The notes beneath the pieces are model-generated. The model made no database searches. It had not been told where the DNA came from and saw only the letters and a list, made by a program, of their open reading frames with translations. 35,162 bases of DNA, from the NCBI GenBank assembly GCA_035541015.1, contig DATLFM010000010.1, positions 1 to 35,162 of the forward strand, read 5' to 3'. A program made the translations under genes and the position numbers. This document shows positions 1-35,162 of the stretch, in pieces. Position 1 is the stretch's first letter. Every line of letters starts with the position of its first letter. The DNA comes from Candidatus Thermoplasmatota archaeon. GTDB lineage: Archaea > Thermoplasmatota > SW-10-69-26 > JACQPN01 > JAIVGT01.

Positions 1-1
1 C

Positions 2-97
2 CCGATCGTGATGAACGACCGGCGGGAGCTGCAGCAGGCCATCACGGAGTTCCACGAGGGAACCTTCGTGAAGCACGGCGCGTCCGTGCGGCGCTAG
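2..97 (+). CDS. C-terminal end of an unidentified protein (truncated by window start)
   Basis: An open frame enters from the left edge and ends at TAG 95-97, giving the last 31 residues of a protein (PIVMNDRRELQQAITEFHEG... ending in a basic VRR). The stretch is charged and looks helical, and no motif is recognisable. An internal ATG at position 11 could start a 28-aa peptide, but a tail of a longer gene is more likely. The next gene starts 52 nt downstream on the same strand. Identity cannot be judged from this fragment. Confidence 0.45.
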   Translation, partial: PIVMNDRRELQQAITEFHEGTFVKHGASVRR

Positions 98-149
98 GCA
101 CCGCGCGTTGTCGCAAAAGGCGTAAGTGCCGGCGAGGCGAGCGTTCCGC

Positions 150-737
150 ATGGCCGCCCGTCGTTCCGACCGCACGCCCGTCGAGCCGTCCGACCCGTCG
201 GCGTCGTACAACGTCCGGAAGGAGTTCGGCGGCCGCGCGTACACGGGGATGCGCGTGGGCGGCGTGCACAACTGGATGTACGGGGAGGGCGCGTGGAAGG
301 AACGCAAAGTCACGCCGGACAAGTGGTCGATCCACTACGCGGCCACCAAGCGGCGGCGCGGCAAGGCGCCCACAGGGTCCGGCGCGCCCGTGGGAACGGA
401 GTACCATTGGTACGTCCTCGCGCACCAGCGCGTGAAGAAGCTCGACGCCAACACGTACGAGACGGAGATGGAGGGCGTGAAGTACAAGCTCGCGCACAAA
501 CGCGCCGCGGCGACCGCGTGGAGCACGTGGAGCGCAGCCTTCCAGTCCGCCTCGCAGCGCCGAAAGCTCATCGCCATCCTGGAGGAGGAGATCGCCTCGC
601 TCAAGGCGATGGCCGAGGCGGCGGGCGAGAAGGCCGAAGGCGCGGTTCCCCGCGCGCGGCGCGCCCGCAAGCGGCCCGCGGCGAGGACTCGGCGCCCGAC
701 CGTCCAAGGGGACGGACGCCAGCGGCGGCTCGCCTGA
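150..737 (+). CDS. conserved-looking hypothetical protein with basic C-terminus
   Basis: A 195-aa protein that I do not recognise. The middle part (about residues 20-130) is rich in Trp, Tyr and Lys and looks like a compact globular domain (GMRVGGVHNWMYGEGAW, TEYHWYVLAHQRVKKL). It is followed by a probable amphipathic helix near residues 135-165 and an Ala/Arg/Lys-rich tail that may be disordered or bind nucleic acid. ATG 150 is preferred. An in-frame GTG at 126 would add eight residues, but a weak A-rich TATA-like patch at about 114-122 fits a short leader before 150 better. It is co-directional with the truncated gene upstream. Codon bias (GC at third positions) supports this frame over the several overlapping ones. 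Confidence 0.72.
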   Translation: MAARRSDRTPVEPSDPSASYNVRKEFGGRAYTGMRVGGVHNWMYGEGAWKERKVTPDKWSIHYAATKRRRGKAPTGSGAPVGTEYHWYVLAHQRVKKLDANTYETEMEGVKYKLAHKRAAATAWSTWSAAFQSASQRRKLIAILEEEIASLKAMAEAAGEKAEGAVPRARRARKRPAARTRRPTVQGDGRQRRLA

Positions 738-836
738 CGCAAGGCGAGCGGGGTCTCCTCTTCAACGTTTGCGTACTCACCACAAATTGTCTCGCAAACC
801 TAAAATTGATCCATCCTACCTCGAAGATCGTCGACC
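738..836 (+). promoter_or_regulatory. promoter region with inverted repeat upstream of the zinc-ribbon membrane protein gene
   Basis: This is an AT-richer intergenic stretch. A perfect 7-bp inverted repeat GTTTGCG (767-773) / CGCAAAC (793-799) is followed directly by a TATA-like CCTAAAATTG (799-808), about 30-35 nt before the ATG at 837. This fits an archaeal promoter with a short leader. The dyad sits just upstream of the TATA element, a usual place for a regulator. The regulator itself is unknown. Confidence 0.5.
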
Positions 837-1163
837 ATGCCGCAGCCCGCGCTTGCGCCCCCGGTGAATCCGCGGTTCGTCTACGGCACGATGGGCGCGG
901 TGCTCGTCATGTTCCTCGTCGTGGCCGCCGTCGTCCTCCCGATGGGCCTCGTCCTCGGCTTTGCGATGTGGCTCCTGCTGCTCCTGTCCTTCTCGGCCGC
1001 CGGCGCGGCGAAGGGCAAGACCGAGGGGCCCCGCTGCGTCGAATGCTCGGCACGGCTGGACGCGGGCTTTGCTTTCTGCATCCAATGCGGCGCGCATCCG
1101 CTCGCCGGCGGGTCGGTTCCGGCGGCCGAAGAGGTCCCCGCCGCCTCGCGGTCCTTTCCCTAG
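837..1163 (+). CDS. small membrane protein with C-terminal zinc ribbon
   Basis: A 108-aa protein. Residues about 15-60 form one long or two closely spaced hydrophobic membrane segments. They are followed by a cytosolic zinc-ribbon half with CVEC and CIQC pairs 15 residues apart (about residues 63-82) and a short acidic/Pro-rich tail. Archaeal genomes hold many such membrane-anchored zinc ribbons of unknown role. The ATG at 837 follows a plausible TATA element. Its stop codon overlaps, tail to tail, the stop codon of the CARF-type gene on the other strand (1160-1163). The membrane plus zinc-ribbon architecture is visible; function is not. Confidence 0.8.
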   Translation: MPQPALAPPVNPRFVYGTMGAVLVMFLVVAAVVLPMGLVLGFAMWLLLLLSFSAAGAAKGKTEGPRCVECSARLDAGFAFCIQCGAHPLAGGSVPAAEEVPAASRSFP

Positions 1164-1741
1164 TCGGGCTTCTCCACGAGGGCCTTCCGATAGTAGGAGC
1201 CAAGGTCGGTCGGCCACGCTTGCGTAGCGTCGCTTCCAAGCGCGCCATGCCGCCGCAGCGAGAGCATCGCCGCCCTGGCGCGCGCAAGCGGCAATCCGGC
1301 CCGCCGCGCCAGATCCCCGTGCGCGCGCCGCCCGTCGAGGGCGGCAAGGACCGCAAGCTCGTCGCCGCCGAACCGACCGGCCACGGGCATCGCGCGAAGG
1401 ACCGGCAGGCACACGGGCTTGTGCTCGAGGAACCAGGCCTCGACGCCGCGCGAGAGGCACGCGAGCACGGCGCCAAGGCTCATGGCGCCGGTGCCGCCGT
1501 CCACGGCCACGCGCGTCGAGTCGGGCAATCCTGCCAAGAGCCCCTCCATCGCCCGGAGGCACCCGAGCACGTCGTCGGGCGGGACCTCGAGGACCGTGGC
1601 CTCCTCGCCCAGGGCCGACGCAAGCGCCCGGCCGCGACCCTCCGGCGCCACGAGCGCGAGGCGGTCGTACCCGAGCTTTCGTCGCGGGGCTGCAAGATCG
1701 TCCTTGGCGGCGGCCACGACGACGAGGGTGCGCACGGTCAT
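1160..1741 (-). CDS. CARF-like Rossmann / winged-helix regulator (second of a tandem pair)
   Basis: A 193-aa protein. Residues 1-120 read as a small Rossmann-like domain: an N-terminal hydrophobic strand (TLVVVAA), alternating strands and helices, and the sequence VAVDGGTGAMSLGAVLAC (GGTG at 82-85), which matches the ligand-binding glycine turn of CARF domains. Residues about 123-172 form a predicted winged helix (GGDELAVLAAL...DLARRAG...). This is the Csa3/Csx1-regulator layout but more divergent than its neighbour. Its ATG overlaps the stop of the upstream CARF-HTH gene by 4 nt (ATGA, 1738-1741), so the two are almost certainly co-translated and may form a heterodimer. CARF domains are known to bind cyclic oligoadenylates; whether this one does is inference. 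No cas gene lies in the window. Confidence 0.75.
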   Translation of the reverse strand: MTVRTLVVVAAAKDDLAAPRRKLGYDRLALVAPEGRGRALASALGEEATVLEVPPDDVLGCLRAMEGLLAGLPDSTRVAVDGGTGAMSLGAVLACLSRGVEAWFLEHKPVCLPVLRAMPVAGRFGGDELAVLAALDGRRAHGDLARRAGLPLARARAAMLSLRRHGALGSDATQAWPTDLGSYYRKALVEKPD

Positions 1742-2373
1742 TCCGCCAGGAGAAGCTCGGCGCTCGGCACGGCGCGAAGGCGTTCGGAGCGGCTGTCGTC
1801 GGGATCGGGCTCCCCTTCGACGAGGCCGCGCCTGCGAAGCTCGCGGACGTGGTGGCTTACCGTCCCCTTGGCAAGGGAGAGGCCCTGCGCGATGTCGCGC
1901 GCCTGGCAACCGGGACGATCGCGGACGAAGAGGAGGACGCGGCGTCGCTTGGGCGAAAGGATCTCCGCGGCGGAGAGTCGAAGAAGCGGCAGGGATTGGG
2001 CGACGTTCGTGCGCTCGTTCACGTGCGTCACGCGCACGCCTTCGAGCACGCCGGCCAGGAGTGCTGCGGCCTGCAGCACGCGCGTGCCGCCGGCGATGCT
2101 CACGACGACCTCGCGCCTGGCGGCGCTCCGTTTTCGAATCTCCCGCCGGAGGCGAAGGCAGGTGGCGACAAGATCGAACGCGTCGACGGCCACGAGCTCC
2201 GCCTCGAGTCCGAGCCTGCGCGCGTCCTCGCGAGCCGCCCGCGCGGCGCGCTTGCTCTTGCCGTCGGCGTCCGTGTCGTGAAAAAGTACGAGCGCCTCCT
2301 TGTCCTCGTGCGACCGCAGCGCGGGCAGCACCTTCTCCGGGTGGAATCCGACCGTCGCGAGCACGACTGTCAT
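1738..2373 (-). CDS. Csa3-like CARF / winged-helix transcription regulator
   Basis: A 211-aa protein with the clear layout of archaeal Csa3. The N-terminal CARF-type Rossmann domain starts TVVLATVGFHPEKVLPALRS, has an acidic strand end LFHDTDAD and a glycine turn SIAGGTRVLQAAAL (GGT at 95-97). The winged helix-turn-helix at about 140-187 carries DIAQGLSLAKGTVSHHVREL as recognition region and RRGLVE as wing. The ATG at 2373 is preferred over an upstream GTG at 2394 because the family's first strand starts here and a purine-rich GGGAAGG lies just upstream. It is translationally coupled to a second CARF-HTH gene. Csa3 proteins regulate cas and spacer-acquisition genes in Sulfolobales; no CRISPR locus is visible nearby, so the target may be elsewhere or may not be CRISPR. 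Confidence 0.85.
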   Translation of the reverse strand: MTVVLATVGFHPEKVLPALRSHEDKEALVLFHDTDADGKSKRAARAAREDARRLGLEAELVAVDAFDLVATCLRLRREIRKRSAARREVVVSIAGGTRVLQAAALLAGVLEGVRVTHVNERTNVAQSLPLLRLSAAEILSPKRRRVLLFVRDRPGCQARDIAQGLSLAKGTVSHHVRELRRRGLVEGEPDPDDSRSERLRAVPSAELLLAE

Positions 2374-2401
2374 GGGACCTTCCCGACCGGGCACCGCACA
2401 G

Positions 2402-2420
2402 CGGCGGCTTGACGCCGCCG
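2402..2420. repeat. GC-rich dyad in the CARF operon leader region
   Basis: Perfect inverted repeat CGGCGGC (2402-2408) / GCCGCCG (2414-2420) with a 5-nt centre. It lies 29-47 nt upstream of the minus-strand ATG at 2373. It could form a hairpin in the 5' leader of the CARF operon transcript or be a protein site. Confidence 0.55.
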
Positions 2421-2423
2421 TAT

Positions 2424-2450
2424 GATCGTTCGATGCCCAATCGAACGATC
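2424..2450. promoter_or_regulatory. perfect 11-bp inverted repeat, probable operator for the CARF-HTH operon
   Basis: GATCGTTCGAT (2424-2434) and ATCGAACGATC (2440-2450) are perfect reverse complements around a 5-nt centre (GCCCA). The element lies 51-77 nt upstream of the minus-strand Csa3-like gene and 47 nt before the plus-strand HAD gene. Size and symmetry are typical of a site for a dimeric winged-helix protein, so autoregulation by the adjacent CARF-HTH protein is the simplest reading (inference). A 17-of-19 match to its core recurs at 3855-3873. Confidence 0.65.
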
Positions 2451-2496
2451 CGACCGTAGGCTCTCATGGGCCAAGAGCCTTCCTCTGCTTGGAACC

Positions 2497-3288
2497 ATGA
2501 CCCTCCGCGCCGTCGCCTTCGACCTCGACTCCACGCTCGTCGATTTCCTCCGGTACAAGCGCCTGGCGGCGGAAGCGGCGGCGTTGGCCATGGTGGACGC
2601 CGGCCTCGATCTCCCACCCGCGCTTGCCACCGAAACGCTCTGGCGGGCCTACGAGGAGGCCGGCCTCGATGGCGACCGGGGCTTCCGCGCCTTCCTCGAA
2701 AACACGTGCGGCGCCGCCGATCCGACGCTTCTTGAAGCCGGCATCGTCGCCTACCTTCGGGCCAAGGACGCCCACCTCGAACCCTACCCCCGGACCGCGC
2801 GCACGCTCGTGGAGCTCGTGCGCGAGGGCCTGCTCCTTGCGATCGTGACGGACGCTCCCCGCGAGAAGGCCCTCGCGCGGCTGTCGCGGCTGCGCCTGCT
2901 CCCGTTCTTCGACCTCGTCGTCACGCGCGACGACACGCTCCAGGGCAAGGCCGACGACCAACCCTACCGACAGCTCCTCGCCCGCCTCCATCACCCCCCG
3001 TCCGCGGTGCTCATGGTGGGGGACCACCCGGCCCGCGACGTGCGCCCCGCCCGCGCGCTTGGGCTCTGGACCGCGCAGGCCGCCTACGGAACGCAGCCGC
3101 GCTTCGCCTCCACGCGACCCGAGGACGAGCCTCACTTCGAGCTCTCGCGCATCGACGAGCTTCCCCGCGTCGTGCGGGAGCTCGGCACGCCGCGGACCCC
3201 GCGCGAAGCCACCCCGGCGCCGTCAGCCTCAAGTCCCCCCGCGCGGCTTGCCGTCGCGTGGACACCTACCACATCTGGGTCGACCTGA
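2497..3288 (+). CDS. HAD-superfamily hydrolase (phosphatase-like)
   Basis: A 263-aa protein with all four HAD motifs: DLDSTLVDF (Asp9 nucleophile, Asp11), TDAPREKAL (motif II Thr), the motif III lysine in LQGKADDQPY, and VGDHPARDV (motif IV acids). A helical cap domain lies between motif I and II (about residues 17-105), as in the phosphoglycolate-phosphatase/haloacid-dehalogenase group. The substrate cannot be told. The ATG at 2497 is chosen because it is followed at once by the conserved first strand; an upstream in-frame ATG at 2422 would start inside the inverted repeat. The C-terminal 30 residues after the Rossmann core are low-complexity Pro/Ala/Ser. The gene overlaps the next one by 31 nt, suggesting co-transcription. 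Confidence 0.88.
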   Translation: MTLRAVAFDLDSTLVDFLRYKRLAAEAAALAMVDAGLDLPPALATETLWRAYEEAGLDGDRGFRAFLENTCGAADPTLLEAGIVAYLRAKDAHLEPYPRTARTLVELVREGLLLAIVTDAPREKALARLSRLRLLPFFDLVVTRDDTLQGKADDQPYRQLLARLHHPPSAVLMVGDHPARDVRPARALGLWTAQAAYGTQPRFASTRPEDEPHFELSRIDELPRVVRELGTPRTPREATPAPSASSPPARLAVAWTPTTSGST

Positions 3289-3593
3289 AGAACTCCCACC
3301 GCGACCTCGAGTTCGCGCAAGCCGTCGACGCCTACCTCGGCCACCTGCAGAAGCAGGGCTTGCTCGAGGGCTGGCGCCTGCAGCGGCGGAAGCTTGGCCT
3401 TGGGCCCCGCGAGCTTGGCGAGTTCCACATCGCAATCGAGACGCGAGACCTCGCGCAGCTCGACGCCGCCTTCTCCGCGGCCGCCGCGCGCGCGGGCGAG
3501 ACGGAGAAGCTCCACGCGGCCGTCTACGCGAACGTGACGAACTTCCGCTCCGCGCTCTACCGCGACTTTCCCGACCCCGTCCGCGTGCGATGA
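3258..3593 (+). CDS. small conserved protein (possibly DUF6614-like)
   Basis: A 111-aa soluble protein starting at GTG 3258, inside the 3' end of the HAD gene. The sequence (YHIWVDLKNSHRDLEF, LEGWRLQRRKLGLGPRELGE, FHIAIETRDLAQLDAAF) alternates strands and helices in the way of a small ferredoxin-like or dimeric alpha/beta barrel fold, and resembles the uncharacterised DUF6614 type from memory. The family assignment is weak; that it is a real gene is well supported by coding bias and the conserved-looking aromatic/charged pattern. The GTG start sets a 31-nt overlap with the HAD frame. No catalytic motif can be named. Confidence 0.72.
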   Translation: MDTYHIWVDLKNSHRDLEFAQAVDAYLGHLQKQGLLEGWRLQRRKLGLGPRELGEFHIAIETRDLAQLDAAFSAAAARAGETEKLHAAVYANVTNFRSALYRDFPDPVRVR

Positions 3594-3611
3594 ACATTCA
3601 TCGCAGCGGGG

Positions 3612-3800
3612 CTAGCGCGCGCCTTGGCGCTCCTCGCGAAGCTCCCGCTCCGCCTGCGCCCAGTCGTCCTTCTCGCGCCCCGGCTGCCGGCCGCGGCGGA
3701 CGTAGATCTCAAACGCGCGCTTGCGGACCTCGTCCTGCGTGGGCTCGCCGCGCACGGCGGACCGCTCCTTTGTCTCCCGCGTCGAACGCATCATGCCCAT
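3612..3800 (-). CDS. DUF2934 domain small protein
   Basis: A 62-aa basic protein. Residues about 22-58 (DEVRKRAFEIYVRRGRQPGR, then EKDDWAQAERELREE) match the DUF2934 domain, a short helical module known mostly in bacteria, where its role is unknown. Start ATG 3800 is chosen from three nearby in-frame ATGs (3800, 3794, 3791). The frame stays open upstream, so a longer N-terminus from a non-ATG start is possible. It lies downstream of the PAS/coiled-coil gene on the same strand with 82 nt between. That gap holds a near-copy of the CARF operon's inverted-repeat core, 55 nt before this ATG, suggesting shared regulation. Confidence 0.7.
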   Translation of the reverse strand: MGMMRSTRETKERSAVRGEPTQDEVRKRAFEIYVRRGRQPGREKDDWAQAERELREERQGAR

Positions 3801-3854
3801 GGCCTCGCCAACGACGAGCGGGTTTCGAAGCTTTCCGCTTGTCGATGCACGCGG

Positions 3855-3873
3855 TCGTTCGACGCCCGATCGA
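3855..3873. promoter_or_regulatory. second copy of the CARF-operon operator core
   Basis: TCGTTCGACGCCCGATCGA here matches 2426-2444 (TCGTTCGATGCCCAATCGA) at 17 of 19 positions, in the same orientation relative to a minus-strand gene and at nearly the same distance from its ATG (55 versus 53 nt). The outer palindrome arms are not kept. Shared control of the DUF2934 gene and the CARF pair is inferred. Confidence 0.45.
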
Positions 3874-3882
3874 GTAGCGCCC

Positions 3883-6800
3883 CTAGTTGAGGCCGGTCCC
3901 ATACTCGTCGCGCGCCGGCGGCGTCTCGTCCTTCCCGTCCGAACCGGCTCCCAGGTGCTCGTCGACGGCCGCGCGAACGCTTGCGAGGAGGTCGTCGGCG
4001 GCCGCGCGTCGGGTCGACTCCTCCTCCAGCCGGCCTTCGGCGCGCGCCAGGTCTTCGCGCGCGCGATCGGCGGCCGTGCGAAGCTCGTCGAGCGCGCGCG
4101 TGGCCTCCGCCACGCGGGCCTCGAGCCCCTCGCGGGCGGCGCGCTCGGTGCGCAATTCCTCGCGAAGGCCTCCGGCTTCGCGCCGGAGGTTCGAAAGCTC
4201 GGCCGAGAGCGCCTCGCGGGCGCGGGCCATCTCGTCGCGCGCGCCCTCCGCGCGCGCACGCTCGCTCCGTTGGGTCTCCGCCTGCTTGCGGGCGCTTGCA
4301 ACGTCCTTTTCGAGCTCGCGCGCGCGGGCGAGGGCCGCGGACAAGGATTGCGATCGTTCGGCCAGGGCGGCCTCGACGCGCGAGCGCGCGTCGGCGGCGT
4401 GGGCGGCGTGGTCGCGCGCCTGCGCGAGCTCCGCTTCGAGGCGCTCGCAGCGCAACGCGGATTCGGCCAGGCGCTCGCGTGCCTGCTCGAGGAGCTCCTG
4501 CCGACTCGCGATCTCGGCGGATTGGGAGCGGCCCGCGGCGGAAAGGGCCTCGATGCGCTCGTGCCGGTCCGCGAGCTCTTCGCGCAACCGGCGCTCCGTT
4601 TCGACGTGCAAGGCGAGCTTGCCGCGCGCGTGCTCCCGCTCGTCGGCGGCGGCGATGCAGGCGGCTTCCCACCGTTGCGTCTCGGCGTGGGCCTGCGCCG
4701 CGCGTTCGGTGGCGGCGGCGAGCTTGCCGGAGAGCGCTTGGACCTCCGCGTGGGCGACGTCGAGCTCCCGCGCGAGGGTTTCGCGCGCCGACGACTCGCG
4801 AGCGTGCGCCTGGGCAGCCTGCGCGAGCGCGACGCGCGCGCGGTCGAGCGCGAGGGCGGTTTGCGAGAGTTCCGCCGTGACCGCGTCCCGGTCGGCGCGG
4901 AGCGCGTCGCGCTCGGAGGCGAGTGCCTCGCCACGGCGGCGGGCCTCGCCAAGATCCCGTTCGCGCTCGGCGAGGGAGGCCGCAAGCCGCTCGGCGTGCG
5001 CCGCCGTCTCGTCGCGAAGGGTCTCGGCCCGCTTCCGCGCGTGGCCTTCGGCGTCGAGGCGCGCGGAGAGTTCCGCCGCGCGCGTGGAAAGATCGGAAAG
5101 GGTCCGGTTTTGCTCGTCGCGCTCGTGGGCCAGCATGCCCAGGCGTTCGAGCGCCTGCGCCGCGGCGTTCTCGGCCGCGCGGCGAAGCTCGAGCTCTTCG
5201 GAGACGCGCAGCAGGAGGTCGTCCCGTTCGCGAGCCAAGCCGTCGCGTTCGCGGGCCGTTTCGACCGCGCGAGCCGAAAGCGTCTCCCGGTCGGCGGCAA
5301 GCGACGTCGCGCGCGCGGCTACGTCCATCCAACGCGCGTGCGTTTCGTCTCGCTGACGCTCGATCTCCTCGCGGCCGCGCGCCACCTCGGCGAGGAGGGC
5401 TTTCGCGTCGGCGGCGCGGCGATGCGCGTCGAGTCGAGCAAGGCGCTCCCCTTCCAGGGCAAAGGCGAGACGCTCGCATCGGAGGTGGAAGGCGTCGCGC
5501 TCGCCGGAAAGCGCCGCTTGGGCGGCTTCGGCTTCCCGTGCTTGATGCTCGGCCTGCGCAAGTTGCCGCGCAAGGGTGTCGCGCTCGCTTGCGAGGGCCT
5601 GACGCTCGGCGTGCGCCTCGGCGAGCCGGCGAGAGAATCCCTCGGTTTCCGCGGTCGTGGCGAGCAACTTTGCTTGAAGGTCGGAGTCGCGCTTGCGCAG
5701 GTCGGCCAGGCTTTCGTCCTGCCGGGCGAGCCGCTCGCAGGCCTCCTCGAAGCGGCGGGAGAGGTCGTCGATCGTGGCGCGTTGGGCCGCCTCGCGGGCG
5801 GAGGCGTCGGCCAGGCGCGCGGCAAGCGCCTCGCGTTCGGCGACGATCGAATCGGTCGTGGCCGTGACGCGGGCCGTTTCGAGCTCGCGGACAAGCCGCG
5901 CGGCCGTCTCCTTGGCCCGCTCGGCTTCCTGCCGGGCCGCAACGAGCGAGGCTTCGTGCGCGCAAGCAAGCGCAAGGGCCTCGTCCCGTTCTCGGCTGGC
6001 GATGACGAGCGCCTGCTCGGCGTGCTCCCATCGGCGGGCGAGCTCGTCGTCGGGCGCGCGGTCCGTCGCGGGCTCGTCCTCCAACGGCGCGACGGTGGAA
6101 GCGGCGGGCCGGTCCGCAAGCTCGCGCGCGAGCGCGTCGCGCTCGGCAAGCGCGCGCTCGCGCGTGGCCTCGGCCTCCTCGATTCGCGCGTTGGCGCGGT
6201 GTCGTTCCGTGACGTCGCGGTAGAGCCAGATGCGCCCGTGCGGCGCGCCGTCGAGGAGCACGGGCACGCAGTCGCGCTCGAGCACGCGGCCGTCCGCGAG
6301 CGCGAACGTCTTGCCCGTGACGGGGCGGGGCGATGCGCGCAGGGCTTGCGTCTCGGCGTGGAAGGCCGGGGCATCGGCGAGCGGGGCGGCGCGGAAGGCT
6401 TCGTCGGCGGGGCGGCCCAGGCGCGATCCGGGCGGACCTTGGAGCCGCAGCGTCTTTGCGAGCGTCTCGTTGAGGTAGATCGTGCGTCCGGCGTCGTCCT
6501 CGAACAGGACGCCGCAGCCGAGTCCCTCAAGGAGGGCCGACAGGCGCGCGGCGGAGAGCTTGCGGGGATCCGGGCTTGTCGTCAACGGCCGCTCGCGGAT
6601 GGCAACGACGCGTCGGCGCGTCGCCGGGTCCTCCACGGCGACCATGGAGATGGAGACTGGAAGCGTGGTCCCGTCGCCGCGGCGGCGGATCGACTCGTAC
6701 ACGGCGGCGCCGTTGGCAAGGGCTGTGGCGAGCGCGTCGCGGGTCTCGGCGCGCCGTTCGGGCGGAACGGAGAGATCCAGCATGGGCAGGCCCACCGCGC

Positions 6801-6936
6801 GCTCCTTGGGAATGCCAAGGAGGGTTTCGGCTCCCGGGCTCCAGCACAGCACGCGGCCGTCGTCGGAGACGGCAAGGAAAGCGTCCCGAGTCTGGTTCGC
6901 CAGGGATTGCAGGAAGGCGGGCGTTTCGGGCGCCAT
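3883..6936 (-). CDS. two-PAS sensor with a very long coiled coil and no output domain
   Basis: A 1017-aa protein. Residues about 8-115 form a PAS domain (FLAVSDDGRVLCWSPGAETL, LLGIPKERAVG) and about 125-250 a second, weaker PAS domain (GVLFEDDAGRTIYLNETLAK ... WLYRDVTERHRANARIEEAE). Residues about 250-985 are an almost unbroken Ala/Glu/Arg-rich heptad coiled coil (ARELADR, LERLGMLAHERDEQN, and so on). No histidine-kinase, GGDEF, HTH or membrane segment is present; the end is an acidic, Gly-rich tail. It probably acts as an elongated soluble scaffold or sensor whose output is a partner protein. The ATG at 6936 follows a TATA box at 6978-6986 and a GAGG. The repetitive codons leave equally long open frames on the opposite strand, which I do not believe. 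Confidence 0.85.
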   Translation of the reverse strand: MAPETPAFLQSLANQTRDAFLAVSDDGRVLCWSPGAETLLGIPKERAVGLPMLDLSVPPERRAETRDALATALANGAAVYESIRRRGDGTTLPVSISMVAVEDPATRRRVVAIRERPLTTSPDPRKLSAARLSALLEGLGCGVLFEDDAGRTIYLNETLAKTLRLQGPPGSRLGRPADEAFRAAPLADAPAFHAETQALRASPRPVTGKTFALADGRVLERDCVPVLLDGAPHGRIWLYRDVTERHRANARIEEAEATRERALAERDALARELADRPAASTVAPLEDEPATDRAPDDELARRWEHAEQALVIASRERDEALALACAHEASLVAARQEAERAKETAARLVRELETARVTATTDSIVAEREALAARLADASAREAAQRATIDDLSRRFEEACERLARQDESLADLRKRDSDLQAKLLATTAETEGFSRRLAEAHAERQALASERDTLARQLAQAEHQAREAEAAQAALSGERDAFHLRCERLAFALEGERLARLDAHRRAADAKALLAEVARGREEIERQRDETHARWMDVAARATSLAADRETLSARAVETARERDGLARERDDLLLRVSEELELRRAAENAAAQALERLGMLAHERDEQNRTLSDLSTRAAELSARLDAEGHARKRAETLRDETAAHAERLAASLAERERDLGEARRRGEALASERDALRADRDAVTAELSQTALALDRARVALAQAAQAHARESSARETLARELDVAHAEVQALSGKLAAATERAAQAHAETQRWEAACIAAADEREHARGKLALHVETERRLREELADRHERIEALSAAGRSQSAEIASRQELLEQARERLAESALRCERLEAELAQARDHAAHAADARSRVEAALAERSQSLSAALARARELEKDVASARKQAETQRSERARAEGARDEMARAREALSAELSNLRREAGGLREELRTERAAREGLEARVAEATRALDELRTAADRAREDLARAEGRLEEESTRRAAADDLLASVRAAVDEHLGAGSDGKDETPPARDEYGTGLN

Positions 6937-6977
6937 GGGGTATCCTCGCCGGTACGATTCTAGGTGGTCGAGTCCGG

Positions 6978-6986
6978 CTTATATAG
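6978..6986 (-). promoter_or_regulatory. TATA box of the PAS/coiled-coil gene, inside the ligase stop codon
   Basis: On the minus strand CTATATAAG, 42-50 nt before ATG 6936, predicting a start of transcription near 6957 and a leader of about 20 nt. The TAA stop codon of the upstream DNA ligase gene (6979-6981) is part of this TATA box. Confidence 0.7.
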
Positions 6987-8601
6987 CGGAATCGTCGGGG
7001 GCTCGGGGACGTTCGGCCAAGCGGGCGGCGTCCCGGCCGGGCGAACCGCCCGCGCGCGCCAACGTCCGCACGTCGTCGAGGGTGGATGCTTCCTCGGGCC
7101 GCTTGTCGTCTCGTAGGCGGGCGATGCGCGCGAATCGAAGCGCGTGGCCGGACTCGTAGCGGGGGCTGCGCTGGATGTCGTTGTATTCGATCTCGACGAC
7201 GATCTCCGGCCGGACGCGGACCCCCCAGGGTTCCTCGGTCACGGCGATCGCGGCCAGGCGCTCCGTGAGCTCTTCGAAGAGCGCGTCGGTGGGTCCCTGG
7301 TACGTCTTTCCCACCATGGCCCACGCGCCGTCGGCCGCGCGAACGCCCAGGTGGTAATTCGAAAGCCACCCCCGCCGACGTCCGGATCCCCACTCGGCCG
7401 CAAGGATGACGGCGTCAAGCGTCGCCGCGGCCTTCACCTTGCGCCAGGCGCCGCCGCGAACGCCCGGCGCGTAGGGCGCGTCGAGGAGCTTTGCCACGAC
7501 GCCTTCGTGGCCCTCCGCGAGGCTTGCGCGATAGAACGCCTCCGCCTCGCCGAAGGAGCGGGGGCGCGCGTGCGGGACGAGCGACTCGGCCGGGGCGATT
7601 GCCAAAAGCGCGGCGAAGCGCTCCTCGTAGGGGCGGTCGAGAAGGCTCTCCTCGCCGATCCGCAGCGCGTCGAAGAGGTGCACGCGGACGGGAACGTCAC
7701 GGGCGGTCGTTTCCACGCCGTGCCGGCGCACCGTGCGGCGCGAGAGGTCCTGGAACGGGCGCGGACGACCGTCGGGCGAAAGCGCCACGGCCTCGCCCTC
7801 GACGACAAACGCGTCGGCGGAAAGCTGCTCCGCGAGGGAAACGGCCTCGGGAAAGCTTGCCGTCACGTCCGTGAGTCGCCGCGTGAAGACGCGCGAGGCG
7901 CGCCCCTGACGATGCAGCTGCAGGCGGACGCCGTCGAGCTTGGCCTCGAGCGCAAACCGCTGCGTGCCCTCCGAAAGCGCCTCCGCGAGGTCCGCGGTGG
8001 CCACGGCAAGCATGGGCCGGACGGGAACGAAGAGCCGAAGTCCCACGCGCCGGGTCGCATCGCAGCCCTCCACGACGGCAAGGCGGGCCACCTCGCCGAC
8101 GTCGCCGAGCAGCTGGTGCGCGCGATCGAGGACCAAGCGGTCGCAGCCCGTGGCAAGCTGAACGCCGTCGAGCACGATGCCGTCGTGGACGCCGTGCCGC
8201 ATCTCGCCCCCCAGGATGGCCCAAAGCCACGGCCGCTCGCGCTCGTCGGCGCGGGCGAACAGCCCTTCGAGCGCGCGCTCGCGGCGACGCCGCGACGCGG
8301 GCCCGGAGACGTTGGCGAGTTCGTCGAAGGCCCGCCAGACGGCAAGCACCGTGAGGGGCTCCCCGGAAAGCGTGGCTTGGAGGGGTCCGCGACGCTCGCG
8401 CAGCGCCGCCGTCCCCACCGCAAGCGCGCGGGCGTCGGTCGGAGAAAGGGGGCGCCCGACGAGGAGGTTCCCCGCCGGCGCGATCTCGGCGGGCGAAAGG
8501 CCGCGAAGGAAGTCGGCGACCCGGCGCGCCTTGGCGAGGCGAGAAGGCTCCCGCGCGAGGGCGTCGCACACGGAGCACAGCGAGGCAAACGTCGTCTCCA
8601 C
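6979..8601 (-). CDS. lig: ATP-dependent DNA ligase
   Basis: A 540-aa enzyme of the archaeal/eukaryal DNA ligase type; it seals nicks during replication and repair. Residues 1-180 are the helical DNA-binding domain. The nucleotidyltransferase domain carries the adenylation motif EAKLDGVRLQLH with catalytic Lys221, motif III FVVEGEAVAL, motif IV EGHEGVVAKLL and motif V WRKVKA. The C-terminal third, with YHLGVRAADG and VVEIEYNDIQ, is the OB fold. Length is slightly below the roughly 560-600 residues usual in archaea because the C-terminus is short. ATG 8601 starts at the expected helical N-terminus. It is divergent from the methyltransferase gene and only 42 nt from the next minus-strand start, whose TATA box overlaps the ligase stop. 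Confidence 0.93.
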   Translation of the reverse strand: METTFASLCSVCDALAREPSRLAKARRVADFLRGLSPAEIAPAGNLLVGRPLSPTDARALAVGTAALRERRGPLQATLSGEPLTVLAVWRAFDELANVSGPASRRRRERALEGLFARADERERPWLWAILGGEMRHGVHDGIVLDGVQLATGCDRLVLDRAHQLLGDVGEVARLAVVEGCDATRRVGLRLFVPVRPMLAVATADLAEALSEGTQRFALEAKLDGVRLQLHRQGRASRVFTRRLTDVTASFPEAVSLAEQLSADAFVVEGEAVALSPDGRPRPFQDLSRRTVRRHGVETTARDVPVRVHLFDALRIGEESLLDRPYEERFAALLAIAPAESLVPHARPRSFGEAEAFYRASLAEGHEGVVAKLLDAPYAPGVRGGAWRKVKAAATLDAVILAAEWGSGRRRGWLSNYHLGVRAADGAWAMVGKTYQGPTDALFEELTERLAAIAVTEEPWGVRVRPEIVVEIEYNDIQRSPRYESGHALRFARIARLRDDKRPEEASTLDDVRTLARAGGSPGRDAARLAERPRAPDDSAI

Positions 8602-8645
8602 GCCACGCGATGGCTCTACCCCGGCACGATGCTTGCGGCGGGTTC

Positions 8646-9668
8646 ATGCCGCGCGAGCGCCTGCCGGAAGCGATGGCCGTCCCGTTCCCCGAGGGTTTCC
8701 CGCGCATCCCGGACGAGCCGTGGACGCGCGCACCCGTGGACGAGTTCGCCCGCCGCTACGACGCGCTGGGGGGCCACAGCTGGTACGCGAACCTGGAGCC
8801 CACCGTGGCCGCTGCGGCGCCGTTGGCGCGAGACGGCGGCGTGCTCGTGGACTACTCGTGTGGGACAGGATTGTTCCTCGAGAGGCTGCTGCGCGCGGCC
8901 GGCGATGAGGCCTTCGGCGCCGTGAACGTCGACTCGTCCGCGAAGTTCCTCCGGCTTGCCCTGGAAAAGCGGCGCGACGATCCTCGCGCGGCCTTCCGCC
9001 TCCTGCGCATGGACCACGGCCAGCAGCGGCTCCAGTACCTCCACGAGGTCCTTGGCCCACTTGTGGGGAAGGTCGCGGCGATCGTCTCGACGAACGCGAT
9101 GCACCTGTACTACGACCTCGACGCCACCGTCGCCTCCTGGGCTCGCTGCCTGCGGCCAGGCGGTCTCGTGCTTGCCCAATCGGGAAACGTGCCGGTGGAA
9201 GCCGGGGCCGAGGGATCGTGGACCCTCGACGCGACCGTGGAGGCCGTCGCGCGAGCGGCCGAGTCGGTCGTCCGCGAGGACGCGGCGTACGCGCGATGGC
9301 GCGCGACGCTTGCCGATCCCTCGCGCCGCTCGGCGTACCTCGCGCTGCGCCGCAAGTACTTCCTGCCGCCGCGGCCGCTGTCCGCGTACCGTCTGGCGAT
9401 GGAGGGGGCGGGCCTTCGCGTCGAGTCCGTGGAACGAAGGCCCGTCACCGTTCGCGTGGACGAGTGGGCGCAGTTCCTGGACGTCTACCACGAAGGAATC
9501 CTGGGATGGGTCGGCGGCTCCGAGAAGGTCGACGGAAAGCCCGCGTCCGACGAGGACGTGCGGGCGAGGCGGACGCTGTTGCGGCGCGCCGTGGAACGCG
9601 TTTTTTCGGACCGCCCCACGTTCGAGGCCACGTGGACGTACGTCACCGCCCGTTCGCCTCTTGGCTAG
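8646..9668 (+). CDS. class I SAM-dependent methyltransferase
   Basis: A 340-aa protein. The core Rossmann fold carries the SAM-binding glycine motif VLVDYSCGTGLFLERLLRA, a strand-2 acidic position (AVNVDSSAKFL), and the post-motif region IVSTNAMHLYYDLDATVASW. This resembles type-11/12 small-molecule methyltransferases such as UbiE-like enzymes. The C-terminal half adds helices and a region VTVRVDEWAQFLDVYHEGIL found in some archaeal C-methyltransferases. The substrate is unknown. ATG 8646 is used; ATG 8673 (MAVPFPEG) and ATG 8610 are also in frame. It is followed by a DUF72 gene 90 nt downstream on the same strand. Confidence 0.85.
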   Translation: MPRERLPEAMAVPFPEGFPRIPDEPWTRAPVDEFARRYDALGGHSWYANLEPTVAAAAPLARDGGVLVDYSCGTGLFLERLLRAAGDEAFGAVNVDSSAKFLRLALEKRRDDPRAAFRLLRMDHGQQRLQYLHEVLGPLVGKVAAIVSTNAMHLYYDLDATVASWARCLRPGGLVLAQSGNVPVEAGAEGSWTLDATVEAVARAAESVVREDAAYARWRATLADPSRRSAYLALRRKYFLPPRPLSAYRLAMEGAGLRVESVERRPVTVRVDEWAQFLDVYHEGILGWVGGSEKVDGKPASDEDVRARRTLLRRAVERVFSDRPTFEATWTYVTARSPLG

Positions 9669-9671
9669 GGC

Positions 9672-9689
9672 CGGGCGGGCTCTCGCCCG
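9672..9689 (+). terminator. possible GC hairpin after the methyltransferase gene
   Basis: CGGGCG (9672-9677) / CGCCCG (9684-9689) forms a 6-bp stem with a 6-nt loop just after the stop at 9668. No T-run follows, so a role in termination is doubtful; it may only stabilise the mRNA 3' end. Confidence 0.25.
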
Positions 9690-9757
9690 TTGGGACAAGC
9701 TCGTCGCAACGACCAAGGGAATGGCCGACGAGGCTGGCGCCGACGACCGGGGTGGCG

Positions 9758-10645
9758 ATGGCGCACGCATGGATCGGAGCGTCGGGCTTCGCCTACCGTC
9801 ACTGGATCGACGTTCTCTATCCGCGAGGCCTTCCCGCGTCCCGATGGCTCGAGCGCTACGCGGAGGAGTTCGACGCCGTCGAGCTGAACGTCACGTTCTA
9901 CCGGCTCCCCGACGAGCGGACCTTCGCGCAATGGCGAAAGCGGACGCCCGACGACTTCCGTTTCGTCCTCAAGGGAAGCCGCATGCTCACGCACGTGAAG
10001 AAGCTGCGAGAGCCCGACGCCTGGCTTGCCTTCTTCTTCGAGCGCGCCGCCGTCCTCGCGAACAAGCTCGCCTGCGTCCTGTGGCAGCTGCCGCCGGAGC
10101 TTCCCAAGGACCTTTCGCGGCTCGAATCGTTCCTCGCGGCCATGCCGGCTGCGGCCCGGGATCTTCGCCACGCCTTCGAGTTCCGGCACCCGAGCTGGTT
10201 TTCCGCAGATGTGTACGCGGCCCTCGAGCGAGCGCGCGCGGAAGCCGTGCTTTCCGATTGGCCCATCGAAGTGCTCGCGCCGGGCCAACGCACGCGAGAC
10301 CTGTCCCGTCCCGTCGTCCGCGCGCCCGCGCCGCGCCGCTTCGCGTACGTGCGCCGGCACGGCCCGCACGAGCGGTATCGGAGCGGGTATCCCGACGCCC
10401 TCTTGCGGTCCGACGCGCGATGGATCCGACGCCGCGCGGACGAGGGGATCGAAGCGTTCGTGTTCTACAACAACGATCGCGGCGGCCACGCGGTGCGAAA
10501 CGCCCGGACGCTTGCCCGCTACGTGGGCGCGAAGGCGCCCACCACGCGGCGGCGCGCGCCGTACCGCGTCTCGACGGACTCCTCCCGAAGCTCGACGGGG
10601 GAGAACCCCGGGAACCACGACGCAACCTCCGTGGCGCTCGCGTAG
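9758..10645 (+). CDS. DUF72 family TIM-barrel protein (YecE-like)
   Basis: A 295-aa protein of the DUF72/YecE family, a TIM-barrel group of unknown function that is widespread in archaea. Seen here are the N-terminal signature WIGASGFAYRHWIDVLYPRG, the phrase FDAVELNVTFYRLP, the strand FRFVLKGSRMLTHVKKL, FEFRHPSWF and the C-terminal VFYNNDRGGHAVRNA. ATG 9758 is chosen because the signature follows within five residues; GTG 9752 is possible. The family domain ends near residue 260. The last 35 or so residues run into the opposing methyltransferase gene and have no family character, so the stop has probably drifted downstream, giving a 127-nt tail-to-tail overlap. Confidence 0.88.
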   Translation: MAHAWIGASGFAYRHWIDVLYPRGLPASRWLERYAEEFDAVELNVTFYRLPDERTFAQWRKRTPDDFRFVLKGSRMLTHVKKLREPDAWLAFFFERAAVLANKLACVLWQLPPELPKDLSRLESFLAAMPAAARDLRHAFEFRHPSWFSADVYAALERARAEAVLSDWPIEVLAPGQRTRDLSRPVVRAPAPRRFAYVRRHGPHERYRSGYPDALLRSDARWIRRRADEGIEAFVFYNNDRGGHAVRNARTLARYVGAKAPTTRRRAPYRVSTDSSRSSTGENPGNHDATSVALA

Positions 10646-11106
10646 CCCGTCCGCAGCTCCTGGCGCACCGCAACGCCGGTGCCCGGATCGCGAAGGTCCC
10701 CCCGCGCGAAGGCTTCGACGAGCATCCTGCCGTCGGAGGACAGCACGCGACGGCACTCCCCCGACGCGGCCTTGCGCTCGTCCTCGCGAAGATGCCCGAA
10801 GACGTGCCGGGCGACGATCGCTTGGACGCAGGCGTCGCGGAACGGGAGCGCGCAGGCGTCGGCGCGGAGACGCCGGGGCCCGACGGCAGCCGCAAGGGCG
10901 GCCGCGGAAGCGTCGAGCAGGATCGCGTCGGCGCCCGCCTCGCGCGTGGCGGGACGGTTGCCGCAGCCAAGGTCGAGCACGCGCGCGTCCGGATGCAGAC
11001 GCGCGAGATGGGGCGAGAGCCACCGAGCCCCGGCGCCCGGGCGCACGCCAAAGGAGGCCCGCGCGTAGGCCCGCTCCCAGGCGAGCCAGGAGGGCGGAGC
11101 GCTCAC
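10519..11106 (-). CDS. SAM-dependent methyltransferase (type 11-like)
   Basis: A 195-aa protein with the methyltransferase core: ARVLDLGCGNRPATREAGAD (motif I), LLDASAAAL (strand 2), ADACALPFRDACVQAIVARH (motif IV region) and CRRVLSSDGRMLVEAF (post-IV strand). This is the layout of methyltransferase domain 11 proteins. It starts at GTG 11106, which overlaps the stop of the upstream membrane-protein gene by 4 nt (GTGA), so the two are translationally coupled. Its 3' end overlaps the DUF72 gene on the other strand by 127 nt. The substrate is unknown. Confidence 0.85.
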   Translation of the reverse strand: MSAPPSWLAWERAYARASFGVRPGAGARWLSPHLARLHPDARVLDLGCGNRPATREAGADAILLDASAAALAAAVGPRRLRADACALPFRDACVQAIVARHVFGHLREDERKAASGECRRVLSSDGRMLVEAFARGDLRDPGTGVAVRQELRTGYASATEVASWFPGFSPVELREESVETRYGARRRVVGAFAPT

Positions 11107-11807
11107 TTGAGCTTCTCCAGGACGGCCCGTTCGTTGGCCTCGGAAGCCGCGCGGCGGTCGGCCTCCGTGGGCGGCCCTCGCGAGCGCTCGTCCCGCCCAC
11201 GGCTCTCGGACTCGGCCACGGGCGGACCACGCCGGCGCGCGGCGATGTGGTAGGTCGTCCGCAACACGATCTCAAGGGCCACGAGGGCAAGGAAGTAGCG
11301 CGCGATCGTGTCGCGGAAGCTCCAGAGCGTCTCCATCTTCGGCAAGAAGCTCTCGAAGGTGAGGAGGCCATCCTGCACGAGCGCGACGCCCAGGAGGCCC
11401 AGCGGCAGGATCTTCGCAAGGTCATGACTGGCGCCTTCGTTCACGTAGGCCGTGATGCGGACGCCGGCCACGACGGCCATGGAGACGAGGAGGATGCGGC
11501 TTGCGGCAAGCTCGAAGCCTGCCGCGTCCGTCTTCGTGAGGAAGAAGAGCGAGATCGCAAGCGCGAGGAAGAAGGCGAAGGACATGATGGGGAACAGCAC
11601 GAGGAAGCGCAGCGCGCGTCGCAGGCGCTTGCGCGCGTTCCATTCGCCCTTGTCCGTGGCCACGAGGCTCCTGCGGCAGATGTTCTGGTAGAGGCCGTAG
11701 ATGACAAGCGTGTAGGCCGAGATGCCCACGGCGTAGAGCGCGAGCATCTCGATCTGCTGCTCGTATCCGACCCAGAACTGCAGGGCGTCGAGCCAATGAG
11801 CCGCCAT
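11103..11807 (-). CDS. multi-pass membrane protein of unknown function
   Basis: A 234-aa protein with four or five predicted membrane helices: about 20-42 (MLALYAVGISAYTLVIYGLY), 68-92 (FLVLFPIMSFAFFLALAISL), 103-120 (ILLVSMAVVAGVRITAYV), 130-150 and 168-185. These are followed by a charged, probably disordered cytosolic tail rich in Arg, Glu and Ser. A basic loop (RRSLVATDKGEWNARKRLRR) lies between helices one and two. The N-terminus resembles conserved archaeal membrane proteins of unknown role; I cannot name a family. ATG 11807; the downstream methyltransferase overlaps by 4 nt, so a joint job such as modification of a lipid or membrane partner is possible but unproven. Confidence 0.78.
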   Translation of the reverse strand: MAAHWLDALQFWVGYEQQIEMLALYAVGISAYTLVIYGLYQNICRRSLVATDKGEWNARKRLRRALRFLVLFPIMSFAFFLALAISLFFLTKTDAAGFELAASRILLVSMAVVAGVRITAYVNEGASHDLAKILPLGLLGVALVQDGLLTFESFLPKMETLWSFRDTIARYFLALVALEIVLRTTYHIAARRRGPPVAESESRGRDERSRGPPTEADRRAASEANERAVLEKLK

Positions 11808-11881
11808 GGGCAGGCGAGCGGGGATGGACTACGAAAAGGTACCGGAAAAGTACGGGGGCCGTGGCCACGGCTTCCGTGGGC

Positions 11882-12007
11882 CTACTTGCCCTTCGGGGGG
11901 GTGACCGGGCGAGTGCGGCGGGCCTTGTCGAGCGCGCTTGGGCTGCAGAGGTGCGAGTCGGAATGGTAGCGTTGGTAGCACTTCGGACAAAGGTTGGTTT
12001 GGACCAT
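11882..12007 (-). CDS. 41-aa zinc-finger microprotein
   Basis: A very short gene: ATG 12007 to TAG 11882-11884, 41 residues. The N-terminal half has CPKCYQRYHSDSHLC, a compact Cys/His set (C7, C10, H15, H19, C21) able to bind zinc. The second half is basic and Pro-rich (ARRTRPVTPPKGK). A weak TATA-like GTTATGAAG on the complementary side near 12041-12049 fits a short leader. It sits alone between the arginase gene and the membrane protein gene on the same strand. Many archaea encode such zinc microproteins; this one's function is unknown. It is below the size cut-off of most gene callers. Confidence 0.6.
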   Translation of the reverse strand: MVQTNLCPKCYQRYHSDSHLCSPSALDKARRTRPVTPPKGK

Positions 12008-12075
12008 GATCCACCTACGGGGCCCGGGAAGCCGGGGTTCCGTTATGAAGGTTTCGCGGGGGGACGAGGGCGGTC

Positions 12076-12969
12076 CTAGAGGATCCGCTTCCCAAACAGC
12101 GACGAGAGGAGATCCACCGAGAGCTCCGCGGTCTTGTTCCGCGTGTCCAGGAGCGGATTCACCTCGACGATCTCGGCGCTCGTCACGATCTCCGCGTCGC
12201 CGAGCATCTCCATCGCAAGGTGCGCCTCGCGGTAGGTGAGGCCGCCGGGCCAGGGCGTGCCCGTGCCCGGCGCAATCGCCGGGTCGAGGACGTCCGTGTC
12301 GAAGCTCAGGTGCACGCCCTGCGTCCCGGCCGTCGTGACCTTGATGGCGTCCTTCACGACGCTTCGGATTCCCCGCTCGTCGAGCTCGCGCATGGTGTAC
12401 ACGTGCACGCCGGCGTCCTGCAGGAGCTTCCTCTCGCCCGGATCGAGGTTGCGGACGCCCACGAGGGCGACGTTCTCGGGCGCCGCCTTGGGCGCGATGC
12501 CGCCGATGTTCACGAGCTTGGGGTGGCCCAGGCCGCAGCAGGCGGAAAGCGGCATGCCGTGGATGTTGCCCGACGGCGTGGTCTCGTACGTGTTGAAGTC
12601 GCCGTGCGCGTCGAACCAAATGATGCCGTGACGGCCCCGCGCGCGAACGAGGCCGGCCATCGTGCCCATGGCAATCGAGTGGTCGCCGCCCAGCACGAGC
12701 GGGAAAGCGCCCTCCTTGCAGCACTTCTCGACGCGGTTGGCAAGCGTCTCGCAGGCGCGCACGATCTCGTCGAGGAAGCGCAGCTTCTCGTCCTTCACGC
12801 GCTTGGTCTCCATCTCCGGCGCGTGGATGTTTCCCTCGTCCTCCACCTCGTGGCCCAAGGCCTCAAGAGCGCGCTCGAGCCGCGCCGCGCGGATGGCCGA
12901 AGGGCCCATGTCGACCCCGCGGCGCTCCTGGCCGAGGTCCAGCGGCGCGCCGACGAGATGGATGCGCAT
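12076..12969 (-). CDS. rocF: arginase (bacterial RocF type)
   Basis: A 297-aa ureohydrolase that hydrolyses arginine to ornithine and urea. Manganese ligands are visible in LGGDHS (His97), FDAHGDFN (120-126) and SFDTDVLDP (Asp224, Asp226). The start RIHLVGAPLDLGQERRGVDM and the end (GGLTYREAHLAMEML, IVEVNPLLDTRNKTA, LLSSLFGKRIL) follow Bacillus-type arginase closely rather than agmatinase or formimidoylglutamase, and the length is typical. ATG 12969 fits the first strand. The strong likeness to a bacterial family in an archaeal setting suggests horizontal transfer (inference). No ornithine or urease gene lies next to it. Confidence 0.92.
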   Translation of the reverse strand: MRIHLVGAPLDLGQERRGVDMGPSAIRAARLERALEALGHEVEDEGNIHAPEMETKRVKDEKLRFLDEIVRACETLANRVEKCCKEGAFPLVLGGDHSIAMGTMAGLVRARGRHGIIWFDAHGDFNTYETTPSGNIHGMPLSACCGLGHPKLVNIGGIAPKAAPENVALVGVRNLDPGERKLLQDAGVHVYTMRELDERGIRSVVKDAIKVTTAGTQGVHLSFDTDVLDPAIAPGTGTPWPGGLTYREAHLAMEMLGDAEIVTSAEIVEVNPLLDTRNKTAELSVDLLSSLFGKRIL

Positions 12970-13025
12970 CGAAGCGGAAGAGAAGCCCGCCAGGCAAAAA
13001 GGTTGCCTTCGGCGCCGCAGCGCGA

Positions 13026-13559
13026 TCAGTCCCGGTCCGCCCGGTTCCACGCGACCGTGATGCCCGCGTCGCACCGCATGCACTTGTATCGCCGCGGCTG
13101 GCGCAGGACAGGACCGACGCGGAAGTAGTCGCGCACCCACCCGCAGGCGCCCGCGCAGCGGACGGTCGCGATGGCCAGGCGCGGAAGGATGGACAGCGCA
13201 AGGCCGCGCTTGGCGGGCCGGTCGGGATCGGCCCCGCAGCGGACGGCGTGGCGGCGCCAGGACGGACCGTGCCCCGTGTGGCGCTCGAAGACGATCGCCG
13301 CGGCGTGCGCGATCTCGTGCCAGATCGTATCGAGAAGATCCTCCGGGCGCGCAAGGTAGCGCGTCACCTGGAAGCCCAAGAGATCGTAGCTGCCGTCGCG
13401 CCGGCGCTTCGACAGGCAGCAGCCGTACTGGCGGATGCCGCGGCCCACCCGGACGCCCGGAAAGGGCGGCAGTCGGCCGTCGTACGTGCCAGCGTTGATT
13501 CGATCGTACTCGAACCGGAAGAGATGCTCGATGTCTCGACTGGAAAGCAATTCCGACAT
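13026..13559 (-). CDS. SprT-like zinc metalloprotease-fold protein
   Basis: A 177-aa SprT-family protein. The zincin motif HEIAH is at residues 81-85, with a third likely ligand in the following GHGPSW (His97). The C-terminal zinc ribbon has Cys pairs in VRCAGACGW and YKCMRCDAG. This is the bacterial/archaeal SprT layout, related to the DNA-protein crosslink protease Spartan. An archaeal role in crosslink repair is inference from the family. The ATG at 13559 is preferred over an upstream start at 13610 because SprT proteins begin with such a helix (ELLSSRDIEHLFRFEYDRIN). It lies 56 nt upstream of the arginase gene on the same strand and may share a transcript. Confidence 0.87.
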   Translation of the reverse strand: MSELLSSRDIEHLFRFEYDRINAGTYDGRLPPFPGVRVGRGIRQYGCCLSKRRRDGSYDLLGFQVTRYLARPEDLLDTIWHEIAHAAAIVFERHTGHGPSWRRHAVRCGADPDRPAKRGLALSILPRLAIATVRCAGACGWVRDYFRVGPVLRQPRRYKCMRCDAGITVAWNRADRD

Positions 13560-13586
13560 CGCGTCGCCGCGACGATCGGGAGCGTA

Positions 13587-13602
13587 GGGAAAAACGCTTC
13601 CC
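13587..13602. repeat. short A/T-centred dyad upstream of the SprT gene
   Basis: GGGAA (13587-13591) / TTCCC (13598-13602) around AAACGC, 28-43 nt upstream of ATG 13559 on the minus strand. The T-run in it is the only AT-rich patch there and may be the core promoter of the SprT gene. Confidence 0.3.
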
Positions 13603-13667
13603 TTTTGCACGCGGGACGATGCGTCGTGCGCCCGCGCCGCAGCCCGCCCGCCGGATCCGTGCGGCCG

Positions 13668-13778
13668 CTAGGGCGAAAAGGTCTCGGCGCAGTCGTTGCA
13701 GACCATCCGGTTGCGCCGCTTGTCGTAGACGATGCGACCGTGCGCGCAGTAGGGACACTTGCGCTCCAGCAGGGGCAT
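13668..13778 (-). CDS. 36-aa zinc-ribbon microprotein
   Basis: ATG 13778 to TAG 13668-13670 encodes 36 residues with two Cys pairs, KCPYCAHG and VCNDCAE, joined by a basic hairpin (RIVYDKRRNR). This is the textbook TFIIB/RPB9-like zinc-ribbon knuckle layout with almost nothing else. The second-codon choice and complete ribbon make it a convincing gene despite its size. It stands alone between a SprT-like gene and a hypothetical gene, all on the minus strand. It may be a nucleic-acid-binding accessory factor or a remnant zinc domain; I cannot tell. Most gene finders would miss it. Confidence 0.7.
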   Translation of the reverse strand: MPLLERKCPYCAHGRIVYDKRRNRMVCNDCAETFSP

Positions 13779-13825
13779 CGCGCCCCAAACGAAGGGCGGA
13801 ATTAAGGCTGTTGCCCTGGTCCGGA

Positions 13826-14095
13826 CTAGCCCAAAAGCATCGTTGATGCGCCACGGTCGGGCACGGCGGCGCGGCAGGCTTGGCAGATCGCTTCGAGACG
13901 TGCAAGCGCCCGCTCGATGCGCTCGGCGGCTTCGGGCGAGTCGGCCGCCAGGCGTTCGGTCTCGATGCGGAGAACGGTGAGGGAGCTTCCCATCTCCTGG
14001 GCGGCCGATCGAACGAGGTTTTCCAAGCGCTCAGCGTCGTGTCGAGCCTTCCACGGAGGCTCGACCGACGGCTCCGCGCTTTGGGTCCCGAGCAT
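13826..14095 (-). CDS. small helical protein resembling a lone histidine-kinase dimerisation domain
   Basis: An 89-aa protein starting at ATG 14095 (an in-frame ATG at 14170 would add 25 residues of poor composition). Residues about 20-80 form two predicted helices: RLENLVRSAAQEMGSSLTVL, then RIETERL...EAAERIERALARLEAICQACRA. This recalls the HisKA four-helix-bundle half, with Gln in place of the phospho-accepting His (AAQEM instead of AAHEI). No ATPase domain follows. It may be an anti-kinase or dimerisation decoy, or the likeness may be superficial. Flanked by thioredoxin and a zinc-ribbon gene on the same strand. Confidence 0.55.
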   Translation of the reverse strand: MLGTQSAEPSVEPPWKARHDAERLENLVRSAAQEMGSSLTVLRIETERLAADSPEAAERIERALARLEAICQACRAAVPDRGASTMLLG

Positions 14096-14216
14096 GAGCC
14101 TTTGCAGCGGGCAGGCGGTCAAAAGACCTTTCGGTGCAACGGTCGAAGCAATGGCACCGCGGAAACGCACGCTCCGCCGGAACCCCCGCTTCCGATGGAA
14201 AACGGTCGGCTATTCG

Positions 14217-14549
14217 TCAGGCATGCGGCTCGATCCGCCGGAGGATTTCCGATTTCGGCACGGCGCCGACGACCTGGTCCACCAATTGTCCGCGCTTGAA
14301 GAAGAGCATGGTTGGGATGGACATCACGCCGTACTTGCGGGCGACGTCCTGGTGCTCGTCCGTGTTGATCTTGCCGACGACGACCTTCGGGTTCTCCCGC
14401 GCGATCTCCTCCAGGATGGGGGCGATGCGCTTGCAGGGCCCGCACCAGGGCGCCCAAAGGTCGATGATGACAAGGTCGTTGTCCGTGACGAAGGCCGGGA
14501 ACTCGGCGTCGCCGATCTCGACGGGCGCGCCGGTGGTGGTCTGGGGCAC
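14217..14549 (-). CDS. trx: thioredoxin
   Basis: A 110-aa single-domain thioredoxin, a cytosolic dithiol reductant. The active site LWAPWCGPCKRIAP (Cys36, Cys39) and the cis-proline loop VMSIPTMLFF are intact, and the C-terminal GAVPKSEILRRIE is typical. Start GTG 14549 is supported by a TATA-like patch centred near 14576, 27 nt upstream, which would make the mRNA leaderless. An ATG at 14560 is out of frame. Its partner reductase is not in the window. Confidence 0.93.
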   Translation of the reverse strand: MPQTTTGAPVEIGDAEFPAFVTDNDLVIIDLWAPWCGPCKRIAPILEEIARENPKVVVGKINTDEHQDVARKYGVMSIPTMLFFKRGQLVDQVVGAVPKSEILRRIEPHA

Positions 14550-14674
14550 GCCGCGCGCATCGGCGCGAACCGATTTGAAGCTTCGGTGAGGGTTTCGACA
14601 CGAGCAATCCGATACCCGGTTCCGGACGCAAGCCGACGCGCTTCACGTCAAGGCATGAGTCCGTACGCAAAGGT

Positions 14675-14682
14675 GATATATC
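14675..14682 (+). promoter_or_regulatory. TATA box of the Lrp/AsnC gene (leaderless)
   Basis: GATATATC centred at 14678-14679, with purine-rich CAAAGGT just upstream as BRE, 26 nt before ATG 14704. Transcription should start at or next to the A of the start codon. Confidence 0.75.
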
Positions 14683-14703
14683 GCCGGACGGCTGACGAAA
14701 TCC

Positions 14704-15147
14704 ATGCTCGACGAGAAGGACTTGGCCATTCTCCGCGAACTGCGTGAGAACGCGAAGAAGACGACCAAGACCATCAGCGAGCGCACGAACGTGCCGCGCA
14801 CGACGGTGCACGACCGCATTGGAAAGATGGAATCCAACGGGACCATCCGTAAGTACACGCTCGTGCCCAACTACGAGCGCATCGGGGAGGCCACGACGGC
14901 TTTCGTGTTCATCAGCCACGACCAAAGCCAAGGTGTCAGCCAGGGGGAGCTTGCCAAGAAGATCTCGGAGATCCAGGGCGTCTACGAGGTGCACCTCATC
15001 AGCGGCGATTGGGATCTCCTCGTGAAGGTTCGCGGCAAGGACGTCGAGAGCATCGGACGCATGGTGCTCGAGAGGCTCCGGCCGTTCCCCGGCGTGGGAA
15101 AGACGCTCACATCCACGGTTTTCCAGACCATGAAGGAAGAGGTCTGA
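14704..15147 (+). CDS. Lrp/AsnC family transcription regulator
   Basis: A 147-aa regulator. The N-terminal HTH (residues about 3-50) reads LAILRELRENAKKTTKTISE, RTNVPRTTVHDRIGKMESNG, TIRKYTLVPN, as in archaeal Lrp proteins. The C-terminal RAM/ligand domain (about 62-140) contains ISEIQGVYEVHLISGDWDLL, VKVRGKDVESIGRMV and ends in a TSTVFQTMKEE strand. Such proteins form octamers or dimers and sense amino acids; the ligand here is unknown. The TATA box lies 26 nt upstream, so the mRNA is leaderless. Its last 41 nt overlap the end of the CPBP protease gene on the other strand. Confidence 0.93.
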   Translation: MLDEKDLAILRELRENAKKTTKTISERTNVPRTTVHDRIGKMESNGTIRKYTLVPNYERIGEATTAFVFISHDQSQGVSQGELAKKISEIQGVYEVHLISGDWDLLVKVRGKDVESIGRMVLERLRPFPGVGKTLTSTVFQTMKEEV

Positions 15148-16078
15148 GAAGCGTCCGCACCGATTCCGCTCGTGTCACCACGATGGCCGCCACGCTGCCA
15201 AGGACAAGCAGGGTGCCCGCGGCAAGCAGGATCGGATCGCCGCTTCCCAGCACGAAGTACGCGATGTCGATCTCGGCGTGGATGATCACGGCCGCAAGAA
15301 GACCCAGGCGCATGGCCACGAGGCCGGCCAGGATGCCAAAAGCAAGCGGTCCCACGACGTGCGCGATCGTCCCGTAGCCTGCGTGGACGAGCCCGAAGAA
15401 CGCAGCCTGCGCAAGGAGCGCCACGGGCCAGGGAACCTTCGTGAAGAGCCATTCCTGCAGGACTCCGCGGAAGAGGTACTCCTCGCCCACACCGGCCAGA
15501 AGCGAGAGCAGCAGGATGAGAAGCGGCGTGATGTTGGCAAACACCCGCGACTCGTCGTTGTTCATGAGCGCGCGGCCCAGCGTCGTAGCCAGGAAGAGGA
15601 CTGAGAAAAGATAGAAGACAGCCACGAGGCCAAAGAGCGCCTGCCCGTGGAGGGCGTCACGGCGCCAGCCTTGGCGCGGAAGGCGCAGGAGAGCGAGGAT
15701 GCGCGCAAGCGCCCCCCGCGGGTCGCCGCCAAGCTGCAGTCGCGGCACGCCTTGGAACACAAGGAGCAGGCCCGCCGTGGGAACGACGAGATTGTAGAGG
15801 AACGAGCGCCAGACCGAGCCCCACAGCTGCGCCTGCGTGAGCGCCGGGAGGACGAGGCCTTGCTCGAAGAGAAGGTCGATCGAGAGAACCACGTTCAACC
15901 CAAAGCGCGCAAACGGGAAGACCACAAGCGACAGGCCCAGGCAGCGCGTCCAGTCCCATCCCCGCCTGCGGCCCGCGAAGAATCCGAGGATCCAAGCGAT
16001 CGTGAGCGCCGTGAGGAGGAACTGGTTGGCCGTGAGGGCAAGAAGCGGCGCGCCCGCAAGCTCGCTTGGGACCGTCAC
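15107..16078 (-). CDS. CPBP family intramembrane glutamic endopeptidase (CAAX protease-like)
   Basis: A 323-aa polytopic membrane protein with about eight predicted helices. The CPBP/Rce1 catalytic signature is intact: GVGEEYLFRGVLQEW (Glu199, Glu200, Arg204), FFGLVHAGYGTIAH (His232) and the last-helix IIHAEID (His267). Family members cleave within the membrane or process prenylated or bacteriocin-like peptides; the archaeal substrate is unknown. Start GTG 16078 overlaps the stop of the epimerase gene by 4 nt (GTGA), showing translational coupling. The 3' end overlaps the Lrp gene tail to tail by 41 nt. The coupling to rpe is probably only operon packing. Confidence 0.9.
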   Translation of the reverse strand: MTVPSELAGAPLLALTANQFLLTALTIAWILGFFAGRRRGWDWTRCLGLSLVVFPFARFGLNVVLSIDLLFEQGLVLPALTQAQLWGSVWRSFLYNLVVPTAGLLLVFQGVPRLQLGGDPRGALARILALLRLPRQGWRRDALHGQALFGLVAVFYLFSVLFLATTLGRALMNNDESRVFANITPLLILLLSLLAGVGEEYLFRGVLQEWLFTKVPWPVALLAQAAFFGLVHAGYGTIAHVVGPLAFGILAGLVAMRLGLLAAVIIHAEIDIAYFVLGSGDPILLAAGTLLVLGSVAAIVVTRAESVRTLLRPLPSWSGKPWM

Positions 16079-16755
16079 GCGCCCCGCAGCTCCGCCATGC
16101 GCGTGGAAAGGTCGCCCGAGTGGCCAAACACGCTCGTTCCGGCCACAAGGCACGTCGCGCCGGCGTCACGGCACGGCGACGCCGTCTCGGGCGTGATGCC
16201 GCCGTCGACCTGAAGGTCCACGCGGCCGCCCACGTCGAGGCCCGCCTTGCGCAGGAGATCGGCGGCCCGCCGCGTCTTCTCCACGGCAAGAGGGATGAAT
16301 TTCTGTCCCCCAAAGCCGGGGTTCACGCTCATGACGAGCAGGAGGTCGAGATCCGCAAGGACGCTCTCGGCAAGCGCAAGCGGCGAGCCGGGGTTCACGG
16401 CGACACCCGCCTTCATGCCCGCCTCCTTCACCTGGTGGACGGTGCGATGGAGATGCGGGCACGCCTCGGCATGAACCGTGAGGCTGTCGGCGCCGGCCTT
16501 CGCGAAGTCGGCCACGTAGCGCTCGGGCTCCGCGATCATGAGGTGGCAGTCGAGGTGCAGCCGCGTCACCTTGCGGATGGCCGAGACCACGACCGGGCCC
16601 ATCGTGATGTTGGGCACGAAGCGGCCGTCCATCACGTCGATGTGCAGCCAGTCGGCGCCGGCCTTCTCCACGCGGGCGATCTCCTCGCCCAAACGCGAGA
16701 AGTCGGCCGACAGGATCGAGGGCGCGATCTTCACGCGCCGGGCCGCTTTCGTCAT
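16075..16755 (-). CDS. rpe: ribulose-phosphate 3-epimerase
   Basis: A 226-aa TIM-barrel enzyme interconverting ribulose 5-phosphate and xylulose 5-phosphate. Signatures: KIAPSILSADF, WLHIDVMDGRFVPNITMGP (metal-binding His and catalytic Asp), LHLDCHLMI, LLVMSVNPGFGGQKFIP and LQVDGGITPETA. The length is standard. ATG 16755 lies just before the first strand; the open frame continues upstream without family character. Many archaea lack Rpe and make pentoses by the reverse ribulose-monophosphate route, so this bacterial-type gene may have been acquired (inference). It overlaps the CPBP protease gene by 4 nt. Confidence 0.95.
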   Translation of the reverse strand: MTKAARRVKIAPSILSADFSRLGEEIARVEKAGADWLHIDVMDGRFVPNITMGPVVVSAIRKVTRLHLDCHLMIAEPERYVADFAKAGADSLTVHAEACPHLHRTVHQVKEAGMKAGVAVNPGSPLALAESVLADLDLLLVMSVNPGFGGQKFIPLAVEKTRRAADLLRKAGLDVGGRVDLQVDGGITPETASPCRDAGATCLVAGTSVFGHSGDLSTRMAELRGA

Positions 16756-16831
16756 GGCGGTGGGCAACGCGCCAAGGGGCCTATGAAGACGACGCTTCCG
16801 CCACCTCGAGCCGTTCAGGGCCGATGGTCGT

Positions 16832-17065
16832 CTAGAGGGGGTGCTCGAAGTCTGGCTGGGGGAGCATGCCACCCTGAACGGCGGCGGGAGCGGCGTTGAT
16901 GTCGCTAAAGTAGCGGCCAAGCGCCATCTCGACCGTGTCGCTGATGCTCTGGCCGCGCAGGACCTTGAGCGTGTGCAGCTTGATGTGGTAGTCGAGCGGG
17001 ATCTTGACCTTGATCTCCTTGGCCTCGTCGAGCAAGCGTTTCTCCGCGTTGGTCCGAATCATCAT
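16832..17065 (-). CDS. ribbon-helix-helix type small regulator
   Basis: A 77-aa protein. Residues about 18-53 (KVKIPLDYHIKLHTLKVLRG then QSISDTVEMALGRYF) fit a ribbon-helix-helix fold: a strand with alternating polar residues that would touch DNA, then two helices, as in CopG/Arc-like antitoxins and repressors. The N-terminal basic helix (TNAEKRLLDEAKEI) and the Pro-rich tail are extra. ATG 17065 (a second ATG is adjacent at 17062) has purine-rich GAGGGAAAGG upstream and a TATA box at 17111-17121. No toxin gene is adjacent. It probably binds one or more of the dyads in the 283-bp region it shares with the divergent PadR gene (inference). Confidence 0.72.
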   Translation of the reverse strand: MMIRTNAEKRLLDEAKEIKVKIPLDYHIKLHTLKVLRGQSISDTVEMALGRYFSDINAAPAAVQGGMLPQPDFEHPL

Positions 17066-17110
17066 CGCCTTTCCCTCTTGCCTACCGGACTATTCCAGTT
17101 CGGTGGCCTA

Positions 17111-17121
17111 GAATTATAAAG
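17111..17121 (-). promoter_or_regulatory. TATA box of the ribbon-helix-helix gene
   Basis: Minus strand CTTTATAATTC, about 50 nt before ATG 17065, predicting a leader near 25 nt that contains the purine-rich ribosome-binding stretch. It abuts the left arm of the GTGTTCCA inverted repeat, so a protein on that dyad could block it. Confidence 0.6.
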
Positions 17122-17152
17122 TGTTCCATATTTATGTCTTGGCCTGGAACAC
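17121..17152. repeat. 8-bp inverted repeat next to the RHH promoter
   Basis: GTGTTCCA (17121-17128) and TGGAACAC (17145-17152) are perfect reverse complements with a 16-nt spacer. Centre-to-centre distance is about two helical turns, as expected for two bound dimers. Confidence 0.55.
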
Positions 17153-17248
17153 GTGTTATAGAAACGAACAACGGTGGAGATTTGCGCCAAATCGGCCAAT
17201 TTCCCAAAGATCAACCAACCCGATACCCGTTCGAAGTGCGCACTTTTG

Positions 17249-17270
17249 GTCCAGTTGTACGTCCAGTTGT
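17249..17270. repeat. tandem 10-bp direct repeat GTCCAGTTGT upstream of padR
   Basis: GTCCAGTTGT occurs at 17249-17258 and again at 17261-17270 (12-bp period). Its inverted core CACAACTGG recurs at 17332-17340, between the padR TATA box and start codon, where bound protein would block transcription. These look like sites for PadR or the RHH protein. Confidence 0.55.
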
Positions 17271-17311
17271 GCGGCCTTTTGTTCCCCAGGAGAATACGAA
17301 ACCTATACCAA

Positions 17312-17320
17312 CTATTATAG
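17312..17320 (+). promoter_or_regulatory. TATA box of the PadR gene
   Basis: CTATTATAG, 29-37 nt before ATG 17349, giving a very short leader. The inverted CACAACTGG copy at 17332-17340 covers the expected transcription start. Confidence 0.65.
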
Positions 17321-17348
17321 AATCCGACCCTCACAACTGGAACAGAAA

Positions 17349-17990
17349 ATGGCGGCTGATCCACCCGACGCGCGCGGCCGGCTCCTGCGTGGCCTGGCCG
17401 AGCCGCTCGTCCTCGAAAGCATCGCCCGGGGGCCCAAGCACGGCTACGCCCTCCTCCGCGAGCTCGAGGAGACCTTCGGCGTGGCGCCCAACCGGAACCA
17501 GATCTACCCCCTCCTTGCCCGCCTCGTCGAGCGCGGTCTCCTCAAGGCCGCAGACGACGAAGCCGGCAAGACGACCTACCATCTCACGGGCAACGGCCTC
17601 GAGGCGCTCCGCGAATACAAGACGCTCCCCGACACCTTCCGCGCGCGCGTGGCCGAACTCTGGGAGCTCCCCCCGCCCGGAGCCGCGGTCGCTGGAATTC
17701 GAGCCGCGGCCCCGCGCGTCGGAGCCCAACCGGCCGGCGCGACTGGCACGGCCGGCACGTCCCCCACGCCCGACGTTCGCGAGCTCCTTCGCGCGCCCGC
17801 GGCGGCGCCCTTGGCCGTGGACCTCCCCGCCGCGCCCATCCACTGCAAGGACGCGCGGATCCGCTTCGACGCATGGCCCGGCGAAGGCCGCCGCAGCCTC
17901 GAGTTTGCCTGCGACTACGGCAACCTCCCCGAATGCCCGACGTGCGCGATCTTCCTCGCCGGCGAGGCGATGAAGAGGCGGTTCCTGTGA
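17349..17990 (+). CDS. PadR family regulator with a Cys-containing C-terminal domain
   Basis: A 213-aa protein. Residues about 12-95 are a PadR winged helix (LVLESIARGPKHGYALLREL, NQIYPLLARLVERGLLKAAD, KTTYHLTGNGLEALREYK). After an Ala/Pro-rich linker, the last 50 residues (IHCKDARIRFDAWPG ... FACDYGNLPECPTCAIFLAG) hold four Cys at 166, 188, 196 and 199. That spacing could bind zinc or an iron-sulphur cluster, which is unusual for PadR proteins, whose C-terminal part is normally a dimerising helix. ATG 17349 sits just after a TATA box and an operator-like repeat, consistent with self-repression. The next gene downstream is a membrane protein with a heme-type helix pattern; redox or metal sensing is a reasonable guess. 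Confidence 0.85.
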   Translation: MAADPPDARGRLLRGLAEPLVLESIARGPKHGYALLRELEETFGVAPNRNQIYPLLARLVERGLLKAADDEAGKTTYHLTGNGLEALREYKTLPDTFRARVAELWELPPPGAAVAGIRAAAPRVGAQPAGATGTAGTSPTPDVRELLRAPAAAPLAVDLPAAPIHCKDARIRFDAWPGEGRRSLEFACDYGNLPECPTCAIFLAGEAMKRRFL

Positions 17991-18032
17991 GGATCGCCCG
18001 CTCCGATGGCCGGAACGCCGTGCTCATCCAAT

Positions 18033-18042
18033 AATTATATAG
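18033..18042 (+). promoter_or_regulatory. TATA box of the ferric-reductase-like gene
   Basis: AATTATATAG, centre about 29 nt before the TTG at 18067, which supports that TTG as the start codon of a leaderless or nearly leaderless mRNA. Confidence 0.7.
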
Positions 18043-18066
18043 ACTCGCATCCTCGGTTTCCCCCCG

Positions 18067-19500
18067 TTGTCCCGAAGGTTTCTCCGCGGTCGCCGCGCGA
18101 AGGCCGCGGCGCTGCTTTGCGCCTCCGCGGCGGCGCTTGCCGCTCTTTTGGCCCCCGTCGTCGCCCAGTCGGGCGCCACGGAGCTCGATCTCGACAACGC
18201 CAACTGCTTTGGCCACCACGCGGCCGACGTGCCCCCGTTCAAGACGACGGTGCACATCGTGCCCGACACGCTCATCCAAGTTCCCGCATCGGGCTCCTTC
18301 GTGTACGCCGTGACGATCACAAACGCCTGGAAGCACGAGATGCTCAACACGCGTGTGGGCCTGAACCTCACGCGCATGCCCAACGTGGCCTTCGCCGGCG
18401 ACGAGGTGCCCTACCAGACGACGGAACAGGGAACCCTCCCCGCCGGCGCCACAAGCGCGCCCTTCGAGTTCCCAGTGGGCATCAACGCCACCGCGATCGT
18501 CGTCACGCTCGAAGGCGACCCGGGCCCGCTCTCGCTCAACGACTTCGACCTTCGCGTCGTGGCACCCTCGGGCCGCGCTTTCCTCGGGGCCGCGGACGAC
18601 TCGACGACGGGCTTGGGCGGCGGCAATCCCGCAAGCGACCGCGTCGAGATCGACACCGCGACGATCCAGACCGAAGCGGGAAGCACGACCGGATCGGTCG
18701 CCGCCTGGAACGCCTTTGTGACCTTCGCCGGCGGCACCACGCCGCAGGGCGGCTTCTCGATCACCATCGACGTCGCGTACGACATCACGCGAAACCCCGT
18801 CCGCTTCGCGGCCGGACCGGCCAGGCTTGCGCCGGGCGAGAGCGCGACGTTTGAATTCGAGCTTGCGGCCGGCGCCGTCGCGTCCGGGCAGCTTGGCATC
18901 CAGGCCATCGGCACGGCGTTCTACAACCACAACGATCCGCAGGCCGTCGATTTCGGGAACTATTCGAAGAGCGCGTCCGTGCCCTTTGCGATCGGAACGG
19001 AGACCCTCCACGCGCAGGCCCTCGCCGGCCCCGGCGTCGCGTTCCTCGACCCCGCGCAGCGCGTCATGCGGCAATGGGGCTTCCTGCTCGGATTCACGGG
19101 CTTCTTCCTCGTCTTCCCGAGCCTCGTGCTCGGTGGCGCGTTTGGCACCCAAAGCGTGCGCGTCATGAACCGGTTCTCCGGAAGCGCGCGCCAGCGCGTG
19201 CTCTGGCACAACGCGCTCTCGTACGTGCTCCTTGGCATCGGCGTCACGCACGCAAGCCTGTTCCTCGTCGAGACGACCTACCAGTGGTCCGTGGGTCTTG
19301 TCTGGGGCGGGCTCACGCTTGCCGCCTTCCTCGGGCTTGCCGTGACGGGCGCGCTGCAGACGCGGCTTGTGAAGACCTACGGGTACGCGGCCTGGCGCTT
19401 TTCCCACTTCTCGATGGGCTTCCTCGCGCTCTTCTTCGTGATCCTCCACGTGGTCGTGGACGGCGTAGACTTCCAGTGGCTGCGCGACCTCATGCGATAG
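18067..19500 (+). CDS. secreted-domain membrane protein with ferric-reductase-like two-heme helices
   Basis: A 477-aa protein starting at TTG, placed by its TATA box. Residues 1-33 are a signal peptide (basic start, AAALLCASAAALAALLAPVVAQ). Residues about 38-325 are extracytoplasmic and beta-rich, with a stretch (LSLNDFDLRVVAPSGRAFLG) like P-domain/PPC jelly-roll modules. Four helices follow: about 335-357, 378-402, 408-430 and 443-466. Two carry His pairs exactly 14 apart: H381/H395 (WHNALSYVLLGIGVTH) and H447/H461 (SHFSMGFLALFFVILH). That is the bis-heme ladder of ferric-reductase/NADPH-oxidase/cytochrome-b561-like membrane domains. No flavin or NAD domain is fused. Likely a transmembrane electron carrier; substrate unknown. 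The heme pathway lies 6 kb away. Confidence 0.82.
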   Translation: MSRRFLRGRRAKAAALLCASAAALAALLAPVVAQSGATELDLDNANCFGHHAADVPPFKTTVHIVPDTLIQVPASGSFVYAVTITNAWKHEMLNTRVGLNLTRMPNVAFAGDEVPYQTTEQGTLPAGATSAPFEFPVGINATAIVVTLEGDPGPLSLNDFDLRVVAPSGRAFLGAADDSTTGLGGGNPASDRVEIDTATIQTEAGSTTGSVAAWNAFVTFAGGTTPQGGFSITIDVAYDITRNPVRFAAGPARLAPGESATFEFELAAGAVASGQLGIQAIGTAFYNHNDPQAVDFGNYSKSASVPFAIGTETLHAQALAGPGVAFLDPAQRVMRQWGFLLGFTGFFLVFPSLVLGGAFGTQSVRVMNRFSGSARQRVLWHNALSYVLLGIGVTHASLFLVETTYQWSVGLVWGGLTLAAFLGLAVTGALQTRLVKTYGYAAWRFSHFSMGFLALFFVILHVVVDGVDFQWLRDLMR

Positions 19501-19515
19501 GCCCGGGCCAACCTG

Positions 19516-19692
19516 CTAGCCGGAGCGCTTGCCCTTCCCCGCCTTCCACTTCCTCCAGGCGAGGGCCATGCCGTAGGAGCCGACGAGGACGAGGATCGTG
19601 ACGAGGGCAGCGAGGACGACGATGTCCATGAACGGCGCGTTGGCGACGTCGAGGTTGATTGCCGTCGCCTTGGGCCAAGCGGCTGCTTGCAC
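19516..19692 (-). CDS. 58-aa single-pass membrane microprotein
   Basis: GTG 19692 to TAG 19516-19518, 58 residues. A short polar start (QAAAWPKATAINLDVANAPF) is followed by one strong membrane helix (MDIVVLAALVTILVLVGSYG, about residues 22-45) and a basic cytosolic tail (WRKWKAGKGKRSG), obeying the positive-inside rule. The frame stays open further upstream, so the start is uncertain. It converges with the heme-type membrane protein gene, ending 16 nt from it. It could be a small subunit of a membrane complex, but no partner is evident on its own strand. Confidence 0.6.
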   Translation of the reverse strand: MQAAAWPKATAINLDVANAPFMDIVVLAALVTILVLVGSYGMALAWRKWKAGKGKRSG

Positions 19693-19746
19693 GACGCCGG
19701 ATAGCGTCCCCGGGTTGATAGGATTTGGGGGGGAAAACCTCCCTTT

Positions 19747-19761
19747 CCGCCGATTCGGCGG
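19747..19761. repeat. 15-nt GC dyad upstream of the 87-aa gene
   Basis: CCGCCGA/TCGGCGG around a single T, a perfect palindrome ending 21 nt before ATG 19783. It is also 55 nt upstream of the minus-strand GTG at 19692. Could be an operator for either gene or a leader hairpin. Confidence 0.4.
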
Positions 19762-19782
19762 TGTGCCGTTTCAAAGCTGCTT

Positions 19783-20046
19783 ATGGCCTTGCAAGCAGTC
19801 GAGCGTCCGATGACGATGCTCAACCTCGCGTACGGAGTCGACGTGCCCGCGCCGCTTCTCGAAATCATGGAGCACCACGCGCGTCGCCTCGGATTGCCTC
19901 TCTCGCAGGTCGAGCTTCTTGGCCAGGACACGGAAACGGTGGAAGGGTTTCTCCTGGCCATCGAGCGCGGCGCGGCCCGCTCCTACGCCTCAAGCCTAGG
20001 CCGCCCGTCGGTCGAAACGGAGCGCGGCGGCGCGGCCACCGCCTGA
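19783..20046 (+). CDS. small hypothetical protein
   Basis: An 87-aa acidic-to-neutral soluble protein with no recognised family. Residues about 22-70 look like two or three helices (LLEIMEHHARRLGLPLSQVE, LLGQDTETVEGFLLAIERGA). ATG 19783 is used; ATG 19810 (MTMLNLAYG) would drop nine residues. It stands alone, between a palindrome and the promoter of the next gene. Codon bias supports it as coding. Confidence 0.6.
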   Translation: MALQAVERPMTMLNLAYGVDVPAPLLEIMEHHARRLGLPLSQVELLGQDTETVEGFLLAIERGAARSYASSLGRPSVETERGGAATA

Positions 20047-20135
20047 ATTTAGGACCCTAAAAGAAAGCGCCCGCTGTTCGGTCGTTCCCCGCTTTTCCCG
20101 AACCGCTCACCGTTCCCACAAGGCGCGGCTGTTGG

Positions 20136-20145
20136 ATTTATACAA
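20136..20145 (+). promoter_or_regulatory. TATA box of the four-cysteine small protein gene
   Basis: ATTTATACAA, centre about 52 nt before ATG 20193, giving a leader near 27 nt. A second A/T-rich patch (CAAATAGAA, 20151-20159) could be an alternative. Confidence 0.55.
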
Positions 20146-20192
20146 AACCACAAATAGAATCGCAGGCGTAGGAACGCTCCCGGTCGATCCCC

Positions 20193-20444
20193 ATGGAAAC
20201 CGCCCCCGAGAACGACACGCTGCCGCTCGTGGCCTCCTGCCGCAACTGCACGAGCTTTGCGCAGGCTGGCTGCAAGCTTGGCGTCGCACTTCCGCCCGAG
20301 CGGCTCCTGTGCGAGCGGTACACGATCACGGACGACTTCCGCGACGAGATCGTCGAAGTCATGCTCAAGGACGTCTGGACGCAGGTCCAAAAGAACACGG
20401 AGCGCGTCCAAAAGCTCCAGGCCGCGCGGCGCTTGTGGAACTAG
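20193..20444 (+). CDS. small four-cysteine protein (possible metal or Fe-S binder)
   Basis: An 83-aa protein. Four Cys at 16, 19, 27 and 40 (ASCRNCTSF, AGCKLG, RLLCERY) form a C-x2-C-x7-C-x12-C set able to hold zinc or an iron-sulphur cluster. The rest (DFRDEIVEVMLKDVWTQVQK, NTERVQKLQAARRLW) is a long helix that could dimerise as a coiled coil. The layout is like small ferredoxin-type or zinc accessory proteins, but no named family is recognised. ATG 20193 with a TATA box upstream. Followed by a drug/metabolite transporter gene 106 nt on. Confidence 0.72.
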   Translation: METAPENDTLPLVASCRNCTSFAQAGCKLGVALPPERLLCERYTITDDFRDEIVEVMLKDVWTQVQKNTERVQKLQAARRLWN

Positions 20445-20550
20445 AGCCGCTCGGCTACCGCCTCGCGGCTCTCCGCCTCGGGCTCCGCCGAGCTCCGCCC
20501 TCGGCGTCGCCGACGAAACCCTAAACCGCGGGACGCGCCCTGCCACCGCG

Positions 20551-21474
20551 TTGGCCGACGCTCTTCCCTCGGTCCCTGCCGTTCCCGACGCGCGCACGGC
20601 CGTCGCGGCGCTTGTCGCCGTCCAGGTCATCTTCGGGACGTTCGCGTTTGTCGGCAAGATCGCGCTCGTCGAGCTCTCGCCCTTCGCGCTTGCCGCGCTT
20701 CGCGTCGCCGGCGCCGGCGCCATCCTCGCCGCGCTCGCGTGTCACCGGTCGGGCCTTGCGCTTGCGCGCAAGGACGTCGCCGCGTTCTTCGTGCTGGCCA
20801 TGCTGGGCATCGCCGTGAACCAGCTCCTGTTCCTGCAGGGGCTTTCGCTCACGACGGCAGTCGACGCGACCGTGCTCGTGTCGACGATCCCGGCCTTCAC
20901 GCTTGGCGTCGCCATCGCCGGCGGGCGCGAGACGGCTTCGCGCGGCAAGCTCGTGGGCGTGGCGTTGGCCTTCACCGGGGTGCTCGTCCTCGTGGGCGGC
21001 GCGGCCGTCGGGCAGGGTTCGCTTCTCGGGAACGTGCTCGTGGCCGCAAACGCGCTCTCCTACAGCTTGTACCTCGTCTTCTCGCGGCCCTACCTCGCAC
21101 GGTACGATCCGCTCACGGTCGTCGCGTGGACGTTCCTGTTCGGCGCCGTCGTCATGGTGCCCCTTGGCGTCCCGGACCTTGCCGCGACCGACCTTTCGGC
21201 GTTGTCGGCCGCGACGTGGGCGGCCGTGGCGTACATCGTGCTGTTCCCCTCGGTCGTGACGTACTACCTGAACAACTGGGCGCTGCGCCGGTTGCCGTCG
21301 TCGACGGTCGCAAGCTACGTGTATCTGCAGCCGCTCGTGGCCGCCGCGCTTGCCGTACCCATTCTTGGGGAGCCCGTCACGGCCTTCACGCTGGCCGCGG
21401 GCCTTGCGATCGTGGGCGGGATCTGGGTCGCGCAGGGCGCGCGCCTTCCCCGCCGCCTCGCGGCCGTGCGCTGA
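20551..21474 (+). CDS. EamA/DMT-family transporter
   Basis: A 307-aa inner-membrane carrier with ten predicted helices in two EamA repeats: first about residues 15-140 (AALVAVQVIFGTFAFVGKIA ... LVGVALAFTGVLVLVGG), second about 155-290 (GNVLVAANALSYSLYLVFSR ... LEPVTAFTLAAGLAIVGG-like end). Such proteins export or import small metabolites; substrate not predictable. The start is uncertain: TTG 20551 is used because a TATA-like ACCCTAAACC lies about 27-30 nt upstream and the first helix begins 15 residues later. The frame is open further upstream but without hydrophobic character. Confidence 0.85.
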   Translation: MADALPSVPAVPDARTAVAALVAVQVIFGTFAFVGKIALVELSPFALAALRVAGAGAILAALACHRSGLALARKDVAAFFVLAMLGIAVNQLLFLQGLSLTTAVDATVLVSTIPAFTLGVAIAGGRETASRGKLVGVALAFTGVLVLVGGAAVGQGSLLGNVLVAANALSYSLYLVFSRPYLARYDPLTVVAWTFLFGAVVMVPLGVPDLAATDLSALSAATWAAVAYIVLFPSVVTYYLNNWALRRLPSSTVASYVYLQPLVAAALAVPILGEPVTAFTLAAGLAIVGGIWVAQGARLPRRLAAVR

Positions 21475-21488
21475 CGCTACCAATGCGC

Positions 21489-21496
21489 TTTTTAAG
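21489..21496 (+). promoter_or_regulatory. TATA box of the MFS transporter gene (leaderless GTG)
   Basis: TTTTTAAG centred 26 nt before GTG 21519. This placement favours GTG 21519 over the in-frame ATG 21483, which lies upstream of the TATA box and would not be on the transcript. Confidence 0.7.
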
Positions 21497-21518
21497 GCCA
21501 TCGGCTTTGCGGTGTTTC

Positions 21519-22820
21519 GTGGCCGACCTCTCCTATTTCCGCCTCCTGTCCGGGTTCTACGTGGCGACCTTTGCCATCCGGATGAGCTTTGGCATCTCGG
21601 TCACGGCCTTTGGCGACTGGGTGCCGGCGCACCACGGCGACTTCGTCTACGGGCTCATCGTCGCCGCAAGCCCGCTCACCGAGATCGCGACCGTCCTCTG
21701 GGTGGGCGTCACGATCGACCGCTACGGGCGGCGCAAGTTCCTCCTCGCCGGCCTTGCCGTGGGCGCGCTGGGACTCTATCCCATCGCCTTCACGCAGGAC
21801 GTGATCGCGCTTGCGATCCTAAACGCGCTGCACGGGTTTGCCGCGGGCCTCATCCTCGTCTCGAGCCTCACGTTGCTTGCGGACTACGCCGCCAAGGATT
21901 CGCGCGGCCGGGAGATGGGCGCGTTCGATTTCGTGAACCTGTTTGGCTGGGCGACGGGGATCGTGGCGGGCGTCTTCTTTGCGAAGGCGCTCTTTGCCGA
22001 CAACCTCGCCTACGCGTTCCTCGTGAGCGGAACGGTGGCCATGCTTGGGTTCGCGTACGCCTACTATACGGTCCACGAACCGCTGCGCGAGCGGTTCACG
22101 TCGCCGGCCCTTGGCTGGCAGGAGATCCGGCGAGCCCTTGCGCAGCGGCGCTTGGCCTTCCTCGTGGCGCCGTGGTTTGCCGTGTTCCTCCTCATCTCCT
22201 CGAGCGTCGCCTTCCTCACGCGCGCGCTCGGATCGGCCGAGACGGCGCTTGGCGAGACGGCCCACGGTGCAAGCTCCATGCTGGAGGGCATTCCGCCGCT
22301 GCTTCTGCTGGGCGGCCTCGTCGCGGCGGGCGTCGCCTTCTTCGCGTTTCTCGTCTTCTTCGGCCGCATGTCCGACCGCTACGGCCGCGTTCCCCTCATG
22401 ATGCTGGGTTCGGTCGGCTTTGCCGCCGGCACGACGCTTGCGGCCGTGGTCGTCTGGATTACGCCCCACGCGCCGGGGGAGCTTCCCACGCAGGCGCTGC
22501 AGACGGTGGCTCCGCTCATCGCCCTCTTCGGTCTTCTCGTCTTCGCGTTCCTTCCTTCCGCGCTTGCCGCCTTGGCCGACATCGCGCACGAGCGCGCGCA
22601 CGGCACGACGATGAGCGTGTACAGCCTTGTCATCAGCGCGGGTTGGGTCGTGGGGCCGCCCTTGGCGGGCTTCCTCAACGAAGCGTACGGCGTGAACGGC
22701 GCGCTTGCCATGTTTGCGCTTGCGGGGCTCACGATGCCCCTGTTCGTTGGCCTCCTCTGGCGCGAGGACCGGCGCCTGGCCAAGCCCGCAGCGCCTGCGG
22801 CGTCGGTGACGGCGCGGTGA
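21519..22820 (+). CDS. major facilitator superfamily transporter
   Basis: A 433-aa carrier with twelve predicted helices. The MFS signature loop between helices 2 and 3 is VTIDRYGRRKFLLAGLAVGA, and its repeat in the second half is GRMSDRYGRVPLMMLGSVGF, both with the D-R-x-G-R core. A central loop after helix 6 (HEPLRERFTSPALGWQEIRR) joins the halves. The overall likeness is to sugar/drug-type MFS exporters; substrate unknown. The GTG start is set by the TATA box position. It follows the EamA gene by 44 nt but has its own promoter, and it precedes the YdjM-like gene by 6 nt, so those two are co-transcribed. Confidence 0.9.
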   Translation: MADLSYFRLLSGFYVATFAIRMSFGISVTAFGDWVPAHHGDFVYGLIVAASPLTEIATVLWVGVTIDRYGRRKFLLAGLAVGALGLYPIAFTQDVIALAILNALHGFAAGLILVSSLTLLADYAAKDSRGREMGAFDFVNLFGWATGIVAGVFFAKALFADNLAYAFLVSGTVAMLGFAYAYYTVHEPLRERFTSPALGWQEIRRALAQRRLAFLVAPWFAVFLLISSSVAFLTRALGSAETALGETAHGASSMLEGIPPLLLLGGLVAAGVAFFAFLVFFGRMSDRYGRVPLMMLGSVGFAAGTTLAAVVVWITPHAPGELPTQALQTVAPLIALFGLLVFAFLPSALAALADIAHERAHGTTMSVYSLVISAGWVVGPPLAGFLNEAYGVNGALAMFALAGLTMPLFVGLLWREDRRLAKPAAPAASVTAR

Positions 22821-22826
22821 TCCTCG

Positions 22827-23405
22827 GTGCCGACGGCCGTCGTGCACCTCATCGTTCCCCCGCTTGCGCTCCTGTCGACGGGCGCCTTTCGCCCGCGGCT
22901 CGTCCTCGCGATGTGCCTTCTGGGCCTCCTTCCCGATCTCGACTTCTTCGTCGGCGTGCACCGGGCCTCGCTGCACAACGTGTTCCTGCTCCTTCCGTTC
23001 CTTGCAGTGGGCCTCCTCTGGTGGCGCGACGCGAATCCGCAGCGTGCCTTCTGGGGCGAGGCGAACCTCCTTGCGTTTGCCTTCCTTGGAAGCCACATCC
23101 TCATGGACGTGTTCGTGGGCGGCGTGGTTCCGTTCTGGCCCGTTTCGAACGTGACCTTCCGCTTCGACGTGCGCGTGCTCGTCGACACGGCTACGCTTGA
23201 GATCGAGTCCATCTTCCGGCCCGCGACGCAGGAGGGCGCGCCGGTGACCTCGCCCATCTACGAGTGGCTGGACGGCACGGAATTCAGCATCGTCGCGCTG
23301 ACGGTCGTGGTCGTGGCCGCCGTGCTCCTGCGCGGCCGGCTGGCGCTTCTTCCCGGGATCGTTCGGCGGGCGGTCGGGCGCTTGACGGGCGCGCGTCGCT
23401 TATGA
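22827..23405 (+). CDS. YdjM-like membrane-bound metal-dependent hydrolase family protein
   Basis: A 192-aa polytopic membrane protein of the YdjM/DUF457 type. Family features: an N-terminal PTAVVHLIVPPLAL with His7, LLGLLPDLDFFVGVHRASLHN (Asp and His cluster), and GSHILMDVFVGGVVPFWP (His, Asp). These His/Asp positions are the presumed metal ligands facing the membrane surface. Members are called metal-dependent hydrolases but their reaction is unproven. Start GTG 22827 lies 6 nt after the MFS stop, so it is in the same operon. The final helix is about residues 157-175. Confidence 0.85.
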   Translation: MPTAVVHLIVPPLALLSTGAFRPRLVLAMCLLGLLPDLDFFVGVHRASLHNVFLLLPFLAVGLLWWRDANPQRAFWGEANLLAFAFLGSHILMDVFVGGVVPFWPVSNVTFRFDVRVLVDTATLEIESIFRPATQEGAPVTSPIYEWLDGTEFSIVALTVVVVAAVLLRGRLALLPGIVRRAVGRLTGARRL

Positions 23406-23442
23406 ACACCCAGCCGTTCGGCTCACCGGGTCAACACAATCT

Positions 23443-23450
23443 ACAAATAA
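23443..23450 (+). promoter_or_regulatory. TATA-like element in front of the structured repeat at 23472
   Basis: ACAAATAA centred about 26 nt before position 23472, the first base of the long inverted repeat. This predicts a transcript that begins exactly with the stem. Confidence 0.4.
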
Positions 23451-23471
23451 TCACCAATTCAACGATGACGT

Positions 23472-23538
23472 GGAGCAGGGAACGGTTCTCGATAACCGCC
23501 GCTCACGGTATCCTCCATGATGCGTTTGTCCCTGCTCC
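23472..23538 (+). ncRNA. possible small structured RNA
   Basis: A perfect 10-bp inverted repeat, GGAGCAGGGA (23472-23481) and TCCCTGCTCC (23529-23538), encloses 47 nt. Within it CGGTT (23483-23487) and AACCG (23494-23498) form an inner hairpin with loop CTCGAT. A TATA-like element lies 26 nt before the first stem base, and a T6 run (23570-23575, then ATTCT) lies 31 nt beyond the stem, as in archaeal terminators. So promoter, closed stem and terminator appear in order, in a 196-bp gap with no convincing protein gene. It does not fit tRNA, SRP, RNase P or C/D box rules. The alternative is a mobile-element remnant with short terminal inverted repeats; no flanking direct repeats are seen. Confidence 0.4.
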
Positions 23539-23569
23539 TCCCATAGGGCCTTCGTTTTCGTTGGGCCGA

Positions 23570-23580
23570 TTTTTTATTCT
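23570..23580 (+). terminator. T-rich terminator
   Basis: TTTTTTATTCT after GC-rich GGGCCGA. Oligo-T runs on the non-template strand are the usual intrinsic stop for archaeal RNA polymerase. It would end the putative small RNA and, if reached, the MFS-YdjM transcript. Confidence 0.5.
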
Positions 23581-23601
23581 CAGTGGATTATGAAAATGAG
23601 C

Positions 23602-24108
23602 CTAGCACAAGTACGCCAAGAAGAGGTTCAACGGCATCCCTTCCCTCCACCGCATGACATAGTTCCCCCGTTCGGTGACCGCAAGCTTGGGTAGGTGCTC
23701 GTAGAGGATCTTCGCCCGGCCCTGGAAACCCGCGGCGGGGATCGCGTACACGCGCCAGGCGTCCTGGCCCCGCTGGTTCTTGCGACGGAACGCGTATAGC
23801 GCAATGACGCCCGCGCGCGCGCACTCGCGCGACATGGCCTGCGCCTGGAGCTTCATCTGGGCCGTGTTGGAGAGGTGAATGGCCTCCTCCTTGCCGCTTT
23901 TCACCTCGATGGGGAACGCGACGTCGTCGCGAAGCGCCACGAGATCGCAACCCAGGCTGCCGGCCGCGCGAACGACGAGGAACGGACGAGCGGCCACTTT
24001 TTCGTAGTTTTTGGCCGCCTCGGCCGGCAGGACGCGTGCGATCTCCGACAGGACGGGCGGCTCGGCCGAAAGGATGCCCTTGAGCTCCCGTTCGTACGCG
24101 ATGGCCAT
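23602..24108 (-). CDS. Hjc-like PD-(D/E)xK nuclease (Holliday junction resolvase family)
   Basis: A 168-aa protein with the archaeal Hjc active-site set: Glu8 in AYERELKGIL, Asp55 in LGCDLVAL, and Glu68/Lys70 in FPIEVKS, preceded by the VRAAGSLG strand turn. Hjc resolves four-way junctions during recombination. It differs from classical Hjc (about 120-140 aa) by a helical insert of roughly 20 residues between the first Glu and the first strand (EPPVLSEIARVLPAEAAKNY) and by a longer C-terminal tail (VYAIPAAGFQGRAKILYEHL ... MRWREGMPLNLFLAYL). It may therefore be a resolvase variant or another Hjc-fold nuclease. ATG 24108 fits the family start. It is a single gene flanked by the putative RNA and a divergent CBS gene. 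Confidence 0.8.
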   Translation of the reverse strand: MAIAYERELKGILSAEPPVLSEIARVLPAEAAKNYEKVAARPFLVVRAAGSLGCDLVALRDDVAFPIEVKSGKEEAIHLSNTAQMKLQAQAMSRECARAGVIALYAFRRKNQRGQDAWRVYAIPAAGFQGRAKILYEHLPKLAVTERGNYVMRWREGMPLNLFLAYLC

Positions 24109-24240
24109 GAAGGCGCCGAACGTTCGACGGACCCGTCAAGCTTGCGAAACGAAACCGACACCACTCGAGCAACGACTACGTCTGCATGCCGGAAAACGTT
24201 CAAGCCCCTGCACAGCCTACGAGCATGCAGAGGGATTCGG

Positions 24241-24774
24241 ATGGACGACCTCCTTGCCCGGGACGTCATGTCCCCACGGCCGATCGCGATCCCGCCCACG
24301 ACGTCCGTCCGCCAAGCCGCGCAGCGCATGCGCGAGGCCGGCGCCGGAAGCCTGCTTGCCGTCGAGAACGGCAAGCCCGTTGGAATCCTGACGGAGCGCG
24401 ACCTCGTTACGAAGGTGCTGGCCGCAGGCGCCGATCCGGAATCCACGCCCATCCGCAGCGTCATGTCCACGCCGCTTCTCACGATCCCGCCGACGACGCC
24501 TGTCGTCGAGGCCGCGCGCATCATGGCCCGCCGCGGCGTCCGCCGCCTGCCCGTGAGCGACGCCGGACGGCTCGTGGGCCTTCTCACCGAGCGCGACATC
24601 CTCGCCGTCTCTCCCATGCTCGCCGAGATCACCCGAGCGACCGTGTCGCCCGAGGAGTCCGAGGTGCTCTCCCTGACGCATTGCGACGTGTGCCGCGGGC
24701 TCACCGACGGCACCCGGCGCATCGACGGGCAAGTGGTCTGCGACGGTTGCTGGCCCGAGCTTCGCGCGCGCTGA
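24241..24774 (+). CDS. two-CBS-domain protein with C-terminal zinc ribbon
   Basis: A 177-aa protein. Two CBS motifs form one Bateman module: residues about 4-60 (LARDVMSPRPIAIPPTTSVR, LLAVENGKPVGILTERDLV) and about 70-122 (IRSVMSTPLLTIPPTTPVVE, LPVSDAGRLVGLLTERDIL). A small C-terminal ribbon follows with CDVC and CDGC pairs (about 146-171). CBS pairs usually sense adenine nucleotides; the attached zinc ribbon suggests binding to nucleic acid or protein. ATG 24241 has purine-rich CAGAGGGATT upstream. The next gene, with four CBS domains, begins 28 nt downstream, so the two form an operon. Confidence 0.9.
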   Translation: MDDLLARDVMSPRPIAIPPTTSVRQAAQRMREAGAGSLLAVENGKPVGILTERDLVTKVLAAGADPESTPIRSVMSTPLLTIPPTTPVVEAARIMARRGVRRLPVSDAGRLVGLLTERDILAVSPMLAEITRATVSPEESEVLSLTHCDVCRGLTDGTRRIDGQVVCDGCWPELRAR

Positions 24775-24802
24775 CGACGCGCCGACGCCCGGGGTCCCGG
24801 AG

Positions 24803-25597
24803 GTGGTTCCTACGAAGGTCCGCGAACTCATGACGACCCAGCTTGTGACGGTGGACAAGAACGACAAGCTCGAGCGCGCGCTCGACCTCATGCGCAAGCA
24901 CGGCGTCTCGAAGCTCCCCGTCACCGAGCACCGCCATCTCGTGGGCGTGCTCAGCGACGGCGACATCGTCGACGAGCTTGGAGCCCTGCGCAACGCGCGC
25001 ATGAGCCCGACGGGCCTCCACGTGAGCGGCGCCATGCAGCGCAACTACGCCACGGCCGATCCCGACGACGACGTGCGCGCGGTCGTCGAGCTGTGCAAGA
25101 AGGAGGGCGTCGGCATCGTGCCGGTCACGCGCAACGGAGACTTCGTCGGCGTCGTCACGAAGGCCGACCTCCTGCGCCTTGTCACCTCGAACCGGCCGGT
25201 CGGCGACTACATGCCCCGCCGGCTGCACGCCGTCTCGCCCGACGACCGGGTCATCCACGCGCGCCGCCTCATGCTCGACCACGGCATCGAGCGGCTGCCC
25301 GTGCTCGACGGCGGCCGCGTGCGCGGCATCGTTTCGGAGCTGGACCTCGCCTTTGCGCTCGACGACCTGAAAAAGCGCCACGGCGGCAACCACGAGGCGC
25401 ACCAGCTTCGCAACCTGCACGTGCGCGACGTGATGCGACAGACGGTGGTCGTGGGCACCGAGCGAATGCCCTCGCACCAGGCCGCCGCCGTCATGCGCGA
25501 GCGCGACGTGGGCGGGCTGCCCATCGTGGAGGACGAGGACCGCATCGTCGGCATGATCACGCGGACGGATCTGCTAAGGCAGATCGACAGCGGCTAG
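24803..25597 (+). CDS. four-CBS-domain protein
   Basis: A 264-aa protein made only of two Bateman modules (four CBS motifs) beginning at about residues 4, 74, 133 and 205: VRELMTTQLVTVDKNDKLER, VSGAMQRNYATADPDDDVRA, VGDYMPRRLHAVSPDDRVIH, VRDVMRQTVVVGTERMPSHQ. Each ends in a strand-helix such as VGVVTKADLLRL or VGMITRTDLLRQI. No enzymatic domain is fused, so it is probably a nucleotide-sensing regulator acting on a partner. Start GTG 24803 is preceded by CCCGGAG. Its stop codon overlaps tail to tail with that of ttuA on the minus strand (25594-25597). Confidence 0.92.
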   Translation: MVPTKVRELMTTQLVTVDKNDKLERALDLMRKHGVSKLPVTEHRHLVGVLSDGDIVDELGALRNARMSPTGLHVSGAMQRNYATADPDDDVRAVVELCKKEGVGIVPVTRNGDFVGVVTKADLLRLVTSNRPVGDYMPRRLHAVSPDDRVIHARRLMLDHGIERLPVLDGGRVRGIVSELDLAFALDDLKKRHGGNHEAHQLRNLHVRDVMRQTVVVGTERMPSHQAAAVMRERDVGGLPIVEDEDRIVGMITRTDLLRQIDSG

Positions 25598-26547
25598 GCG
25601 CCCCGCGATCCGGGGAGTCCAGCCACCACCGCGCACGCCCTGCACACGTCCCCGCTTGTGGGCTCTCCGCACTGCCGACAGGCGACAAGCGGCCTTCCGT
25701 CGGGCGGAAGGCGCGGCGCGACGGCGTCGTGAAAGGCGAGCAGGCGGTGGCGCGCGCCAGGCTCGGCGTCTTCCATGCGCAGCACGAGGTCGCGCCAGAA
25801 GCGCCGGTCCGCGGTGCCGCTGTGGGGGCACTCGCCAAGGTGCGCCGCGAGGCCCCGCAGGTGCGCGTACAGGGCCACTTCCCGCTCGGGGATCGTGCGC
25901 AGGGGATACAGACGGGGGACGAGGCCTTCTCGCTCCTTGCCCACGTGCGGGCCAAGGCGCCCGAGCCGCGCGACGTCCGCTCGCGCGACGTTCATGAGGA
26001 TCGTCTGCGCGAGATCGTCGAGGTTGTGCCCGGTCGCCACGTGCGTCGCTTCGACCTCGCGCGCCGCGTCGTTGAGCGCGCGACGGCGAAGGACGCCGCA
26101 GGCTGCGCACGGGGAGGCGCCGGCGTCGCGCGCGACGATCGCATCGGTCGTGGTCCCGAACCGGTCGGCGTGGCGGACGATGCGATGCTCGACGCCAAGC
26201 GCGCGGCACAGGCGCGCGGCGGCTTCGAGGCCCGCGGCGCGGTACCCCTCGACGCCCTCGTCGACGGAGATGGCGACAAGGCTTGCGTCGCGGCGGGGCG
26301 ACAGGACGTCGTGGAGGATGGCAAGCGCCGCCAGGCTGTCCTTGCCGCCCGAGACGGCCGCGGCCACGCGCACGTCGCGGGCGCCGTCGAGCTGGCGACG
26401 AAGCTCGGCGCGGGCGCGCCGTTCCACGGTTTCGCGGAAATGCCCGCCGCACAGGCGCCGGCCGGAGTAGGGGACCCAAAGCACCGAGGGGTTGCCGCAG
26501 GCGTCGCAAGGCGAAGCGCGCGAGGGCGCGGCCTCAGAGGCGCGCAA
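25594..26547 (-). CDS. ttuA: TtuA/NcsA-type tRNA 2-thiolation enzyme
   Basis: A 317-aa member of the TtuA/Ncs6/Ctu1 family, which activates tRNA uridine by adenylation and inserts sulphur. An N-terminal zinc finger (PCDACG ... RRLCGGHF) precedes the PP-loop AAVSGGKDSLAALAIL (SGGKDS at 66-71). Then come CAACG with catalytic cysteines, THVATGHNLDDLAQTILMN, and a C-terminal zinc ribbon (ACRQCGEP ... VCRACAV). Cys sets for zinc and the Fe-S site are intact. Whether it acts on U34 (NcsA) or U54 (TtuA) cannot be told. The start is TTG 26547: no ATG or GTG lies suitably before the first Cys pair. This gives a 14-nt overlap with hemD, making it the last gene of the heme operon. Confidence 0.88.
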   Translation of the reverse strand: MRASEAAPSRASPCDACGNPSVLWVPYSGRRLCGGHFRETVERRARAELRRQLDGARDVRVAAAVSGGKDSLAALAILHDVLSPRRDASLVAISVDEGVEGYRAAGLEAAARLCRALGVEHRIVRHADRFGTTTDAIVARDAGASPCAACGVLRRRALNDAAREVEATHVATGHNLDDLAQTILMNVARADVARLGRLGPHVGKEREGLVPRLYPLRTIPEREVALYAHLRGLAAHLGECPHSGTADRRFWRDLVLRMEDAEPGARHRLLAFHDAVAPRLPPDGRPLVACRQCGEPTSGDVCRACAVVAGLPGSRGA

Positions 26548-27301
26548 GGGCCCTCCGCACGGCCGCAAGGAGCTCGTCGAAGCTCGCCTCCTCGGGAACC
26601 GCGTGTACCTCGAAGCCCGCTTCCTCCACGACCCGACGCGTGGGCTCGCCGATGGCGCCCACGACGCCGCGCGAGAGCGCAAGCGCGACGTCCTCGCCCA
26701 CGTTGGCCTTGCGCGCGATCTCGAGGAAGTTCCGGAACGTGAGGGTGCTCGTGAAGGTGAACGCGTCGGCACCTTGGCTGGCCACGGCCTGCACGAGCCG
26801 CGTTGCGGGCGCAAGGTCGCGCGGCATGCCGATGTGGTAGACGGGGATGTCCACGACGGACGCGCCGGCGGCCTCCAGACCGTCGGCAAGCGCGGGCGCC
26901 CCGTGGTCGCTTCGAAGGAGCGCGACGCGCTTGCCGCCGACGCGGGCCTTCAGGTGCTCCACAAGACCCTCCGAAGAGTGGACGCGCGGGACTTCGGCGG
27001 CAAGCCCTTGGTCCTTCAGCGCTTGGGCGGTGCGGGGCCCCACGGCGGACACCGGCGCGGCAAGCGACCGCAGGAAGCGGCCGTCCGCCTCGTGCAGCAT
27101 GCGCACGCCGTTTGCGCTCGTGAGCACGACGAGATCGAAGCGCCCCTTCTCGCTCTCCTTGCGGAACCGCGCGATGGCCTCTCGCGCGCGCGGGCGGATC
27201 TCGACGGTGGGCGCGCCGATGGCGCGCCAGCCCATCCGCTCGACCGCCTCAAGCGCGGCGTCGAAGGACTCGCGGGGCCGGGTGACGACGACGACGGTCA
27301 C
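26534..27301 (-). CDS. hemD: uroporphyrinogen-III synthase
   Basis: A 255-aa two-lobed HemD, which closes and inverts ring D of hydroxymethylbilane to make uroporphyrinogen III. HemD sequences vary, but the pattern is clear: VVVTRPRESFDAALEAVERM at the start, FDLVVLTSANGVRML, then VGPRTAQALKDQGLAAEVPR, and in lobe two VALLRSDHGAPALADGLEAA, DAFTFTSTLTFRNFLEIA, and VVGAIGEPTRRVVEEAGFEV. GTG 27301 overlaps the hemC stop by 4 nt (GTGA). The position between hemC and ttuA in a tight operon supports the call. Confidence 0.93.
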   Translation of the reverse strand: MTVVVVTRPRESFDAALEAVERMGWRAIGAPTVEIRPRAREAIARFRKESEKGRFDLVVLTSANGVRMLHEADGRFLRSLAAPVSAVGPRTAQALKDQGLAAEVPRVHSSEGLVEHLKARVGGKRVALLRSDHGAPALADGLEAAGASVVDIPVYHIGMPRDLAPATRLVQAVASQGADAFTFTSTLTFRNFLEIARKANVGEDVALALSRGVVGAIGEPTRRVVEEAGFEVHAVPEEASFDELLAAVRRALARL

Positions 27302-28182
27302 GCGAGCCCCGCTCCCAGGCGGAGGAGCTCCTCTCCCAGCACCTTGGCGCCGGCCGCGGGCCGCTCGGCGGGCACCATGCGCCGGACCGTGGCTTCCTTG
27401 CTCCCGTCGGGCGCCAAGAGCTGCGCTACGACCTCGATCTGGGTGCCCGCGCGGCGCGCGAAGACGCCAAGGGGCGCCGCGCAGCCTCCGCCGACGGCGG
27501 CGAGCACGGCGCGCTCGGCCTCGATCTCGGCGCGCGTCTTCTTGTGGTCCGCGCGCGCGATCACCTTGGCCGCCTCGGACCCCTTGCGCGCCACGATCGC
27601 CACGGCGCCCTGGCCCGGCGCGTGCGGGAAGTCGACGGGGTTCATCTCGAAGAAGCCGGAACGCAGGCCCAGCCGGACGACGGCGGCCTTGGCCACAAGC
27701 GCCGCTCCCACCTCCCCTTTGCGCTGCTTCTCGATGCGCGTGGGCACGTTTCCGCGAAGCTCCGCGAGCGCAAGGTCGGGCCGCGACCGGAGCACCTGCG
27801 CGCGTCGGCGCGGGCTCGACGTGCCGACGACCGTGCCGGGGGCGAGCTTGGAAAGGGCGGCGGGCGCGAACAGGACGTCGCCCGGGAAGTGGCGTTCGAG
27901 GACGGCGGCGAGCACGAGGTCCGGGTGCATCTCGTTGGGCAGGTCCTTGAGGCTGTGCACGGCGGCGTCGGCGCCTCCGGCGAGCACGACCTCGTCGACC
28001 TCCTTCGTGAAGACGCCGCGCACGGGAGCCGCGGCAAGCGCGCCCCGATAGTCGTCGCCGGTCGTCTTCACGGTGTGGAACGCGATCGAAAGCCCGGGCG
28101 TCGAGCGCGCAAGCGCGACCATGGCCTCGCGGGCCTGCAGCCGCGCAAGCTCGCTTCCGCGGCTCGCAAGCGTGAGGTTCAA
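27298..28182 (-). CDS. hemC: hydroxymethylbilane synthase (porphobilinogen deaminase)
   Basis: A 294-aa HemC that joins four porphobilinogen units. Signatures: LTLASRGSELARLQAREA, AAVHSLKDLP (Asp80 catalytic), VVGTSSPRRRAQVLRSRPDL, LRGNVPTRIEKQ, and the cofactor-bearing Cys234 in VGGGCAAPLGV to which the dipyrromethane is attached. The start must be TTG 28182: it overlaps the hemL stop as TTGA, and the conserved first strand begins at residue 2. The use of TTG in a 4-nt overlap suggests reinitiation by the same ribosome. Confidence 0.95.
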   Translation of the reverse strand: MNLTLASRGSELARLQAREAMVALARSTPGLSIAFHTVKTTGDDYRGALAAAPVRGVFTKEVDEVVLAGGADAAVHSLKDLPNEMHPDLVLAAVLERHFPGDVLFAPAALSKLAPGTVVGTSSPRRRAQVLRSRPDLALAELRGNVPTRIEKQRKGEVGAALVAKAAVVRLGLRSGFFEMNPVDFPHAPGQGAVAIVARKGSEAAKVIARADHKKTRAEIEAERAVLAAVGGGCAAPLGVFARRAGTQIEVVAQLLAPDGSKEATVRRMVPAERPAAGAKVLGEELLRLGAGLA

Positions 28183-29447
28183 GGCGCCACCGACCGCAGC
28201 GCGGCGTCCATGGCCTCGATCGTCGTGCGGACCTCCTCGGGCCCGTGCGCGTTGGAGGAGAAGCACGTCTCGAACTGGCTTGCGGGCAGGTAGACCCCCG
28301 CCTCGAGGAGTTCGCGGAACCACGCGAGGTACCGCTTGGCGTCGCTTCGCTTGGCGTCGGCGTAGGACCGCACGGGGCCGGGTCCGAAGAAGAGCGCAAA
28401 GAGCGAGGCCGTGCCGGCGACCGCGTACGGGAGCCGCTCATCCTCGACGAGATCGGCAAGGCCGGCGCGAATCTCCTGCGCCGCGCGGTTCGCGCGCGAA
28501 ACGCCCTCGCGAGAGAGGGTGTCAAGCGCGGCGGCGCCCGCGGCCAGGGACAACGGATTTCCCGAGAACGTGCCCGCCTGGTAGACCGGCCCGGACGGCG
28601 CGACGCGGTCGAGCAGATCCGCGCGCCCGCCAAAGAGAGCAAGCGGAAGCCCGCCGCCAAGCGCCTTGCCAAGCGTCGTGAGATCGGGCCGCACGCCATA
28701 GGCTTCCTGCGCGCCGCCGAGCGCGAGGCGAAAGCCGGTCACGATCTCGTCGAAGACGAGGAGGGCGCCGTGCTCGCGCGTGATGCGCCGCACGCCTTCG
28801 AGGTAGCCCGGCTGGGGAAGGATGGGGCCGACGTTGGCCAGCACGGGCTCCAGGAGGACGGCCGCGACGTCGCCGCCGTGCCGACGGAACGTCTCCTCCA
28901 TGGCGGGAAGGTCGTTGAACGGGAGCGTGAGCGTAAGACGGGCAACCTCCTCGGGAACGCCGGCGCTTCCGGGGATGCCAAAGGTGGCCAGGCCCGATCC
29001 AGCCTTGGCGAGCACGGCGTCGTGCGCGCCATGGAAGCCACCGTCGATCTTGACGACAAGCTTGCGCCCCGTCGCGCCCCGCGCCAGGCGGATCGCGTGC
29101 GCGGTCGCCTCGGAGCCCGTCGAGACGAAACGCATCTTCTCGATGCTCGGGTAGAGCGCGCGGACGCGGCGGGCAAGCTCGATCTCCTCCTCGACGGGCG
29201 CGCCAAAGAGCGTGCCGCGGGCGGCGCGCTCGGCCACGGCGGCCGTCACGGCCGGATGCGCGTGGCCAAGGAGGAGGGGGCCAAACCCGAGCACGTAGTC
29301 CACGTACTCCTTGCCCTCCACGTCCGTGACGCGCGGGCCGGAGCCCGAGCGCAAGAAGCGGGGATACGGCGCGTAGCTTCGCACCGGCGACGAGACGCCT
29401 CCGGGCAGGAGGCGCAAGCTCTCCTCGAACCGCTCCTTCGAGCTCAT
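28179..29447 (-). CDS. hemL: glutamate-1-semialdehyde 2,1-aminomutase
   Basis: A 422-aa PLP enzyme that makes 5-aminolevulinate. Signatures: LLPGGVSSPVRSYAPYPRFL, VDYVLGFGPLLLGHAHP, FVSTGSEATAHAIRLARG, KIDGGFHGAHD, LLVFDEIVTGFR, and the Schiff-base lysine Lys261 in TTLGKALGGGLPLALFGG. The C-terminal YQAGTFSGNPLSLAAG is typical. Length is normal. ATG 29447 overlaps the hemB stop as ATGA. It sits third in the hemA-B-L-C-D order, downstream of the enzyme supplying its substrate. Confidence 0.97.
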   Translation of the reverse strand: MSSKERFEESLRLLPGGVSSPVRSYAPYPRFLRSGSGPRVTDVEGKEYVDYVLGFGPLLLGHAHPAVTAAVAERAARGTLFGAPVEEEIELARRVRALYPSIEKMRFVSTGSEATAHAIRLARGATGRKLVVKIDGGFHGAHDAVLAKAGSGLATFGIPGSAGVPEEVARLTLTLPFNDLPAMEETFRRHGGDVAAVLLEPVLANVGPILPQPGYLEGVRRITREHGALLVFDEIVTGFRLALGGAQEAYGVRPDLTTLGKALGGGLPLALFGGRADLLDRVAPSGPVYQAGTFSGNPLSLAAGAAALDTLSREGVSRANRAAQEIRAGLADLVEDERLPYAVAGTASLFALFFGPGPVRSYADAKRSDAKRYLAWFRELLEAGVYLPASQFETCFSSNAHGPEEVRTTIEAMDAALRSVAP

Positions 29448-30412
29448 CGGGTCTCCCCGAGGGCCAAAGCGACCTCGATCGCATCGTAGGCGATGACGAG
29501 GTCGGCGCCGGCGCGCTTGATGCTCGTGAGCGCTTCCCGGGCCACGGCCGGGCCGTCGAGCCATCCGTTTTGCGCGGCCGCGCGGAAGGCGGCGTACTCC
29601 CCCGAGACGGCGTAGGCCGCGATGGGCACGTCGAGCGCTTGCCGCGCGGCGTGCACGACGTCGAGGTAGGCGAGCGCGGGCTTCACCATGACCGCGTCGG
29701 CCCCTTCGTCCACGTCGGCTCGCATCTGGGCGAGCGCCTCGCGGCGGTTGGCCGGAGGAAGCTGGTGGGATCGCCGGTCGCCGTGCGAAGGCGCGCTTGC
29801 GGCCGCCTCGCGGAACGGACCGTAGAAGGCGGAGGCGAACTTGGCGCCGTAGCTTAGGATGGCCACGTCGGCAAAGCCCGCGGCGTCGAGCGCGGAGCGG
29901 ATGGCGCGCACCTGCCCGTCCATGCGGCCGGAGGGCGCGACGACGTCCGCGCCCGCGCGGGCCTGCGCGACGGCGATCTCGCCGTACCGCTGGAGCGTTT
30001 GGGGAAGGTCGATTCCCCCGTCGGTCGAGAGGACGCCGCAGTGGCCGTGGTCGGTGTAGGCGCACAGGCAAAGGTCCGAGAAGACGGCAAGCGGCGTGTC
30101 GTCCTTGATGGCCGTGATCGCGTCCTGCGCGACGCCGTTTCGGGCGTCGGCGACAAGGCCAAGGGGGTCCTTGCGGGACGGAACGCCAAAGAGGAGCACG
30201 GCGCGGACGCCTGCGTCGTACGCCTCGCGCGCCGCGCGCACGGCGTGCTTGACGGGAAGGCGGGAGACGCCGGGCATGGAGGCGACGGGCTGGGGCTCGC
30301 TTGTGCCTTCCTGCACGAAAATCGGCAGAACGAGGTCCGCCGGGGCAAGCCGGGTCTCGGCGAAGGCTTCGCGCAGCGCGGGCGTTCGGCGGAGGCGCCG
30401 AAGCGGCCTCAC
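29444..30412 (-). CDS. hemB: porphobilinogen synthase (5-aminolevulinate dehydratase), zinc type
   Basis: A 322-aa TIM-barrel enzyme condensing two 5-aminolevulinates. The metal site FSDLCLCAYTDHGHCG has three Cys (115, 117, 125), marking the zinc-dependent class rather than the Asp-rich magnesium class. The two Schiff-base lysines are Lys191 (SYGAKFASAFYGPFREA) and Lys244 (VMVKPALAYLD). GTG 30412 overlaps the hemA stop as GTGA. The N-terminal arm (RPLRRLRRTPALREAFAETR) used for oligomer contact is present. Confidence 0.97.
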   Translation of the reverse strand: MRPLRRLRRTPALREAFAETRLAPADLVLPIFVQEGTSEPQPVASMPGVSRLPVKHAVRAAREAYDAGVRAVLLFGVPSRKDPLGLVADARNGVAQDAITAIKDDTPLAVFSDLCLCAYTDHGHCGVLSTDGGIDLPQTLQRYGEIAVAQARAGADVVAPSGRMDGQVRAIRSALDAAGFADVAILSYGAKFASAFYGPFREAAASAPSHGDRRSHQLPPANRREALAQMRADVDEGADAVMVKPALAYLDVVHAARQALDVPIAAYAVSGEYAAFRAAAQNGWLDGPAVAREALTSIKRAGADLVIAYDAIEVALALGETR

Positions 30413-31728
30413 GGGGACTCCTCCCGCGCAATTCCGAGAACTTTGGCGGCCGACTCGATGCCGGCGGAGTCGTTCTCGCGCGCCATGCGCTTCAGGACGA
30501 GCGTCGGCTCCGAGAGGACCTTGTTCAGGATCGAGTTCGCAAGGTCGGCGAGCACCCGCCGGCCCTCGTCGTCGAGCGCAAGCTTGGCGGCGGCGCGATC
30601 AAGCTCGCCGTCGCGGATGCGCTTGACGCGGCCGTAGAGCGCGGCGAGGATCGCCTCGGCGCGGTCCTCGGCCAGACGCGCGGAGAGAAGCGCGAGCTCC
30701 TCGGCGACGATCTCCTCGGCCCGCTGCACGTGGCCGCGACGCCGATCGAGGTTCTCCGCCGCGATCGCGCGCAGGCCGTCGAGGTCCACGAGACGCACGC
30801 CCTCGACGGTCGCGACGTCCGGGGCAAGCGCGCGGGGGTTGGAGAGGTCGAGGAAGAGCACGGGGCGCGGCGAGGCGCCAAGCGTGCTGCGCACGCGCCG
30901 CGCGTCGAGGAGGACGTCGCCTGCGGTGGTGGCGGCGAAGACGACGTCGGCCTCCGCCAGACGCTGCGAGAGCTCGGCGTAGGCGAGCGGGAGGCCCCCC
31001 GCGCGGGCGGCGAGCGCGGAGGCGCGCGCGGCCGTCTTGCTCACGACGAGCAGGCGCGCGGGCTTCTCTTCGGCAAGCGCGGCGGCGACGAGCTCGGCCG
31101 TCTCGCCGGTTCCAAGGAGAAGGACCGTCTTGTCCGCAAGCGGCCCCTCGGAAAGGGCGAGCTTCACGGCCGCGCGGCCAAGGCTCACGGAGCCGCGGTT
31201 GAGCTCGGTCTCCGCGCGCACCTTCTTGCCCACCTGGATCGCCTTGCCGAACAGGCGGCCCAAGTGGCGCCCCGTGCAGCCGGCGCCGGCCGCGGCTTCC
31301 CAGGACTGGCGTACCTGGCCCAAGATCTGGTCCTCGCCCACCAGCATGCTCTCGATGCCGCTTGCCACGCGCAGGAGGTGCTCGCAGGTCGCAAGCCCGT
31401 GCTTGCTGCGCAGGAGCGGGGGCGCCACGAAGCCCGACAGCCACTTGGTGGCCGCCCGCTCGAGGCTCTCCGGCTGGCGGGTGACAAAGTAGAACTCGAC
31501 CCGGTTGCAGGTCTTCACGACCGCGACCTCCTCGCAGCCGGGCAGCGCACGGGCCTGCGCGAGAAGTTCGGCGACGTTCACGCGGGAGAGGGGCTCCATG
31601 TCCTCCAAGCGCGCCCATTGGTGGGTGATGTGAATGGAGAAGAACGGCGCCTCGGAAGCGGGGTCCGCCGGATCGGCCGCGCGAGCTTGGCTCTGGGCGG
31701 CCCTCTCGGCCTGCGAGGCGGGGAGCAT
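30409..31728 (-). CDS. hemA: glutamyl-tRNA reductase
   Basis: A 439-aa HemA, the first committed enzyme of tetrapyrrole synthesis by the C5 route. The catalytic Cys74 is in VVKTCNRVEFYF, the substrate/tRNA region in VASGIESMLVGEDQILGQVR, and the NADPH site in VLLLGTGETAELVAAAL. A C-terminal dimerisation helix follows (ADLANSILNKVLSEPTLVLK). The first 27 or so residues are an Ala/Gln/Asp-rich extension beyond the usual start (FFSIHITHQWARLEDME), not found in most family members. ATG 31728 lies 5 nt after the expected transcription start of a TATA box at 31756-31763. First gene of the minus-strand heme operon. Confidence 0.96.
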   Translation of the reverse strand: MLPASQAERAAQSQARAADPADPASEAPFFSIHITHQWARLEDMEPLSRVNVAELLAQARALPGCEEVAVVKTCNRVEFYFVTRQPESLERAATKWLSGFVAPPLLRSKHGLATCEHLLRVASGIESMLVGEDQILGQVRQSWEAAAGAGCTGRHLGRLFGKAIQVGKKVRAETELNRGSVSLGRAAVKLALSEGPLADKTVLLLGTGETAELVAAALAEEKPARLLVVSKTAARASALAARAGGLPLAYAELSQRLAEADVVFAATTAGDVLLDARRVRSTLGASPRPVLFLDLSNPRALAPDVATVEGVRLVDLDGLRAIAAENLDRRRGHVQRAEEIVAEELALLSARLAEDRAEAILAALYGRVKRIRDGELDRAAAKLALDDEGRRVLADLANSILNKVLSEPTLVLKRMARENDSAGIESAAKVLGIAREESP

Positions 31729-31755
31729 GTTGAAATGGGGGAGCCAGGGTGGTCG

Positions 31756-31763
31756 GCTTAAGG
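31756..31763 (-). promoter_or_regulatory. TATA box of the hemA operon
   Basis: Minus strand CCTTAAGC, centre 31 nt before ATG 31728, giving a leader of about 5 nt. It lies back to back with the hemQ promoter in a 91-bp divergent region. Confidence 0.6.
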
Positions 31764-31781
31764 GTTTCTGCCCCCCGCAAT

Positions 31782-31790
31782 GGTTATCAG
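31782..31790 (+). promoter_or_regulatory. putative TATA box of the hemQ operon
   Basis: GGTTATCAG, centre about 34 nt before ATG 31820. It is only 20-30 bp from the hemA TATA box, so one regulator bound between them could control both arms of the pathway. Confidence 0.45.
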
Positions 31791-31819
31791 AGGGTTCGAC
31801 CCTCGCCGCAGCGGTTCCC

Positions 31820-32530
31820 ATGGCCGACCGCGCCGCGAGCCCGCCACCCCAGTATGTAAAGTTCACGTTTTTCCGGATCGACCCCGCCTGGCGCCGGATC
31901 GAGCCCCTCCGGAAGTCGGAGGACAAGGAGGAGTTCGCCGCCGTCGTCGCCAAATTCGAGGACAGCCTCATCCTTCGCACCTACTCGACGGTGGGCACCC
32001 GGGGCGACTGCGACTTCTTCCTGTGGACCGTGGGGTCGAACCTGGACGAGATCCAGGCCTTCCACGCGGCCCTCAACCAGACGCGACTTGCCGGCTACCT
32101 CTCCACCCCGCACAGCTTCCTCTCGGTCACGCGCCGCAGCCAATACGTGAAGGCGCACCAGCGCGAGGACCCGGCCGGCCACGGCGGCATGCGCACCATC
32201 GTCCCGGGCAACGGCAAGTACCTCTTCGTGTACCCGTTCTGGAAGACGGCCGAATGGTACCAGCTTCCCATGGAGAAGCGCCAGGAGATGATGAACGAGC
32301 ACTTCCGCATCGGCCACCGCTTCCCCGACCTCACCATCCACACGACCTACGCCTTTGGCCTCGACGACCCCGAATTCGTCCTCGGCTTCGAAGGCGACAA
32401 TCCGGACTCCTTCGTCGAGTGCGTCGTGCAGCTTCGCGAGGCCAAGCAACGTCCCTACACGCTGCGGGACACGCCCATCTTCACGGGCGCCCGCGAAACG
32501 ATCCAAAGCGCCCTTGCCAAGCTCGGGTGA
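31820..32530 (+). CDS. hemQ: coproheme decarboxylase (HemQ/ChdC, chlorite-dismutase superfamily)
   Basis: A 236-aa protein of the chlorite-dismutase fold. The stretch YLFVYPFWKTAEWYQLP carries Tyr138, Lys142 and Trp146, matching the catalytic Tyr/Lys/Trp region of Firmicutes coproheme decarboxylase. EHFRIGHRFPDL provides His161 as the likely axial heme ligand, and TTYAFGLDDPEFVLGFE is the usual C-terminal signature. Between Lys and Trp it is about four residues shorter than Firmicutes enzymes. The conserved Tyr and the clustering with hemE and hemH argue for heme synthesis rather than chlorite breakdown. It oxidatively decarboxylates two propionates of coproheme to give heme b. ATG 31820; hemE begins 3 nt after its stop. 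Confidence 0.93.
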   Translation: MADRAASPPPQYVKFTFFRIDPAWRRIEPLRKSEDKEEFAAVVAKFEDSLILRTYSTVGTRGDCDFFLWTVGSNLDEIQAFHAALNQTRLAGYLSTPHSFLSVTRRSQYVKAHQREDPAGHGGMRTIVPGNGKYLFVYPFWKTAEWYQLPMEKRQEMMNEHFRIGHRFPDLTIHTTYAFGLDDPEFVLGFEGDNPDSFVECVVQLREAKQRPYTLRDTPIFTGARETIQSALAKLG

Positions 32531-32533
32531 ACC

Positions 32534-33559
32534 ATGAACGACCGGCTCCTGCGCGCGCTCTCCCGCAAGCCCGTCGACGCCACGCCCGTGTGGTTCATGC
32601 GGCAAGCCGGGCGCTACCTTCCCGAGTACCGCGAGCTTCGCGCCAAGCACGACCTCTTCGCCATGATGCGCACGCCCGAGCTCTCCGCCGAGGCGACGCT
32701 CCTGCCCGTGCGCCGGTACGACTTCGACGCCGCCGTGATGTTCTCCGACATCTCGCTTCCCCTCATGACGGCGGGCCTCTCCGTCACGATCGAGCCCAAC
32801 CAGGGCCCCATCCTCGCCAACCCGGTCCGCACGCCCGAGGACGTCTCGCGCCTCCAACCCGTGCACCTCCAGCGCGACCTCGGCTTCGTCTTCGACACGA
32901 TCCGCATCCTCCGCAAGGAGCTCGATGTCCCCCTCGTCGGCTTCGCCGGCGCGCCCTTCACGCTTGCGACCTACGCGATCGAGGGCAAAGGCGGGCGCGA
33001 CATGGCCACCACGCGCGCGTTTGCCGTGAAGCATCCGCATGCGTTTGCGGACCTTCTCGCGTACTTCTCCGACGTCGTCGCCCGGTTCCTCGTCGAGCAG
33101 CACCGCGCCGGCGCGCAGGCCGTGCAGCTCTTCGACAGCTGGGCGGGCGTGCTCAACGAGCGCACCTACCGCGAGCACGTGCTGCCGCACACGGCCCCGA
33201 TTTTTATGACCCTAAAGGAGGAAGCCTGCCCAACGATCCACTTTGGCACCGGCAACCCCGCGCTGCACCGCGCGATGCGCGAGGCCGGCGGCGACTGCGT
33301 CTCCGTCGACTGGCGCACGGGGCTCGACGAGGCCTGGAGCGCGATCGGGCACGACCGCGCGATCCAAGGGAACCTCGACCCCGCCGACCTCATGGGGCCC
33401 GCCGAGACCGCCGTTTCCGCGGCCGAGAACGTTCTGCGCCGCGCCGGCGGCCGCCCCGGCCACGTCTTCAACCTCGGCCACGGCATCTTCCCGGCCACGC
33501 CCGTGGACAACGTGGAGGCCGTGATCGAGACCGTCCACCGCTGGAAGGTGGGCGCATGA
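32534..33559 (+). CDS. hemE: uroporphyrinogen decarboxylase
   Basis: A 341-aa HemE that turns uroporphyrinogen III into coproporphyrinogen III. Signatures: PVWFMRQAGRYLPEYRELR at the start, catalytic Asp72 in VMFSDISLPLMTAGL, GFAGAPFTLATYAIEG, AVQLFDSWAGVL, AIQGNLDPADLM and FNLGHGIFPATPVDNV. ATG 32534 lies 3 nt after the hemQ stop; its own stop overlaps the hemH start as ATGA. Presence of HemE separates this organism from archaea that go through siroheme. Confidence 0.97.
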   Translation: MNDRLLRALSRKPVDATPVWFMRQAGRYLPEYRELRAKHDLFAMMRTPELSAEATLLPVRRYDFDAAVMFSDISLPLMTAGLSVTIEPNQGPILANPVRTPEDVSRLQPVHLQRDLGFVFDTIRILRKELDVPLVGFAGAPFTLATYAIEGKGGRDMATTRAFAVKHPHAFADLLAYFSDVVARFLVEQHRAGAQAVQLFDSWAGVLNERTYREHVLPHTAPIFMTLKEEACPTIHFGTGNPALHRAMREAGGDCVSVDWRTGLDEAWSAIGHDRAIQGNLDPADLMGPAETAVSAAENVLRRAGGRPGHVFNLGHGIFPATPVDNVEAVIETVHRWKVGA

Positions 33560-34470
33560 CGCGCCTTGGCGTGCTCCTCACCTCGTACGGCAGCGCCTCG
33601 GGCCTCGGCGACGTCCCCCGCTACCTCGAGCACATCCTCGGGAAGCCCCCCACGACCGCGCAGGTCGAGGGTCTGCGCGCGCGATACGCGGCCCTTGGCG
33701 GCACGACGCCCCTCCACGAGACGACGCGCCGGCAGGCCGAGCTCCTGCGCGCGGAGCTCGCCTCGCGCGGCGACTTCCGGGTGGCCGTGGGCATGAAGCA
33801 CTCCGAGCCGTTCATCTCCGACGCTGCGCGCGAATTGTGCGAGGCCGGCGTCGAGCGGGGCGTCGTCGTGCCGCTGGCTCCGCAGGATTCGCGCATGAGC
33901 GTGGGCGGCTACCACAAGTCCGCCCGCGAGGCGCTTGCGTCGTTGCCCGGCGCGCCGCCGTTTTCCTACGTGAGCGGATTTGCCACGCACCCGCTTCTCG
34001 TCCAAGCGTGGGCCGACCGCGTCGAGACCGCGTGGGTGAGCCTGCCCGGGCCCGCGCGCGAGACGGCGACGGTCCTCTTCACGGCGCACAGCCTCCCGCA
34101 GCGCGTGCTCGAGTGGAACGATCCGTACCCCGGCGAGGTCCGGCGCACGTGCGAGGCGATCGCGCAGGCGGCCGGCCTCCCGCGCTGGAGGCAGGCTTAC
34201 CAGTCGGCCGTCCCGGGTTCGCCGTGGCTGGGCCCGGACGTCCTGGACGAGCTCTCGCGATTGGCCGAAGAAGGCGCGCGAACGGTCGTCGTGGCGCCCA
34301 TCGGATTCGTGTCCGACCACCTCGAGACGCTCTACGATCTCGACATCGAGGCCAAGGCCCGCGCCGAGAAGCTGGGGCTGCGATTCCTGCGTTGCCGCGC
34401 GCTCAACGACGACCCGCGATTCGTCCGCTTGCTGGCCGACGTCGCGATGCAGGGCCTCACGGGACCGTGA
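33556..34470 (+). CDS. hemH: ferrochelatase (probably coproporphyrin ferrochelatase, CpfC)
   Basis: A 304-aa HemH that inserts ferrous iron into a porphyrin. Signatures: RLGVLLTSYGSASGLGDVPR, catalytic His178 in LFTAHSLPQRV, Glu257 in PIGFVSDHLETLYDLDIEA, and QDSRMSVGGYH. It is a single soluble domain without a C-terminal membrane anchor or Fe-S cysteines, as in Gram-positive bacteria that use coproporphyrin III. Together with HemQ this makes coproporphyrin the likely substrate (inference). ATG 33556 overlaps the hemE stop by 4 nt. Its last 14 nt overlap the end of the lipoprotein gene on the other strand. Confidence 0.95.
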   Translation: MTRLGVLLTSYGSASGLGDVPRYLEHILGKPPTTAQVEGLRARYAALGGTTPLHETTRRQAELLRAELASRGDFRVAVGMKHSEPFISDAARELCEAGVERGVVVPLAPQDSRMSVGGYHKSAREALASLPGAPPFSYVSGFATHPLLVQAWADRVETAWVSLPGPARETATVLFTAHSLPQRVLEWNDPYPGEVRRTCEAIAQAAGLPRWRQAYQSAVPGSPWLGPDVLDELSRLAEEGARTVVVAPIGFVSDHLETLYDLDIEAKARAEKLGLRFLRCRALNDDPRFVRLLADVAMQGLTGP

Positions 34471-34909
34471 AGGTCTCGCGGTCCTCGATGCGCGGCGCGC
34501 CGCCGGCCACGTTGAGCCGCGCGATCGCCGTGTACGTCCCGCTCGGGACCCGCTCGCCGTCGAGCGTGCCGTCCCACGGAACGTTCTCCTCGACCGACTG
34601 GCGCGGCTCGAACCGGCGCTCGTTGATGACGCACGGCCCGAAGAGGGCGCGGTCGATCGGGCGCTCCTCCCCTCGCACGACGACGAAGATCCGTATGGAC
34701 TCGGCCGGGCAGCCGGGATGATCGTAGACGAAGGCGGACGTTCCGCCGTTTTCCGCCCGGGCCTGGAAAAGAAATTGCTCGGGATACGATTCCATGATGG
34801 CGACGTCGAGCTCGACGCGCATGCCGCCACCCGTGCGATCCAAGGGGTTGCTTCCGCCAAGGCAGCCGGAGAGCAGGCCCACGGCCGCAAGGAGCGCAAG
34901 GAAGCGCAT
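34457..34909 (-). CDS. secreted lipoprotein, possibly BsuPI-like
   Basis: A 150-aa protein with a lipoprotein signal: [18 protein letters not shown], lipobox LSGC with Cys17 as the lipid anchor, followed by Gly/Ser. The mature part is a small beta domain ([20 protein letters not shown] ... [20 protein letters not shown] ... [20 protein letters not shown]) resembling BsuPI-type or FixG-like immunoglobulin folds, in which a Trp-Asp turn and an SGTY strand are typical. ATG 34909 is set by the signal peptide. Its tail overlaps hemH by 14 nt, convergent. Function unknown; no link to heme can be claimed. Confidence 0.78.
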
Positions 34910-35010
34910 GCCCGGGCATGGCACACGGGGCGCTTCAATCAACCGGAGGGCGGAGACTCGAAGGTTCGGGCAGCGCCCGCTTCGAGGCCTTGACGGACGG
35001 GCCGACAAAC

Positions 35011-35019
35011 AACCTTAAG
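35011..35019 (+). promoter_or_regulatory. TATA box of the moaA-like gene (leaderless GTG)
   Basis: AACCTTAAG, centre 26 nt before GTG 35041, so the mRNA should begin at the start codon. Confidence 0.65.
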
Positions 35020-35040
35020 CAACGAGCCGGATTGCGCGCC

Positions 35041-35162
35041 GTGGACGATCACCGGCCGCTCCGGGATTCCTTCGCCCGCCCCGTCGCCGACCTTCGCGTC
35101 TCGCTCACCGACCGGTGCAACTTCCGGTGCGTCTTCTGCCACAACGAAGGGCAGGGGCTCGT
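35041..35162 (+). CDS. moaA: MoaA-type radical SAM enzyme (GTP 3',8-cyclase), N-terminal part only
   Basis: The first 40 codons of a radical SAM protein, cut off by the window end. GTG 35041 gives [20 protein letters not shown] followed by [18 protein letters not shown], with the cluster-binding C-x3-C-x2-C. The phrase LTDRCNFRC-x2-C-H-N-E-G is typical of archaeal MoaA, which makes cyclic pyranopterin monophosphate precursor for molybdenum cofactor. Only the first motif is visible, so other radical SAM members such as heme-modifying NirJ-like enzymes cannot be fully excluded. A TATA box 26 nt upstream supports the start. Confidence 0.85.

Follow-up and report, generated by a model that had tools for sequence, protein, structure and literature searches.

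CARF domains are almost universally read as receivers of cyclic oligoadenylate made by CRISPR systems. The regulators closest to the genes analyzed here are the Csa3 proteins (Csa3a and Csa3b of the Sulfolobales; PF22662, TIGR01884), in which a CARF domain is joined to a MarR-like winged helix. Csa3 genes are linked to cas genes of subtype I-A (PMC4012209), and the proteins are homodimers that bind cA4. Their ligand pocket, which extends across the dimer interface, carries the motifs T-h-G-F-(N/D)-E-X4-R and L-X2-G-h-R, binding of cA4 moves the winged helices, and the site proposed for Csa3a is CAPPa (TCCC-N8-GGGA), upstream of the BRE/TATA (PMC8699464). A 2014 survey found that 9 of 145 CARF-bearing genomes lack both cas1 and cas10 (PMC4012209). 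RtcR is a non-CRISPR protein with a divergent CARF domain that governs the RNA-processing enzymes of RNA repair operons, and it responds to 5' tRNA halves that carry a 2',3'-cyclic phosphate end (PMC7790460). The mycobacterial PafBC regulator is a WYL/winged-helix pair encoded in one operon that forms a stable heterodimer (PMC5656591).

The window (the whole stretch of DNA analyzed, a 35,162-base contig of a Thermoplasmatota archaeon) encodes two CARF/winged-helix proteins, CARF1 and CARF2, and Csa3 is the top PDB match for both. CARF1 partly matches the Csa3 pocket motifs, with T-h-G-F and G-G-T-R, and the promoter has a palindromic site. Unlike Csa3, the system is an unequal, coupled pair; the genomes that carry it lack Cas10 and in most cases Cas1, its palindrome differs from that of Csa3a, and its candidate target is an RNase J-like gene. 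The HFX_2341-like regulators (PF19810) also have a CARF-like N-terminal domain and a winged helix, and CARF2 orthologues score above the cut-off for that family; however, the solo HFX_2341-like copies of similar architecture in genomes G002, G006 and G205 form a separate clade and do not occur in the CARF1-CARF2 arrangement. Both of our families are already known as CARF clades through the PADLOC CARF3 models PDLC01853 and PDLC01856, which match CARF1 and CARF2 respectively but are silent on pairing, operator, independence from Cas10 and target. Outside the 2020 CARF classification, the literature searched contains no description of a fixed unequal pair, its Cas10-free distribution, the palindrome or a ribonuclease target. 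PafBC offers a parallel in its workings, since it too consists of two unequal sensor/winged-helix proteins encoded in a single operon, and the CARF1-CARF2 heterodimer would be its counterpart; PafBC has WYL rather than CARF domains and serves the DNA-damage response, and no homology is claimed. RtcR differs in being a bacterial AAA+ activator of another architecture. Together, a CARF protein that senses tRNA halves and a winged-helix heterodimer provide precedent for each half of the mechanism proposed below.

A coupled pair of CARF/winged-helix genes

The preliminary description of this DNA reported two neighboring minus-strand genes joined by an ATGA overlap, and the coordinates and overlap agree with the sequence (Table 1). 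The GGT(G) turns that it noted are also present, as SIAGGTR in CARF1 and VDGGTG in CARF2.

Table 1. Features of the CARF1-CARF2 locus, in window coordinates.
Feature	Position	Strand	Remarks
CARF2, divergent CARF domain and degenerate winged helix	1160-1741	minus	193 aa; hhalign, PADLOC, AlphaFold
ATGA stop/start overlap, CARF1 to CARF2	1738-1741	minus	Sequence
CARF1, CARF (Csa3_N) domain and MarR-like winged helix	1738-2373	minus	211 aa; Csa3_N above cut-off
Predicted operator, perfect inverted repeat GATCGTTCGAT-TGGGC-ATCGAACGATC	2424-2450	none	Between CARF1 and the divergent HAD gene
HAD-family phosphatase gene, divergent from CARF1	2497-3288	plus	Pfam Hydrolase, 81 bits

The upstream protein is Csa3-like, as had been proposed. 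CARF1 matches Pfam Csa3_N with 41.2 bits (cut-off 27) and MarR_2 with 45.5 bits, falls slightly below the cut-off of NCBIfam TIGR01884 (57.1 against 60.2 bits) and of PF19810 (29.4 against 30 bits), and matches PADLOC PDLC01853 over its full length (E=4.6e-54). The AlphaFold model (pLDDT 93) has Csa3 6wxq as its top PDB match (E=9e-10), and CARF1 is the single Csa3_N gene of its genome. The residues at the pocket motifs are T-V-G-F-H-P-E and I-A-G-G-T-R; T-h-G-F is retained across relatives, as is a T(V/I)(S/N)HH recognition helix. CARF1 is the probable DNA-binding and sensing subunit.

CARF2 is more divergent, again as described. It has only a sub-threshold HTH_IclR match in Pfam, no match above cut-off in NCBIfam (including TIGR01884), and only chance matches when its sequence is compared with the PDB. 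The preliminary description had allowed that it might not adopt a CARF or Rossmann fold at all, and it nevertheless models as a CARF domain plus winged helix: the AlphaFold model has a pLDDT of 90.1, its first four PDB matches are Csa3 chains (6wxq, 2wte and 6w11, with 6wxq at the top, E=8e-8), the best PADLOC match is PDLC01856 (1.3e-19), and hhalign aligns the CARF1 and CARF2 profiles with a probability of 98.7 over 147 columns. Foldseek matches for the models of the pair also include ring nucleases. CARF2 orthologues pass the Csa3_N cut-off, and those of G265 and G293 match PF19810 with 50.1 and 42.2 bits (cut-off 30), whereas the window CARF2 has no match to it. The window CARF2 also lacks both Csa3 pocket motifs, while orthologues keep T-h-G-F-D; T-h-G-F is present in several CARF2 proteins outside the class of the window genome. 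The conserved T(V/I)(S/N)HH helix is missing from CARF2, with eight residues deleted there in G005 and G006, and CARF2 branches are mostly longer than those of CARF1, pointing to faster evolution.

Conservation across the Thermoplasmatota

A scan of genome contigs with the single CARF1 sequence gave no match, and an alignment-based scan found three relatives. Searching 390 Thermoplasmatota genomes with a profile built from four relatives (E < 1e-20) identified CARF1 in 18. That the two genes belong together is borne out in these relatives: 15 of the 18 genomes, from eight families, have clear CARF1-CARF2 pairs in the same gene order (16 with the doubtful G029, in which a very divergent gene adjoining CARF1 may be CARF2 and which is excluded from the clear cases). 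CARF2 lies directly behind CARF1 in the window's own genome (G000), G003, G006, G076, G265, G167, G360, G250, G291, G191, G086, G293 and G382; the other clear pairs are split across two contig ends (G005) or cut at a contig end (G297). Where spacing was measurable outside the window genome's class, the genes overlap at start and stop or are separated by at most 10 nt (G076, G250, G291, G191, G086, G265, G167, G293, G382 and G360). CARF2 was not found in G023, where an RNase J-like gene directly follows CARF1, nor in G189, where the contig stops just behind CARF1. AAA+ ATPase genes are present near CARF1 in both of these genomes (loci L064 and L063, respectively). A match to the A2 profile in G001 was rejected as a different protein with winged-helix repeats, and a P0002 match in G004 as sitting in an unrelated open frame.

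In a maximum-likelihood tree all CARF1 proteins lie to one side of a branch (support 94/84) and all CARF2 proteins to one side (88/66), allowing a single origin for each, with the solo HFX_2341-like proteins as a separate clade (100/100). By these sequence comparisons, the pair is old. G006 additionally carries two convergent HFX_2341-like CARF/winged-helix genes (L066, 6740-7399 on the plus and 7401-8069 on the minus strand) that are distinct from CARF1-CARF2 and have solo relatives in L067 and L068.

CRISPR context

The preliminary description reported no cas genes within 35 kb of the pair. None are present in the window, nor are array-like direct repeats, tRNA genes or Rfam matches; however, the window is the entire contig and the pair begins 1.16 kb from its end, so that this view covers one side only. 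The absence is supported by genome-wide family searches, which found no Cas1, Cas10 palm domain or Cas7/DevR in the 2.2 Mb genome (96% complete). The Cas10 palm domain was found in none of the 21 related genomes searched, while the positive controls (Sulfolobus, Methanocaldococcus, Methanosarcina and Thermotoga) were detected. Cas1 was not found in nine of the 15 clear pair genomes and is present in six related genomes (G003, G005, G086, G167, G291 and G297); in G167, which is closed, the strongest Cas1 match is about 330 kb from the pair. Cas7/DevR was not found in any of the 15, and among the genomes searched it occurs only in G189, one of those where CARF2 was not found.

No cas genes adjoin the pair in the relatives' loci that were read, which together with the family searches disposes of the concern that the pair might always stand beside cas genes. 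Two readings had been offered for a pair standing apart from cas genes. Remote control of a CRISPR system is unsupported in this genome, which is without Cas1, Cas10 and Cas7, and the same absence, with Cas10 in none of the 21 genomes, points instead to a non-CRISPR use. A cyclic oligonucleotide made by Cas10 is therefore unlikely to be the ligand of the pair.

A predicted palindromic operator and its candidate targets

The inverted repeat between CARF1 and the HAD gene has perfect arms of 11 bp each and a core, GTTCGA-N7-TCGAAC, at 2428-2446. The HAD reading frame could start at 2422, with the ATG at 2497 the likely start. Nearer to CARF1, between its start and the palindrome, is another short inverted repeat (2402-2420, CGGCGGC-GTCAA-GCCGCCG) that could form a hairpin in the 5' UTR. 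The exact core dyad is likewise found upstream of CARF1 in G076. The 2.2 Mb genome contains exactly two exact copies of the core, and the second (contig C110, 28370-28388; 8371-8389 of L080) is flanked by a beta-CASP RNase J-like gene and a divergent gene for a Lon-like protease. The RNase J-like gene starts at a GTG that follows GGAGG and is 157 nt from the core copy, and the Lon/S16-like reading frame begins about 45 nt from it, so that the target at this site could be either gene or both.

Exact core copies occur at about 0.23 per Mb in eight genomes (counting the C110 copy and leaving out the two at CARF1), which gives a chance of about 5e-5 of finding one in that gap of about 220 bp, uncorrected for the small number of linked gene families that would likewise have been accepted. 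The RNase J-like family had been seen near CARF1 prior to the search for palindrome sites: its gene is ATGA-coupled behind CARF1 in G023 and lies close by in G250 and G003. Two exact dyads are present in G001, which lacks the pair, and chance copies may thus number up to about one per genome. Copies with one mismatch are found in G076, beside a TATA-like stretch and 66 nt upstream of the start of the RNase J-like gene, and in G003, just upstream of the HAD gene that precedes the RNase J-like gene. Only in G000 (exact) and G076 (one mismatch) does a dyad precede the RNase J-like gene itself; the other pair genomes have no motif directly upstream of this gene.

Most other families have a second motif, ATACCGTYTGAA, 50-80 bp upstream of CARF1. 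It matches 11 times in 2,340 bp against 0.07 expected, the pattern having been derived from some of these same sequences, and a de novo search recovers it in six of seven genera, against at most four in 60 shuffles. It is absent upstream of the RNase J-like gene in these other families. A genome search with AATACCGTYTKAA returned only the CARF1 site of G382 and one site inside a gene of G191, and the latter was rejected as a chance match. Because motifs upstream of CARF1 occur in many families and those upstream of the RNase J-like gene in few, autoregulation by the pair is well supported across the phylum at the level of predicted sites, while the RNase J-like gene is a supported candidate target in G000, G076 and G003 only.

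The RNase J-like protein encoded on C110 has the metallo-beta-lactamase HxHxDH motif, with H96, H98, D100 and H101 invariant, and its structural matches include INTS11, with EF2904, RNase J and CPSF73 the closest (best 2az4, E=4.5e-43). Each of the 15 clear pair genomes has one copy of its gene (A3), with an extra fragment match in G003. It is also present in G023 and in the pair-less G002, and absent from G001, G004, G189 and G029; pair-less genomes are too few for a test of co-occurrence.

Proposed mechanism and alternatives

From the computed folds, pairing, conservation, palindrome and its placement, and the absence of the cas genes searched for, we infer a set of protein contacts, a direction of regulation, a ligand and an output, and on balance we lean toward a CRISPR-independent, ligand-responsive switch made of two co-inherited CARF/winged-helix proteins that controls its own operon and an RNA-processing response. 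By analogy with Csa3, CARF1 would read the 19-bp palindrome and repress or tune its own operon. Coupling and co-inheritance suggest a CARF1-CARF2 heterodimer, in which the translationally coupled CARF2 would join CARF1 through the CARF domains; a mixed dimer or tetramer would be asymmetric, since CARF2 of the window lineage has lost the ligand and DNA-reading signatures, and could set sensitivity or switch DNA binding off. A perfect palindrome is the site expected for a CARF1 homodimer and counts against the heterodimer reading; with the conserved CARF1 helix and the eroded one of CARF2, it suggests that the DNA-reading form contains two CARF1 subunits, so that the role of CARF2 may be that of a partner or modulator, not of one half of a simple heterodimer that reads DNA. 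The palindrome before the HAD gene and in the RNase J-like promoter region points to an RNA-processing or nucleotide-stress response as output, and an RNA end or another nucleotide signal would be a likelier ligand than cyclic oligoadenylate made by Cas10. We put forward only tentatively, as possible but doubtful, the broader proposal of a phylum-wide Cas10-free circuit in which CARF1 and CARF2 form an obligate complex that detects RNA fragments or endogenous nucleotides through its asymmetric pocket, with a beta-CASP ribonuclease and a phosphatase as the enzymes that it switches. A Cas10-free pair kept across a phylum, with a palindrome and a candidate ribonuclease target, makes other CARF ligands directly testable, with the DNA site, both proteins and the predicted targets identified, and with them the question of what else CARF domains sense and whether CRISPR borrowed them.

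The perfect dyad and the helix conserved in CARF1 but not in CARF2 (where G005 and G006 have the deletion) would also suit an ordinary homodimeric Csa3-like repressor or activator, coupled for dosage only to a fast-evolving paralogue with its own job, either as a separate regulator or, given the ring nucleases among the Foldseek matches, as a sink for ligand comparable to a CARF ring nuclease. We consider this rather unlikely, as co-inheritance and tight coupling over eight families exceed the needs of dosage and CARF2 lacks the conserved DNA-reading helix for acting alone. That CARF domains bind cyclic nucleotides, and that nuclease genes (PIN and beta-CASP) adjoin the pair in some genomes, would also fit the sensor arm of another cyclic-nucleotide defense, answering a CBASS-like CD-NTase signal rather than RNA stress; but no cyclase gene was noticed adjoining the pair, and its order is fixed across eight families, unlike most defense islands, making this improbable.

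Membership of CARF1 in the Csa3 fold family and the Cas1 genes of six relatives are what speaks for a Csa3 that governs distant cas operons in answer to Cas10-made cyclic oligoadenylate. With Cas1, Cas10 and Cas7 missing from the window's nearly complete genome, Cas10 from all 21 genomes searched, and Cas7/DevR confined to one genome where CARF2 was not found, this has very little probability left and is largely refuted for the window's own genome. Scarcely credible is the idea that the pair is what remains of a lost type I system, in decay and retained by chance: motif loss in CARF2 within the window genome's class would fit decay, but the frames are open throughout, the CARF1 motifs are conserved, and operators and gene order are retained across the phylum.

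Other genes near the pair

Nine genomes have a HAD phosphatase gene adjacent or close to the pair; these genes are of two types, one present in G003, G005, G006 and G029 and a shorter one in G250, G293, G360 and G382. In the window, a DUF6614 protein gene adjoins the HAD gene (3258-3593, plus strand). In G003 (L009, 393-875) and G360 (L058), CARF2 is followed by genes for a solo CARF protein and then a protein with a PIN domain. For the latter protein of G360, the PADLOC match is to the PIN part of a fused CARF-PIN protein, so in both genomes the two genes look like a split form of such a fusion, in a putative operon with the pair. Further along the window (3883-6936, minus strand) is a gene whose 1017-aa product has a PAS domain at its N terminus and an apparently very long coiled coil; a cytoskeletal or sensory role is possible for it.
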